Assembly: GCA_000378025.1 (NCBI GenBank)
Contig: KB899087.1
Span: 186,001 to 250,000, forward strand
Direction of reading: 5' to 3'
Length of the DNA stretch: 64,000 bases
Source: Xanthobacteraceae bacterium 501b
GTDB lineage: Bacteria; Pseudomonadota; Alphaproteobacteria; Rhizobiales; Xanthobacteraceae
Made by a program: the position numbers and the translations under genes
The notes under the pieces: generated by a model
Databases searched by the model: none
Seen by the model: the letters and a program-made list of their open reading frames with translations, nothing else
What the model was told of the DNA's origin: nothing
Shown here: one piece after another, positions 1 to 64,000 of the stretch
Layout: each line of letters begins with the position of its first letter
Position numbering within the stretch: position 1 is the first letter of the stretch

Positions 1-423
1 CCCCTCCGGCTCCGGGCCGAGGCTCGCCTCGCTGGCCTTTTCCAGCCGGGCCTCGCCGGCGAAGAAGGTGGCGGGCTCCGGCGCCGGAAGGGCCGGGGTG
101 CGGCCGGCGAGGGCGGCGAGCGCCGCCAGCACCGCGTCGAGCGTCGGCAGCACCCGGCTCTCCAGCCGCCCGAGCGAGGACAGCCCGCGCCACATCAGCT
201 GGCGCTGCAGCGGGCGCAGCTCGTGCCGGCGCAAGGCGAGGTAATGCGCGAGATTTTCGAGCGCGGGGTCTTCGCGGCCGGCCTCGCGGTGGAAGCGCTC
301 GATGAGCGGGGCGGCCTCCTCGACCACCGCCGCCCGCAGGGACAGCAGCGTCTCGAAAAGCGCGTTGTCATCGCTGACGACGTCATCGCTGGCGGCGGAG
401 AGGGGCGCAAAGTCGCTGTTCAT
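1..423 (-). CDS. pyk: Pyruvate kinase-like protein, N-terminal part (runs off the window edge)
   Basis: The reading frame starts with ATG at 423 on the minus strand and stays open to base 1, giving 141 residues. Only a helical N-terminal region is visible, with the segments ENLAHYLALRRHELRPLQ and GLSSLGRLESRVLPTLDAV. I recognise these as the N-terminal extension that precedes the barrel in a long pyruvate kinase variant of rhizobia and methylobacteria. The catalytic barrel, which would convert phosphoenolpyruvate and ADP to pyruvate and ATP, lies outside the window, so the enzyme assignment rests on this extension alone. It diverges from ffh across about 260 bp that must hold both promoters. 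An alternative is a stand-alone protein with this helical domain. Confidence 0.6.
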   Translation of the reverse strand, partial: MNSDFAPLSAASDDVVSDDNALFETLLSLRAAVVEEAAPLIERFHREAGREDPALENLAHYLALRRHELRPLQRQLMWRGLSSLGRLESRVLPTLDAVLAALAALAGRTPALPAPEPATFFAGEARLEKASEASLGPEPEG

Positions 424-682
424 GACCGGGTTCCTCGCATGGATGCGGCACGCTAGGATGGCGCTGTTACGCGGCTGTGACCTCCGTAGTCTCCCGCAAA
501 AGCGCGTCAAAACTTGACTCTCTGGCGCGCGGCGGCTACGAGCCCCACATCCTCGCAGACCCCGCGAGCCGATCCGCCGCCCGGCCCCTGAGGCCGGAGG
601 TCAACGCCCGACAGCGCTTTGCGCCCTCGGGCGCCGTTCGGCATTGCGCTGTGAGCTGTGGGAAAAGGACCGGAGCGAACGC

Positions 683-2215
683 ATGTTCGATTCATTGACC
701 GACCGCCTTGGCGGCATACTCGACCGGCTGAAACGACGCGGCGCCCTCACCGAGGCCGACGTGAACGAGGCCATGCGCGAGGTGCGCCGGGCGCTGATCG
801 AGGCCGATGTCGCGCTCGACGTGGTGCGCTCCTTCACCGACAAGGTGCGCACCCGCGCCGTCGGCGCCGAGGTCATCAAGTCGGTCACGCCCGGCCAGAT
901 GGTGGTGAAGATCGTCAATGACGAACTCGTCGCCATGCTCGGCTCCGACGCCAAGCCGATCGACCTCGACGCCGCCCCGCCGGTGCCGGTGCTGATGGTC
1001 GGCCTGCAGGGCTCGGGCAAGACCACCTCCACCGCCAAGATCGCCAAGCGCCTGACCGAGCGCGGCAACCGCAAGGTGCTGATGGCCTCGCTCGATACCC
1101 GCCGCCCGGCGGCGATGGAGCAGCTGGCCATGCTGGGCACGCAGGTCGGCGTCGCCACCCTGCCGATCGTCGCTGGCCAGTCCGCCGTGCAGATCGCCCG
1201 CCGCGCCATGGAAGCCGCCCGCCTCGGCGGCTATGACGTGGTGATGCTCGACACCGCCGGCCGCGTCACGCTCGACGAGGCGCTGATGGCCGAAGTGGCC
1301 GAGGTGAAGGCCGCGACCAAGCCGCATGAAGTGCTGCTCGTCGCCGACAGCCTCACCGGCCAGGACGCGGTGAACACCGCCAAGGCGTTCGACGAGCGTG
1401 TCGGCCTTACCGGCATCGTGCTGACCCGCGCCGATGGTGACGGGCGTGGCGGTGCCGCCCTGTCCATGCGCGCCGTCACCGGCAAGCCGATCAAGCTGCT
1501 CGGCACCGGCGAAAAGATGGACGCGCTGGAGGATTTCGATCCCCGCCGCGTCGCCGGCCGCATCCTCGGCATGGGCGATGTCGTCTCCCTGGTCGAGAAG
1601 GCGGTCGAGAACATCGACGCCGAAAAGGCGATGGCTGCGGCCGATCGCATGCGCAAGGGCCAGTTCGATCTCGACGATCTGCGCATGCAGCTCGACCAGA
1701 TGGAGAAGCTCGGCGGCCTTGGCGGGCTGATGGGCATGCTGCCCGGCGTCGGCAAGATGAAGAACCAGCTCGCCGCCTCCGGCATGAATGACGGGGTGCT
1801 GAAGCGCCAGAAGGCCATCATCGATTCGATGACCAAGAAGGAGCGGCGCAACCCGAAGCTGCTCGACGGCTCCCGCCGCAAGCGCATCGCCAGCGGCTCC
1901 GGCACCAAGGTCGAGGACGTCAACCGGCTGATGAAGATGCACCGCCAGATGGCGGACATGATGAAGGCGATGGGCGCTCCGGGTGCCAAGCGCGGCCCGA
2001 TGGCCGGCCTCGCCAACATGTTCGGCCTCGGTGGCGGCGGCATGGGCGGCATGCCGAGCCCCGACCAACTGAAGCAGATGGCCGAGAAAATGCCCGGCGG
2101 GCTCGGTGGCGGCCTGCCCCCGAATTTCCCCGGCAACATGCCCGGGCTTCCGGGGCTGGGCACCAAGCCGGGCGGGCTTCCCGGCCTACCGGGCTTTCCG
2201 GGGAAGAAGAAGTGA
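683..2215 (+). CDS. ffh: Signal recognition particle protein Ffh (SRP54)
   Basis: GTPase of the signal recognition particle. It binds signal sequences of nascent inner-membrane proteins and docks with FtsY. The 510-residue product has the helical N domain, then a G domain with P-loop GLQGSGKTT near residues 107-115, DTAGR near 190 and the TRADGDGRGGAALS segment near 248 (most relatives have TKxD). A Met-rich M domain follows, with the SRP RNA-binding motif around SRRKRIASGSG. The tail is unusually rich in Gly, Met and Pro and ends in Lys. I start at ATG 683 because it is preceded by a GGAG site and gives the canonical MFDSLTDRL N-terminus. It leads the rpsP-rimM-trmD group. Confidence 0.98.
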   Translation: MFDSLTDRLGGILDRLKRRGALTEADVNEAMREVRRALIEADVALDVVRSFTDKVRTRAVGAEVIKSVTPGQMVVKIVNDELVAMLGSDAKPIDLDAAPPVPVLMVGLQGSGKTTSTAKIAKRLTERGNRKVLMASLDTRRPAAMEQLAMLGTQVGVATLPIVAGQSAVQIARRAMEAARLGGYDVVMLDTAGRVTLDEALMAEVAEVKAATKPHEVLLVADSLTGQDAVNTAKAFDERVGLTGIVLTRADGDGRGGAALSMRAVTGKPIKLLGTGEKMDALEDFDPRRVAGRILGMGDVVSLVEKAVENIDAEKAMAAADRMRKGQFDLDDLRMQLDQMEKLGGLGGLMGMLPGVGKMKNQLAASGMNDGVLKRQKAIIDSMTKKERRNPKLLDGSRRKRIASGSGTKVEDVNRLMKMHRQMADMMKAMGAPGAKRGPMAGLANMFGLGGGGMGGMPSPDQLKQMAEKMPGGLGGGLPPNFPGNMPGLPGLGTKPGGLPGLPGFPGKKK

Positions 2216-2239
2216 CGGCCCGATGATCTGACCCCCTTG

Positions 2240-2350
2240 CCGTCATCCCGGACGGCGCCTCAAGCGCCGATCCGGGATCGTTCTCCGCGCCTCAGGCGTC
2301 AAACGATCCCGGATCGGCGTTCGCTGCGCTCTCTTCGTCCGGGATGACGA
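2240..2350. repeat. REP-like nested palindrome, copy 1
   Basis: Intergenic element between ffh and rpsP. Outer arms CGTCATCCCGG and CCGGGATGACG enclose inner arms CCGGGATCG and CGATCCCGG. The same nested arms recur at 3574-3663 and 46951-47046, so this is a dispersed palindromic family, probably REP/BIME-like. It could form a strong cruciform or mRNA hairpin and attenuate transcription between ffh and rpsP. Confidence 0.8.
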
Positions 2351-2391
2351 CAGACACCAACCGACGAAACTGACACCAAAGGAAGAAAGAC

Positions 2392-2766
2392 ATGTCCCTC
2401 AAGATCCGTCTCGCCCGTGGCGGCGCCAAGAAGCGTCCCTATTACCGCATCGTCGTCGCCGATTCGCGCTCGCCGCGTGATGGCCGCTTCATCGAAAAGA
2501 TCGGCACCTTCGATCCGCTGAAGCCCAAGGACGCCACCGACCGCTTCACCCTCGACGTCGAGAAGGCCAAGGCCTGGCTCGCCAAGGGCGCCCAGCCGAC
2601 CGACCGCGTCGCCCGCTTCCTCGACAGCCTCGAGCTGGTGAAGCGCGCCGCCCGCAACAACCCTGAGAAGGCCGTTCCCGGCAAGAAGGCGCAGGAGCGC
2701 GCCGCCGAAGCCGCCAAGGCCGCCGAAGCCGCTGCCGCCGCTGCTGCGGCTCCCTCGGCCGAGTGA
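2392..2766 (+). CDS. rpsP: 30S ribosomal protein S16
   Basis: Small-subunit ribosomal protein that stabilises 16S rRNA folding. The 124-residue product has the S16 N-terminal signature [20 protein letters not shown], the usual [10 protein letters not shown] stretch and an Ala/Lys-rich C-terminal extension common in alphaproteobacteria. ATG 2392 follows the ribosome-binding site AAGGAAG. It sits between two palindromic intergenic elements, with rimM downstream, the conserved rpsP-rimM-trmD order. Confidence 0.98.
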
Positions 2767-2823
2767 GGCCGAGCCCCGATGGGTGTCGGCCCATGAGGGT
2801 CGACGCCTTCGGTGGCCTTTAGG

Positions 2824-2932
2824 CTGGGTCCCGGATCGGCGCCGCGCTGCGCGCGTCTTGTCCGGGAAACGGCATATGAGACTGTGTCCCGGACCAGCGA
2901 CGCCGCAGGCGGAGCGCCGAACCGGGACCCAG
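2824..2932. repeat. Second type of intergenic palindrome
   Basis: Arms CTGGGTCCCGG and CCGGGACCCAG bracket about 85 bp that contains further internal complements (GTCCGGG, CCCGGAC). It lies between rpsP and rimM. The sequence differs from the CGTCATCCCGG family, but size and architecture are similar. It leaves little room for a separate rimM promoter and may act on the rpsP-rimM mRNA. Confidence 0.65.
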
Positions 2933-2978
2933 GAAAGGCTGCGCCGCAGGCGCTTTAACGATCTGCCGCGAGACCGCT

Positions 2979-3521
2979 ATGCCCCAAGACCGTGTTCTCC
3001 TCGCCCGCATCGGCGCCCCGCATGGGGTGCGCGGCGAGGTGCGGCTGTTCATCTTCGCCGCCGATCCGGCTGCGCTGCAGGACTACGCGCCGCTGACCGA
3101 CGAGGCGGGCACACGCACCTTCCGCATCAAGACGCTGCGCCCGGCGAAGGAGCATTTCGTCGCCCGGCTGGAAGGCGTCGACACGCGCGAGGCGGCCGAG
3201 GCGCTGACCAATCAGGGCGTCTATGTCACCCGCGACCTGCTGCCCGAGCCGGACGAGGAAGACGATTTCTACCATGCCGACCTGATCGCGTTGGTCGCCT
3301 TCACCAGCGAGGGCGCGCCCTTCGGCAAGGTGGTGGCGGTGCATGATTTCGGCGCCGGCGACATTCTCGAAATCGCGCCGGAAGCCGGCGGCAAAACGCT
3401 CATGCTGCCCTTCACCAAGGCGGTGGTGCCGCGGGTCGACCTCAAGGCCGGCCGCCTCACCGTCGAGCCCGGCGAATGGGTGCGCGAGGAAGCCCCGCCG
3501 CCGGAAGCGGACCAGGGCTGA
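2979..3521 (+). CDS. rimM: Ribosome maturation factor RimM
   Basis: Assembly factor for the 30S head domain that binds S19. The 180-residue product has the N-terminal RimM barrel beginning VLLARIGAPHGVRGEVRL (residues 6-23) and a C-terminal PRC-barrel part that includes VAVHDFGAGDILEI and LPFTKAVVPRVDL. Length fits the family. The start at ATG 2979 gives the standard N-terminus, although the ribosome-binding site is weak. It lies downstream of rpsP and upstream of trmD. Confidence 0.97.
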   Translation: MPQDRVLLARIGAPHGVRGEVRLFIFAADPAALQDYAPLTDEAGTRTFRIKTLRPAKEHFVARLEGVDTREAAEALTNQGVYVTRDLLPEPDEEDDFYHADLIALVAFTSEGAPFGKVVAVHDFGAGDILEIAPEAGGKTLMLPFTKAVVPRVDLKAGRLTVEPGEWVREEAPPPEADQG

Positions 3522-3573
3522 CGGGCGACCGGGACGGATCGGGGAGAGTACCCCCGTTCCGGATATGGAATTA

Positions 3574-3663
3574 GTCGTCATCCCGGCCGAGCTTAGCGAG
3601 AGCCGGGATCGCTCTCCAACGGCTCGCGATCCCGGATCGGCCTGACGGCCGTCCGGGATGACG
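3574..3663. repeat. REP-like nested palindrome, copy 2
   Basis: Located between rimM and trmD. The outer arms GTCATCCCGG and CCGGGATGAC match copies at 2240 and 46951, with inner CCGGGATCG and CGATCCCGG. Its right arm overlaps an upstream in-frame ATG (3658) of trmD. That is one reason to place the trmD start downstream of the element. Confidence 0.8.
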
Positions 3664-3681
3664 ATGAACGGAACCCCTGCC

Positions 3682-4383
3682 ATGTGGCGCGCCTCCCTCA
3701 TCACCATTTTTCCCGACATGTTTCCGGGCCCGCTCGGTCTTTCTCTGGCCGGCCGGGCGCTGGCGCAGGGCGCCTGGGGCATCGAGACGGTGGACCCGCG
3801 CGAGCAGGCCACCGATCGCCACCGCTCGGTCGACGACACGCCGGCCGGCGGCGGGCCCGGCATGGTGATGCGGGTGGATGTGCTGGCCCGCGCGGTGGAC
3901 GCCGCCGCCCCGGAAGGGGACACCCGCCCGCGCCTGCTGATGACCCCGCGCGGCGCGCCGCTGACCCAGAAGCGCGTGCGCGAGCTCAGCGCGGGCGAGG
4001 GCGTGGTCATCGTCTGCGGGCGCTTCGAGGGGGTGGACGACCGGCTCATCGCCGCGCGCGGGCTGGAGGAGGTTTGCGTCGGCGATGTGGTGCTGTCGGG
4101 CGGGGAGATTGGCGCGCTGGTGCTGCTCGATGCCTGCGTCCGGCTGCTGCCGGGAGTGATGGGGCACCCGGAATCCGGCACCGAGGAGAGCTTTTCCGCC
4201 GGCCTGCTGGAGTATCCCCAGTACACCCGCCCGCAGAGCTTCGAGGGGCTGGAGATCCCCGCCATCCTCACCGGCGGCGACCATGCCAAGGTCGCCCGCT
4301 GGCGGCGCGAGCAGGCGGAGGCCGCCACACGAGAGCGGCGGCCGGACCTGTGGGCGCGCTATCGCGAAACGGGCGGGCGTTGA
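3682..4383 (+). CDS. trmD: tRNA (guanine-N1)-methyltransferase TrmD
   Basis: Methylates G37 of tRNAs with S-adenosylmethionine, which prevents +1 frameshifting. The product has the trefoil-knot SPOUT fold signatures GGGPGMVMR (near 51-59), [10 protein letters not shown] and [19 protein letters not shown], then the segment ending [17 protein letters not shown]. The C-terminus is a little short (233 residues against about 255 in E. coli). ATG 3658 is also in frame but lies in the palindromic repeat. ATG 3682 has a GGA site upstream and gives the typical [16 protein letters not shown] start. Confidence 0.97.
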
Positions 4384-4402
4384 GCCCGCTGTTTGCGCGC
4401 GC

Positions 4403-4846
4403 TTACTCGGTCAGCTCATAGGTGAAGTTCTGATTGCTCTTGGTGTCGACCTCGTCGAACTTCACGCCGGTGAAGCCGGCTTCTTCGCAATCGAGCGTGT
4501 CGCCGGTCTGATGGTCGCGATTGTGCAGCGTGTATTTCTCAGCCGCGATGCAGAAATGACCGCCTTGCTGTTTGCTGGAGCCTGACCAGGTGCCGCCCTC
4601 TTCGCCGGCCGCGTAGATGTAATAGTAGCGGTTGGCCAGTCGGCCGCGGATCATCACCGTGCAGTCGTCCGGCGCCAGCTTCCACCACCCTTCCGAGGTC
4701 CAGCCATAATCGGTGCTGTCATAGCCGATCGACAGGTTCACGGTTTCTTCCGCCCTGTTGCAGATCTTGAAATCGGCTTTGCCCTCGGACACAAGGCACA
4801 ACAATCCCGCGACGCTCAGGGCCGACAGGATGTGAAAACGACGCAT
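4403..4846 (-). CDS. DUF1036 family exported protein
   Basis: Secreted protein of 147 residues with an N-terminal signal peptide (hydrophobic stretch ILSALSVAGLLCLVSEGKA). The body is typical of DUF1036, with DFKICNRAEETVNLSIGY, a GWWKLAPDDC segment and the RYYYIYA motif. Four Cys in the mature part could form disulfides. The family has no established function. It is convergent with trmD and divergent from rplS, so it breaks the usual trmD-rplS adjacency. The ATG at 4846 has a GGGAG site. Confidence 0.88.
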   Translation of the reverse strand: MRRFHILSALSVAGLLCLVSEGKADFKICNRAEETVNLSIGYDSTDYGWTSEGWWKLAPDDCTVMIRGRLANRYYYIYAAGEEGGTWSGSSKQQGGHFCIAAEKYTLHNRDHQTGDTLDCEEAGFTGVKFDEVDTKSNQNFTYELTE

Positions 4847-5026
4847 TTGATGCTCCCGCTCGAAGAGGGGCGCAGTGCACCCTACCCAAGTACGGAATGC
4901 AACGAAAATTGCATGACAAACCGTCTGAGGTCGCGTATAGGCGCCCCGTCACTACCAACTGACAACAGCAAGATGCGGGCGGCCGGGTTCTGACATGCCC
5001 TGACCGATCCTGCCTGAGGTGATAAC

Positions 5027-5446
5027 ATGGTCGATATTATTCGCGAGCTCGACATCGAGCAGGCCGCCAAGCTCGCCGAGCTGCGCGCCATCCCCGACTT
5101 CCAGCCGGGCGATACCGTCATCGTCAATGTGAAGGTGAAGGAAGGCGAGCGCACCCGCGTGCAGGCCTATGAGGGCGTCGTGATCGCCCGCAATGGCGGC
5201 GGCATCAATGAGAGCTTCACCGTTCGCAAGATCTCCTATGGCGAAGGCGTCGAGCGCGTGTTCCCGCTCTATTCGCCGAACATTGACAGCCTGAAGGTTG
5301 TCCGTCGCGGCAAGGTGCGCCGCGCCAAGCTCTATTACCTGCGCGATCGTCGCGGCAAGTCGGCCCGTATCGCCGAGCGCCAGGACAAGAACGCCGGCAG
5401 CCGCAAGAAGGGCCCGGCTACGACCCCGGTCGCCGCTGCCGAGTGA
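5027..5446 (+). CDS. rplS: 50S ribosomal protein L19
   Basis: Large-subunit protein at the subunit interface. The 139-residue product has the family signature [20 protein letters not shown] (residues 33-52) and the [19 protein letters not shown] segment, with a basic C-terminal extension. ATG 5027 follows the strong site GAGGTGA. Because the inverted DUF1036 gene precedes it, rplS must be transcribed from a promoter in 4847-5026 rather than only from the ffh-trmD transcript. A terminator follows. Confidence 0.98.
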
Positions 5447-5487
5447 TTCCAGCTCCGGCTCCGGCCGGGACTGTCAGACGATGTTCA

Positions 5488-5514
5488 GGGCGGCTTCGGC
5501 CGCCCTTTTCTTTT
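5488..5514 (+). terminator. Intrinsic terminator after rplS
   Basis: Hairpin GGGCGGC-TTCG-GCCGCCC followed by TTTTCTTTT, 40 bp after the rplS stop codon and just before the convergent dipeptidase gene ends. Confidence 0.9.
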
Positions 5515-5525
5515 GCCCGCGGGGC

Positions 5526-6281
5526 TCAGGGGCCGGCCGTCACCGGGAAGTCGAAATACGTGTCGGGAAACGGCTCGTCCGCCAGCGTGTAGTGCCACCA
5601 TTCCTCGGCATAGGGTTTGAATCCGTGGCGCTGCATCAGCGTCTTCAGCGTCTCCCGGTTCGCGGTGGCCTGCGCCGGAATGCCGGCGGCGCCGTGATGG
5701 GCCCGCTCGTCGAAACAATCATATCCGGTGCCGAAATCGAGCGTGGCGTCGTCGAAGCGCGCGCCCACGGGCAGGGCGCAGTCGGCGAGCGGCTCACCGG
5801 GCGCCAAGGGTATCGCCGGCTTCTGGCCGAGCCGAATAATAGCGAGATCGACCGTGCTGCCCCGGCTGTGGCCGGACTTCTCGGCAATGTAGCCGCGCGT
5901 GAACAACTCACTCTTGGGCACGCGGGGATAGAATTCTGGCTTCATCGCCGCGTCGCCGAGGTCCCTAGCCCAGGCGACGAAATCGGCGACCGCCCGCGCC
6001 GGGCGGTAGCAGTCATACACCTTCAAGCCGAGACCCTGCGCGGCGAGTTCCCGCGCCGCCGCCGCCAGCGCCTCGGCGGCGGGACGGGTCAGGATGCACT
6101 CGGGCGCGGCATAGGCGGCGATGGGGCGGCCGACGAAATTGTGCGGGCCGGCATAGCGCATATCGTGCTGGATGGCGGGAGCGACATCGCGCAGCCGGAC
6201 GAAGCCGTCGGGGAGATCGGCGCTGCGGGCGGCGACCGGCGCCGCCGCGAGGGCAAGCGTCAGCAGGACAGTCCTGAGCAT
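5526..6281 (-). CDS. D-alanyl-D-alanine dipeptidase (VanX/DdpX family, M15)
   Basis: Zinc dipeptidase expected to hydrolyse D-Ala-D-Ala in the periplasm. The product has a Sec signal peptide (residues 1-20), then the M15D fold: the substrate-binding DCYRPARAVADF segment, the zinc motif SGHSRGSTVDLAI (SxHxxGxxxD) and the catalytic/zinc segment EEWWHY. Length 251 fits secreted family members. In non-resistant bacteria such enzymes recycle peptidoglycan dipeptide rather than confer vancomycin resistance, and no vanHA partners are present. ATG 6281 has an AAGG site. Confidence 0.93.
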   Translation of the reverse strand: MLRTVLLTLALAAAPVAARSADLPDGFVRLRDVAPAIQHDMRYAGPHNFVGRPIAAYAAPECILTRPAAEALAAAARELAAQGLGLKVYDCYRPARAVADFVAWARDLGDAAMKPEFYPRVPKSELFTRGYIAEKSGHSRGSTVDLAIIRLGQKPAIPLAPGEPLADCALPVGARFDDATLDFGTGYDCFDERAHHGAAGIPAQATANRETLKTLMQRHGFKPYAEEWWHYTLADEPFPDTYFDFPVTAGP

Positions 6282-6414
6282 TGCGTGAACCTTGATCGGG
6301 ACAATGCGCGGCGATGTGCCATGCGGCCCGCCGGCCTGTCCAGAGCGGCGGCCCTTGCCCCGGGCCGCGCCGGCGTTGGAGGTCCAGACTTGGGGCGCTT
6401 CGATCGGGAGCGCG

Positions 6415-6657
6415 TCAGCAGTCCTTGATGTGCAGCACGCGGGTATTGGTCTGCTGCTCGACGAGGATGGTGCCGTCGCCCAGCATGGCGGCCTGCATCA
6501 CGGTGGCGAAGTCCGGCTTGCGCAGGGGGCAGGTGATGAGCTGCCGGCGCTCCGCCTTCGCGACCTCCTGCGGCTTCACATCCGTGCGATTTCCCGCCTC
6601 GACAGCGGCGAAGGTGACAAAGGTTGCGGCGATCAAGGCGATGTCGGACAGGCGCAT
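6415..6657 (-). CDS. Small exported hypothetical protein
   Basis: An 80-residue protein with an N-terminal hydrophobic segment (SDIALIAATFVTFAAVEAG) that reads as a signal peptide or membrane anchor. The mature part has two Cys, one near CPLRKPDF and one at the extreme C-terminus. I do not recognise the family. ATG 6657 is chosen over an upstream in-frame ATG at 6738 because of the AAGGGAG site just before it and the better signal sequence. Confidence 0.65.
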   Translation of the reverse strand: MRLSDIALIAATFVTFAAVEAGNRTDVKPQEVAKAERRQLITCPLRKPDFATVMQAAMLGDGTILVEQQTNTRVLHIKDC

Positions 6658-7184
6658 CGTAGACTCCCTTCGCCGCAAGAGCTTAGCCCGGCGGATGAAG
6701 CCGCGCCATATCAAAGGTAAAAAAGCGTAGAGAGGCACATATGTTTCGATTTATCGGTCGGTTTCAGGCTGATTTTACTATGTAATACATTATTCCACGT
6801 GTGTGTTCCGCTGTTTGCCCGTCACGCAGTCGTGCGGCGGCACGGGGCGGGCCGGGGGATGGCGGCGATTGTTTGCCGCGCCCAGACTTGCTAGAAGGGT
6901 TCCATGATGGCGCTTGGCACCCCGATGACGGTTTCCTGCGGCGCGGCGGTTTCGCCGGCGCCCGGTGCCGCGCGGCCGGAGGCCCGCCGCCGCCTGCCGA
7001 CCACCATCGGCTTCGCCGCCGTGCCGGATCATGTCCGCCTGCCGGCGCGCTTTTTCGGACGCTTCACCGCCTGCGCGGTCGCCGGGCTTAGCTGAGCGCT
7101 TCCCGGAGCCGAAGCCCTCGGGCTCGACGCTCCCGGCCGCGCTGCTGCCCCGCCCTTGTTTTCCTCTTCCCAAGAGACGCCAAG
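6658..7184. other. Intergenic region upstream of leuC
   Basis: About 530 bp without a convincing gene. Bases 6740-6800 are clearly more AT-rich than the surroundings and probably hold promoters for leuC or the small divergent gene. A 63-codon frame at 6904-7095 starts after a GAAGGG site but is Ala/Pro/Arg-rich and resembles nothing. No Leu-codon-rich leader peptide is visible. Confidence 0.5.
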
Positions 7185-8606
7185 ATGAGCACGCCCGCTC
7201 CCCGTACCCTGTACGACAAGATTTTCGACGACCACATCATCGACCGCCAGGAGGATGGCACCTGCCTCCTCTATATCGACCGGCATCTGGTGCATGAAGT
7301 GACCAGCCCGCAGGCCTTCGAGGGCCTGCGCGTGGCCGGGCGCCGGGTGCATGCGCCGTCGAAGACGCTCGCCGTGGTCGACCACAACGTGCCGACCACC
7401 GACCGCCGCTTTGGCATTGACGATCCCGAGAGCCGCATCCAGGTGGAGACGCTGGCCGAGAACGCCCGCGAGTTCGGCGTCGAATATTTCAACGAGCTCG
7501 ACAAGCGTCAGGGCATCGTCCACGTCATCGGCCCGGAGCAGGGCTTCACCCTGCCGGGCACCACCATCGTCTGCGGCGACAGCCACACCTCGACCCACGG
7601 CGCCTTCGGCGCGCTCGCCCATGGCATCGGCACCTCGGAGGTGGAGCATGTGCTCGCCACCCAGACGCTGATCCAGAAGAAGAGCAAGAACATGCGGGTC
7701 AGCGTCGATGGCAAGCTGCCCGACGGCGTGACCGCCAAGGATGTGACGCTCGCCATCATCGGCGCCACCGGCACCGCCGGCGGCACCGGCTATGTCATCG
7801 AATATGCCGGCGAGGTGTTTCGCGCCCTGTCGATGGAAGGCCGCATGACGGTCTGCAACATGTCGATCGAGGGCGGGGCGCGCGCCGGCATGGTCGCCCC
7901 CGACGAAACCACCTATGCCTATGTGAAGGACCGCCCGCGCGCGCCCAAGGGCGCCGCCTGGGACGCGGCGCTGCGCTATTGGGACACGCTGCGCACCGAT
8001 GAAGGCGCGTTCTTCGACAAGGAACTCCGGCTCGACGGCGCCTCGCTGCCGCCCATCGTCTCCTGGGGTACCAGCCCGGAGGACGTGATCTCGGTCGAGG
8101 GGCTGGTGCCCGATCCTGATCTGATCGACGACCCGGACAAGCGCGACGCGAAGAAGCGGGCGCTGGCCTATATGGGCCTCGTCGCCGGCACCAAGATCAT
8201 CGATATCCCGGTCGACAAGGTGTTCATCGGTTCCTGCACCAATGCCCGCATCGAGGACCTGCGCGCCGCCGCTTCCATCGTGCGTGGCCACAAGGTGCGG
8301 GAGGGCGTCTCCGGCATGATCGTTCCGGGCTCGGGGCTGGTGAAGCTGCAGGCCGAGGCCGAGGGGCTGGACGCCATCTTCAAGGCGGCGGGCTTCGACT
8401 GGCGCGAGCCGGGCTGCTCCATGTGCCTGGCGATGAACGCCGACAAGCTCGGCCCGGAGGAGCGCTGCGCCTCCACCTCGAACCGCAATTTCGAGGGCCG
8501 GCAGGGCTTCAAGGGCCGCACCCATCTCGTCTCCCCCGCCATGGCGGCGGCGGCGGCGATCGCCGGCCATTTCGTCGACGTCCGCACCTGGCCGCGGGCG
8601 GGTTGA
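7185..8606 (+). CDS. leuC: 3-isopropylmalate dehydratase large subunit
   Basis: Catalyses isomerisation of 2- to 3-isopropylmalate in leucine synthesis together with LeuD. The 473-residue aconitase-fold product carries the [4Fe-4S] cysteines in [15 protein letters not shown] (near 351) and CSMCLAMN (near 411 and 414). It also has the [10 protein letters not shown] and [15 protein letters not shown] motifs. leuD is 1.3 kb downstream and leuB 6 kb downstream, so the pathway genes are near each other but not in one operon. Confidence 0.98.
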
Positions 8607-8628
8607 GCCTCGGCCCGGGGGCAGCGCG

Positions 8629-8763
8629 ATGAGGGGCGATCCGTTCTGGGAACCGCCGCCCGACGACCCCATGGAAGTGTGGGGCCGTCGCCTCGGGCGC
8701 GGGCTCGCCGTCGTGGTGGCGCTCGGCCTCGTCGTCTATCTGTTCGCGACCTATCTGAGGTGA
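8629..8763 (+). CDS. 44-residue single-pass membrane peptide
   Basis: A short frame ATG 8629 to TGA 8763 encodes 44 residues: a Pro/Asp-rich cytosolic head (PFWEPPPDDPMEVWGRR) and one hydrophobic helix (GLAVVVALGLVVYLFATYL) ending in Arg. It begins 22 bp after leuC and ends 4 bp before the metallopeptidase start, with the downstream ribosome-binding site inside its last codons, so it looks translationally coupled. Codon use matches neighbours. Function is unknown; it may be a small membrane partner of an adjacent product. Confidence 0.65.
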   Translation: MRGDPFWEPPPDDPMEVWGRRLGRGLAVVVALGLVVYLFATYLR

Positions 8764-8767
8764 GCCG

Positions 8768-9181
8768 ATGAGCGAGAGCGGCGACTGGCTGAAGCGCGGC
8801 GCGCCCAGCCTCAGCGAAATGGAGGCGATGGCCGAGGAGGCCTATGCCCGCCTGCCGGACGAATTCCGCGCTTTGTGTGGCAATCTCGTCATAAGGGTCG
8901 AGGATTTCCCGACCGACGAGGTGCTGAAGGAGATGGAGGCGGAAAGCCCGTTCGACCTGCTCGGCCTGTTCCAGGGCATCGGCCTGGCGCAGGGCTACGA
9001 GCTGGCGACCGGCGTGCTGCCCAACATGATCTTCCTCTACCGCCGCCCGATCCTCGACTATTGGGCAGAGAATGAGGAAACGCTGGGCGACATCGTCACC
9101 CATGTGCTCGTGCACGAGATCGGCCACCATTTCGGCCTCTCGGATGAGGACATGGAGCGGATCGAGGAGGAGGCGGGGTAG
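8768..9181 (+). CDS. Metallopeptidase family protein (minimal zincin, HExxH)
   Basis: A 137-residue cytosolic protein of the small zincin-like metallopeptidase family (formerly DUF1025). The metal site is HEIGHHFGLSDED near residues 117-129, where the two His and Glu of HExxH are present with a downstream acidic residue. The substrate of the family is unknown. Its ATG lies four bases after the stop of the membrane peptide, with GAGGTGA as the ribosome-binding site, indicating an operon with leuC and that peptide. Confidence 0.9.
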   Translation: MSESGDWLKRGAPSLSEMEAMAEEAYARLPDEFRALCGNLVIRVEDFPTDEVLKEMEAESPFDLLGLFQGIGLAQGYELATGVLPNMIFLYRRPILDYWAENEETLGDIVTHVLVHEIGHHFGLSDEDMERIEEEAG

Positions 9182-9213
9182 GTAGCTAACCGCATGGCTC
9201 GTGGCGCAGCTTC

Positions 9214-9230
9214 GGCTAGAATAATTCTAG
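9214..9230 (+). promoter_or_regulatory. Candidate Irr/ICE box operator
   Basis: The sequence GCTAGAATAATTCTAGA spans a perfect palindrome CTAGAATAATTCTAG. It closely matches the rhizobial Irr operator consensus TTTAGAANNNTTCTAAA, with the full TAGAA/TTCTA half-sites at correct spacing. It ends 16 bp before the start of the cytochrome b561 gene and overlaps the expected promoter/leader, as expected for iron-dependent control. Operator identity is inferred from the motif. Confidence 0.6.
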
Positions 9231-9246
9231 AAAAGAGGTGGTGGTC

Positions 9247-9807
9247 ATGACGCAGGTTTCGCCGGAAATGGCCCCGATCCACCGTTACAGCCCGCCTCTT
9301 CGCGCGCTCCACTGGCTGACTGTGGTCGCCATCATCCTGGTTTACGGGGTGACGTATCTCGAAGACCTGTTCGCGAGGGACACTCCCGAGCGGGCGCTGG
9401 TCTGGTGGTTCCACATCTCGGTGGGGCTCACGGTTCTCGGCTTCGTGGCAGTGCGGCTATTGTTTCGTCTCGCCGGGCCGTTGCCGCCCCCGTCGGTGGC
9501 GCTTTCCCGCCCGATGCATCTGGCTTCTGTGGCGGTTCATGTGCTGCTTTATGTGTTGCTGGTGGCGACGCCTCTGGTCGGCATCTATCTCGCCTTCCTG
9601 CGCGGCAATGAGGTGACGTTCTTCAGCCTGTTCACGCTGCCATCGCCGGTCGCTGTGGACCGGACGGCCGCCCGTGATGTGGTGGAGGTGCACGAATTGC
9701 TCGCCAACGCGCTGGTCATTCTTGCCCTGCTGCATGCTGCCGCCGCTTTAGTGCATCATTTCGTCTTCAAGGACGATGTGCTGCGCCGGATGTTGCCGCA
9801 CCGCTGA
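9247..9807 (+). CDS. Cytochrome b561 family protein
   Basis: Four-helix di-heme membrane cytochrome of 186 residues. Hydrophobic segments lie near residues 22-38, 55-75, 94-115 and 151-170, with candidate heme ligands in RALHWLTVVA, WWFHISVGL, ASVAVHVLL and EVHELLANALVI. Such proteins pass electrons between quinol and periplasmic partners such as superoxide or catalase-peroxidase systems. ATG 9247 is preferred to GTG 9238 because GAGGTG sits six bases before it. The upstream palindrome suggests iron regulation through Irr. Confidence 0.92.
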   Translation: MTQVSPEMAPIHRYSPPLRALHWLTVVAIILVYGVTYLEDLFARDTPERALVWWFHISVGLTVLGFVAVRLLFRLAGPLPPPSVALSRPMHLASVAVHVLLYVLLVATPLVGIYLAFLRGNEVTFFSLFTLPSPVAVDRTAARDVVEVHELLANALVILALLHAAAALVHHFVFKDDVLRRMLPHR

Positions 9808-9924
9808 GGCGTTGCGGTTTTTGAACCCGCCATCAATCTGGGTCGTGGGCGGGCGCTAGGTTCTGCCGCCGTAATTTGCTAAGGAGCCGTCACCGCTTTG
9901 GCGGTACGGCTCGGGAGTATCGGA

Positions 9925-10530
9925 ATGGACAAGTTCAACACCCTGACCGGCGTCGCGGCGCCGCTGCATCTGGTCAATGTCGACACCGACATGATCATCC
10001 CGAAGCAGTATCTGAAGACGATCAAGCGCACCGGGCTCGGCACCGGGCTGTTCTCGGAGCTGCGGTATAAGGAGGACGGGTCGGACAATCCCGATTTCGT
10101 GCTCAACAAGCCGGCCTATAAGGGCGCGCAGATCCTGATCGCCGGCGACAATTTCGGCTGCGGCTCCTCGCGCGAGCACGCGCCCTGGGCGCTGCTCGAT
10201 TTCGGCATTCGCTGCGTGATCTCCACCTCGTTCGCCGACATCTTCTATAATAACTGCTTCAAGAACGGCATCCTGCCGATCCGGGTGACGCCGGAACAGC
10301 TGGCGGCGCTGTTCGACGACGCGGCGCGCGGCGCCAATGCCAAGATCACCGTCGATCTCGAAAGCCAGACCATCACCGGGCCGGATGGCGGCTCGATCTC
10401 CTTCGAGGTCGATGCGTTCCGCAAGCACTGCCTGCTGAACGGGCTCGACGATATCGGCCTCACCCAGGTGAAGGCCGACAAGATCGCCAGCTTCGAGACC
10501 ATGCTCGCCGAGGAACGCCCCTGGGCGTGA
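9925..10530 (+). CDS. leuD: 3-isopropylmalate dehydratase small subunit
   Basis: Swivel-domain partner of LeuC. The 201-residue product starts [14 protein letters not shown] and carries [15 protein letters not shown], the [17 protein letters not shown] substrate-binding motif and the [18 protein letters not shown] segment. ATG 9925 follows GGGAG; an in-frame upstream start would only add a low-complexity tail. Next to it is a RidA-family gene, sensible because reactive enamine/imine intermediates of branched-chain amino-acid metabolism are RidA substrates. Confidence 0.98.
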
Positions 10531-10576
10531 GCGTGCCGGCGCCGCCACGCGCGGCGCCGCTCGAGCGGAGGTTTCC

Positions 10577-10978
10577 ATGACCGAGCGTTGCACGACCGAG
10601 CGCCGTCGCATCTCGTCCGGCTCCGCCTTCGAGGCGGTGGCCGGCTATTCCCGTGCCGTGATCGATGGCCCCGATATCTTCGTCTCGGGCACGACCGGCT
10701 ATGACTACGCCGCCATGGTGTTGCCCGAGGACCTGGTGGCGCAGACCCATGGCTGCTTCGCCAACATCGCGGCGGCGCTGGCGCAGGCGGGCGCCAGCCT
10801 CGATGACGTGGTGCGCGTGCGCTACATCGTGACCCAGGCCGACTATGCCGACATCGTCTTCCCGATCTTCGGCCAGTACTTCGCCAAGGCGCGGCCCGCC
10901 GCCACGCTCATCGTCGCCGGCCTTTTGCAACCGCAGATGAAGATCGAGATCGAAGTGACCGCGCGTCGGCAGGGCTGA
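10577..10978 (+). CDS. RidA family protein (enamine/imine deaminase)
   Basis: A 133-residue YjgF/YER057c/UK114 protein. The fold is seen in VSGTTGYDY, TQADYADIVFPIFGQYF and KARPAATLIVAGLLQPQMKIEIE, where the Arg of KARPA matches the family's catalytic Arg. RidA members hydrolyse reactive 2-aminoacrylate-type intermediates made by PLP enzymes. It may be a RidA-like subgroup rather than canonical RidA. ATG 10577 has a GGAGG site and lies 46 bp after leuD, so co-transcription is likely. Confidence 0.92.
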   Translation: MTERCTTERRRISSGSAFEAVAGYSRAVIDGPDIFVSGTTGYDYAAMVLPEDLVAQTHGCFANIAAALAQAGASLDDVVRVRYIVTQADYADIVFPIFGQYFAKARPAATLIVAGLLQPQMKIEIEVTARRQG

Positions 10979-11063
10979 GCACCGGGGCCGGAGCGTTTTC
11001 GCTTTACAGCGCCGCCGTCTCGGGATGGAATCGTTCAAAACGAGAACATCCGGGAGACGCCCC

Positions 11064-11405
11064 ATGTGCCACATCTTCGCGGGCCAAGCGCCCGAGACCT
11101 ATGAGAGCCAGACGCGCTCGGTGCGGATCGGTGGCCATTCCACCTCGATCCGGCTGGAGGCCGCCTTCTGGACCGTGCTGGAAGAGGTCGCCGCCCATCA
11201 GGGCATGAGCGTCGGCAAGTTCGTCACCAAGCTGCATGACGAGGTGCTGGAGCTGCATGGCGAGGTGCGCAATTTCGCCTCGCTGCTGCGCTGCTCCTGC
11301 CTGATCTTCCTCGCCGAGCTGCGCCCCGCCGGCGTCGCCCCGGTGGCGGCGCGCGGGCGCTATCTGTGCGAGAGCACGCGCATTCACCTCGAAGCGGCGG
11401 AGTGA
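11064..11405 (+). CDS. Ribbon-helix-helix domain protein (RHH_4 type)
   Basis: A 113-residue protein opening MCHIFAGQAPETYES, followed by TRSVRIGGHSTSIRLEAAFW and a helical segment VLEEVAAHQGMSVGKFVTKL. This is the arc/MetJ-like ribbon-helix-helix family common in alphaproteobacteria and of unknown targets. The C-terminal half (from about residue 70) has three Cys and no recognised motif. ATG 11064 has GGGAG in front; an upstream in-frame ATG at 11025 would add residues not typical of the family. Confidence 0.82.
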   Translation: MCHIFAGQAPETYESQTRSVRIGGHSTSIRLEAAFWTVLEEVAAHQGMSVGKFVTKLHDEVLELHGEVRNFASLLRCSCLIFLAELRPAGVAPVAARGRYLCESTRIHLEAAE

Positions 11406-11541
11406 GAGCGGCTCCGCCGTCGCCCGCGCAATGCACATCGTGGTGATGTGCTAGCGGTCTACCACCTGCCGCCCCGGCGCAGGCCTAGCATCCCCTTCAG
11501 GCGACACATGCGCCGTGGTGAGTTCAAGGCCGGAGGGACAG

Positions 11542-11937
11542 GTGGCGAAGGCCATTCATTCGATGATCCGCGTGCTCGACGAGGCGCGCTCGGTTGATTT
11601 CTACGCGCGCGCCTTCGGGCTGGAGGTGGCGCAGCGGCTGCCGTTTGACGGCTTCACGCTGGTCTATCTGCGCAACGCGGAAGCCGATTTCGAGGTCGAG
11701 CTGACCATCAACCACGACCGCGCCGAGCCCTATGCGCTGGGCGACGGCTATGGCCACATCGCCTTCGTGGTGGATGATCTGGCCGCAGAACATGCGCGTT
11801 TCACGCAGGAAGGCCTCAATCCCAACCCGATCAAGGAGTTCTTCCACGAGGGCGCGCTGCTGGCCAAGTTCTTCTTCGTCACCGACCCCGACGGTTACAA
11901 GATCGAGGTGCTGCAGAAGCACGGACGCTACCGCTGA
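11542..11937 (+). CDS. gloA: Lactoylglutathione lyase-like VOC protein (glyoxalase I)
   Basis: A 131-residue vicinal-oxygen-chelate protein with all four glyoxalase I metal ligands in place: His in KAIHSMIRVLD, Glu in DFEVELTIN, His in YGHIAFVVDD and Glu in KIEVLQ. It would isomerise the methylglyoxal-glutathione hemithioacetal. gloB, the next enzyme, is 13 kb away in the same window. GTG 11542 is chosen because GGAGGG lies five bases upstream; GTG 11515 has no such site. Confidence 0.88.
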   Translation: MAKAIHSMIRVLDEARSVDFYARAFGLEVAQRLPFDGFTLVYLRNAEADFEVELTINHDRAEPYALGDGYGHIAFVVDDLAAEHARFTQEGLNPNPIKEFFHEGALLAKFFFVTDPDGYKIEVLQKHGRYR

Positions 11938-12005
11938 ACGACCGCGTCGACACGCCAAGCGGCGCGGAAGAATCAATAATACATAAAAATACCTGGGAGG
12001 TAACA

Positions 12006-12542
12006 ATGGCTACACTGATCGACAGGCGCGGTCCGTCACGCCGCGCCGTGCTTGCCGGCATCGGCGCGGCCGGTGCGCTGATGGTGAGCGGCGCGGCGGT
12101 ACTCAACCCGCGCGAGGCCTGGGGCCTGGAAGTCACCGCGCTCAAGCCGGAGACCATGCGCACGCTCATCGTCATGGCGCGCGACGTCTACCCGCATGAC
12201 CGCATTCCCGACCGCTACTACGCCATCGCGATGAAGCCCTATGAGGCGGATGCCGCCAAGGACCCGGCGGTGAAGGCGCTTGTCGAGGACGGCGTCATCA
12301 CCCTCGACACGCTGTCCAAGGCCAAATACGGCGTCGCCTATGCCGATGTCGGCTGGGAGGACCAGCGCGTGGCGGTGCTGCGCGAGATCGAGGACAGCGC
12401 GTTCTTCCAGAAGGTGCGGGGCGGCCTGGTGGTCGGCCTCTACAACCAGGAGGAGGTGTGGCCGATCTTCGGCTATGAGGGCGCCTCGGCCGACAAGGGC
12501 GGTTACATCGACCGCGGCTTCAACGATATCGCCTGGCTGTGA
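12006..12542 (+). CDS. Tat-exported small subunit of a GMC dehydrogenase (gluconate 2-dehydrogenase subunit 3-like)
   Basis: A 178-residue protein with a twin-arginine signal (PSRRAVLAGIGAAGALMVSG, residues 9-28). The mature part resembles subunit 3 (gamma) of membrane gluconate/sorbitol dehydrogenases, with TLIVMARDVYPHDRIPD and the C-terminal IFGYEGASADKGGYIDRGF. In that family the Tat signal of the small subunit exports the folded FAD subunit. The GMC gene begins 15 bp downstream, a tight operon. No cytochrome c subunit follows. Confidence 0.85.
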   Translation: MATLIDRRGPSRRAVLAGIGAAGALMVSGAAVLNPREAWGLEVTALKPETMRTLIVMARDVYPHDRIPDRYYAIAMKPYEADAAKDPAVKALVEDGVITLDTLSKAKYGVAYADVGWEDQRVAVLREIEDSAFFQKVRGGLVVGLYNQEEVWPIFGYEGASADKGGYIDRGFNDIAWL

Positions 12543-12557
12543 GGGGAGGCTCGCATC

Positions 12558-14129
12558 ATGTCCGCACCCTTCGATCTGAATGATGATTCCGTTGTCGTTG
12601 TCGTCGGCTCCGGCGCCGGCGGCGGCACGCTCGGCACCGAGCTGGCGCTCAAGGGCATCAAGGTGGTGATCCTTGAGGCCGGCCAGCGCCACAACATGGA
12701 AGACTTCGTCAATAATGAGTGGGAGAGCTTCTCCCAGCTCGCCTGGACCGACATGCGCACCACTTCCGGCTCGTGGCGGGTGCACAAGAACTTCCCCAAT
12801 CTCCCGGCCTGGATCGTCAAGGCGGTGGGTGGTTCTTCCGTGCATTGGGCCGGCGCCTCGCTGCGCTTGCAGGAGCACGAATTCAAGACCCGCACCACCT
12901 ATGGCGACCTCGACGGCGCCAATCTGCTCGACTGGCCGATCACCCTTGCCGAGCTGGAGCCCTGGTACGCCAAGGCGGAGGATCGCATGGGCGTGACCCG
13001 CACCAATGGGATTCCCGGCCTGCCCGGCAACAACAACTTCAAGGTGTTCGAGGCCGGCGCGAAGAAGGTCGGCTACAAGGAGGTCTCCACCGGGCGGATG
13101 GCGATCAACAGCGAGCCGCGCGCCGACCGCGGTTCCTGCCAGCAGATCGGCTTCTGCTTCCAGGGCTGCAAGTCGGGCGCGAAATGGTCGACGCTGATCG
13201 CCGAGATCCCGCGCGGCGAGGCCACCGGCAATCTGGAGGTGCGCCCGCAGAGCATGGTGCAGAAGATCGAGCACGATGCCTCCGGCAAGGTGACGGCCGT
13301 CGTCTATGTCGACAAGGACGGCAAGACCCAGCGCCAGAAGGCGCGCATCGTCGCGGTGGCCGGCAATTCCATCGAGAGCCCGCGCCTCTTGCTCAACTCC
13401 GCCAGCAACATGTTCCCGGACGGGCTTGCCAATTCCTCGGGGCAGGTGGGGCGCAACTACATGCGCCACATGACCGGCTCGGTCTACGCCATCTTCGAGA
13501 AGCCGGTGCACATGTATCGCGGCACCACCATGGCCGGCATCGTCCGCGACGAGGCGGTGAACGACACCAAGCGCGGCTTTGCCGGCGGCTACGAGATGGA
13601 GACGCTCTCCATCGGCGTGCCGTTCATGGCCGCCTTCCTCGATCCCGGCGGGTGGGGCCGCTCCTTCGCCTCCGCCATGGATGGCTATGTCAACATGGCC
13701 GGGCTGTGGATCGTCGGCGAGGACATGCCGCAGGAGACCAACCGCGTCACGCTCAACACCGACGTGAAGGACCAGTACGGGCTGCCGGTGGCCAATGTGC
13801 ATTTCGACGATCACCCGAACGACGTCGCCATGCGCAACCATGCCTATGCCCAGGGCGCGGCGATCTATGATTCGGTCGGCGCCACCCGCACCCTGCCGAC
13901 GCCGCCTTACCCTTCCACGCATAATCTCGGCACCAACCGGATGAGCGCCAAGGCGCGCGACGGCGTGGTGAACAAGCACGGGCAGAGCCACGACATCCCG
14001 AACCTGTTCATCGCCGATGGCAGCCAGTTCACCACCGGCGGCGCCGAAAATCCGACGCTGACCATCGTGGCGCTGGCGCTGCGGCAGGCCGACTTCATCG
14101 CCGGGGAGATGACGCGCAAGACGATCTGA
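12558..14129 (+). CDS. GMC family FAD-dependent oxidoreductase (sugar/alcohol dehydrogenase large subunit)
   Basis: A 523-residue flavoprotein with the dinucleotide motif [20 protein letters not shown] near residues 12-31, then ILEAGQRHN. The GMC substrate domain includes [13 protein letters not shown] and the catalytic C-terminal region with [15 protein letters not shown] and [20 protein letters not shown] Cys cluster [11 protein letters not shown] (near 194-204) matches the position of the 3Fe-4S loop in FAD-glucose/fructose dehydrogenases. It has no signal peptide, consistent with export as a complex with the Tat subunit upstream. Substrate cannot be told. Confidence 0.92.
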
Positions 14130-14455
14130 CCGGCCGCGCGGCTTTTCCCTCGTCCCCGGGCGTGTCCCGGGGACCTCGTTGGCTTCGGGCGACAAGCGAG
14201 GGCCTCGTGGCCGGGGCAGGCCCGGCCATGACAGCCTTTCGTCGGCGGCGACGACGAAGCGCGGCCGGCTGCGCCATGCGTCAGGTCGGGGTTGCGCCTC
14301 CGATCCTCCCCGCCTTCCCCCGCCGGTCCGCGCCGGCGGTTTTCTTTTGCGGCGCCCCGCACGTCTTGCCACCGCAATCATCTGGCTTTAGCACTCGCTC
14401 GCCGGGCAGTTCGCCCGGTTTTGACGCTTCCTCAACGGCGCAAGCGAGGGACCTG
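14130..14455. other. Intergenic region before leuB with palindromic GC-rich repeats
   Basis: About 325 bp without a gene. Bases 14150-14230 contain paired arms such as GTCCCCGGG/TCCCGGGGAC and GGCCTCGTGGCC, a third kind of intergenic palindrome. The leuB promoter is probably within 14330-14440. An in-frame extension of leuB reaches upstream to 14162 but is not coding-like. Confidence 0.5.
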
Positions 14456-15565
14456 ATGGCGACCCACAAGCTTCTCCTTCTCCCCGGCGACGGCATCGGC
14501 ATCGAGGTGATGGCCGAGGTGAAACGGGTCATCGACTGGCTCGACCGGCGCGGCCTTGCCTCCTTCGCCATCGAGGAAGACCTTGTCGGCGGCGCGGCCT
14601 ATGATTCCTGCGGCCAGCCGATCTCCGAGGAAGCGATGGCCAAGGCGTTCGCCGCCGATGCCATCCTGCTCGGCGCCGTGGGCGGCACGAAATGGACGCA
14701 TGTGCCTTATGAGGCGCGCCCGGAAGCCGGCCTGCTGCGCCTGCGCAAGGACCTGCAGCTCTTCGCCAATCTGCGCCCGGCCGTGTGCTACCCCGCGCTC
14801 GCCGATGCTTCCAGCCTCAAGCGCGAGCTGGTCGAGGGCCTCGACGTGCTGATCGTGCGCGAGCTGACCGGCGGCGTCTATTTCGGCGAGCCTAAGACCA
14901 TCACCGATCTCAGCGACGGCCAGAAGCGGGCGGTCGACACACAGGTCTATGAATCCTACGAGATCGAGCGCATCGCCCGCGTCGCCTTCGAACTCGCCCG
15001 CACCCGTCGCAACAAGGTGGTCTCCACCGAGAAGCACAATGTGATGAAGACCGGCCTGCTGTGGAAGCAGGTGGTGAGCGAGGTGCATGGCGCCAATTAC
15101 GAGGATGTCGAGCTGGAGCACCAGCTGGCCGATTCGTGCGGCATGCAGCTGGTGCGCGCGCCCAAGCAGTTCGACGTCATCGTCACCGACAATCTGTTCG
15201 GCGACATCCTCTCCGATGTGGCGGCGATGCTCACCGGCTCGCTCGGCATGCTGCCCTCCGCCTCGCTGGGCGGCACCGAAGAAGTCTCCGGCCGCCGCCG
15301 CGCGCTCTATGAGCCCGTGCATGGCGCCGCGCCTGACATCGCCGGCAAGGGCGTGGCCAACCCGATCGCGATGATCGGCTCGCTGGCCATGGCGCTGCGC
15401 TATTCCTTCGGCGAGCTGGACGCGGCCGATCGCATCGAGGCGGCGATCGCCGGAGTGCTGGCCGGTGGCTTCCGCACCGCTGACATCTATTCCGAGGGCA
15501 ATACCCGCGTCGGCACGTCAGGCATGGGCGACGCCATCCTCGCCGAGCTGGACAAGGCGGCCTGA
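14456..15565 (+). CDS. leuB: 3-isopropylmalate dehydrogenase
   Basis: NAD-dependent oxidative decarboxylation of 3-isopropylmalate to the 2-ketoisocaproate precursor of leucine. The 369-residue product starts [19 protein letters not shown] and contains the [12 protein letters not shown] motif, the [11 protein letters not shown] segment and the metal-binding [20 protein letters not shown] 14456 has a GAGGG site. Two terminators follow. Confidence 0.98.
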
Positions 15566-15591
15566 GCCGTCCTTTTGGCCTTCAGAACACG

Positions 15592-15618
15592 AAAAGCCCG
15601 GCTTCGGCCGGGCTTTTT
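15592..15618 (+). terminator. Intrinsic terminator 1 after leuB
   Basis: AGCCCGGC-TTCG-GCCGGGCT stem followed by TTTTT, preceded by AAAA, 30 bp after leuB. Confidence 0.92.
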
Positions 15619-15646
15619 GCTGTCGCGAGGCTGAACGCATGAACTG

Positions 15647-15671
15647 AAAAGCCCGGCACGGGCCGGGCTTT
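15647..15671. terminator. Intrinsic terminator 2, likely bidirectional
   Basis: Stem GCCCGGC/GCCGGGC with an A-run on the left and short T-run on the right. On the minus strand the tail is TTTTCAGTT, so it can end the convergent gene at 15703-15978. It nearly repeats terminator 1. Confidence 0.8.
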
Positions 15672-15702
15672 GCGTCGTCAGGCAGAGGCCGCAGGCGGCG
15701 AA

Positions 15703-15978
15703 TCAGTAGCCCGGCAGGTCGAAACGGCTCGGCAGCGGCCAGCGAATACCTGTGATGCCGCTGTCATCGCCATATTGCGGGTAGAGCGGCTGGGCGACAT
15801 AGACATAGTTGAGGTCGCGCGAGGTGCCGGGCTTCACCACCGGGCCGGGATCGAGATAGGAGCGGGGCGGCAGCTTGCGGATGATGATGCGGTTGGATTC
15901 CTGCGCGTCGGCAGGCGCCGTGGCGATGACGGCGGTGCCGGCGACCAGGGCGGCAAGGGCGAACAGGGCGACACGCAT
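15703..15978 (-). CDS. Small secreted hypothetical protein
   Basis: A 91-residue protein with a clear Sec signal peptide (hydrophobic ALFALAALVAGTAVIATAPADA). The mature part of about 66 residues is rich in Pro, Tyr and Asp (SYLDPGPVVKPG, YVAQPLYPQYG). I do not recognise a family. Its ribosome-binding site GGAGG is strong and signal peptide cleavage after ADA is plausible, so it is probably real. It converges on leuB. Confidence 0.75.
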   Translation of the reverse strand: MRVALFALAALVAGTAVIATAPADAQESNRIIIRKLPPRSYLDPGPVVKPGTSRDLNYVYVAQPLYPQYGDDSGITGIRWPLPSRFDLPGY

Positions 15979-16075
15979 CTCAACCTCCAGGAAACGGTCA
16001 CGTCGCGCGGCGCGGACATTCCCGTCACAAACAACATTGCCCGGAACTTATCGTTCCGTCGAGATGATGAAAGTC

Positions 16076-17014
16076 CTAATTGCGCCGATCGGCGACGAAA
16101 TATGCCGCTTCTACGAGAAGTGTGGCCGCGCTGCCGAAGCCGGCCAGCGCCGCTTCGGCCTCGCCGGTCAGCCGGGCGAGCTCGGCGCGGGCGCCCTCAA
16201 TGCCGAGCGTGCCGACCAGCGTCGCCTTGCCGGCGGCGGCATCCTTGCCCACCGCCTTGCCGACCAGGCTCGCCTCGCCCTCGACATCGAGCAGGTCGTC
16301 GGCGATCTGGAAGGCGCGGCCGACGGCGCGGGCATAGCGGTCGAGGCTCGCCCGTTCCGCCGGGCCGGCCCGCCCCAGCAGGGCGCCAGCCTCGCAGGCC
16401 TGGCGCAGCAGGGCGCCGGTCTTCATCGCCTGAAGCTCGATGATCGCCGGCGCCGGCAGGTCGAGCGGCACCCGGTGCAGCGGCCCTTGCGCGAATCGGC
16501 CCTCGGCGGCGAGGTCCAGCATCTGCCCGCCGATCATGCCCGCCACCCCGGCCGCCCGCGCCAGGCTGGCGACCAGGGCAAGGCGCGCCGCCGGGTCCTC
16601 ATCGGCTTCCTCGCCGGCGAGGATCTCGAAGGCGAGGGTCAGCAGGGCGTCCCCGGCGAGAATCGCGGTGGCCTCGTCATAGGCGCGGTGCACGGTCGGC
16701 CGGCCGCGCCGCAGGTCGTCATTGTCCATGGCCGGCAGGTCGTCATGCACCAGCGAGTAGCAGTGAATGCACTCCAGCGCCGCCGCGGCCGGCATCGCTC
16801 GGGCGGCGGAGATGCCGAACAGCGCCGCCGATTCGACCACCAGGAACGGCCGCAGCCTTTTGCCCCCGGCCAGCGTGGCATGACGCATCGCGCTTGCCAG
16901 CCGCTCCCCCGGCGCGCCGCTTCGGGTGATCGCGTCGTCGATATAGGTCGCGACGGCATCGGCCGTGCGGGAGAGCGCGAGCGCGAGGGGCGGGCGGCTG
17001 TCGGTGGCGGTCAT
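16076..17014 (-). CDS. ispA: Farnesyl diphosphate synthase (polyprenyl synthetase)
   Basis: Condenses isopentenyl diphosphate with allylic diphosphates to make C15 farnesyl diphosphate. The product has the first Asp-rich motif DDLPAMDNDD (bacterial type II, with two residues inserted) preceded by SLVHDD, the GGKRLRPFLV and LAGDALLTLAFE motifs and the second motif FQIADDLLDVEG. Length is 312 with ATG 17014; the upstream alternative starts with TTG at 17038. The window has no dxs next to it, unlike many bacteria where the two are linked. Confidence 0.94.
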   Translation of the reverse strand: MTATDSRPPLALALSRTADAVATYIDDAITRSGAPGERLASAMRHATLAGGKRLRPFLVVESAALFGISAARAMPAAAALECIHCYSLVHDDLPAMDNDDLRRGRPTVHRAYDEATAILAGDALLTLAFEILAGEEADEDPAARLALVASLARAAGVAGMIGGQMLDLAAEGRFAQGPLHRVPLDLPAPAIIELQAMKTGALLRQACEAGALLGRAGPAERASLDRYARAVGRAFQIADDLLDVEGEASLVGKAVGKDAAAGKATLVGTLGIEGARAELARLTGEAEAALAGFGSAATLLVEAAYFVADRRN

Positions 17015-17159
17015 CGGGTCCGAGGGATCGCTCAACAAGGGTAGTGCGTTGCGTGCCCGAGGCGGGCGGCGCGGTCAAGCGCGGCGCGGACCCGCATCCG
17101 CAGCCCTTGGTCGACCGGCGCGAGCGGGACGGCTAGAGTGATCGCGCCGGGGAGTGAGC

Positions 17160-17828
17160 ATGGGTGTTCTGTGGAGTTGGGCCTGGAAGATCGCGCTCGT
17201 GGTCGTCGCGACCCCGCTCGTGCTCGGCCTTCTATATAATGTGGTGCCGGCGCCCTCGACGCTGATGCTGGGCCGCTGGGTCACAGGCCAGCCGGTGACG
17301 CGCGTCTGGCTGCCCTTCGACGACATATCGCCCGCTCTCGTCCGCTCCGTGCTGGCCTCGGAGGATGCGCGCTTCTGCAGCCATTCGGGCGTCGACATGG
17401 TGGAGCTGCAGGGGGTGATCGACGAATCGGACGGGCTCAACGCGCCGCGCGGGGCGTCCACCATCACCATGCAGCTGGCCAAGAACCTGTTCCTGTGGAA
17501 CGGCCGCAGCGTCATCCGCAAGGGGCTGGAACTGCCGCTGGCGCTCTATCTCAACCTGGTGATGTCGAAGCAGCGGCAGCTGGAGATCTATCTCAACATC
17601 GCCGAATGGGGGCCGGACGGGCAGTTCGGCGTCGAGGCGGGGGCGCAGCGGGCCTTCGGCCGCTCGGCCGGCGACCTCACGGCGCGGCAGGCGGCGCTGC
17701 TCGCGGTCATGCTGCCAAACCCGCACCGGCGCGATGCCGGCAAGCCCGGACGCGGGCTGGTCCGCCTCGCCGGCAATCTGCAGGCGCGAATTCCGCGCGA
17801 GGGGGCCGAGCTGACCTCCTGCCTCTGA
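17160..17828 (+). CDS. mtgA: Monofunctional peptidoglycan glycosyltransferase MtgA
   Basis: Polymerises lipid II into glycan strands at the outer face of the inner membrane. The product has one N-terminal membrane helix (residues about 6-27) and the GT51 motifs [13 protein letters not shown] with the catalytic Glu, [36 protein letters not shown] and IYLNIAEWG. At 222 residues it is the monofunctional form, without a transpeptidase domain. ATG 17160 is preceded by GGAG at the right distance; GTG 17154 is an alternative. Confidence 0.96.
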
Positions 17829-17983
17829 GGGGCGAGGGGAGGGCACGGGAAGTCTGCGACAGATTTGCGTCTGCCTCTTTCGCTCGCGCGCATGAGTCTG
17901 TATAAGCCGCCACTCGAATTACGCACCATCCGGCGCCGGCCCTTCCGACTGGGCGTGAGCCAGGCCGGGACCAGGAGAAGACG

Positions 17984-18169
17984 ATGGCAGTTCCGAAGAA
18001 GAAAACCAGCCCGTCGCGTCGCGGCATGCGCCGTTCCGCCGACGCCCTCGCCAAGCCGACCTATATCGAGGACAAGGATTCGGGCGAGCTGCGCCGTCCG
18101 CACCACCTCGACCTGAAGACCGGCATGTACAAGGGCCGTCAGGTGCTGAAGGTCAAGGCCGAGGCCTGA
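17984..18169 (+). CDS. rpmF: 50S ribosomal protein L32
   Basis: A 61-residue ribosomal protein with the N-terminus [20 protein letters not shown] and the segment [18 protein letters not shown]. It lacks the zinc-binding Cys found in some L32 proteins, as is usual in alphaproteobacteria. AGGAG lies before the ATG. It is a single gene here, followed by a terminator, rather than being joined to plsX. Confidence 0.98.
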
Positions 18170-18203
18170 TCGCCTCAGCCGGGCCGTCTTCCCGCGTTGC
18201 TGA

Positions 18204-18228
18204 AGCCGGCCCTTGGGGCCGGCTTTTC
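18204..18228 (+). terminator. Intrinsic terminator after rpmF
   Basis: Stem GCCGGCCC-TTG-GGGCCGGC followed by TTTTCT, 35 bp after rpmF. Confidence 0.9.
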
Positions 18229-18383
18229 TGCGTTGGGCAGCGTGGCGCATGGCTGAAGTGTTAATGCCTGGCTGCTAACGATCCAGAAGCCATGGCGAGC
18301 GAGGCCGGCGCCGTGCCTTTCCGGCGCATTTACCGCTCCGCCGGAACGATGATACCGTCCGCCCGTGAACCTGGGAGCCTGCC

Positions 18384-19625
18384 GTGTTGCGTGATGCGAG
18401 CCGTGGAATGCGCCGGCGCTTTGCCTGGCTGTTCGTGGCGGCCCTGGCGGCTCCTGTGCTGGCCGGCTGCGCGTCCCGGCCGGGCGACGACGCTCTCTCG
18501 GTCATCGATGTCGATACGGTCAGCGTGAGCACGCACACGATCCTGGTCGCCTCGTCGCGCGCCCGCGACCCGCGCCCCGGCGTGTTCTACAGCGGCGAGC
18601 GGACGCCGGAACTGAGCTTCGCCAAGGTCGAGATCAGCGTCCCCCCGACCCACAAGCCGGGCATGGTGGAGGCGCCGACGAAATCGCCGCCCAATCCCGC
18701 CACCGACATGGTGGTGCGCGAGGCGGTGTATCGCGAGACGCCGAAGGAATTCTCCGCCGACCTTAAGAGCGAGCTGGCCAAGTATCCCGCCGGCAAGCGG
18801 CAGGCGGTGATCTTCGTCCATGGCTACAACACGCTGTTCTCGGAAGCGCTCTACCGCCTCACCCAGATGGCGGAAGATTCCAAGGCGCCCGGCGTGCCTG
18901 TTCTCTTCACCTGGGCCTCGCGCGGCGGCATCGCCGATTATGTCTATGACAATAACAGCGCCACCGCCGCCCGCGACCGGCTGGAGGAGACCATCCGCCT
19001 CGTCTTCGCCAGCGGTGCCGACCAGGTCAGCATCGTCGCGCATTCGATGGGCAATTGGGTGACGGTGGAGGCGCTGCGGCAGATCAAGATTTCCGGCAAC
19101 GCGCTGCCATTGACCAAGCTCGGCAATATCGTGCTCGCCGCGCCCGATATCGATGTCGACGTGTTCAAGAGCCAGCTGAAGCGTTTCGGCAAGCTGCCGA
19201 AGCCGTTCATCGTCATCGTCTCGCGCGACGACAAGGCGCTGGCCTTTTCCGATTTCATCGCCGGCGACAAGCCGCGCCTCGGCGCCTACACCCACGACAC
19301 GGAACTCGTCGAGCTGGGCGCCGTCGTTATCGACATGTCCAATGTGAAGTCGACCGACGGCTTCAACCACGCCAAATTCGCCCAGCTGGCGGAAATGGCC
19401 CCGCAGCTGCGGGGCATGCTGGCGCGCGCCGCGAAGGCAAGTGGCGCCTCTTCGGTCGAGGTCGCGGGCATCCAGTTCTCGGGCATCGACAAAATGCGGG
19501 CCGCGCAGCTGGCGGTAGGGCTTCCCGGCGCCACGCAGTCGAGCGCCGGCGAGCCGGACGAGAGCGATCCCGTGGTCGATACCTCCGCCGCCATTGTCGC
19601 CGCGGGGGCGGTGTCGCGGCGCTGA
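18384..19625 (+). CDS. Lipoprotein alpha/beta hydrolase (DUF900 family)
   Basis: Membrane-anchored esterase/lipase-like protein. The N-terminus has a lipoprotein signal with lipobox LAGC (Cys near residue 29). The DUF900 fold shows VIFVHGYNTLFSEALYRL, VPVLFTWASRG, the nucleophile elbow AHSMGNW (Ser) and downstream Asp (SRDDKALAFSD) and a His in GFNHAKF. Members share a fold with lipases; the substrate is unknown. The C-terminal 70 residues are Ala/Ser-rich and look disordered. GTG 18384 has GGGAG at good spacing; ATG 18408 is possible. Confidence 0.88.
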   Translation: MLRDASRGMRRRFAWLFVAALAAPVLAGCASRPGDDALSVIDVDTVSVSTHTILVASSRARDPRPGVFYSGERTPELSFAKVEISVPPTHKPGMVEAPTKSPPNPATDMVVREAVYRETPKEFSADLKSELAKYPAGKRQAVIFVHGYNTLFSEALYRLTQMAEDSKAPGVPVLFTWASRGGIADYVYDNNSATAARDRLEETIRLVFASGADQVSIVAHSMGNWVTVEALRQIKISGNALPLTKLGNIVLAAPDIDVDVFKSQLKRFGKLPKPFIVIVSRDDKALAFSDFIAGDKPRLGAYTHDTELVELGAVVIDMSNVKSTDGFNHAKFAQLAEMAPQLRGMLARAAKASGASSVEVAGIQFSGIDKMRAAQLAVGLPGATQSSAGEPDESDPVVDTSAAIVAAGAVSRR

Positions 19626-19800
19626 CGCTCGCGCCTACAGCGTGAGGGCGGCGGGGCAGGCACGGCGCCGAAGCTCCCGCCCGCGCCGAGGGCGTGCCCG
19701 GACTTCCACGTCGCGCGCGGCGGGGAGGCGAGGCAATAGCGTCCTGAGGCCGGTCAGGCCGCGCGGCGGCGCCCTGCCGGGGTTACGCTCACACGACCTC

Positions 19801-19885
19801 GGCGCTCACCCGTTCTTGGCGCTCACCCGTTCTTGGCGCTCACCCGTTCTTGGCGCTCAGCCGTTCTCAGCGCTCACTCTTTCGT
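19801..19885. repeat. 17-bp tandem repeat, about five units
   Basis: Three exact units GGCGCTCACCCGTTCTT (19801-19851) are followed by two diverged units (19852-19885). The last two run into the 3' end of phaR and include its stop codon at 19874-19876. Such short arrays can vary in copy number; here change would affect the phaR tail or its terminator region. Confidence 0.85.
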
Positions 19886-20458
19886 GCCGCCATCGCCCAG
19901 CTTGTCGAGCCGCTTCTGCATGTCGGCGACCTGCCGGCGCAGCTCGTCGAAATCGTCCGGCTGCGGGCTGGCGGCCGGCGCGGGGGCGGCGTCCTCGGCG
20001 CGGGCGCCGGGAAGGAACATCTTGAAGGTGCGGTCGAACATTTCCATGTTCCGGCGCACATGTTCGTCCAATATGCCGAAGCCACCAATGCCGCCAATGC
20101 CCAGCGTCTTGGTGAAGTTCTCGCGCAGGCTGTTCTGTTCCTTGCTGAAATTCTCGATCGTCATGTCGAGATAGCGCGGAACCAGCATCTGCATGCTGTC
20201 GCCGTAGAAACGGATGATCTGGCGAAGGAAGTTGATCGGCAGGAGATTCTGGCCCTTGCCTTCCTGCTCGAAGATGATCTGGGTCAGCACGGAGTGGGTA
20301 ATGTCGTCGGATGACTTCGCATCGTAGACGACGAAGTCTTCGCCGTTCTTGACCATCTGCGCGAGGTCTTCGAGCGTCACATAGGTGCTCGTGCCGGTAT
20401 TGTAGAGGCGGCGGTTCGCGTATTTCTTGATGGTGACGGGTTCGTTGGATTTTGCCAT
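19874..20458 (-). CDS. phaR: Polyhydroxyalkanoate synthesis repressor PhaR
   Basis: DNA-binding repressor that also binds PHB and controls phasin and PHB genes. The 194-residue product has the PHB/PHA accumulation DNA-binding domain (VTIKKYANRRLYNTGTSTYV, residues 8-27) followed by the conserved LTQIIFEQEGKGQNLLPINF and a FYGDSMQMLVPRYLD segment, then a coiled-coil C-terminus. ATG 20458 is chosen; ATG 20488 would add ten residues. It is divergent from phaAB across 267 bp, which suits control of both directions. Confidence 0.96.
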   Translation of the reverse strand: MAKSNEPVTIKKYANRRLYNTGTSTYVTLEDLAQMVKNGEDFVVYDAKSSDDITHSVLTQIIFEQEGKGQNLLPINFLRQIIRFYGDSMQMLVPRYLDMTIENFSKEQNSLRENFTKTLGIGGIGGFGILDEHVRRNMEMFDRTFKMFLPGARAEDAAPAPAASPQPDDFDELRRQVADMQKRLDKLGDGGTKE

Positions 20459-20725
20459 TGTGATCCAGTCGCCTTGATCGTTTCCCATTGAAAACTCTAG
20501 GACGTTTCCCAGCGCCCGGCTACAGGAATTGTGGCGGCTTACGGCCGCCCGCGGGGCGTGATGCGGGGCTGGGTGCGTCCCGCGCTGACGTGACGTCAAG
20601 AAAATCCGCGTGCCATTGACATGGATCACAGGTGGCTACCACGATGCTGTCACACCTGTTCAAGAAGGTGAGGCGCTGGCCATAGGCCGCGCTGCAAAAC
20701 GGGATCGTACCGGAGGACGTCATTC

Positions 20726-21904
<1,179 letters not shown>

Positions 21905-22038
21905 CGCGCTTCCGGCACAGCCGGCAGGAACTGTGACCCATCGCGGCGGCAAGGCGGGCTGACGACCTTGCCGTCATCAAGAATCGACGTACAAACCGTC
22001 GAGAGTTCCCTGGGGAAGGGACGCCAGAGGGGGGATAC

Positions 22039-22764
22039 ATGGCGCGTGTTGCATTGGTCACCGGGGGTACGCGCGGCATCGGCGCGGCCATCTGCAAAGC
22101 CTTGAAGGCGGCCGGCTATTCCGTCGCCGCCAATTATGCCGGCAATGACGCGGCGGCCGCCAAATTCACCGAGGAAACCGGCATCCCCACCTTCAAATGG
22201 GACGTGTCCGACTTCGCGGCGTGCCAGGCGGGCATCGCCGACGTGACGGCGAAACTCGGTCCGGTCGATGTGCTTGTTAACAATGCCGGCATCACCCGCG
22301 ACGGCATGCTGCACAAGATGACGCCTGAGAACTGGCACGCGGTGATCAACACCAACCTGACCTCGGTGTTCAACATGTGCCGCAACGTGATCGAGGGTAT
22401 GCGCGAGCGCAATTACGGCCGCATCGTCAACATCTCGTCGATCAATGGCCAGAAGGGCCAGATGGGCCAGACCAATTATTCCGCCGCCAAGGCCGGCGAG
22501 ATCGGCTTCACCAAGGCGCTGGCGCAGGAAGTCGCCAAGAAGAATGTCACCGTCAACGCCATCTGCCCGGGCTACATCGCCACCGAAATGGTGCTGGCGG
22601 TGCCGAAGGAGGTGCTGGAGAAGAGCATCATTCCGCAGATTCCGGTCGGCCGGCTGGGCGAGGCCGAGGAAATCGCGCGCTGCGTGGTGTTCCTCGCCGA
22701 TGACGCCGCCGGCTTCATCACCGGCTCGACACTCGCTGCCAATGGCGGCCAGTACCTCACCTGA
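22039..22764 (+). CDS. phaB: Acetoacetyl-CoA reductase
   Basis: NADPH-dependent reduction of acetoacetyl-CoA to (R)-3-hydroxybutyryl-CoA. The 241-residue SDR has the cofactor motif TGGTRGIG (residues 8-15), NNAGITRDG, catalytic Ser, Tyr147 and Lys151 in TNYSAAKAG, and the C-terminal LAANGGQYLT. The ribosome-binding site GAGGGGGG is unusually G-rich. It is the second gene of phaAB; the A-to-B order is the typical rhizobial arrangement. Confidence 0.96.
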   Translation: MARVALVTGGTRGIGAAICKALKAAGYSVAANYAGNDAAAAKFTEETGIPTFKWDVSDFAACQAGIADVTAKLGPVDVLVNNAGITRDGMLHKMTPENWHAVINTNLTSVFNMCRNVIEGMRERNYGRIVNISSINGQKGQMGQTNYSAAKAGEIGFTKALAQEVAKKNVTVNAICPGYIATEMVLAVPKEVLEKSIIPQIPVGRLGEAEEIARCVVFLADDAAGFITGSTLAANGGQYLT

Positions 22765-22770
22765 GGCCAT

Positions 22771-22799
22771 CGCCGCCGCCGTTAGGGCGGCGGCGCTTT
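22771..22799 (+). terminator. Probable terminator after phaB
   Basis: Stem CGCCGCCGCC/GGCGGCGGCG with loop GTTAG and a short CTTT tail; the U-run is weak. Confidence 0.6.
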
Positions 22800-22810
22800 C
22801 CCGGAAAAGA

Positions 22811-23068
22811 TCAGTCGGTTTCGGTCTTGAGGATTTTTCCGCTCGCCGGATCGATGTCGATCTCGATCCGCTGCTGAGCGGCATTGCGGCCCTCGACCTC
22901 CCATTTGCCGTCGTCCATCTCGATCTTGGTGATGGTGGCCATGCCATTGTCGCGGGCGATGCGCAGCGCGTCGTCGATGCCGGTGGCCGGGGTCTGGGCC
23001 AGAACAGGCGCGGCGAACAGCGTGGCAAGAGCGAGGGCAGGCAGAAGGGAACGACAAGGCGTCTTCAT
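22811..23068 (-). CDS. Small secreted PepSY-domain protein
   Basis: An 85-residue exported protein: signal peptide with LLPALALATLFAAPVLAQ, then a single PepSY-like domain (DDALRIARDNGMATITKIEM, RIEIDIDPASGKILKTE). Such domains bind or inhibit peptidases. It is convergent with phaB. ATG 23068 is chosen because the upstream in-frame extension lacks a site and is Arg-rich. Confidence 0.85.
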   Translation of the reverse strand: MKTPCRSLLPALALATLFAAPVLAQTPATGIDDALRIARDNGMATITKIEMDDGKWEVEGRNAAQQRIEIDIDPASGKILKTETD

Positions 23069-23204
23069 GCGGAACTCCTGAGGTGTTGAAGCTGACCCTA
23101 GGGTAATCGGCTCTCGCCGCACGGGTTCCATCCTGCGGCGCGATTGTCGTCCCAACCGCTCTTGGCTTGCGCCGTCCGGCCGGCGATAAGGGGCGCCCAT
23201 CCAG

Positions 23205-24116
23205 GTGTCCCACCCCGTGTCCCCCATGCCTCTCCAAGCGACTGCCCCCCTCTCGCGCCGCACGGCCACGCTGATCGGCTTTACCGCCATCCTGCTGTGG
23301 TCGACGCTGGCGCTCGCGACCTCGTCCACCGGCGCGGTGCCGCCCTTCCTGCTGACGGCGCTGACCTTCGCTATTGGCGGGGCGGTGGGGCTGGCGACCG
23401 CTGTGGCGCGGGGTGTGAGCCTCTCCGTGCTGCGCCAGCCCTGGCCGGTGTGGCTGCACGGGGTGGGCGGGCTGTTCGGCTATCACTTCTTCTATTTCTC
23501 GGCGCTGAAGCTGGCGCCGCCGGCAGAGGCGGGCCTCATCGCCTATCTCTGGCCGCTGCTGATCGTGCTGATGTCGGCCTTCCTGCCGGGGGAAAAGCTG
23601 CGCCCGGCCCATATTGCCGGCGCGGTGATGGGCCTTGCCGGCACGGTGGTGCTGCTGGGCGGGCGGGCCGGCAGCCTCGGCTTCGCGCCGGAATTCGTGC
23701 CCGGCTATCTCGCCGCCGCGCTCTGCGCGGTGATCTGGTCGGTCTATTCGGTCGCCTCGCGGCATTTCGCCAAGGTGCCGACCGAAGTTGTCGCTGGCTT
23801 CTGCCTCGCCACCGCCGTGCTGTCGGCGCTCTGCCATGTCGCGTTCGAGCCGTCGATCTGGCCGGCCGGGGCGGGGGAGTGGCTGGCCGTGGTGGCGCTC
23901 GGCATCGGGCCGGTCGGCATCGCCTTCTACACCTGGGACATCGGCATGAAGCGCGGCGACATCCGCCTGCTCGGCGTCCTATCCTATGCCGCGCCTGTAC
24001 TCTCGACCCTCTTGCTGGTGGCGGCGGGCTTCGCCGCGCTCAGCTGGTCGCTTGGGCTCGCCTGCGCGCTCATCGTCGGCGGTGCCGCCGTGGCGACGCT
24101 GCTGGCGCGGCGGTAA
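23205..24116 (+). CDS. DMT-family exporter (EamA, YddG-like)
   Basis: Ten-helix inner-membrane transporter. The product has two EamA repeats with many hydrophobic segments and the GYHFFYFSALKLAPPAEAGL region characteristic of YddG-type exporters of aromatic amino acids and threonine. Length of about 303 fits. The start is uncertain: GTG 23205, GTG 23217 (better spaced from AGGTG) or ATG 23226 are all possible. Substrate is inferred only from subfamily. Confidence 0.88.
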   Translation: MSHPVSPMPLQATAPLSRRTATLIGFTAILLWSTLALATSSTGAVPPFLLTALTFAIGGAVGLATAVARGVSLSVLRQPWPVWLHGVGGLFGYHFFYFSALKLAPPAEAGLIAYLWPLLIVLMSAFLPGEKLRPAHIAGAVMGLAGTVVLLGGRAGSLGFAPEFVPGYLAAALCAVIWSVYSVASRHFAKVPTEVVAGFCLATAVLSALCHVAFEPSIWPAGAGEWLAVVALGIGPVGIAFYTWDIGMKRGDIRLLGVLSYAAPVLSTLLLVAAGFAALSWSLGLACALIVGGAAVATLLARR

Positions 24117-24129
24117 GAGCGGGAACGGG

Positions 24130-24564
24130 TCAGCCCGGCGACCAGCCGGGCGCGGCCAGCTCGAAGCCGGCGAAGTCGAAGCCGGGCGCCACCGTGCAGC
24201 CCACCAGCGTCCAGTCGCCGAGGCTGCGGGCCGACTGCCAGCCGGCGCGCGGGACGATAAGCTGCGGTTCCTCGCCGGCACCCGTGCCGAGAATATGCGC
24301 CGTCACCGGACCGGAATCGTCCAGCGCCATCCGCAGTTCCAGCGCCGCGCCGGCATACCAGTGCCAGGCCTCGACGGCGTTCACCCGGTGCCAGTGCGAC
24401 ACCTCGCCGGCGGTCAGCAGGAAATAGATCGCGGTGGAGGCGGCGCGCCCGTCCGGCGTCGGGTGCGGATCGCGGAACGTCTCGCGGTAATGCCCGCCCT
24501 CCGGATGCGGCGCGAGCGCCAGATGCGCGATCACCTCCGGGGCGGAAAGTCCGTCGAGCCGCAT
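24130..24564 (-). CDS. Cupin-5 (DUF985) family protein
   Basis: A 144-residue single-domain beta-barrel. The family signature is visible in APHPEGGHYRETFRD, AIYFLLTAGEVSHWHRVNA and the C-terminal VGCTVAPGFDFAGFEL. These proteins are metal-binding cupins of unknown substrate. It starts 3 bp after the gloB stop on the same strand, so the two form an operon, which hints at a sugar- or aldehyde-related role. Confidence 0.9.
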   Translation of the reverse strand: MRLDGLSAPEVIAHLALAPHPEGGHYRETFRDPHPTPDGRAASTAIYFLLTAGEVSHWHRVNAVEAWHWYAGAALELRMALDDSGPVTAHILGTGAGEEPQLIVPRAGWQSARSLGDWTLVGCTVAPGFDFAGFELAAPGWSPG

Positions 24565-24567
24565 GAA

Positions 24568-25341
24568 TCAGCCCCGAAAACTGTTCTTGAGGCTGCGCAG
24601 CTCGGTGAAGACGGCGCCCGGCTCGGCACCGGCCAGGCCGATGCGGGCGGCGAGTTCGGGGTCGTCGGCGCGCATGAACGGGTTGGTCGCCTTCTCCGCG
24701 CCGATTGTGGTCGGCAGGGTCGGCTTGCCGGCGGCCCGCAGCGCCTCGATCTCCTTCAGCCGGGCGGCGACCGCTTCATTGTCGGGCTCCAGGCTGAGGG
24801 CGAAGCGCGCATTGGAAAGGGTGTATTCGTGCCCACAATAGACCGAAATGTCGTCGGGCAGGGTGCGCAGGCGGGCGAGCGATTCCCACAGCACCGGCGG
24901 GTCGCACTCGAAGGGCCGGCCGCAGCCCATGACGAACAGCGTGTCGCCGGAAAACAGCAGCCGCTCTTCCTCGAACAGGAAGACGATGTGCCCCTTGGTG
25001 TGGCCGGGCGTCTCCATCACCCGCCCCACCAGCCCGCCGACGGCGACGGGATCGCCATCCACCACCGCGAAGTCGAGCCCGGGAATGGTCTCGCGCTCCG
25101 CCTTCGGGCCGATGACGGTGGCGCCGAAGCGCTCCTTCAGCGTCTCGACGCCGGCGATATGGTCGGTGTGGTGGTGGGTGACGAGGATATGGGTGAGCGT
25201 CCAGTCCTCGCGCGCCAGCGCGGCCAGCACGGGCGCCACTTCCGGCACGTCGATGACGGCGGTCGCTTCCGTGACGGGATCGCGCAGCAGCACCGCGTAA
25301 TTGTCGGCGAGGCAGGGAATGAGCCGCAGTTCGGCGGGCAT
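24568..25341 (-). CDS. gloB: Hydroxyacylglutathione hydrolase (glyoxalase II)
   Basis: Hydrolyses S-lactoylglutathione to D-lactate and glutathione. The 257-residue metallo-beta-lactamase-fold protein has the binuclear metal motif VTHHHTDHIAG (near 57-67), the ETPGHTKGHI segment with another His ligand, and the conserved FSGDTLFVMGCGR and VYCGHEYTLSN. The C-terminal HAGH domain contains NPFMRADDPELA. It pairs functionally with the glyoxalase I-like gene at 11.5 kb. Confidence 0.96.
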   Translation of the reverse strand: MPAELRLIPCLADNYAVLLRDPVTEATAVIDVPEVAPVLAALAREDWTLTHILVTHHHTDHIAGVETLKERFGATVIGPKAERETIPGLDFAVVDGDPVAVGGLVGRVMETPGHTKGHIVFLFEEERLLFSGDTLFVMGCGRPFECDPPVLWESLARLRTLPDDISVYCGHEYTLSNARFALSLEPDNEAVAARLKEIEALRAAGKPTLPTTIGAEKATNPFMRADDPELAARIGLAGAEPGAVFTELRSLKNSFRG

Positions 25342-25457
25342 GATGACCTCGAAGATTGGCGCTCGGGGGAACGGCGCGGCGCAAGGCCGTCGCCATCAGT
25401 CTAGAGGCCTTTTCGATCAGATGGATACCGCCGGATCGAAAAGGCGCACGCGATGCG

Positions 25458-25976
25458 TCAGCGGCATTCCTGGGCGGCGCGGTCGATCGCCGCCGAGATG
25501 CCGCTCAGGGAATAGGTGTCGGTGGTGACATTGCCGCGCAGGGAGGTGCTTTTCACCACCACGTCCTTGCCCTTGCGCAGGGCGTCGACCAGGCGCGCCT
25601 CCTCGGCGACATTGCGCACCCAGGCGCCGGTGCCGCGGGTGTAGAGGTCGAAATTGGCCGGCCCGATGGTCAGGGTGGCGTCGGTGCCTTCCTTCAGCGC
25701 GAAGCCCATGACGACACTGACCTCGCCCTTCACATTCTCGGCGGTGCGGGTCGAGATGAAGAAATAGGCGGGGTCGCGCTTGAGGCCGGCCGGCATGCGG
25801 GTCTTGGGCTGCGACAGCGCGTAGCAGATCTTTCCGCTGCCGCTGGTGTCGAGATAAACTCCCCAGTCGCCCGACTGGGTGACGAGCTTGGGCGCACCCT
25901 GGGCACTGGCGCCGCCGATCCCGATCATTGCCATTGCCAGGCCGGCGAGGGCGGCGCGCACGGTGCGTCGTGCCAT
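25458..25976 (-). CDS. Invasion-associated locus B (IalB) family protein
   Basis: A periplasmic 172-residue protein with a Sec signal peptide (LAGLAMAMIGIGGASAQ) and the IalB fold: GDWGVYLDT, ICYALSQPKT, AYFFISTRTAENVKGEVSVV and a terminal Cys in QECR, which pairs with an earlier Cys in relatives. In Bartonella IalB aids erythrocyte invasion; in free-living alphaproteobacteria the role is unknown. ATG 25976 is preferred over 25985 on spacing from GGAGG. Confidence 0.9.
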   Translation of the reverse strand: MARRTVRAALAGLAMAMIGIGGASAQGAPKLVTQSGDWGVYLDTSGSGKICYALSQPKTRMPAGLKRDPAYFFISTRTAENVKGEVSVVMGFALKEGTDATLTIGPANFDLYTRGTGAWVRNVAEEARLVDALRKGKDVVVKSTSLRGNVTTDTYSLSGISAAIDRAAQECR

Positions 25977-26193
25977 GGTCTGCATCCTCCGTATCCTCGG
26001 GCCGCCGGGGCGGCTCCGCGTGATTCTCCGTATCGGCGGCATCAGGGATATCCGCGCTGTCCGCGGCTGTGAACCCTTGGTGCTCCGATAGGAAGCGTTT
26101 GAAGCTCAATTGGCGGAAGGGGGGCGGCGAATTGATGGCATGGCAGGACCGTGCGGCCGATTATCCCCGCAAGGCCGCGATTCCCGCCCATGC

Positions 26194-26607
26194 TCAGGAC
26201 GCGCGCAGCCGCTCAAGCGCGGCGCGGGCCGCCGCCCGGTGGTCGGCGCCGATATGGCTGGCCAGCAGGTTCAGCGCCGTCGCCAGCACCGCCGCATCGT
26301 CGGTAAAGCCGAGGCCGACAATGATGTCCGGCACCGCATCGGTGGGCAGCAGGAAATAGGCGAGGGCGCCAAACAGCAGGCCGCGCACCCGGGTCGGCGT
26401 CTGGCTGTCCAGCGCGCAGTAATAGGCGGCCGCCGCGTCCTCGGCGAAGGGAATGCGCGACAGGGCGCCGGCCAGCTTCGGCCAGAAGCGGGCGCGCACC
26501 CGGGCCTCCTCCTCGGCGCCGGCGCCGGGGATGGCGTGGGCTTCCGCCTCGATTCCCTCCCTATCGGGGGCGTCGGCGTCGAAAGCACGGTCGGATCGGT
26601 GGATCAT
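26194..26607 (-). CDS. DUF1232 (YkvA) family membrane protein
   Basis: A 137-residue protein with a hydrophobic DUF1232 segment: ARVRARFWPKLAGALSRI, then VRGLLFGALAYFLLPTDAVP and the family hallmark DIIVGLGFTDDAAVL near residues 95-110. Function unknown; members are small helical membrane-associated proteins. The N-terminal 40 residues are acidic and Ala-rich. ATG 26607 has GGGAGAG at good spacing. Confidence 0.85.
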   Translation of the reverse strand: MIHRSDRAFDADAPDREGIEAEAHAIPGAGAEEEARVRARFWPKLAGALSRIPFAEDAAAAYYCALDSQTPTRVRGLLFGALAYFLLPTDAVPDIIVGLGFTDDAAVLATALNLLASHIGADHRAAARAALERLRAS

Positions 26608-26686
26608 CTCGCTCTCCCGACGGGTCCAGAAAAGGCCCGTCCCGCCAGACATGGTTGCCATTGCGCGCTTTCGCAACATCGCGCCG

Positions 26687-27220
26687 TCACATCAGCGGGT
26701 AGGCGGCCTCCACCCTGTAGGGTCCGCCGCCGACGGAATCGCGCGAGGAGAAGAGGACGAAGCGCGAGACCTGGAAGGTGGCGCTGCGGAAATAGCCGCG
26801 CAAGGCGAGATAATCCGCCACCTGCCGGGGGGCGGCGTCGCGCAGCCGGGCCAGCGTGACATGCGGGCGGAAATTGCGCCCTTCCGGCGGCAGGCCGATG
26901 CGCTTCATCGCCCGCTCATGCTCGGCCTGAAGCTCGTTCAGCGCCTGGTTGGCCTGCACCCCGGCGAAGATCGAATGCGGCTTGTGGTTGCCGAACTGGT
27001 CGACGCCTGAAAGGGTGAGGTCGAAGCCGAAGCGCTCGATCTCGTCGAGCGCGGCGGCGGCGTCGCGGGCGACCGCATGGTCGACATCGCCGATGAAACG
27101 CAGGGTGACGTGATAGAAATCCGGGCTGATCCAGCGAGCGCCGGGAAGGCCGCCGCGCAGCATCGACAGATGCTCGGCGACTTCGCTCGGGATTTCGAGG
27201 GCGGTGAAAAGCCGCGGCAT
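26687..27220 (-). CDS. thpR: RNA 2',3'-cyclic phosphodiesterase (2H family)
   Basis: Cytosolic 2H phosphoesterase of 177 residues. The two HxT motifs are HVTLRF (near 37) and HVTLAR (near 119), each with the expected strand before it. The start MPRLFTALEIP and length are typical. It opens 2',3'-cyclic phosphate ends of RNA such as those made by tRNA splicing or RNases. ATG 27220 follows AGGAGGG. Confidence 0.94.
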   Translation of the reverse strand: MPRLFTALEIPSEVAEHLSMLRGGLPGARWISPDFYHVTLRFIGDVDHAVARDAAAALDEIERFGFDLTLSGVDQFGNHKPHSIFAGVQANQALNELQAEHERAMKRIGLPPEGRNFRPHVTLARLRDAAPRQVADYLALRGYFRSATFQVSRFVLFSSRDSVGGGPYRVEAAYPLM

Positions 27221-27392
27221 GACCCCCTCCTATGGTGTCGGCAAGGGAACCCGTCACCATTGAGACGGATTCGTAGGCCGAGGAAAAGCCAAAAATACGA
27301 CAGGCAAAACACGGGCCGTCCGCAGTGCCGCCACGGGCGCGGATTATCGCTGCGGCTGACGGGAACACTGGGAGCCGATATGGTGAGGCATG

Positions 27393-28223
27393 ATGAGCGA
27401 ATCGACCGACGACGCTGAACTTTTCACCACGGCCGAGGATGCGGCGAAGTCACTCGCCTTTGCCAGCATCCAGTCGATCTATCGTTACCCCGTGAAGGGG
27501 CTGACGCCGGAGCGGCTTGAGCTGGTGGAGCTGATGGCGGGGAAGTATTTCCCCGGCGACCGGCTCTTCGCCATCGAGAACGGGCCCTCCGGCTTCATCG
27601 CCGAAGCCCCGGCCTTCCAGCCGAAGATCAAGTTCCTGATGCTCATGCGCAATGAGCGGCTGGCCGCGCTCGAAGCCCGGTTCGACGACGCGACGGCGGA
27701 GCTGGTGATCCGGCTCGACGGCGCCGAGGTGGCGCGCGGCACGCTCGACACGGCGGAAGGGCGGGAGGTGATCGAGGCGTTCTTCCAGCGCTATTCCCGC
27801 TATGAGCTGCGCGGCGCGCCGCGCGTGCTGGCGGCTCCGCCGGAATTCCGCTTCGTCGACACCACCGAGGGCTATGTCTCGCTGATCAATCTGGCGAGCT
27901 GCCGAGCGCTCGGCGACATCATCGGCCAGCCGGTGGACCCGCTGCGCTTTCGCGGCAATCTCTATCTCGACGGCATGGAGCCGTGGGAGGAGTTCGACCT
28001 CGTCGGCCACACGATCGAGGTGGGCAGCCATGTCCGGCTCAAGATCACCCAGCGCATTTTCCGCTGCGCCGCCACCAATGTCGACCCGGTGACGGCCAAG
28101 CGCGACATGGACGTGCCGGGGACGCTGATGCGGACCTTCGGCCATACCGATTGCGGCATCTTCGCCGAGATCGAGCAGGGCGGGCTTATCGCCGACGGCG
28201 ATTCGGTGCGGATCACGCTCTGA
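27393..28223 (+). CDS. MOSC domain-containing protein (YcbX/mARC-like)
   Basis: A 276-residue protein with the MOSC N-terminal beta-barrel (IQSIYRYPVKGLTPERLELV, then FAIENGPSG) and the C-terminal MOSC domain with the RFRGNLYLDG, RIFRCAATNVDPVTAKRD and GHTDCGIFAEI segments. The Cys in RCAATNVDP is at the place where these proteins bind molybdenum cofactor. It may reduce N-hydroxylated compounds. ATG 27393 fits the GAGG spacing better than ATG 27390. Confidence 0.92.
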   Translation: MSESTDDAELFTTAEDAAKSLAFASIQSIYRYPVKGLTPERLELVELMAGKYFPGDRLFAIENGPSGFIAEAPAFQPKIKFLMLMRNERLAALEARFDDATAELVIRLDGAEVARGTLDTAEGREVIEAFFQRYSRYELRGAPRVLAAPPEFRFVDTTEGYVSLINLASCRALGDIIGQPVDPLRFRGNLYLDGMEPWEEFDLVGHTIEVGSHVRLKITQRIFRCAATNVDPVTAKRDMDVPGTLMRTFGHTDCGIFAEIEQGGLIADGDSVRITL

Positions 28224-28267
28224 GGCCCGCTTCAGACGCCTTCGGCCTTCCCTCTCCACCCCCTAAC

Positions 28268-28297
28268 AAAAAAAGGCCCGGCTGAGCCGGGCCTTTT
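28268..28297. terminator. Bidirectional terminator
   Basis: AAAAGGCCCGGC-TGA-GCCGGGCCTTTTT between the convergent MOSC gene and DUF4167 gene; A-run on one side and T-run on the other. Confidence 0.92.
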
Positions 28298-28320
28298 TCA
28301 TGTGCGGGCGGGGAAGCCGA

Positions 28321-29550
28321 TCACTCCGCGACTTCCGCCGGGGCGGGCTCGGAGCCTTCGCCCTCGCCTTCGGTATCGCTGCGGCGGTAGCGGCGCCGGC
28401 GGGTGCGCGGGGCGCGGCCTTCCGTGTCGTCGGCCGGGGCCTCCTCAGGCGCCACGGCCACCGCCGCCGCCGGCTTGGCGGCGCGGCTGCGGGTCTTCGG
28501 GGCGGGGGCCTCAGCGACGGGCGTCGCTTCCGCCGGGGCGGCGGGAGCCGGCGCGGCGGGCGCCGCTGCGGGAGCGGGCTCAGCGGTCACGGGTGCAACG
28601 GCCGGAGCAACCTTGGCCTCCGGCGCGTCGGCCGGCGCATCGGTCTTGCGCGCGGTGGCGCTTGCCGGGGCGGTGCCGCCGCTCTGGGTGATGAAGGCGG
28701 GCAGGCCGATCTCGGCCTCAACTTCCGGCCCGAGGCGCGGCTGCGGCTGTTGGGCGGGATCGCGGTAGTTGGCATCGCCGCCCTCGCGGGGGGCGCGATT
28801 GTCGCGATAGGGGCGGCTCTCGCGCGACCAGCGGCCTTCGCGCGGCTCGCGCTCCGGACGGTCGGGCCGTTCGCTGCGGTCGCGCTCCGGTCCACGGTCC
28901 TGTCCGCGCTGGTCCTGGTTGCGCGGCTCCTGCGCGCGCTGGTCCTGATTGCGCTGGTCCTGGTTACGGTCCGGGCCGCGCTCCTGGTGGCGATCCTGCC
29001 CGCGTTCGCGATTGTCGCGGCGGTTGTCGCGGTCGCGGAAGAAGTCGCGCTGGCCTTCACGCGGGCCATTGTCGCGCTGGTTTCCGTCCCGCTGGCCGCC
29101 GTCGCGATGTCCATTCTCGCGCTGGCCGTTGTCACGGTTGCCATTGTCACGCGGGCCGTTGTCGCGGTGGCCATTGTCGCGCGGCGCCTGCGGCTCGCGG
29201 GTCTGGTAGACCGGCTGGTTGTCCGAGCCGCCCTCGTCCATCTCGTCGTCGAATTCGTCATCGTCGGAGCGCTGATAGGGCTGCCCCTGCACGCCGAACT
29301 GCGCCTGCGCGGCGGCGATGATGCGATAGTAATGCTCGGCGTGCTGGAGATAGTTTTCCGCCGCCACGTAATCGCCTGTGGCCTGCGCGTCGCGGGCCAG
29401 CTGCTGATACTTTTCCACGACGTGCTGCGCCGTGCCTCGCACCTTCACATCCGGGCCGTTGGACTCATAAACGCGCGTAAGCGGATTCTGGCTGCGCCGA
29501 TTGCCGTTGTTGCGGCCGCGCGTACGCTTCTGCTGATTACTATTTCGCAT
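28321..29550 (-). CDS. DUF4167 domain protein with a long Arg/Asp/Asn/Gln tract
   Basis: A 409-residue protein. Residues 1-90 form the DUF4167 domain (RTRGRNNGNRRSQNPLTRVY, ENYLQHAEHYYRIIAAAQAQ). From about 110 to 240 it is a low-complexity tract of RDNG, NRDN, QRDG and RNQDQ repeats, followed by RPERE-type repeats and an Ala/Pro-rich C-terminus ending RRRRYRRSD and an acidic tail. Such composition is typical of RNA-binding or condensate-forming proteins; family function is unknown. It is downstream of prmC on the same strand. ATG 29550 gives MRNSNQQKR. Confidence 0.88.
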   Translation of the reverse strand: MRNSNQQKRTRGRNNGNRRSQNPLTRVYESNGPDVKVRGTAQHVVEKYQQLARDAQATGDYVAAENYLQHAEHYYRIIAAAQAQFGVQGQPYQRSDDDEFDDEMDEGGSDNQPVYQTREPQAPRDNGHRDNGPRDNGNRDNGQRENGHRDGGQRDGNQRDNGPREGQRDFFRDRDNRRDNRERGQDRHQERGPDRNQDQRNQDQRAQEPRNQDQRGQDRGPERDRSERPDRPEREPREGRWSRESRPYRDNRAPREGGDANYRDPAQQPQPRLGPEVEAEIGLPAFITQSGGTAPASATARKTDAPADAPEAKVAPAVAPVTAEPAPAAAPAAPAPAAPAEATPVAEAPAPKTRSRAAKPAAAVAVAPEEAPADDTEGRAPRTRRRRYRRSDTEGEGEGSEPAPAEVAE

Positions 29551-30138
29551 CGAGCTGGTCTCTGGTGCCCCACAAAGCCGGACGGGGATGCCCCATTCGG
29601 TGCCATACAGGCGGGTCAATCACACGGTGTCCGCAGTCCCGCCCCTTCGGCCTAGGCCATCGGCAGCGGCACGGCGGGAAATCTCGCCGTAAGTCGGTGA
29701 AAAGCTGCCGCAGGCCGGAACCCGGAGGTTCCAGTCGCGCCGCAGGTCGCCCTCGACCATCGGGCTTCTTCCATGGGAGCGCATCTCGAAGATGCTTCGC
29801 CGCCGGCCATGCCGACACCGATCCGTCCTGACCGCATTTCTCCGGCCCGGACCCGGCGCGCGCACGAATGCGCTGCGGCCGACCCCATGTTTCATCGCGT
29901 AACCGAAGCCACGCCGATAAACTCTTGGAGCGTTCGCCCCTTATGAAACGGGTTGCATCTAGGCCTTTCGCAAGGGCCCGAATGCCACTGCCAGCGAGGA
30001 GAACGGCGACTCGGATCAATGAGCGACCGGCGTTCCAATCACCAAAAGGCAGATGATGTCTCAGGACGATTCCTGCAATTGACACTAATCGGTTCGGTAT
30101 CGCCTTCCAAGCCCTTTTTTGAGGCGTTTCCCGCAATA
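29551..30138. other. Gap between prmC and the DUF4167 gene
   Basis: Nearly 590 bp without a convincing gene. Short frames here (for example minus-strand 29620-29895) are Arg-rich and unlike known proteins. I looked for RNase P, SRP and 6S RNA signatures and saw none. The DUF4167 promoter should be within it. Confidence 0.5.
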
Positions 30139-30986
30139 TCAAGGCTTGCGGGCGATGAGTGCGCGGGCGATCCCGGCGAGATCGCACCGCGCCGGACCCT
30201 CCACCCGCAGCCCCGCCGCGGCGAGCAGCGCGGCGACATCCGCCTCCTGCCCGATGCCCAGTTCCAGCACGGCATGGCCGCCGGTGACGAGCAGGCCGGG
30301 CAGGGCGCGGGCAAGCGCACGGTAGGCATCGAGCCCTTGCGGGCCACCATCGAGCGCCAGCAGCGGGTCGTGCTCGCGCACCTCCCGCTCCAGCGCCGCT
30401 ATATCGGTGCTGGGAATATAAGGCGGATTGGAGACCACGAGATCGAAGCCGCCGGCAAGCGCCTGCGCCCAGTGCCCCACCATCACCGCCGAGCGGTGCG
30501 CCAATCCAAGCGCCGCAAGGTTTTCCCGCGCCTGCCGGGCGGCGCCCGGCGACAGGTCGACGCCGATGCCGAACGCGGCGGGAAACTCGCTCAGCAGCGC
30601 CGCCAGCAGGGCGCCGGAGCCCGTGCCGAGGTCGAGAAGGCGCAGCGGCGCGCGCCGGTCCGGGAACAGCGCCAGCGCCGCTTCCACCAGCGTTTCCGTC
30701 TCCGGGCGCGGCACCAGCGTCTCGGGGGCGAGGGTGAAATCGAGGCTCCAGAATTCGCGCCGCCCGGTCAGCCGGGCCAGCGGCTCGCCGGCGGCGCGGC
30801 GCTCGGCGAGGGCGCGAAGGCGCGCGGCGTCCACTGGCGCCACCTCCTGTTCTCCCCGCGCCACCAAGTCGAGATCGGAGAGGCCAAGCCCCACCCGCAG
30901 CAGCGCGCGGGCTTCGCGCTCGGGCGCCTCCAGGCCCTTTTCCGCAAAGGCTGCGGCAAAGGCGCGCAGCAGGGCGGTGCGGGTGG

Positions 30987-30990
<4 letters not shown>
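30139..30990 (-). CDS. prmC: Release factor glutamine methyltransferase PrmC
   Basis: Methylates the Gln of the GGQ motif in RF1 and RF2. The 283-residue product has an N-terminal helical part and the Rossmann methyltransferase with [20 protein letters not shown] (near 118-137) and the diagnostic catalytic loop [10 protein letters not shown]. Its start overlaps the prfA stop codon by 4 bases (ATGA), so it is translationally coupled to the gene for its own substrate. Confidence 0.97.
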
Positions 30991-32084
<1,094 letters not shown>

Positions 32085-32094
32085 GCGGCGGCAC

Positions 32095-34362
32095 TCACAG
32101 CGGCAGGCCGGCTTTCGCGGCGAAGGCGGCGAGCTGCGGGCGCAGCGACGCCACCTCGCCGCGAATGCCGAGCAGCGGTTCGACAAAGGCGGAAGCGGCG
32201 GGCAAATCGAGTTCGAGCAGCATCGCCTTCACCGGGCCATAGGAGGCCGGGGAGACCGAGAGCCGGCGATAGCCGATCGCGGCCAGCGCCAGCGCCTCCA
32301 GCGGCCGCGAGGCGAGTTCGCCGCACAGCGTGACCGGCTTGCCGTATTCGGCCGCCTTGTCGATGATCATCTTCAGCGCCCGCAGCGCCGCCGGGGCCAG
32401 CGGGTCGAAGCGGTCGGCGACGCGCGAATTGCCGCGATCGGCGGCATAGAGGAACTGCACCAGATCGTTGGAGCCGACCGAGGCGAAATCCACCCGGCTG
32501 AACAGCAGGTCGAGCTGGAACAGCAGCGCCGGCACTTCCAGCATCACCCCCACCAGCACGCGCTCGGGCAGGCCGTGGCCGTGCCGGCGCAGATGGGTCA
32601 GCTCGCGCTCGACGATGTGGTGGGCGCGGTCATATTCCTCCACCGCCGACACCATCGGGAAGATGAGCCGCAATTCGCGCCCGGTGGCGGCGCGCAGCAA
32701 GGCGCGGATCTGGCTGCGCAGCAGGCCGGGCCGGTCGAGGCCAAGGCGGATGGCGCGCCAGCCCAGCGCCGGGTTCTCTTCCTCGATCGCCCGCATATAG
32801 GGCAGCACCTTGTCGCCGCCGATATCGAGGGTGCGGAACACCACCGGCCGGTCGCCCGCCGCGTCCAGCACCGAGCGATAGAGCTTCAGCTGCTCATTGG
32901 TGCGCGGGAAGGCGGAGGCGATCATGAACTGCAGTTCGGTGCGGAACAGGCCGATGCCGGTCGCGCCGGTCTCCTCGATATGCGGCAGGTCGACCAGCAG
33001 GCCGGCATTGAGATGCAGCTCGATCGGCGTGCCGTCCTTGGTGACGGTCGGCACGTCGCGCAGGGCGGCGTAGCGCTCCAGCCGCTTGGCGCGGAAGCGC
33101 ACCTTCTCGGCATAGGCGCTTTCGACATCGGCCGGCGGGCGGATATGCACCTCGCCGCTGACGCCGTCGACAATCACCGCGTCGCCGGCATCGACCTGAC
33201 CGACGACATTTTCCATGTGGCCGACGGCGGATATGCCGAGCGCGCGGGCGACGATGGTCAGATGGCTGGTCGCCGCGCCTTCTTCCAGCACGAGGCCGCG
33301 AATGCGGGTGCGGTCATAGTCCAGCAGCGCCGCCGGGCTCATATTGCGGGCGACGATGACGGCATTGTCCGGCAGCCGGTCATGGTCCGAGCCGGCGGTG
33401 CGGCCGGTGAGCTGGCGCAGCAGCCGGTTGGCCAGATCGTCCAGATCGTGCATACGCTCGCGCAAGTAAGGGTCGGTCATGCGCAGCATGCGGGCGCGGG
33501 TGTCGGACTGCACCCGCTCCACCGCGCCCTCGGCGGTGAGGCCGGTCATCACGGCCTCGCGCATGCGGCCGATCCAGCCGCGATCATGGGCGAACATGCG
33601 GTAGGCTTCGAGGATCTCGCGGTGCTCGCCGACGCGGGCGACGCCCTCATCCTCCAGCATGGTGTCGATCGAGGCGCGCAGCGTCTCCACCGCGCCGTCG
33701 AGCCGCTTCAGCTCCGCCGGCAGGTCGTCGGCGATGACCTTGGTGACTTCGATGCGCGGCTCGTGCAGCACCACATGGCCGAGGCCGATGCCTTCCGACA
33801 GCGCGAGGCCCTTGAGATGCAGCGGCCGGCGGGCGGCCGGCTCGGCGCCGGGCAGCGCCATGGCGGTGAGTTCGCCCGAGGCGATGATCTCGGCCAGCAC
33901 CATGGCCGTGGTCTGCAGCGCCTCGATCTCCTCCTCGGTATAGGAGCGGTGGGCGCGGTTCTGCACGACAAGCACGCCGAGCGTGTTGCCGGCCCGCAGG
34001 ATCGGCACGCCGAGGAAGGAGTGGTAGATCTCTTCGCCCGTTTCCGGCCGGTAGGAGAAGGCCGGGTGCGCCTGCGCATTGGACAGGCTGATCGGCTCGG
34101 CCTCGCGGGCCACGGTGCCAACGAGGCCCTCGTCGATCCGCATCACCGTGAGATGCACGGCGGTGCGGTTCAGGCCCTCGGTGGCATAGAGCTCAAGCGT
34201 GCCATCGACGCGCAGCACATAGACCGAGCACACCTCGGCCACCATGTTGGCCGCGATCAGCACCACGATCTTGTCGAGGCGGTCCTGCGCGCTCACCGGC
34301 TCCGCCATGACCTCGCGGAGACGCCTCAAAAGCACGCGCGGGCCGCCGAGCGCGCCACGCAT
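32095..34362 (-). CDS. ptsP: Phosphoenolpyruvate-protein phosphotransferase PtsP (enzyme I Ntr)
   Basis: First enzyme of the nitrogen-related PTS, which passes phosphate from PEP to NPr. The 755-residue product has an N-terminal GAF domain (residues about 20-170; [39 protein letters not shown]), a PEP-utilising N domain, the mobile domain with the active-site His367 in [15 protein letters not shown], and the barrel with LFRTELQF and the [10 protein letters not shown] motif. The gap to lysC upstream is 79 bp. The GAF domain senses glutamine in some relatives, fitting the presence of gltBD here. Confidence 0.96.
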
Positions 34363-34441
34363 TGGCCGTCCTCGGTTTCCGGGAGCCGCTATCCCGGAGC
34401 GTCTTAACGCGGCGCGACTCGCGCCGCGCCGTTGCCTGAAC

Positions 34442-35692
34442 TCAGGCGTCCAGCCCGTATACCGAATGCAGCGTTCGCACGGCAAGCTCGGTATAGGCGG
34501 CGTCGATCAGCACCGAGATCTTGATCTCGGAGGTGGAGATGGCGCGGATGTTGATCCCGCGCTCGGAAAGCGACTTGAACGCACGCGCCGCGACGCCGGC
34601 ATGGCTGCGCATGCCGATGCCGATGATCGAGACCTTCACCACATCCGTCGCGCCTTCGATGCTCTGGAAGCCGATCTGGTCGCGCACGCCGGCGAGCGTG
34701 GCCTTGGCGCGCTCGAAATCGGCGGTCGGCACGGTGAAGGTGATGTCGGTGAAGCCCTCGGCCGAAATGTTCTGGACGATCATGTCGACATTGATGTTCG
34801 CTTCCGCGAGCGGCACGAACACGTTCGCCGCGATGCCGGGCTGGTCCGGCACATGGCGGATGCTGACCTGGGCTTCGTCCCGGGCGAAGGCGATGCCGGT
34901 GACGACTTCACTCTCCACGATTTCCTCCTCGTCGCAAATCAGGGTGCCGGGCGGGTCGCCGGCGGTCTTGAGTTCCGGTGCGTCCGGATCGGTGAAGCTG
35001 GAGCGCACGAAGGTGCGGACCTTGTGTACCATGGCCAGTTCGACCGAGCGCACCTGCAGCACCTTGGCGCCGAGCGACGCCATTTCCAGCATTTCCTCGA
35101 AGGCGATCTTCTCCAGCCGGCGCGCCTTCGGCACGATGCGCGGGTCGGTGGTGTAGACGCCGTCGACATCGGTGTAGATGTCGCAGCGGTCGGCCTTGAT
35201 GCCGGCGGCGATCGCCACCGCTGAGGTGTCCGAACCGCCGCGCCCGAGCGTGGTGAGGCGCCCGCTGGGCAGGTGAATGCCCTGGAAGCCGGCGATCACA
35301 GCCACCTCGCCCTGGGCGAAGCGGTTGATGATCTCCTCGCCATTCACGTCGAGAATGCGCGCCGCGCCATGGGCGTCGTCGGTCGAAATGGGCAGCTGCC
35401 AGCCGAGCCAGGAGCGGGCGGAAATGCCCATCTCCTGCAGCACGATGGCCAGCAGGCCTGAGGTCACCTGCTCGCCGGAGGCGACGATGGAATCATATTC
35501 GCGCGCATCGTGCAGCAGGGCGGCCTCGCGGCACCAGGCGACCAGCTCATTGGTCTTGCCGGACATGGCCGAGACGACGACCGCGACCTGGTGGCCGGCC
35601 TCCACTTCCCGTTTGACGTGCCGCGCAACAATGCGAATGCGCTCAATGTTGGCGACCGAGGTGCCGCCGAACTTCATCACCAGACGTGCCAT
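34442..35692 (-). CDS. lysC: Aspartate kinase
   Basis: Commits aspartate to lysine, threonine and methionine synthesis. The 416-residue product has the kinase start [20 protein letters not shown], the [15 protein letters not shown] and [17 protein letters not shown] segments, and two ACT domains at the C-terminus with ISVRHVP-like and [16 protein letters not shown] segments, the sites of feedback inhibition. ATG 35692 gives the canonical N-terminus; a long upstream in-frame extension has no support. It diverges from ubiG. Confidence 0.97.
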
Positions 35693-35851
35693 TGCGGGAA
35701 ACCGTACCGTGTTCTTCTGTGGGGCCGGGCGGGAGAATGTGAGCTCCCGGCCCAAAAGGCGCGTATACATATCCACCTCGCGCCGCGCCCGCAACGCCGT
35801 CGCGCGAGCTTGGAATCCCTCTCGGCACGGCCGGGCGAAGATGAGGCGTCG

Positions 35852-36601
35852 ATGACCGCAACCGCCACCACCGTCGATCCCCGCGAAGTGGAACGCTTTG
35901 CCGCGCTCGCCGCCGAATGGTGGAATCCGCGCGGCAAGATGCGGGTTCTGCACAGGTTCAATCCGGTGCGGCTGGCCTATCTGCGCGAGAAGATCACCGC
36001 CCATTTCGGCCGCGACCCGCGTGCCATCCGCCCGCTGGAAGGGCTGCGCCTGCTCGATATTGGCTGCGGCGGCGGCCTGCTCAGCGAGCCGCTGGCCCGC
36101 ATGGGCGCTAGCGTCACCGGCATCGATCCGGCCGAGCGCAATGTGCGGATCGCCGCGCTGCATGCGGAAGAAAGCGGCGTTGGCGTCGACTACCGCGCCA
36201 CCACCGCCGAGGCGCTGGCCGATGCCGGCGAGCGATTCGACGTGGTGATGGCGATGGAGGTGGTGGAGCATGTCGCCGATGTCGACCTGTTCCTTGCCCG
36301 CGCGGCGGAGATGGTGAAGCCGGGCGGCCTGATGGTCGCGGCGACGCTGAACCGCACCAAGCGCTCCTTCGCCCTCGCCATTGTCGGCGCCGAATATGTG
36401 CTCGGCTGGCTGCCGCGCGGCACGCATGACTGGAAGCGCTTCGTCACCCCCGAGGAGCTGCAGGCGGCGCTGGAGACGGGCGGGCTCGACGTGGTCGCGC
36501 GCGAGGGCGTGGTGTTCAACCCGCTGGCGGATGAATGGCGGCGCTCAAGCGACCTCTCGGTCAACTACATGATGCTGGCGGAGCGCCGCGCGGCGGCCTA
36601 G
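35852..36601 (+). CDS. ubiG: Ubiquinone biosynthesis O-methyltransferase UbiG
   Basis: Performs both O-methylation steps in ubiquinone synthesis. The 249-residue product has the N-terminal [19 protein letters not shown], the SAM-binding motif [19 protein letters not shown] (near 66-84) and GIDPAERNV, the post-motif [12 protein letters not shown] and the membrane-associated [14 protein letters not shown] segment. ATG 35852 gives the normal start. Confidence 0.97.
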
Positions 36602-36690
36602 GCTTAATTGCCGTCAGGCATCGTCCGGTACGCCGGAACCCTCCGGCGGCCGGCGGCTTATCGGTGCGATGCCACCGCCGGAATCCCATC

Positions 36691-37962
36691 ATGCGCTCTT
36701 CGCCTTCCACAGCCGCGCTGCTCTCCCCACTGGCGGCGCTTGCCGCGCTGAACCTGTTCCTCGCCGATGTGCGTGACGGGCTCGGGCCGTTTCTCGGCGT
36801 GTTCCTGCAGGAAAAGAGCTGGAGCCCGGCCGAGATTGGCCTCGTGATGACGCTGGGCGGGCTGGTCGCCATGGTTGCGACCATGCCGATGGGGGCGCTG
36901 GTCGATGCCAGCCGGGCCAAGCGGGCGATCATCGTTTTCGGTTCGGTGGCGATCCTCGCGGCCTCGCTGACCATTCTCGCCGTACCCTATTTCGCCGCGG
37001 TGGCGGTGGCGCAGGCGGTGAACGGCATCGCCGCCGCCGCGCTGCTGCCGGCCATTGCCGGCCTGACCCTGGGCCTGGTCGGCCCGGCGGCCTTCGATCA
37101 CCAGCTGGGGCGCAACGAGGCGTTCAACCACGCGGGCAACATCCTCGCCGCCGTGCTGGCGGGGGTGCTCGGCTGGTGGTTCGGCCTGCCGGCGGTGTTC
37201 GCGCTGCTCGGCGCCATGGCGGTTCTCGGCGCGCTGTCGGTGCTGGCGATCCCGGCGGACGCCATCGACCATGAGGCCGCGCGGGGCGGGGCTGCCTCCC
37301 CGGCCGGGGCGGGCAAGGCCCATGAGAGCATCGGCAAGCTCCTGCGCGAGCCGGCCCTCGTCACGGCGGCGGTCACGTTTGGCCTGTTCCATCTTGGCAA
37401 TGCGGCGATGCTGCCGCTGTTCGGCCAGGCCATGGTGGCGACTGCTGGCGCAGACCCGAGCGCCCTGACCGCGACCACGGTCGTGGTGGCGCAGGGCACG
37501 ATGATCCCGATGGCGCTGGTCGCCGCCTGGCTCGGCGCGCGTCGGGGCTATCGGCTCGTGCTGCTGCTCGCCCTCGCGGCGCTGCCGATTCGCGGGGTGA
37601 TCGCGGCGGCGGCGGTGTATTATGGCGCCGCCTGGGCGCTCGTTCCGGTGCAGGTTCTCGACGGCGTCGGCGCCGGCCTGCTCGGGGTGGCGACGCCCGG
37701 CCTCGTCGCCCGCATCCTCGCCGGGTCGGGCCGGTTCAATCTCGGCCTCGGCTTCGCGATGACGGCGCAGGGCATAGGCGCCTCGCTCTCCACCCTGCTT
37801 GGCGGCGTTGTGGCGCAGCAGCTCGGCTATCCCTCCGCCTTCCTCGCTCTGGGCGCCGTGGCGCTGCTGGCGGGCGGCGCCTATGTGATCGGCGGCTGCC
37901 CGGGCGGCACCGCGCCCGGCAGGGCCGATGCCGCCCCGGATGTCGCACCGGCGGCGGCCTGA
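36691..37962 (+). CDS. MFS transporter
   Basis: A 423-residue inner-membrane transporter of twelve predicted helices. The N-terminal half carries the DVRDGLGPFLGVFLQEKSWS loop typical of a drug-efflux-like MFS subgroup, and a D-x-SRAKRAIIVFGSVAI motif A variant (DASRAKR). A cytosolic loop rich in Ala sits near residues 190-210, between the two halves. Substrate unknown. ATG 36691 follows a weak GGAA site. Not obviously linked to ubiG or clpB. Confidence 0.88.
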   Translation: MRSSPSTAALLSPLAALAALNLFLADVRDGLGPFLGVFLQEKSWSPAEIGLVMTLGGLVAMVATMPMGALVDASRAKRAIIVFGSVAILAASLTILAVPYFAAVAVAQAVNGIAAAALLPAIAGLTLGLVGPAAFDHQLGRNEAFNHAGNILAAVLAGVLGWWFGLPAVFALLGAMAVLGALSVLAIPADAIDHEAARGGAASPAGAGKAHESIGKLLREPALVTAAVTFGLFHLGNAAMLPLFGQAMVATAGADPSALTATTVVVAQGTMIPMALVAAWLGARRGYRLVLLLALAALPIRGVIAAAAVYYGAAWALVPVQVLDGVGAGLLGVATPGLVARILAGSGRFNLGLGFAMTAQGIGASLSTLLGGVVAQQLGYPSAFLALGAVALLAGGAYVIGGCPGGTAPGRADAAPDVAPAAA

Positions 37963-38136
37963 CAAAATCCGCGCTTGATCCTGCGCAACGCCCTTCCGTT
38001 GCCGATCCGCCACACTACATGAGGACCGACGGATCGCCACAACGGGGTCCGTTGCGGCGGCCGGGATACGGGCGCCGTCGTCCCGAGTGACCGTTCGTGC
38101 CGTCAGGGCGGACGGGGGGCCAGGAGGCTTTGCGAC

Positions 38137-40755
<2,619 letters not shown>

Positions 40756-40791
40756 CGGCCTCCACACGCCTCATCATCCTGTAAAAGACCG

Positions 40792-40818
40792 AAGGGCCCT
40801 CTCGCGGGGGCCCTTCTT
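40792..40818 (+). terminator. Intrinsic terminator after clpB
   Basis: Stem AAGGGCCC/GGGCCCTT with a CTTG tail between clpB and the DUF2267 gene. Confidence 0.75.
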
Positions 40819-40837
40819 GCAGGGGCGGAGGAATGCA

Positions 40838-41257
40838 ATGCCGATACCGATGGAGCTGCAGCACGCATCCGACGATTTCGAGCGCTTCCTCGCCGATGCC
40901 CGCGACGGGTCGGGCCTTGCCACCCGCAACCAGACCTACACCATGGTCGAGGGCGTGCTGCGCACCTTCCGCCGCCGGCTGGCGGTGCAGCAGGCGCTCA
41001 ACTTCGCCGATGCGCTGCCGCCGATCCTGCGCGCCATCTTCGTCTCGCGCTGGGATATTTCGGAGCCGGTGCTGCCCTTCGCCGATCGGGCGACGCTGAC
41101 GCGGGAGGTGCAGGGCCTGCGCCAGCACCACAATTTCGCGCCCGACAATTGTCTGGTCGAGGTGGCGCGGGCGCTGCGCCGTCATGTCGACGCCGGGGCC
41201 TTTGACCGGGTGCTGGCGACGCTGCCGGACGGCGCGGCGGACTATTGGCGGGCCTGA
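40838..41257 (+). CDS. DUF2267 domain-containing protein
   Basis: A 139-residue all-helical protein of the DUF2267 family (LADARDGSGLATRNQTYTMV, FADALPPILRAIFVSRWD, EVARALRRHVDAGAFDRVLATLPDG). Function unknown; members often occur near stress genes and resemble STAS-like inhibitors only in gene context. ATG 40838 has GGAGG a few bases upstream. It follows the clpB terminator. Confidence 0.85.
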   Translation: MPIPMELQHASDDFERFLADARDGSGLATRNQTYTMVEGVLRTFRRRLAVQQALNFADALPPILRAIFVSRWDISEPVLPFADRATLTREVQGLRQHHNFAPDNCLVEVARALRRHVDAGAFDRVLATLPDGAADYWRA

Positions 41258-41274
41258 CCGCACGCCGATCAAGC

Positions 41275-41303
41275 AAAAGGGCGCCGTGCGGCGCCCTTTT
41301 TTT
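41275..41303. terminator. Bidirectional terminator
   Basis: AAAAGGGCGCC-GTGC-GGCGCCCTTTTTTT between the convergent DUF2267 and galU genes. Confidence 0.92.
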
Positions 41304-41319
41304 GGCGATCGCGTCCCGC

Positions 41320-42210
41320 TCAGCCCCTGGCCAGCAGCGCGTCGAGCTCGGGGCGGAAGGAGCCGGAGATTTCCGGATTGTCCAGCGCGTAGGCGACATT
41401 GGCCATCAGGAAGCCGAGCTTCGAGCCGCAATCATAGATCGCGCCGTCAAAGGTGACGCTGTAGAAATCCTGCGTCTGCGCCAGCTTGAGCATGGAATCG
41501 GTCAGCTGGATCTCGTTGCCGGCGCCGCGCTCCTGGGTGGCGAGCAGGTCGAAGATCTCCGGCTGGAGGATATAGCGGCCGGAAATGGCGAGGTTGGACG
41601 GGGCGTCGTGCTTCTTCGGCTTCTCGACCATGCGGGCGATCTTGTGCACGCCATCGGCCATTTCGTCGCCGAGGCCGACAATGCCGTATTGGTCGGTCTG
41701 CTCGGGCGGCACCTCATAGACCGCCAGATGGTTGCCGCCGCCGGTGCGCTTGTAGGCTTCGGCCATCTGGCCGAGGCAGCCCTTGCCGTTGGTCGGCTTG
41801 TGCAGCATGTCCGGCAGCAGCAGCGCGAAGGGCTCGTTGCCGATGATGTCGCGGGCGCACCACACCGCATGGCCGAGGCCGAGCGGAAGCTGCTGGCGGG
41901 TAAAGCTGGTGGCGCCGGGACCCATGGTCTCCTCGCGCAGCAGCTCCAGCATCTTCAGCTTGCCGCGCTCCGCCAGCGTGTCTTCCAGCTCGTACTGGCG
42001 GTCGAAATGGTCCTCGATCACGCCCTTGTTGCGGCCGGTGACGAAGACGATGTGCTCGATGCCGGCGGCGCGCGCCTCGTCCACCACATGCTGCACGACG
42101 GGACGATCCACCACGGTCAGCATTTCCTTCGGCACCGCCTTGGTGGCGGGCAGGAAGCGCGTGCCGAGGCCGGCGACGGGGAGGATCGCTTTGCGAATAG
42201 GTTTTACCAT
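41320..42210 (-). CDS. galU: UTP-glucose-1-phosphate uridylyltransferase
   Basis: Makes UDP-glucose for polysaccharide, lipid and trehalose pathways. The 296-residue product has the nucleotidyltransferase motif AILPVAGLGTRFLPATKAVP, followed by KEMLTVVDRPVVQHVVDEA, a VEKP sequence (in ARMVEKPKKHDAPSN) and YILQPEIFDLL. ATG 42210 gives the typical N-terminus MVKPIRKAILPV. It diverges from the lytic transglycosylase gene. Confidence 0.97.
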   Translation of the reverse strand: MVKPIRKAILPVAGLGTRFLPATKAVPKEMLTVVDRPVVQHVVDEARAAGIEHIVFVTGRNKGVIEDHFDRQYELEDTLAERGKLKMLELLREETMGPGATSFTRQQLPLGLGHAVWCARDIIGNEPFALLLPDMLHKPTNGKGCLGQMAEAYKRTGGGNHLAVYEVPPEQTDQYGIVGLGDEMADGVHKIARMVEKPKKHDAPSNLAISGRYILQPEIFDLLATQERGAGNEIQLTDSMLKLAQTQDFYSVTFDGAIYDCGSKLGFLMANVAYALDNPEISGSFRPELDALLARG

Positions 42211-42457
42211 CGGGGAAATATGCCGCTTTTGATGACGCAGGTTCAGGCCGAAAGAGCGAAACTCGTAACCGAACGAGCTTAACGCTTCGCTTGTGTCAAT
42301 AAACCGGCGGGTTAACGCGGAGGTGGCGGAATAGGTTCCCCCACGTTCACTTTCCGCGTGAGGCGGCGGTGCCGCTGAGGAAAGTGACGCGGCGTTAACA
42401 CCCCCGCAACCATGAGGCTGGCCTAATCATCGCCGGTTTCTGCGTTAGGATTGCCTC

Positions 42458-43840
42458 ATGGTTCACCGCACGGCCTCCGCCCGGGGGCATGCCGGCTTTG
42501 TTGCCGGCGTCGCCATCGTCTGCTTCGGCCTTTCCGGATGCGCAGGCTCCGACGACATCACAGGCGCGTTCTCCGCGCCGCCGGCGGCCCAGGCCACTGC
42601 GCCGCGCACGGTGGCGCAGGCGCGCCCGCAGGTCCGTCCGACGGCCGCTGCCACCGCTTCCACCGCCGCGCCGTCCACCCATCCCGACATGACCCCCGCC
42701 GCCTTGGCCCGCGACGAGGCGAATTTTAGCCGCTGCATCGCCGCGCTGGAGCCGAAGGCGCGGGCGGCGGGCGTCTCCGCCGCCGGCTTCCGCCGCTACA
42801 CGGCGGGGCTGAAGCCCGATATGGGCATCATGGAGAAGCTGCAGACCCAGCCCGAATTCACCCGCACCGCCGGCGACTATGTCGAGATGCTGGTCTCCGA
42901 GACCCGCATCCGCAAGGGCCGCGAGGCGATGGCGCAAAACGCGGCCGTGTTCGCCGAGGTCGAGCGCCAATATGGCGTCGACCGCTATGTGGTGGCGGCG
43001 ATCTGGGGCATCGAAACCAATTACGGCAGCGCGCGCGGCTCCTACCCGGTGATCGAGGCCACCGGCACGCTCGCCTGCGTCGGCCGCCGCAAGCCCTATT
43101 TCCGCGACGAGTTCGTCGCCGCCCTGCGCATCGTCGACCGGGGCGACATCCCCGAGAGCCATCTGCGCGGCTCCTGGGCCGGCGCCTTCGGCCTCACCCA
43201 GTTCATGCCCACCGCCTTCCAGCGCGACGCGGTGGATTTCGACGGCGACGGTCACCGCAATGTGGTGGATTCGGTGGCGGACGCCATGGGCTCCACCGCC
43301 AACAAGCTGAAGCGCGGCGGCTGGCAGCAGGGCCGTTCCTGGGGCTATGAGGTGGTGCTGCCGCGTCGCTTCGACTATCTGCTCGCCGACAAGAACATCC
43401 GCAAGCCGATGCGCGAATGGGCGGCGCTCGGCATCCATCGCCCCGATGGCCGGCCGATGCCGCCCGCCGGCGAGACCGCCTATCTGCTGCTGCCCGCCGG
43501 CGCCAAGGGCCCGGCCTTCCTGATGACCGACAATTTCAAGGCCATTCTCAGCTACAACCCGGCCGACGCCTATGCGCTCGCCATCGGCCATCTCGCCGAT
43601 CGCCTGCGCGGTGGCGGACCCTTCGTCCAGCCCTGGCCGGACCAGCGCGCCCTTTCGCGCAATGAGCGGTCGGAACTGCAGAAGCGCCTCGCCTCGCGCG
43701 GCTATGAGGTTGGCCCGCATGATGGCGCGATCGGCGCGCAGACGCGGGCGGCGGTGCGCGACTATCAGGTCGCGGTGGGCCTGCCGCCCGATGGCATGGC
43801 CAGCGGCGAGGTGCTGGAGAGCCTGCGCGGCGGGTCCTGA
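42458..43840 (+). CDS. Lytic murein transglycosylase (MltB family) lipoprotein with peptidoglycan-binding domain
   Basis: Cleaves peptidoglycan to 1,6-anhydromuropeptides. The product has a lipoprotein signal (lipobox LSGC near residue 28), a low-complexity Ala/Pro/Thr linker, the MltB/SLT-B catalytic domain with YVVAAIWGIETNYGSARGSY (catalytic Glu) and GAFGLTQFMPTAFQRDAVD, and a C-terminal peptidoglycan_binding_1 domain (LQKRLASRGYEVGPHDGAIG, TRAAVRDYQ). Length 460. It is followed by the SGNH-like gene after about 100 bp. Confidence 0.94.
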   Translation: MVHRTASARGHAGFVAGVAIVCFGLSGCAGSDDITGAFSAPPAAQATAPRTVAQARPQVRPTAAATASTAAPSTHPDMTPAALARDEANFSRCIAALEPKARAAGVSAAGFRRYTAGLKPDMGIMEKLQTQPEFTRTAGDYVEMLVSETRIRKGREAMAQNAAVFAEVERQYGVDRYVVAAIWGIETNYGSARGSYPVIEATGTLACVGRRKPYFRDEFVAALRIVDRGDIPESHLRGSWAGAFGLTQFMPTAFQRDAVDFDGDGHRNVVDSVADAMGSTANKLKRGGWQQGRSWGYEVVLPRRFDYLLADKNIRKPMREWAALGIHRPDGRPMPPAGETAYLLLPAGAKGPAFLMTDNFKAILSYNPADAYALAIGHLADRLRGGGPFVQPWPDQRALSRNERSELQKRLASRGYEVGPHDGAIGAQTRAAVRDYQVAVGLPPDGMASGEVLESLRGGS

Positions 43841-43943
43841 TACCGGCGCTTCGGTGCGGGGGTCTTGAAACAGCCGCGATAATGGTTCACCCGTGCGAGG
43901 GGTGCCGGTGTCGGCATCGCTACAGGCACGCGGGAGACGGCTC

Positions 43944-45314
43944 ATGCGCGGGCGGCGCGGCAAATGGCTGGGACTGAAGGCGCTGGCGGTGGCCGGCGTG
44001 CTGGTCGCCGGCTGTTCGCTGGCGCAGGCGCAGAACGACTGGTTCCGCCCGCCGGCGGATGTCGGCCAGCCCTCGGCCCGCCCCTCCCAACAGCAGCGCC
44101 CCCAGCCACAGCAGCAGCGCCAGCAGGCGCGCCCGCAGCAACAGCAGCGGGCCGTCCCGCCGCAGGCCGCCGCGCCGAGCCGCTCCTGGTCGCCGTTCCA
44201 GCCCTTGATCGATCTGTTCGGCGGCCGCGACAACCGGCCCCGGCGCATGCGCCCGATGGAGCCGGAACTGGCGCCGCCGCCGCCCGTGGTGGCGCAGCCG
44301 CCGGCCGAGCCGCGCGGCAAGGTCTATGCCTCGTCCAGCGAGGCCCGCGCCGCCTCCGCCGAGGTGAAGGAAGTCGTACTGGTGTTCGGCGACGAGCAGG
44401 CGGGCACGCTGGCGCAGGGGCTGGCGGACGCCTTCGCCGCCGACCGCGAGACCGCCGCCGTCGTCGCCCGCGCCGAGGCCGATGCCGGCTTCGCCCCGGG
44501 CAGCGGCGTGGACCTCATCGCCGCCGCGCGGCAATTGCCGACCGGCAACGAGCAGGCCAATGTCATCGTGGTGCTGGCCGGCAGCCATGATCTGGAGCCG
44601 ATCACCGACGCGGCCGGCGTCCGGGCCGAGCTGTTCGACGAGCGCTGGCGCGACCTCTATTCCCGCCGGGTCGAGGATTTCCTGCTGGCGCTGAAGCTGC
44701 AGCGCCGCAACGTGGTGGTGGTGGGCCTGCCGCCGGTGGAAGACGCGGTGCGCAACGAGCAGATCGCCCGCTACAACGCCCTTTTGAAGGAAATGGTGGA
44801 GCGCGCCGGCTTCCTCTTCGTCGATGTCACCGATGGCTTCGTCGACGAGAACGGCAAGTTCATGATGTCCGGCCCGGCGGTGGATGGCCAGCGCCGCCGC
44901 CTGCGCACCGCCGACGGGGTCGGCTTCACCCGCGCGGGGGCGCGCAAGCTGGCCTTCTTCGTCGACCAGAAACTCGACGATCTGCTCACCGGCAAGGACC
45001 TGCCTCCGACGGCGGCGGACCCGGCGGAGACGCGCCCGTCCATCATCATGCTGACCGGCGGCCCGCCGGCCGGCAACGCCCGCACCCTTGCCGGCGCGCC
45101 GGGCGCGCTGTCGGCCAACGAGACCCGCACCTCGCCCGTGGCGGAAGCGGACGCCACGCCCACGCCGGCCCGCATGCTGGTGGAGGGCACGGCCCCGCCT
45201 GTTGTGGCCGGGCGCACCGACGATTTCCGCTGGCCGCCGGGCCAGCCGGAGGAACCGCTGGTGCCCCCCATGCCGCAGGCCCCGCTCACCGCCACGCCGA
45301 CGCCCGCGCCCTGA
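43944..45314 (+). CDS. SGNH/DUF459-like exported protein lacking catalytic Ser and His
   Basis: A 456-residue secreted protein: signal peptide (LGLKALAVAGVLVAGCSLAQ), a Gln/Pro/Arg-rich linker, then a DUF459 SGNH-like fold (about residues 115-340). The first block reads VLVFGDEQAGTLAQGLADAF, where relatives have GDSM; the nucleophile position is Glu. The last block is ADGVGFTRAGARKLAFFVD where relatives have DGIHF; the His is Gly. The fold is kept, so it may bind a ligand rather than hydrolyse. ATG 43944 follows GGGAG. C-terminal 90 residues are disordered Pro/Ala-rich. Confidence 0.85.
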   Translation: MRGRRGKWLGLKALAVAGVLVAGCSLAQAQNDWFRPPADVGQPSARPSQQQRPQPQQQRQQARPQQQQRAVPPQAAAPSRSWSPFQPLIDLFGGRDNRPRRMRPMEPELAPPPPVVAQPPAEPRGKVYASSSEARAASAEVKEVVLVFGDEQAGTLAQGLADAFAADRETAAVVARAEADAGFAPGSGVDLIAAARQLPTGNEQANVIVVLAGSHDLEPITDAAGVRAELFDERWRDLYSRRVEDFLLALKLQRRNVVVVGLPPVEDAVRNEQIARYNALLKEMVERAGFLFVDVTDGFVDENGKFMMSGPAVDGQRRRLRTADGVGFTRAGARKLAFFVDQKLDDLLTGKDLPPTAADPAETRPSIIMLTGGPPAGNARTLAGAPGALSANETRTSPVAEADATPTPARMLVEGTAPPVVAGRTDDFRWPPGQPEEPLVPPMPQAPLTATPTPAP

Positions 45315-45343
45315 AGCTTGGCCCTGAGCCTTCGCCCGGCATG

Positions 45344-45371
45344 AAAAAGCCGGGCGCGAGGCCCGGCTTTT
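45344..45371. terminator. Bidirectional terminator
   Basis: AAAAAGCCGGGC-GCGAG-GCCCGGCTTTT between convergent SGNH-like gene and gltD. Confidence 0.92.
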
Positions 45372-45393
45372 GCGACGTTCGTTTTGCGGATGC

Positions 45394-46818
45394 TCAGCGC
45401 GGCAGGACGGAGCTGCCCATCAGGAAGGTGTCGATCGACTGCGCCGCCTGGCGGCCCTCGCGGATCGCCCACACCACCAGCGACTGGCCGCGCCGCATGT
45501 CGCCGGCGGCGAACAGCTTCGGCACGCTGGTGGCGTAGTCGAGATCGGTCGCGCCGACATTGCCGCGCTTGTCGAGGGCGAGGCCCTCCTGCTCCAGCAT
45601 CCCCTCGCGCAGCGGGTGGATGAAGCCGAGCGCGATGAAGACCAGATCGGCCTTGATGAGGAACTCGGTGCCGGGGATGGGCTGGCGCTTGGCGTCGACG
45701 CGGGCGCACTTCACCGAGGTGACGTGGCCCTTCTTGCCCTCGATGCCGAGCGTGGCGGCGGCGAATTCGCGCTCGGCGCCCTCGGCCTGCGAGGAGGAGG
45801 TGCGGAACTTGGTCGGCCAGTAGGGCCACACCGCCAGCTTGTCCTCCTTCAGCGGGGGAACCGGGCGGATGTCGAGCTGGTGCACCGACAGCGCCCCTTG
45901 GCGGAACGCCGTGCCGACGCAGTCGGAGGCGGTGTCGCCGCCGCCGATCACCACCACATGCTTGCCGGCGGCGAGAATGGGCTCGTCGCGCGACACGTCC
46001 TCATGGCCGACGCGGCGGTTCTGCTGCACCAGATAGGGCATGGCGTAGTGCACGCCGAGCAGCTCCTGGCCGGGCAAAGCGGGGTCGCGCGGGGCTTCCG
46101 AGCCGCCGCACATCAGCACCGCGTCATGGCCTTCCAGCAATTCGTCGAGCGGCGTGGTGACGCCGACATTGACGCCGTAATGGAAGGTGACGCCTTCGCC
46201 TTCCATCTGGGTGACGCGGCGGTCGATATAGTGCTTTTCCATCTTGAAGTCGGGAATGCCGTAGCGCAGCAGGCCGCCGGCCTTGGGCTCGCGCTCATAG
46301 ACATGCACCTCGTGCCCGGCGCGGGCGAGCTGCTGCGCCGCCGCCATGCCGGCCGGGCCGGAGCCGACGACGGCGACCTTGCGGCCGGTCTTGTGCGCGG
46401 CGGGCTCGGGCTTGACCCAGCCGGCCTTCCACGCCCGGTCGGCAATGGCCTGCTCGACGGTCTTGATCGCGACCGGCACGTCTTCGAGGTTCAGCGTGCA
46501 GGCTTCCTCGCAGGGCGCGGGGCAGATGCGGCCGGTGAATTCGGGGAAGTTGTTGGTCGAGTGCAGGTTGCGCGCCGCCTCTTCCCAATTGCCGTTATAG
46601 ACGAGGTCGTTCCAGTCCGGGATCTGGTTGTGCACCGGGCAGCCATTGGGCCCATGGCAGAACGGCACGCCGCAATCCATGCAGCGCGAGGCCTGGTTGG
46701 CCACCTCCGCGTCCGGCAGGGGCAGGGTGAATTCGCGGAAGTGACGAATGCGATCGGACGCCGGCTGATACTTCGCCTCGCGCCGATCGATTTCGAGAAA
46801 GCCCGTAACCTTGCCCAT
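45394..46818 (-). CDS. gltD: Glutamate synthase small subunit
   Basis: NADPH-oxidising FAD flavoprotein that feeds electrons to GltB. The 474-residue product has N-terminal Cys-rich iron-sulfur binding segments (CMDCGVPFCHG, CPVHNQIPDWN, CPAPCEEACTL), the FAD motif VAVVGSGPAGMAAAQQLARA and a second dinucleotide motif HVVVIGGGDTASDCVGTA, then the C-terminal FAAGDMRRGQSLVVWAIREG. Start ATG 46818 with an AGAGGG site. It is 249 bp after gltB on the same strand, with a REP-like palindrome between. Confidence 0.97.
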   Translation of the reverse strand: MGKVTGFLEIDRREAKYQPASDRIRHFREFTLPLPDAEVANQASRCMDCGVPFCHGPNGCPVHNQIPDWNDLVYNGNWEEAARNLHSTNNFPEFTGRICPAPCEEACTLNLEDVPVAIKTVEQAIADRAWKAGWVKPEPAAHKTGRKVAVVGSGPAGMAAAQQLARAGHEVHVYEREPKAGGLLRYGIPDFKMEKHYIDRRVTQMEGEGVTFHYGVNVGVTTPLDELLEGHDAVLMCGGSEAPRDPALPGQELLGVHYAMPYLVQQNRRVGHEDVSRDEPILAAGKHVVVIGGGDTASDCVGTAFRQGALSVHQLDIRPVPPLKEDKLAVWPYWPTKFRTSSSQAEGAEREFAAATLGIEGKKGHVTSVKCARVDAKRQPIPGTEFLIKADLVFIALGFIHPLREGMLEQEGLALDKRGNVGATDLDYATSVPKLFAAGDMRRGQSLVVWAIREGRQAAQSIDTFLMGSSVLPR

Positions 46819-46950
46819 TGCGCCCTCTTTCGCGGAGCACCGCCACCTTGGAGGCATTCCACCTCCGGTGCCAGATACATCAAACATGCCAGTTGGAAAA
46901 TGGCGGCGCGGCAGAGCGCCGCGCCAAGCTGCTGGTCTCTCCACCGTCCG

Positions 46951-47046
46951 CCGTCATCCCGGAACCGCCGCGAGGCGGTATCCGGGATCGTCCTCCTGCG
47001 GAGAGCGATCCCGGCTCGGCGCCCTTCGGGCTTGGCCGGGATGACG
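46951..47046. repeat. REP-like nested palindrome, copy 3
   Basis: Lies between gltB and gltD. Arms CCGTCATCCCGG and GCCGGGATGACG, with inner CCGGGATCG and CGATCCCGG, same layout as copies at 2240 and 3574. It could reduce gltD expression relative to gltB or stabilise the upstream mRNA. Confidence 0.82.
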
Positions 47047-47067
47047 CGCGATCGGTGCAGCGGCGGC

Positions 47068-51795
<4,728 letters not shown>

Positions 51796-52216
51796 TCCCG
51801 TCACTCCCTCAAGGGTCGCCCTGACGCCCGACGCCGACACGTATGGCCCTCGCGGGGCGCTCTCCCGCAAGGCGTGCTCGCTTACCGAACGACGCTAGCA
51901 TCCTTCGTGCCACGCCCCCTGAAGGGCAGGCGCATCCGAATTATAGGACAGCATGGCTGCCCTATCAACCGCGAAGATGCCAGAATTGGCGTCCGGGCAC
52001 AAGCGCCGCGCGCGACAAGACCGACGCGATTTTTCACGCTTCTTGCGAAGCGCGCGCGTCGAGCGCAAGGAACGGTAAGGCGCCCGGGCCTCGCGCGCAA
52101 CGCCATTGCGCCTGTCGGCCATCACCTCGTGCCGTGCCGGATGCCCGCCGAGGTCTTGCCCACGCCGTATTTCGGGGGTCCGTTGGGGCCGTTGCAAACC
52201 CGCTTCGGAGATGCCC
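51796..52216. other. Divergent intergenic region upstream of gltB
   Basis: About 420 bp holding promoters for gltB (minus) and the Pro-rich protein (plus). No gene is convincing; a plus-strand frame 51843-52283 is Arg-rich and overlaps the real start of the next gene. I see no clear sigma-54 or NtrC site. Confidence 0.5.
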
Positions 52217-53242
52217 ATGCCGATGCCGAGCCCGCCGCCAGCCTCCGCGCCGAACCTTGTTGCGCCTGACGCTGGCGCGCTGAACGCGGCTGCGCCGAAA
52301 GCGCGCAGGCGCCGCCGGCTCGCCTCGGTCGCCGTGCCGGTTCTGGCCGGGTTCAGTGCCCTCGCCAGCCTGCCGGCGCAGGCGCAGGTGTATTTCCGCC
52401 CCTATGGCGGGGTCTATGTCGAGCGCTATTACGAGCCGCCGCCGGCCTATTACCCGCCCCCGCCCAGCTATTATCCGCCGCCGCCGCAGGTCTATCAGCC
52501 GCCGCAGGTCTATCAGCCGCCGCAGGTGTACGCGCCGCCGCCGGCCTATGGCGCGCCGGGGCGCCTGCCGCTTGCCGATGTCGCCCCGCTGCTGCGCTCC
52601 ATGGGCATGACCGGCATCGGCCGGCCGCGTGTCGATGGTCCGACCTATGTCGTCGATGCCACCGCGCGCTCGGGGGCGCGCATGCGCGTGCGTATCGATG
52701 TCTATAGCGGCGAGGTGATCGCCATGCACCCGATCGGCCAGGCGCCGGTGGCGGCGCCGTCTGTGCCGCGCGCGCCATCCGCCCGTCTGGCGCTGCCGGC
52801 GGTTCCGCCGCTGCCGCCGGAGCGCCCGCCCGAACTTGCCGCCATTCCCGCGCCGGAGCCCTCGGCCGAGGCGCTGGGCGCCGCCGCGCCGGAAGCGGCG
52901 CCGGCCGTGCCAGCGGAGGCCTCGGCCGCCACGCCCGCGCCGGCCGAATCATCGGCACGAGCCGCGCCGGCGACCACGGGCGCGGTGCGGATCATTCCGG
53001 GAACCCCGGTCCCGCCCAATGCGATGTCACCCAGCGCCACGCCTTCAAGCGCGACGCCCCCGGCCGAGCCGGCGAAAGCCGCCGCCGAGGCCAGCGCCGC
53101 CGAAACGCCGCCCGCGCCGGCTCCCGCGATGGAGAGCAGCGGCACGGGAACCGGGGTCGGCACCGGCAGCACCACGCCGGCCGGCACGGCTTCCGTCTAT
53201 GCGCGCGGCGCCCCGGTCAAGCCGGCGCCGGTCGACGAATAG
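52217..53242 (+). CDS. Pro/Tyr-rich exported protein with PepSY-like domain
   Basis: A 341-residue protein with a signal anchor or long signal peptide (RRLASVAVPVLAGFSALASLPAQAQ near residues 34-58, ending in a cleavage-like AQA). After it is a Tyr/Pro-rich repeat segment (YYPPPP, QVYQPPQVYQPPQVY), a PepSY-like fold (LLRSMGMTGIGRPRVDGPTY to VRIDVYSGEVIAM) and a long disordered Ala/Pro/Ser-rich tail. Envelope location is likely. ATG 52217 has GGAG at good spacing; ATG 52211 and 52223 are also in frame. Confidence 0.75.
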   Translation: MPMPSPPPASAPNLVAPDAGALNAAAPKARRRRRLASVAVPVLAGFSALASLPAQAQVYFRPYGGVYVERYYEPPPAYYPPPPSYYPPPPQVYQPPQVYQPPQVYAPPPAYGAPGRLPLADVAPLLRSMGMTGIGRPRVDGPTYVVDATARSGARMRVRIDVYSGEVIAMHPIGQAPVAAPSVPRAPSARLALPAVPPLPPERPPELAAIPAPEPSAEALGAAAPEAAPAVPAEASAATPAPAESSARAAPATTGAVRIIPGTPVPPNAMSPSATPSSATPPAEPAKAAAEASAAETPPAPAPAMESSGTGTGVGTGSTTPAGTASVYARGAPVKPAPVDE

Positions 53243-53306
53243 GCCAAACCCGCACAGGCCCGGCCCGCAGGCTTAAACGGCACGCGCGACATAAGGCCCG
53301 CAATCG

Positions 53307-53344
53307 AAAGGGCGCCCCGGTGGTCCGCCGGGGCGCCCTTTTTG
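53307..53344 (+). terminator. Intrinsic terminator after the Pro-rich gene
   Basis: Long stem AAGGGCGCCCCGG/CCGGGGCGCCCTT followed by TTT; also located to serve the convergent hsp20 gene. Confidence 0.88.
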
Positions 53345-53474
53345 CGTTCAGTTGCCGGCCGGGGCGAGGAGGGGGAGGGGGCCTCGCCCGGCCGGGGACG
53401 CCATCACGGGCGCGCCCTCATCTTCAGTCGATGCCCGAGGCGGGGGCGGTCATCCCTACGCCTCGGGAGAGGCC

Positions 53475-53945
53475 TCACGCCGCCGCGCTGGTCCGCGCCT
53501 CGATCACGCGCGGGGCGGAGCCGCCGGCGGAGATCGGGATGGTGCGGGGCTTCATCGCCTCGGGGATTTCGCGCACCAGCTCCACATGTAGCAGCCCATT
53601 GGCGAGGCTGGCGCCGCGGACTTCGACATGGTCGGCCAGCTGGAAGCGGCGCTCGAAGGCGCGGGCGGCGATGCCCTGATAGAGCACGTCGGCGTTCTTG
53701 CCGGCCTCGACCTTGCGGTCGCCGCGAATGGACAGGCCATTCTCCTTCACCTCGATCGACAGGTCGTCCTCGGTGAAGCCGGCGACGGCGACGGTGATGC
53801 GATAGGCATTCTCGCCCGTGCGCTCGATATTATAGGGGGGGTAGGTGGCGCCGGTGTCGACGCTGTTGACCTGATCGAGCAGGGAGAACAGGCGATCAAA
53901 GCCGACGGTCGAACGGTGCAGGGGGGTAAGGTCAAACGTACGCAT
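53475..53945 (-). CDS. Small heat-shock protein, Hsp20 family (IbpA-like)
   Basis: Holds unfolded proteins for refolding by ClpB and DnaK. The 156-residue product has the N-terminal LTPLHRSTVGFDRLFSLLD, the alpha-crystallin domain from YPPYNIERTGENAYRITVAV to ANGLLHVELVREIPE, and a short C-terminal tail with the IPI-type motif TIPISA. This is the class A rhizobial type. Its leader has a ROSE-type RNA thermometer, expected for heat induction. Confidence 0.95.
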   Translation of the reverse strand: MRTFDLTPLHRSTVGFDRLFSLLDQVNSVDTGATYPPYNIERTGENAYRITVAVAGFTEDDLSIEVKENGLSIRGDRKVEAGKNADVLYQGIAARAFERRFQLADHVEVRGASLANGLLHVELVREIPEAMKPRTIPISAGGSAPRVIEARTSAAA

Positions 53946-54029
53946 GGCATATCCTCACATTAAGCGACATGCAGGAGGGTCCTCTCGACTGAGCCGGACC
54001 CGGTTCACGTACCGCCTTCTGGCCGGTAC
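53946..54029 (-). promoter_or_regulatory. ROSE-like RNA thermometer in the hsp20 leader
   Basis: On the minus strand the leader folds as consecutive hairpins. 54009-54029 gives GTACCG/CGGTAC; 53977-54001 gives GGGTCC/GGACCC; and near the start TCGCT (53967-53963) can pair with AGGA of the Shine-Dalgarno (53955-53952), five bases before the ATG. The U(U/C)GCU segment pairing to AGGA is the ROSE hallmark of rhizobial heat-shock genes. Heating would open it and free the ribosome-binding site. No transcript start was determined. Confidence 0.75.
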
Positions 54030-54214
54030 AAGTTCGAGATAGGAAGGGCTTTTCGGCGCGCAAGGGCCGGCGCCGCAAATCTCGGGGCGGCTGCCGTGGC
54101 GCCGGATGAACAGCGGATGAACGGCAGATGAACGGCCCGCTCGGGCCGCATTCAGTGCCGGGTTCTTAAGGGTCTGAGGTTCGATACTCGCCAATTCGAG
54201 GAGTGGTGTGGGCA

Positions 54215-54598
54215 ATGGCGCGGGCATCGACGGCGCTGATCGTCGCAGTGGGACTGCTGCTCGGAACGCTTCTCCCCGCCGTGCCGGGGGGAATGCAGGC
54301 GCTTGCCCAGAATTACCGCGTGCCGCCCGGCCCCTATGCGCCGAGCCCCGGCCCTTACGCCCCCTATGACGCGCCGCCTCCGCGCGCGGGGGCGGGCGGG
54401 CCGGTCGATGCCGACGCGGCGGTGCGGATGCTGCGCGGGCGCGGCTTCTCGAATATTTCGGTTATCCGCCGGCGCGGCGCCACCATCCTTCTGGAAGCCA
54501 ACGGCCCGCGCGGCGAGCGGGTGCAGGTGGTGGTGGACGGCGCGTCCGGCGCCATCAGCGGCATGAAGGTGATCGGCTTCGGCGACAAGCGCTACTGA
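54215..54598 (+). CDS. Secreted PepSY-like protein
   Basis: A 127-residue protein with a signal peptide (ALIVAVGLLLGTLLPAVPGG), a Pro/Tyr/Gly linker with GPYAPSPGPYAPYDAPPP, and one PepSY-like fold (VRMLRGRGFSNISVIRRRGA, VQVVVDGASGAISGMKVIGF). It resembles the domain of the protein at 52217 and the one at 22811, suggesting paralogues. ATG 54215 is preferred; GTG 54203 or GTG 54206 is possible. Function unknown. Confidence 0.75.
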   Translation: MARASTALIVAVGLLLGTLLPAVPGGMQALAQNYRVPPGPYAPSPGPYAPYDAPPPRAGAGGPVDADAAVRMLRGRGFSNISVIRRRGATILLEANGPRGERVQVVVDGASGAISGMKVIGFGDKRY

Positions 54599-54715
54599 AG
54601 CGGCGCGTTTGCGCGCTACCGAAGCCGCGCCTTTGCGCCCTTGCGCCGTTTTGCGCGCTTGCCGCGCGGGCAAGCTCCGCTATAAGCCGCAGGGGCGAAA
54701 CCAGCGCGCGGCCAC

Positions 54716-55675
54716 ATGCACTCCGATCCCGTTCTCTACAGCACCCGGGACAACCCCGTGCCGGAAGGCGCCGTCTGCGGCGTCGTCACCGCATCCGACG
54801 GAATCCGGCTGCGCGTCGCCCGCTGGAAGCCGGAGGGCGGCGGGCTTTACGGCACGGTCTGCGTCTTTCCCGGCCGCACCGAGAAGATCGAGAAATATTT
54901 CGAGACGGTGCGCGATCTGCTGGACCGCGGCTTCGCGGTGGTCGCGCTCGACTGGCGCGGGCAGGGCGGCTCGCAGCGGCTGCTGGCCAACCCGATGAAG
55001 GGCCATATCAAGGATTTCGCCGACTACCAGCTGGACCTCGACGCCCTGCTGAGCCAGGCGGTGCTGCCTGACATGCCGGGCCCCTGTTTCGCCCTTGCCC
55101 ATTCAATGGGCGCCGCGATCCTGCTCGACCATGCGCGCCGGGGCGGCACCTCGTTCGAGCGCATGTTCCTGGTCGCGCCGATGCTCGACCTTTCGCTGCT
55201 CAAGCATGACGTGGCGGCGCGGCGGCTGGCGCGCACGCTGTCCTTTGTCGGCCTGTCCCGGGCCTATGTGCCGACCCGCAAGGTGCGGCCGATGGCCGAG
55301 GTGCATTTCGACGGCAACCGCCTGACCTCCGACGCGGCCCGCTTCGCCCGCAACCTCACCATTTCGATGGAGCACCCCCAGCTCGATGTCGGCCCGCCGA
55401 CCATTGGCTGGGTGAAGGCCGCCTTCGACCTGATGGAGACGCTGGCCGAGCCGGCCTCGGCGCGGGCGATCCGCCAGCCGCTGCTGATGGTGGGCGCCGG
55501 CGCCGACAAGATCGTCTCGACGCCGAGCATCGAGCATCTCGGCACCCGGCTGATCGCCGGCGCGCACATCATCATTCCGGGCGCCCGGCACGAATTGCTG
55601 CAGGAGCGCGACCTGTTCCGCGAGCCGCTGCTGGCCGCCTTCGACGCCTTCATCCCCGGTAGCGCGGCGGCCTGA
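54716..55675 (+). CDS. Alpha/beta hydrolase (lysophospholipase-like)
   Basis: A 319-residue cytosolic hydrolase of the Hydrolase_4 (PldB-like) family: VVALDWRGQGGSQRLLANP near residues 75-93, the nucleophile elbow ALAHSMGAAILLDHARR with Ser near 129, the Asp in GAGADKIVSTPS and the His in GARHELLQE. Substrate unknown, but lysophospholipids or monoglycerides are likely. No signal peptide. It converges on hisN with 19 bp between. Confidence 0.88.
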   Translation: MHSDPVLYSTRDNPVPEGAVCGVVTASDGIRLRVARWKPEGGGLYGTVCVFPGRTEKIEKYFETVRDLLDRGFAVVALDWRGQGGSQRLLANPMKGHIKDFADYQLDLDALLSQAVLPDMPGPCFALAHSMGAAILLDHARRGGTSFERMFLVAPMLDLSLLKHDVAARRLARTLSFVGLSRAYVPTRKVRPMAEVHFDGNRLTSDAARFARNLTISMEHPQLDVGPPTIGWVKAAFDLMETLAEPASARAIRQPLLMVGAGADKIVSTPSIEHLGTRLIAGAHIIIPGARHELLQERDLFREPLLAAFDAFIPGSAAA

Positions 55676-55694
55676 CGCCCCGGCGGGGCGCGCT

Positions 55695-56480
55695 TCAGCC
55701 CCGGTTGAGCACGCTCAGCACCTCGTCATGCAGCCGGCGGTCGCCGGACGCGACGACGCGCCCACTGGTGAGATCCTCGCCGCCTTCCCAATTGGTGACG
55801 ATGCCGCCGGCGCCGGTGACGATCGGCGAGAGCGGCAATATGTCGAAATCGTTCAGATTGGTCTCGATGACGAGATCGACATGGCCGGCCGCCAGCATGC
55901 AATAGGCGTAGCAGTCGCCGCCATAGCGCGGCAGGCGCACGCGCTTTTCCACCTGCTCATAAAGCCCGCGGTTGGCTTCTTCCATCAGCAGCGGGCTGGT
56001 GGTCATCATGACAGCCTCGCCGAGGCTGGCGCAATTGCGGACATTGAGCCGCCGGTCGCCCGCCGGGCCGCGATAGCGCGCCTGCGCGCCGTCGCCGGTG
56101 AAGCGCTCGCGGATGAAGGGCTGGTGCATCATGCCGTAGACCGGCTGGCCGTGCCGGCACAGGCCGATCAGCGTTCCCCAGGCCGGCATGCCGCTGATGA
56201 ACGATTTGGTGCCGTCGATCGGGTCGAGCACCCAGACATAGTCGGCATCCATGCCCTCGTCGGGAAATTCCTCGCCGCGCACGCCATGGCTGGGAAAGGT
56301 GCGGCGGATCAGGGTGCGCATCGCCTGCTCGGCGGCGCGGTCGGCGGCGGTGACGGGATCGAACACCGCGCCGCGGCTCTTGTCCTCGACCCCCAGCGCG
56401 GTGCGGAAGAAGGGGAGAATGGCCTGGCCGGACACGGTGGCGAGCTCGTCGACGAAAATCTCGAAGTCCACCGCACCCAT
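55695..56480 (-). CDS. hisN: Histidinol-phosphatase HisN (inositol monophosphatase family)
   Basis: Dephosphorylates histidinol phosphate in histidine synthesis, with Mg2+. The 261-residue product has the IMPase motifs DPVTAADRAAEQAMR, GEEFPDEG, WVLDPIDGTKSFISGMPAWG (metal-binding Asp) and the C-terminal NDFDILPLSPIVTGAGG. The assignment to HisN rather than inositol monophosphatase rests on close likeness to alphaproteobacterial HisN; other his genes are not here. ATG 56480 chosen; 56504 is an alternative. The first sRNA copy starts 270 bp upstream. Confidence 0.85.
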   Translation of the reverse strand: MGAVDFEIFVDELATVSGQAILPFFRTALGVEDKSRGAVFDPVTAADRAAEQAMRTLIRRTFPSHGVRGEEFPDEGMDADYVWVLDPIDGTKSFISGMPAWGTLIGLCRHGQPVYGMMHQPFIRERFTGDGAQARYRGPAGDRRLNVRNCASLGEAVMMTTSPLLMEEANRGLYEQVEKRVRLPRYGGDCYAYCMLAAGHVDLVIETNLNDFDILPLSPIVTGAGGIVTNWEGGEDLTSGRVVASGDRRLHDEVLSVLNRG

Positions 56481-56749
56481 CGGCCTTGTCCCTGTCGCTT
56501 GCACATGCGGCGCCTGTCGCCCGCCGCCTCAGTCCTATCGACAGGCGGCGGGCACGGCAATCGCCCGCGCACGAGGCGGTGCCGTCGCGGCACCCCGCGT
56601 GGCACCGGCGTGGCCTGCACGGCGTGAGGGGCGTCCCTCAGAAATGCCCCGCGCTTAGCGCATGGCTGCCATTCCGGCACGGTCAAGAAATGGGCAATTC
56701 AGCCGTTGCACCCGAGAAGTGAACCTGCCATATTATTGCAGCGCGGTAG

Positions 56750-56839
56750 AGCGATTGGCGTCGCCTTACCGCCGCCCTCCTTGGGCGTTTCCTCCCTAGA
56801 CTTGGGCCGCTCCGGCAACGTGAGCGGCCCCTTTCTTTT
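56750..56839 (+). ncRNA. mmgR/suhB-family small RNA, copy 1
   Basis: About 90 nt. Hairpin 1 is GCGA-TTGGCG-TCGC; hairpin 2 is GCCC-TCCTT-GGGC; then a single-stranded TTTCCTCCCT core (56788-56797); then terminator GGGCCGCT/AGCGGCCC with CTTTCTTTT. This matches the alpha-r8 (mmgR, Rfam suhB) layout, whose conserved core is UUUCCUCCCU. The copy is 270 bp upstream of hisN, divergently placed. Five-prime end is approximate; TATTAT at 56731-56736 could be a -10 element. Confidence 0.78.
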
Positions 56840-57089
56840 CTACAAACCACTGAAATCACAGCATTATTCGCGCGGGCGCTTTTGTGGCGTCCGGCCGCGC
56901 GGCCGTGCGCCACGCCGGAGCGCGTCCGTCTCCCACGCTGCGCGCGGGCCTCGTGCCGATTTTGGCGTCAAGCGCGCTGCACGTTCGATTGTCATCATTT
57001 GAACGCCTGCGACCAATTGCCAGTTTCGTTTCTTTCGGTTGGCGGTTGTCATCCCAGCGTCGCGAGGTTATTGATATTGCGTTGCGGCG

Positions 57090-57183
57090 GCGTGATTGGC
57101 GTCACGCTGCCGCCGCCCTTCTTGGGCGTTTCCTCCCTAGACTTGGGCCGCTTGCGCGCTGCGTAAGCGGCCTCTTTCTTTTT
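57090..57183 (+). ncRNA. mmgR/suhB-family small RNA, copy 2
   Basis: Hairpin 1 is GCGTGA-TTGGCG-TCACGC, where both arms changed together relative to copies 1 and 3. Hairpin 2 is GCCC-TTCTT-GGGC, the core TTTCCTCCCT is at 57129-57138, and the terminator stem GGCCGCTT/AAGCGGCC ends in CTCTTTCTTTTT. Compensatory changes support selection on RNA folding. Five-prime end is approximate. Confidence 0.8.
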
Positions 57184-58063
57184 GGGCCCCGGCCCCGGCG
57201 CCGTCGCGCGGCGCGCCCTCCCGCTTCCCATGCGCGGTGAGAGGAGAGGCCCGTTCCCGCCCGTGCCTTCCCCAGTTCTTCCGCTGCCCTCATGCGTGGC
57301 GTGACCCGGCACCCCGTAGCCGCGCACTTCCAACGACCGAGCCGCCCGACGTTCCGCCTCGCGCGCGCCGTCTGGGTCCCCGGGTCAGGCCGGGATGAGG
57401 GTGGATCTTGCGGAGGCAGGCGATCGACGGGCAAGGCCAATGGGGCTATCGCGGGTCGAGGCCGGGGGAGGGCAGGGCCGGGGCCCGTTGTTGTTCCAGC
57501 GAAGCCCGCGCGGGGTGAGGCGCGACCCTCGTCGGGGCGGGGCGCTGCCCGAAGGCAGAGGTGAGAGGGGAAACCGTGTCCCGCCTACGCTTCCTCAGCT
57601 CGCCTGCCGCCTCATGCCCGGGCTTGACCCGGGCAACCAGAAGGAATCCGCGTCTCAGAGACAGGGTCGCCCCGCCATCCCGCCCGAGATTCCGCCGCGC
57701 TCGCCCGTCTGGGTCCCCGGGTCAAGCCCGGGGATGAGGGGTGCTGGGTGGAACTTGCGGAGTGAGGCGATCGAGGGGCAGGGCAAATGGGGTTGTCGCC
57801 AATCAAGCCCGGCCATTACGGGTGGGACGCATCCCTAAACCGCCGACGGGCCCCCAAAACGGAAACGGGCGCTGGCGCGCCGCGACCCCCCGGTCAGCCC
57901 GCCAACGCCCGCCAGGGCGACCCGCGCTCCTGAAAAAGTACGTCCGTACCGTCATATGCGGCAATAATGCCACACAGAGCCCGTTGCCGTATTTGGTATG
58001 CCAGAAACTGCCGCTGGGTGCCTTGATTATTCCGCAATGCACCTACATCTTGCACTCGTACCC
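57184..58063. other. Gene-free spacer with imperfect direct duplication
   Basis: About 880 bp with no convincing protein. Two segments, 57357-57457 and 57699-57797, are imperfect copies of each other (both include TCTGGGTCCCCGGGTCA, a GGGATGAG, CTTGCGGAG and GGCGATCGA). GC-rich palindromes such as GCCCGGGCTTGACCCGGGC also occur. Short frames here are Arg/Gly-rich and unlike known proteins. Confidence 0.7.
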
Positions 58064-58155
58064 AGCGATTGGCGTCGCTGCGTACAGCCCTCCTTGGGCG
58101 TTTCCTCCCTAGACTTGGGCCGCTTGCGCGCTGCGTAAGCGGCCTCTTTCTTTTG
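58064..58155 (+). ncRNA. mmgR/suhB-family small RNA, copy 3
   Basis: Hairpin 1 is AGCGA-TTGGCG-TCGCT; hairpin 2 is GCCC-TCCTT-GGGC; core TTTCCTCCCT at 58101-58110; terminator stem identical to copy 2 with CTCTTTCTTTT. From the core to the end it is identical to copy 2, whereas hairpins 1 and 2 resemble copy 1. Five-prime end is approximate. Confidence 0.8.
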
Positions 58156-58434
58156 CGCCGGACGAAGACGCCTGCCGTGGCTTTGCCATCTTGCCGGTCG
58201 TCCCGTTGCGGTTCCGTGGGCTCTGAGAGAGCCCGCCAGCCTTTTTCGACTGAAAATTCCCTCCGCCTTTCAGGCAGCTTTGACCGATCCATCGGTAGTG
58301 GAATTTCGCTCCGGAACCGAGCGTGCAGAATTGGTATAGCTCGCATGTTTAAAATGCAAGGCTCTTGCTGAGGTTTTTTACATCACCCCATCAAAAATTT
58401 GCGCACCCCACCTTAAGTCGCTGAAAAGCGTCGA
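58156..58434. other. Spacer with a tRNA-Leu-like fragment
   Basis: About 280 bp with no gene. Bases 58324-58360 resemble a tRNA-Leu(UAA) D-arm and anticodon arm (GAATTGGTATAGC, then GCATGTTTAAAATGC), but no T arm or acceptor follows, so it is not a functional tRNA. The sequence is more AT-rich than its neighbours. Confidence 0.45.
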
Positions 58435-59313
58435 CTATTCGGCGGCAGCGCGCAGCGGGGCGAGCTCCAGATGCGACACCTCGGCCAGCGCCAGCGCCAC
58501 TTCCAGTAGGTCGTTCTGAACGATTTCGAAATTTTCCGAGGGTTGATATGTCGCTTCGCGCATGTAGAGGGCGCGGTTGATTTCGATCTGCACGGCGTGC
58601 ATCCCCGAGGCCGGGTTGCCGTAATGCTCGGTGATGAAGCCGCCGGCATAGGGCTTGTTGCGCACCACGCAATAGCCGCGCCGGCGCAGCTCGGCCTCGA
58701 TCGTATCGGGGATGATCCCGGCGCAGCTCGTGCCGTAACGGTCGCCCAGCACGATGTCGATTCGCGCGTCGCGCTGGCAGCCGGACGGCATCGAGTGGCA
58801 GTCCACCAGTACCGCCACGCCGAAGCTGCGCTGCATCTGCACCATCAACTGGCGCAGCGAGCGATGATAGGGCTTGTAGAGCGATTCGATGCGCGCAATA
58901 GCCTCGTCCACCGGAATGCGGCGGCCATAGATCTCCTGCGCCTCGCCGACGATGCGGGCGATGGTGCCGAGCCCGCCGGCCACCCGCATCGAGCGCGTAT
59001 TGGCATAGGCGGGGAGGCGCCCGTCGAACATGCGCGGGTCGAGCTCATAGGGCTCGCGATTCACGTCGAGATAGCAGCGCGGAAAATGCGCGCGCATGAA
59101 TCCCATGCCGAAGCGCGTCACCTGCGCGAAAAGCTCGTCGACGAAACTGTCCTCGGAGCGGCGCAGCACCGGCAGTTCGAGCCGGGACTGGCTGACGAAG
59201 TCGCGGGGATAGACCACGCCGCTATGGGGCGAATTGAACAGGAACGGGGCGCGTAGCGAGGCCGGCTGGACGATCTCGAAGGCGGGGTCGATCTCGTCGG
59301 CGATGACGGCCAT
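58435..59313 (-). CDS. N-formylglutamate amidohydrolase
   Basis: Zinc amidohydrolase of the FGase family (PF05013), which can complete histidine degradation via N-formylglutamate or cleave related N-formyl amino acids. The 292-residue product has FNSPHSGVVYPRDFV, HFPRCYLDVNREPYELDPRM, the metal/catalytic segment VLVDCHSMPSG and HAVQIEINRALYM. No hut genes lie nearby, so a role in histidine breakdown is not shown by context. ATG 59313 is favoured over 59316 on spacing. The cpdR gene is divergent upstream. Confidence 0.92.
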   Translation of the reverse strand: MAVIADEIDPAFEIVQPASLRAPFLFNSPHSGVVYPRDFVSQSRLELPVLRRSEDSFVDELFAQVTRFGMGFMRAHFPRCYLDVNREPYELDPRMFDGRLPAYANTRSMRVAGGLGTIARIVGEAQEIYGRRIPVDEAIARIESLYKPYHRSLRQLMVQMQRSFGVAVLVDCHSMPSGCQRDARIDIVLGDRYGTSCAGIIPDTIEAELRRRGYCVVRNKPYAGGFITEHYGNPASGMHAVQIEINRALYMREATYQPSENFEIVQNDLLEVALALAEVSHLELAPLRAAAE

Positions 59314-59581
59314 CATTCCTCAATCCGCTTCCAGCCCCGCCGCGCGCGGGGCTTCATCGTGTCTAACATGACGCTCCGCAAGGCGGAATGCGGCGGCGGC
59401 CCGCGCGCGCCGGTTTTTGCGAACACGTCCGCGAGAGGGTGCCCGTGCGGGAAGCCGGTTCATGTTCACGATGTGCTAAGGGGCGCTGGAGTACCCAAGG
59501 AGAACGTACATGCGGCGGGCATGCGCGCGTCGGCCCGTCCGGCGCCGTCCTCGCCGCCTCAAGACAATCAGGATGCCCGGG

Positions 59582-59941
59582 ATGCTCAAGATCCTGCTCG
59601 CCGAAGACGACAATGACATGCGCCGCTTTCTGGTGAAGGCGCTGCAGAATGCGGGCTACGAGGTGGTGGACTTCGACAATGGCCGCTCCGCCTATGACCG
59701 GCTGCGCGAAGAGCCGTTCGAGCTGCTGCTCACCGACATCGTGATGCCGGAAATGGACGGCATCGAACTCGCCCGCCGCGCCACCGATCTCGACCCCGAT
59801 ATCAAGGTGATGTTCATCACCGGATTCGCCGCGGTGGCGCTCAATGCCGGCAGCCAGGCGCCGAAGGATGCGAAGGTGCTTTCCAAGCCCTTCCATCTGC
59901 GCGATCTGGTCAATGAGGTCGGCAAGATGCTGGCGGCGTGA
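59582..59941 (+). CDS. cpdR: Response regulator CpdR
   Basis: Single-domain receiver protein that recruits ClpXP substrates in the cell cycle. The 119-residue product has MLKILLAEDDNDMRRFLVKA, the phosphoacceptor Asp in LLLTDIVMPEMDG, and the conserved Lys in KVLSKPF. Residues match alphaproteobacterial CpdR almost throughout, including FITGFAAVALN. It lacks an output domain. ATG 59582 gives the standard start; ATG 59573 is also in frame. Neighbours (FGase, tRNA-Val) are the usual rhizobial setting. Confidence 0.95.
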   Translation: MLKILLAEDDNDMRRFLVKALQNAGYEVVDFDNGRSAYDRLREEPFELLLTDIVMPEMDGIELARRATDLDPDIKVMFITGFAAVALNAGSQAPKDAKVLSKPFHLRDLVNEVGKMLAA

Positions 59942-60052
59942 CGGCGGCCGGCTAACATGGAAAGGCGGCGTCATCCACAGCCGCCATTCCCCGCTTGCAC
60001 GGGCGCGGGCTTCTGGTTATAGGGGAGCCCCGCTCGCAAGAGACCACGGAAT

Positions 60053-60127
60053 GGGCGCGTAGCTCAGCGGGAGAGCACCTCGTTGACATCGAGGGGGTCA
60101 CAGGTTCAATCCCTGTCGCGCCCACCA
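60053..60127 (+). tRNA. tRNA-Val(GAC)
   Basis: Acceptor GGGCGCG/CGCGCCC, D arm TAGCTCAGCGGGAGAGC, anticodon arm CTCGTTGACATCGAG with anticodon GAC, T arm CAGGTTCAATCCCTG and an encoded CCA (60125-60127). All arms pair perfectly. It reads GUC and GUU valine codons. Confidence 0.98.
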
Positions 60128-60599
60128 TTCCGTTCCCGGGCTGTCTTCCCCTTTATAATCCGCGCCGTGGCCCCGGGCCCGCGGCGGCTTGAGGCCGCCT
60201 CGCGCGAGGTTCCTTCCGTCAGCCGGTCCCTCTCCGCGCCCTCGTGCCGTCAGCCCCGCGGGCTTTCAACGTCGCTGGCGGTGCCGAGCCGGCCTGCGCG
60301 CAAAAATTGCCTCCATTTTGGAACAGCTTTCGCCGCCGCGCCGGCGCGCGTCACCTTGCAGTCATTCCAGAACGGGTAGTATCACCGAACCGTTACGCTT
60401 GACGGAGGGGGCTGTCGGCGGTCGCTGCCCGGTGCGGGCGCCTTGAAGGGCGCCGGTCCGCAGCGCGCCGGGTCAGCGCACAAGACATCGCTGCATCAAG
60501 GGTCGCGCATCCGGTGGAAGACCCCGAGCCGGGATGAGAACCGCCTCGCGTAAGGTAATATGAAACCATGGCCCCGGAGATCGGGGCGGAGGAGCACTC
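60128..60599. other. Intergenic region between tRNA-Val and the delta-60 gene
   Basis: About 470 bp without a convincing gene. A TATAAT at 60154-60159 is present but lacks a clear -35 box at the right distance. Presumably it holds the promoter for the repeat protein at 60600. Confidence 0.5.
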
Positions 60600-62060
60600 A
60601 TGAGCTACCTGAATTGGGCCAGCGCGCGCAGCGGATGCGCGGCTCTGGCCATCGCCGTCGCCCTGGCCTGCGGCCCGGCGAGCCTCCATGGCGCGTTTGC
60701 GGCCGATGCCACCGGCCCCGGCTCGCTGGACAAGACCTTCGGCGCCGGCACGTCGGATGGCACGCCGGATGGCGTCGCCAGCACCTCGCTCAGCGATGGT
60801 GACGACATCGCGAACGGCATTGCCACCACGGCGGACGGCAAGGTCGTCATCGTCGGCAACCGCAACAATGGCAAGAGCAACGACATTGTCGTGCTGCGCT
60901 ATGCCAAGGACGGCACGCTCGATGCCGGCTTCGGCAAGGCCAATGACGGCACGCCGGACGGCGTGGTCAACATCTCGCTCGGCGAGGGCAATGATTTCGC
61001 CACCGACGTCGCGGTGCAGGCCGACGGCAAGATCATCGTGGCCGGCTATCACGAGGAAGGCACCAGCACCAATATCGCCGTGCTGCGTCTCAACACCGAC
61101 GGCACGCTCGACGCCAGCTTCGGCAAGGGCAATGACGGCACGCCGGATGGCGTGGTCAACATCTCGCTCGGCGACGGCAACGACATCGCCGATGCCGTGG
61201 CGCTGACCGCCGACGGCAAGATCGTCATCGCCGGCACCACCACCGCCAAGGATGGCAGCACCAACATCGTCATCGGCCGCCTCAATGCCGACGGCACCGC
61301 CGACGCCACGTTCGGCGTCGACGGCAGCGACGGCACGCCTGACGGTTTCACCGCCGTCTCGCTGGGCGATGGCAATGATGTCGCCGAAGACATCGCGGTC
61401 GCCAAGGACGGCACGGTCGTCGTCGCCGGCACCCATGGGCCGAAGGGCAATTCCAACATCGCCGTGCTGCGCTTCACCGCCAATGGCACGCTGGACCCGA
61501 GCTTCGGCAAATCCGCTGACGGCACGCCGGATGGCGTCGCCAGCTTCTCGCTGGGCGAAGGCTCGGACGAGGCGACCGCGCTGGCGCTGACCGCCGATGG
61601 CAAGATCGTCGTCGCCGGCGATTCCATCGCCAAGGACGGCAGCGCCAATGTCGTCATCGCCCGGCTGAACGCCGACGGCTCGCTCGACGAGGCCTTCGGC
61701 GTCGCCGACGATGGCACGCCGAACGGCTTTGTCGCCACCTCGCTCGGCGCCGGCAACGACTATGCGACCGACGTGGTGATGGACAAGAACGGCAACATCG
61801 TCGTCGCCGGCTACCACCAGGAAGGCAACAGCACCAACATCGCGGTGCTGCGCTACACCCCCAAGGGCGAACTGGACGAGGCCTTCGGCACCGCCAATGA
61901 CGGCACCCCGAACGGCATCGTCAATCTCTCGCTCGGCGAGGGCGACGACACCGCCAGCGGCGTGGCGATGCAGGGCGACACGATGATCGTCGTCGGCGGC
62001 GTCACCACCGCCAAGGATGGCAGCAAGAACATCGCCGTCATCCGCCTGCTCGGCCAGTAA
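60600..62060 (+). CDS. Secreted protein made of seven delta-60 repeats
   Basis: A 486-residue protein with a signal peptide (CAALAIAVALACGPASLHGAFA, cleaved before DATGPG). The whole mature chain is seven tandem delta-60 repeats (PF17164/DUF5122) of about 63 residues, each with DGTPDG or DGTPNG, SLG-G-D-A, DGK--VAG, N(I/V)-V-R and LD--FG. No other domain follows. Seven units would suit a closed beta-propeller. Function unknown; the repeats often bind calcium or sugars in other proteins. GGAGGAG precedes ATG 60600. Confidence 0.9.
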   Translation: MSYLNWASARSGCAALAIAVALACGPASLHGAFAADATGPGSLDKTFGAGTSDGTPDGVASTSLSDGDDIANGIATTADGKVVIVGNRNNGKSNDIVVLRYAKDGTLDAGFGKANDGTPDGVVNISLGEGNDFATDVAVQADGKIIVAGYHEEGTSTNIAVLRLNTDGTLDASFGKGNDGTPDGVVNISLGDGNDIADAVALTADGKIVIAGTTTAKDGSTNIVIGRLNADGTADATFGVDGSDGTPDGFTAVSLGDGNDVAEDIAVAKDGTVVVAGTHGPKGNSNIAVLRFTANGTLDPSFGKSADGTPDGVASFSLGEGSDEATALALTADGKIVVAGDSIAKDGSANVVIARLNADGSLDEAFGVADDGTPNGFVATSLGAGNDYATDVVMDKNGNIVVAGYHQEGNSTNIAVLRYTPKGELDEAFGTANDGTPNGIVNLSLGEGDDTASGVAMQGDTMIVVGGVTTAKDGSKNIAVIRLLGQ

Positions 62061-62080
62061 GCCGCCGCGCACCCAGCCTA

Positions 62081-62121
62081 AAGAGCGCCCCGCCCTTCGC
62101 AGGAAGGTGCGGGGCGCTTTC
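62081..62121 (+). terminator. Intrinsic terminator after the delta-60 gene
   Basis: Stem AGCGCCCCGC/GCGGGGCGCT with a 15-nt loop and TT tail, 23 bp after the stop codon. Confidence 0.8.
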
Positions 62122-62215
62122 ATTCCGGCGGGCGCCGTTTCCCGCGCCCGGCGCTCAGTGGGGGTCAGAGCACTTTCTTATCGATCGGGTGATTCCACCT
62201 GATCGGAAAGGGCTC

Positions 62216-62467
62216 TCAGTCCTCCAGAAGCCCATTGGCCTCGCACCACCAGCGAAAGGCGTTGGCCGCCTCAATCCGGTCCTCGGCCAGATGGGCGCCC
62301 TGCAGCCGGCGGATCATGCCCTCATAGTCGCCCTCCGGGCGCGGATGGGTCTCGGCGAACACCAGCGCCTCGTCCAGCGTGCCGATAAGCGCGCGACCCT
62401 CAGCGCCTTTGAGGCGCAGCGGCGGGGCAAAGGCGACCGGGGCGGACAGGGGAGGGGGCGGGACCAT
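62216..62467 (-). CDS. DUF982-like small protein
   Basis: An 83-residue protein that fits DUF982 in size and layout (N-terminal V-A-F strand, LDEALVFAETHP helix, then a helical C-terminus with RRLQGAHLAEDRIEAANAF). DUF982 genes are mostly rhizobial and of unknown function. ATG 62467 chosen; the upstream in-frame start at 62539 would add a low-complexity stretch. Weak ribosome-binding site. Confidence 0.65.
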   Translation of the reverse strand: MVPPPPLSAPVAFAPPLRLKGAEGRALIGTLDEALVFAETHPRPEGDYEGMIRRLQGAHLAEDRIEAANAFRWWCEANGLLED

Positions 62468-62667
62468 GGTTTTACTCGCTCTGGCGGCAGAAAAAGGGGC
62501 AAATCGCGAGAAAACGGCCCGCGTCCCGAAAGGTTCCACGCCTGCGCACTGGAGGCAATCAGCGCGTCGGCCGCTCCCGCCTTTAATGACCTGAACAAAT
62601 GCCTTCTGAACTATTTGCCGCCCTGCGGGTTATCCCGCCAGCAAATCGTTTTTTTCGGGAGGTCAAC

Positions 62668-62946
62668 ATGACGAAGACACGAGTGACAAGTTCGGTCGGC
62701 GTTGCGGCGCTGGTCGCGGCTGGCCTTGTTTTCGCCGCCGCTCCGGCCAGCGCCACCTCGGCCGGCCCGCGCGATACGCCGCGCTTCGGCGATACGGTGG
62801 ACCGCAAGCAGGTGCGCGATCATGACCGCGTCCGCAAGCAGCAGGTGCGCCAGACGCAGGGCCAATCGAAGGAGCGCGCTTTCTTCGGCCCGCTCTATGA
62901 GGGCCGCGATTCGCCCTGGCAGCGCATGAAGCGCGCCTTCGACTGA
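62668..62946 (+). CDS. Small secreted basic protein
   Basis: A 92-residue protein with a signal peptide (VAALVAAGLVFAAAPASATS) and a strongly charged mature part (DRKQVRDHDRVRKQQVRQ). Not recognised. GGGAGGTC lies just before ATG 62668. The protein upstream in frame would begin at 62599 without a good site. It is followed by a terminator shared with the convergent phosphatase gene. Confidence 0.7.
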   Translation: MTKTRVTSSVGVAALVAAGLVFAAAPASATSAGPRDTPRFGDTVDRKQVRDHDRVRKQQVRQTQGQSKERAFFGPLYEGRDSPWQRMKRAFD

Positions 62947-63000
62947 CCATCGAAGCGTACTGACGATCGTGACGTGCCGATCCCCTTAATGACCTGACTT

Positions 63001-63028
63001 AAAGCGCCCTTCCCGGGCGCTTTTTTTT
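63001..63028 (+). terminator. Intrinsic terminator
   Basis: Stem AAGCGCCC/GGGCGCTT followed by eight T residues; it ends the small secreted protein gene and overlaps the stop of the convergent phosphatase gene. Confidence 0.92.
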
Positions 63029-63752
63029 AGCTGCAGCCGCTGTCGGCGGGCCGGGGCTCCGGCGCGCCCCAGTCGTTTGACGGCAGATTTGCGTAGGGCT
63101 CGGCGAAATATTGCCGCACGACCTCAAACCGGCTCGGCACAATGTCCTGCGGCCGGTCATAGGTGAGGATCCAGAAGACATTATAGTTGCTGTCCGGCCA
63201 TGTCGTGGGCACGCCGCCTTGCACGCCCTTGATCTGGTCGAGATGCAGCAGCTGGCGCAGCGTCACGTGTTCGCCGGGGAATTCGGCCTCCAGCGCTGCG
63301 CTGGCGATGTGGAAATGCTCCCACACCATCACCACCGTCTTGCCGTGCCAGCGCGGATTGTCGAGCAGATCGCGCGTCACGTCGCGGTTCACCACGTTCA
63401 GCTTGGCGTTGAAATAGCGGTTGTTGCGGATCGGGATGTAGCCGATCGGCGGCACGATGAGTTTCATGTTCCAGGCGCGGGCGATCGGGCGCGCCGTTTC
63501 CACCGTGTGCAGCGTCATCGCGAGAATGGCGGCCGGCGGGTCGTTCCGGATCAGGCTCATCGGGCTGGTGGGGCTGAGATATTGCGCCGCCAGTGCCTGG
63601 GCCCGCTCCTTGCCGCGGCTGCACAGGGTGAGCGCCGTGTGCTTCTCGCCATGGCGCACGATCACGATCCGGTGCGGCGCGGCCTGCGCTAGGCTGGTGC
63701 CGAGCACGGCCAGCACGGTGATCGAAGCAAAAAGCCGCAGCCGCCACGTCAT
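63027..63752 (-). CDS. Secreted histidine phosphatase-family protein
   Basis: A 241-residue protein with a signal peptide (LRLFASITVLAVLGTSLAQA) and a phosphoglycerate-mutase-like fold. The RHG motif is IVIVRHGEKHTAL and a second His lies near VWEHFHIAS. The substrate is unknown; periplasmic members include phytases and acid phosphatases. ATG 63752 follows AGGGGG; an upstream in-frame ATG at 63845 would give an Arg-rich extension. Confidence 0.85.
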   Translation of the reverse strand: MTWRLRLFASITVLAVLGTSLAQAAPHRIVIVRHGEKHTALTLCSRGKERAQALAAQYLSPTSPMSLIRNDPPAAILAMTLHTVETARPIARAWNMKLIVPPIGYIPIRNNRYFNAKLNVVNRDVTRDLLDNPRWHGKTVVMVWEHFHIASAALEAEFPGEHVTLRQLLHLDQIKGVQGGVPTTWPDSNYNVFWILTYDRPQDIVPSRFEVVRQYFAEPYANLPSNDWGAPEPRPADSGCS

Positions 63753-63885
63753 CTTTTCCCCCTCTCGCGCGTTGCCCGGCAGAGAATGCCGAGCTTCTCG
63801 CCCATGCCAATCGCGTCGGCGGCAGTTGATAGCGCGCCGTCGCACACGATATCACTGCCACCTTGTATTACCCGCCGGAGTGAAC

Positions 63886-64000
63886 ATGCAGCGCCGTCTC
63901 GATTCCTTCGCCTTCGCGCCCCGCTCGCCGGAGGCTGCCGCCGCCAGCTTCGGCCATCTCCCGCAATGGGATTTGTCGGACCTCTATCCGGCGATGGATT
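63886..64000 (+). CDS. pepF: M3 family oligoendopeptidase, N-terminus (runs off the window edge)
   Basis: The first 38 residues are visible: MQRRLDSFAFAPRSPEAAAA, then HLPQWDLSDLYPAMD. The LPxWDLSDLYP segment is the start of PepF/M3B oligoendopeptidases. The catalytic HExxH lies outside the window. ATG 63886 has GGAG upstream; it is divergent from the phosphatase gene. Confidence 0.75.
   Translation, partial: MQRRLDSFAFAPRSPEAAAASFGHLPQWDLSDLYPAMD

Follow-up and report, generated by a model that had tools for sequence, protein, structure and literature searches.

An array of three tandem small RNAs (sRNAs) of the alpha-r8 (mmgR/suhB) family lies in the window, the 64,000-nt stretch of the Xanthobacteraceae bacterium 501b genome that was analyzed, and its arrangement is fixed in the genus Ancylobacter. 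With a probability of about 0.75, the three sRNAs have promoters and terminators of their own, carry one common seed, are subject to a PhaR-type brake and respond to three separate inputs.

Identification of the sRNA array

The RF00519 covariance model (the Rfam mmgR/suhB model, alpha-r8; gathering score 41 bits) matched the plus strand at 56767-56845 (65.0 bits), 57108-57187 (64.4 bits) and 58080-58159 (60.6 bits), as expected from the original prediction of three mmgR/suhB-type copies. No other match exceeds the cut-off in the 5.1-Mb genome (G000), where 21 matches were obtained at E <= 1; the window itself corresponds to G000:C1:186001-250000. The genes flanking the array encode an inositol-monophosphatase-family protein and an N-formylglutamate amidohydrolase (FGase):

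55695..56504, minus strand: inositol-monophosphatase-family gene (PF00459, 5.1e-51)
56742..56840, plus strand: sRNA copy 1 (alpha-r8; RF00519, fold, SL1 covariation; predicted ends), with hairpin SL1 at 56743-56772, SL2, the seed TTTCCTCCCT at 56788-56797 and the terminator
57083..57181, plus strand: sRNA copy 2 (alpha-r8; RF00519, fold, terminator scan; predicted ends), with SL1 at 57084-57113, SL2, the seed at 57129-57138 and the terminator at 57145-57173
58055..58153, plus strand: sRNA copy 3 (alpha-r8; RF00519, fold, terminator scan; predicted ends), with SL1 at 58058-58085, SL2, the seed at 58101-58110 and the terminator at 58117-58145
58435..59316, minus strand: FGase gene (PF05013, 4.8e-71)

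The 10-nt core UUUCCUCCCU is present three times in each of the 30 Ancylobacter stretches and is unpaired, downstream of a weak hairpin, in the predicted folds of the three window copies. The identical block said to be shared by the copies was found (starting at 56780, 57121 and 58093), with a length of 32 bases in place of the 31 first given. Of the Rho-independent terminators, likewise anticipated, the terminator scan listed those of copies 2 and 3; the copy 1 terminator, missing from the scan list, is paired in both the Rfam alignment and the fold. The inositol-monophosphatase neighbor to which the prediction had pointed is indeed present, and so is the FGase gene, which is the family's neighbor in the available text of PMC12559287. 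The covariance model, the core, the terminators and the adjacency to FGase thus support, at the level of sequence, the proposed assignment of the three copies to alpha-r8. None of seven open frames tested in the array stretch gave a Pfam domain at E <= 0.01, in agreement with its description as gene-free; a protein-coding reading was discarded on these grounds and on the compensatory changes described below, which fit an RNA.

The spacer between copies 2 and 3 contains duplicated blocks (27 and 67 nt) that recur at a distance of about 340 bases within 57368-57812, and an inverted pair of 89% identity (57610-57644/57705-57739). Elsewhere in the window, a match to RF01793 (ffh sRNA; 61.5 bits) was seen at 590-641 on the plus strand, and a 486-residue repeat protein of DUF5122 beta-propeller type is encoded at 60600-62060 (plus strand), adjoining a tRNA-Val gene.

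A conserved 5' hairpin outside the Rfam model

The Rfam model begins just ahead of the second hairpin, so that SL1, a stem of about 12 pairs that precedes it, falls outside. The hairpin with a TTGGCG loop that had been noticed from the sequence is real in the folds, where it constitutes the inner portion of this longer stem. The loop and its closing bases (ATTGGCGT) are identical in 90 of 90 copies, and the stem varies. Among 57 distinct hairpins taken from the 90 copies of 30 genomes, standard pairs occupy 585 of 684 cells (12 pairs); when the 3' arms were shuffled 2000 times, always within one array position, the count was 523 +/- 7.7 and never exceeded 555. Both bases depart from the commonest pair in 144 cells (13 pairs), compared with 99 in the shuffles (maximum 124). 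The compensatory changes of the original prediction therefore go beyond the shuffled expectation, which supports SL1 as a part of the RNA.

Inspection by eye showed a hairpin at the same place in other genera too, where the loop is mostly a different one. UUGGCG was encountered again in Kaistia adipata, in genome G015 and, among the two-copy relatives, in the second copy of 14 of 14. Fifteen of 22 other relatives were inspected for the loop, which is full in G015 and of a shorter form in G058; three of the seven uninspected ones have genus-mates (G090, G126) with the shorter loop. A shortened SL1 loop, GCGATGGCGTCGC, was noted in relatives (loci L411, L412 and L400) and may represent a step between the usual loop and UUGGCG.

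Distribution of the triple

Three same-strand copies in a row were found in all 30 Ancylobacter genomes searched, so the triple is not an oddity of a single genome. Copies 1 and 2 are separated by 324-383 bases and copies 2 and 3 by 342-2354 bases, the latter spacing being the most variable across the genus. In the family sample, counted with strict filters (E <= 1e-5), an RF00519 match was obtained in 147 of 149 genomes, most of which have one or two. Among the matches listed, two copies lie within 1 kb in at least 17 genomes outside Ancylobacter, and a row of three was absent from the 14 genomes outside the genus that have three or more matches. The two-copy arrays of Xanthobacteraceae (e.g. 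Xanthobacter agilis, L127) resemble the Ancylobacter triple in being tandem, with the copies a few hundred bases apart, and in the UUGGCG-loop hairpin of the second copy, but differ in having two copies, the first of them without this loop.

The available text of PMC12559287 describes one alpha-r8 copy beside FGase in most species, in agreement with the earlier statement that most genomes carry one, and several copies, some of them adjacent, in many genera. Since multiple and sometimes adjacent copies were already known, the genus-fixed triple is a variant arrangement of a known RNA family and not a new kind. The literature searched, in which Lagares et al. 2016 on the family distribution figured as a citation, contained no earlier description of the Ancylobacter triple.

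Extra dispersed RF00519 copies (L097, L098, L099 and L101) were observed in three genomes: G163 has two, whose loop is UUGGCG or close to it; G167 has one with the UUGGCG loop; and G157 has one, on a second contig, whose 5' part differs. Weaker dispersed matches with variant cores (L100 and L105, 38.9-39.3 bits) lie in G163 and G155.

Promoter regions and evolution of the copies

Upstream of each copy, alignment of the 30 genomes revealed a putative sigma-70-like promoter and further conserved blocks:

56660..56677, plus strand: conserved upstream block of copy 1, GCATGGCTGCCATTCCGG (alignment of 30 genomes)
56706..56734, plus strand: putative copy 1 promoter, TTGCAC (56706-56711), 17 nt, CATATT (56729-56734)
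57024..57040, plus strand: T-rich repeat block upstream of copy 2, TTTCGTTTCTTTCGGTT (alignment)
57046..57074, plus strand: putative copy 2 promoter, TTGTCA (57046-57051), 17 nt, TATTGA (57069-57074)
57957..57974, plus strand: palindrome upstream of copy 3, TGCGGCAATAATGCCACA (alignment pattern)
57992..58007, plus strand: inverted repeat upstream of copy 3, TTTGGTATGCCAGAAA (TGGTATGCCA in 25 of 30 genomes)
58023..58051, plus strand: putative copy 3 promoter, TTGATT (58023-58028), 17 nt, CATCTT (58046-58051)

The promoter patterns were written after viewing the alignments, and a simple sigma-70 consensus scan of the stretch found no promoter. The copy 1 pattern, TTGNNN-17-CAYATT, is present in 30 of 30 genomes; a looser pattern, always with a 17-nt spacer, describes copy 2 in 27 of 30; and at copy 3 both hexamers and the spacer length are identical in all 30. 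The conserved upstream element of copy 1 is a block of the GCATGGCTGC type, and the T-rich block of copy 2 appears as TTTCGTTTCTTTC in 22 of 30 genomes. The copy 3 palindrome TGCGGCAATAATGCCACA presumably resembles a CRP-type site; a search for the regulators of the upstream blocks of copies 1-3 gave no safe match.

These regions are position-specific. For the 96 nt upstream, the nearest neighbor in another genome is the same array position for 90 of 90 copies, with a mean alignment score of 42.5 at the same position vs 6.6 between paralogues within a genome. For the segment from SL2 through the seed to the terminator, the corresponding scores are 54.8 (same position), 53.7 (within genome) and 50.9 (different position and genome), and 75.5 of 90 copies have their nearest neighbor at the same position, the value for SL1 being 87.7 of 90. 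Much of the likeness of the SL2-seed-terminator segment is constraint on the seed. Identical terminator loops within a genome are more frequent than in 5000 genome shuffles, both for copies 2 and 3 (9 of 30 genomes, 1.8 expected, reached by 0 shuffles) and for copies 1 and 3 (5 of 30, 0.6 expected, reached by 0), and for copies 1 and 2 four genomes of 30 were counted vs 1.8 expected (reached in 124 shuffles). In G155 and G166 a loop type absent from the other 28 genomes is common to all three copies, that of copy 2 being two bases different. These loops fit local gene conversion in some lineages, sparing the promoters, with the kinship of the genomes left uncorrected in the shuffles.

PhaR-type sites in the three promoters

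In Sinorhizobium meliloti the palindrome recognized by the regulator PhaR (AniA), which is sequestered by polyhydroxybutyrate (PHB), has YGCRNYGCR as its core, and gel shifts showed binding of PhaR to the mmgR promoter (PMC12542648, available text). This core occurs in 84 of 90 Ancylobacter promoter windows, a motif sought once the promoters had been seen and a count that is non-independent because the 30 genomes are related. By position it is found at copies 1, 2 and 3 in 26, 30 and 28 of 30 windows, with shuffle expectations of 2.7, 2.7 and 2.1, and in downstream control windows in 0 of 4, 2 of 97 and 10 of 120. The six windows lacking it belong to copy 1 of G084, G158, G161 and G170 and to copy 3 of G149 and G153. 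Outside the genus it was present in 127 of 143 distinct copies, chosen by best score or exact match and thus biased toward close kin, vs 5 of 141 control windows. The sites of the array and the PHB genes of the window are as follows:

19874..20629, minus strand: phaR/aniA gene (PF07879, 3.6e-30; PF05233, 7.2e-16); longest frame, true start probably further in
20726..21904, plus strand: phaA-type thiolase gene (PF00108, PF02803), named from its place beside phaR/phaB
22039..22764, plus strand: putative phaB-type reductase gene (PF13561), candidate target
56737..56745, plus strand: PhaR-type palindrome TGCAGCGCG (YGCRNYGCR), start of copy 1
57078..57086, plus strand: PhaR-type palindrome TGCGTTGCG (YGCRNYGCR), start of copy 2
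58033..58041, plus strand: PhaR-type palindrome CGCAATGCA (YGCRNYGCR), between the -35 and -10 of copy 3

At copy 1 the palindrome adjoins the expected transcript start, as it does in 25 of the 30 copy 2 promoters; in the remaining five it is placed further up. As the copy 1 site and most copy 2 sites extend into the beginning of SL1, their conservation may partly reflect the RNA stem. Of the three phasin genes in the source genome, two have the same core upstream, and it is also present in the phaR-phaA gap. The link to PHB storage, first drawn by analogy with Sinorhizobium, is now supported by these operator-like promoter sequences.

Candidate targets

The seed is an anti-Shine-Dalgarno sequence, and according to the available text of PMC12559287 it acts directly on mRNAs to repress them in Caulobacter. 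The strongest seed duplex among 34 ORF starts of the window was that of one leader, which also contains ACGCCA, complementary to the SL1 loop:

21979..22038, plus strand: phaB leader

Its seed duplex reaches -22.9 kcal/mol, the mean of the 34 window ORFs being -15.8 (sd 2.5). The phasin genes, expected by analogy to be direct seed targets, do not stand out as such, their leaders (-14.2, -11.6 and -18.1) pairing with the seed no better than this background. Averaged over the phaB leaders of 29 Ancylobacter genomes, the duplex is -21.7 (mean z -1.7 vs mononucleotide shuffles), and phaA starts, where read, give -16.1. The phaB leaders of relatives pair similarly (mean -20.9 in 13 two-copy relatives and -19.5 in 22 others), and hence the seed alone does not mark out Ancylobacter. 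The gene is on the same contig as the array in 30 of 30 genomes, some 33-42 kb away by the listed coordinates.

Within the 60 bases before phaB, a complement of the SL1 loop, every time ACGCCA, is present in 18 of 30 Ancylobacter genomes (29 leaders plus L347, which has none). Of 14 two-copy relatives with the loop (13 leaders read by script and L379 by eye), 7 have a complement, six times as GCCAAT; among the other relatives the count is 1 of 22 (22 of 23 leaders read; L360, at a contig end, left out). As controls, shuffles predict 1.1 of 29, and complements were seen at 2 of the 34 ORFs of the window (phaB being one of the two) and at 4 of 30 seed-complement loci. On the other side, G015 has the full loop without a complement, and the relatives with the shorter loop GATGGCGTC likewise have none; the complements were found post hoc and perhaps reflect two or three independent events. 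As a target of the seed and the SL1 loop, phaB is thus a lead suggested by complementarity. The further proposal, that the UUGGCG loop would be a second antisense site gripping the phaB leader together with the seed, in a PhaR-run, PHB-sensing feedback with three inputs, appears doubtful, and the survey of the loop in the sRNA genes somewhat lowered odds that were already small.

In many Ancylobacter phaB leaders (window 21979-22038; L323-L352) a small GTTCC..GGAAC hairpin was seen by eye directly before the ribosome-binding site; its arms co-vary by eye, and it may act as a regulatory leader in its own right.

Perfect seed complements beside start codons number 0-7 per genome and 76 in total in the 30 genomes, vs 4 for the reversed pattern. 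The 30 loci listed include 28 with a frame of at least 60 residues, nine of which encode solute-binding proteins (Pfam); 30 loci of a control Shine-Dalgarno pattern include 15 such frames and one solute-binding protein, a contrast built on few, partly orthologous genes and with half of the control loci devoid of such a frame. The genes differ between species, as only four protein pairs encoded at these loci are related, and the sole start-adjacent perfect 10-nt complement of the source genome belongs to a HIT-domain gene (L235/L257, G000:C1:1662408).

Proposed working and alternative explanations

We propose that each copy would be a separate transcription unit, with a sigma-70-type promoter in front and a terminator at the end. 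The same single-stranded anti-Shine-Dalgarno seed UUUCCUCCCU would be exposed in every copy; as the seed is common to the three, they would act in trans on overlapping mRNA targets and repress them through occlusion of the ribosome-binding site, presumably with the help of Hfq, which is encoded in the source genome. Given the PhaR-type operator in each core promoter, free PhaR would hold off all three, and PHB granules, by binding PhaR, would release them. The differing upstream sites would then allow three different signals to raise the same output.

Simple gene dosage, with redundant copies driven by PhaR release alone and upstream blocks that set strength only, could account for the shared seed and the closely similar 3' halves, for the excess of identical terminators within genomes over shuffles and for the PhaR-type motif common to the three positions. 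This explanation is rather unlikely, because the promoter regions are conserved by position yet mutually unlike, with different upstream blocks, and because the Caulobacter siblings show distinct expression patterns (PMC12559287, available text). It is much harder still to believe that copy 2 alone matters and that copies 1 and 3 are drifting duplicates: these two copies retain the seed, the hairpin loop and the promoter pattern in 30 of 30 genomes, and the copy 3 hexamers are unchanged in all 30. What speaks for copy 2 is a TTGTGC-NN-YGCAC dyad in some of its promoters (e.g. G149, G151, G153 and G154), which is also seen in single-copy relatives, the Bradyrhizobium promoters looking alike by eye.

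Least probable of all is that the copies are AbcR (alpha-r15)-type RNAs, a family which also comprises anti-Shine-Dalgarno RNAs, tandem in S. meliloti and partly RF00519-like (PMC7143759, available text). Scores of 60-65 bits to RF00519, the full alpha-r8 core and the linkage to FGase argue against it, as do the neighbors of the array, which are the FGase and inositol-monophosphatase genes and not lsrB, and the folds, which contain one unpaired CU-rich anti-Shine-Dalgarno stretch per window copy instead of two. Moreover, a weaker, core-less candidate exists elsewhere, near an apparent LysR-family gene. This sequence (G000:C1:593753-593839; L004, L102) is RF00519-like at 38.7 bits and lies about 0.8 kb from that gene, which was assigned to the LysR family by eye, with a similar sequence in G103 (L104); in view of the lsrB linkage of the family (PMC7143759, available text), it may be the AbcR/alpha-r15 RNA of the source genome.

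Comparison with known systems

S. meliloti MmgR, placed in PHB control by the available texts of PMC12542648, PMC8401924 and PMC7143759, resembles the array in its seed, its terminator, its match to the covariance model and the PhaR-type site of its promoter (PMC12542648). It is a single copy, whereas Ancylobacter has three with three different promoters. The array RNAs also have a 5' hairpin with an invariant UUGGCG loop, a feature described here from the Ancylobacter side. SisA-D of Caulobacter crescentus, which are accompanied by the sponge CrfA, are likewise alpha-r8 siblings that have one 10-nt seed in common and promoters unrelated to one another; they are dispersed, with one beside FGase, whereas the Ancylobacter copies are all in a row beside it (PMC12559287, available text). 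The AbcR1/AbcR2 (alpha-r15) pair shares with the array the tandem organization of sibling anti-Shine-Dalgarno RNAs (PMC7143759, available text), but belongs to another family and has other neighbors.

Biological significance

For the question of why bacteria keep several near-identical sRNAs, Ancylobacter offers a natural series, in which a single seed is combined with three promoters in 30 of 30 genomes and relatives with one or two copies can be compared. The PhaR-type promoter sites widen beyond Sinorhizobium the case for alpha-r8 sRNAs as members of the PHB-sensing PhaR regulon, a link that bears on bioplastic production.
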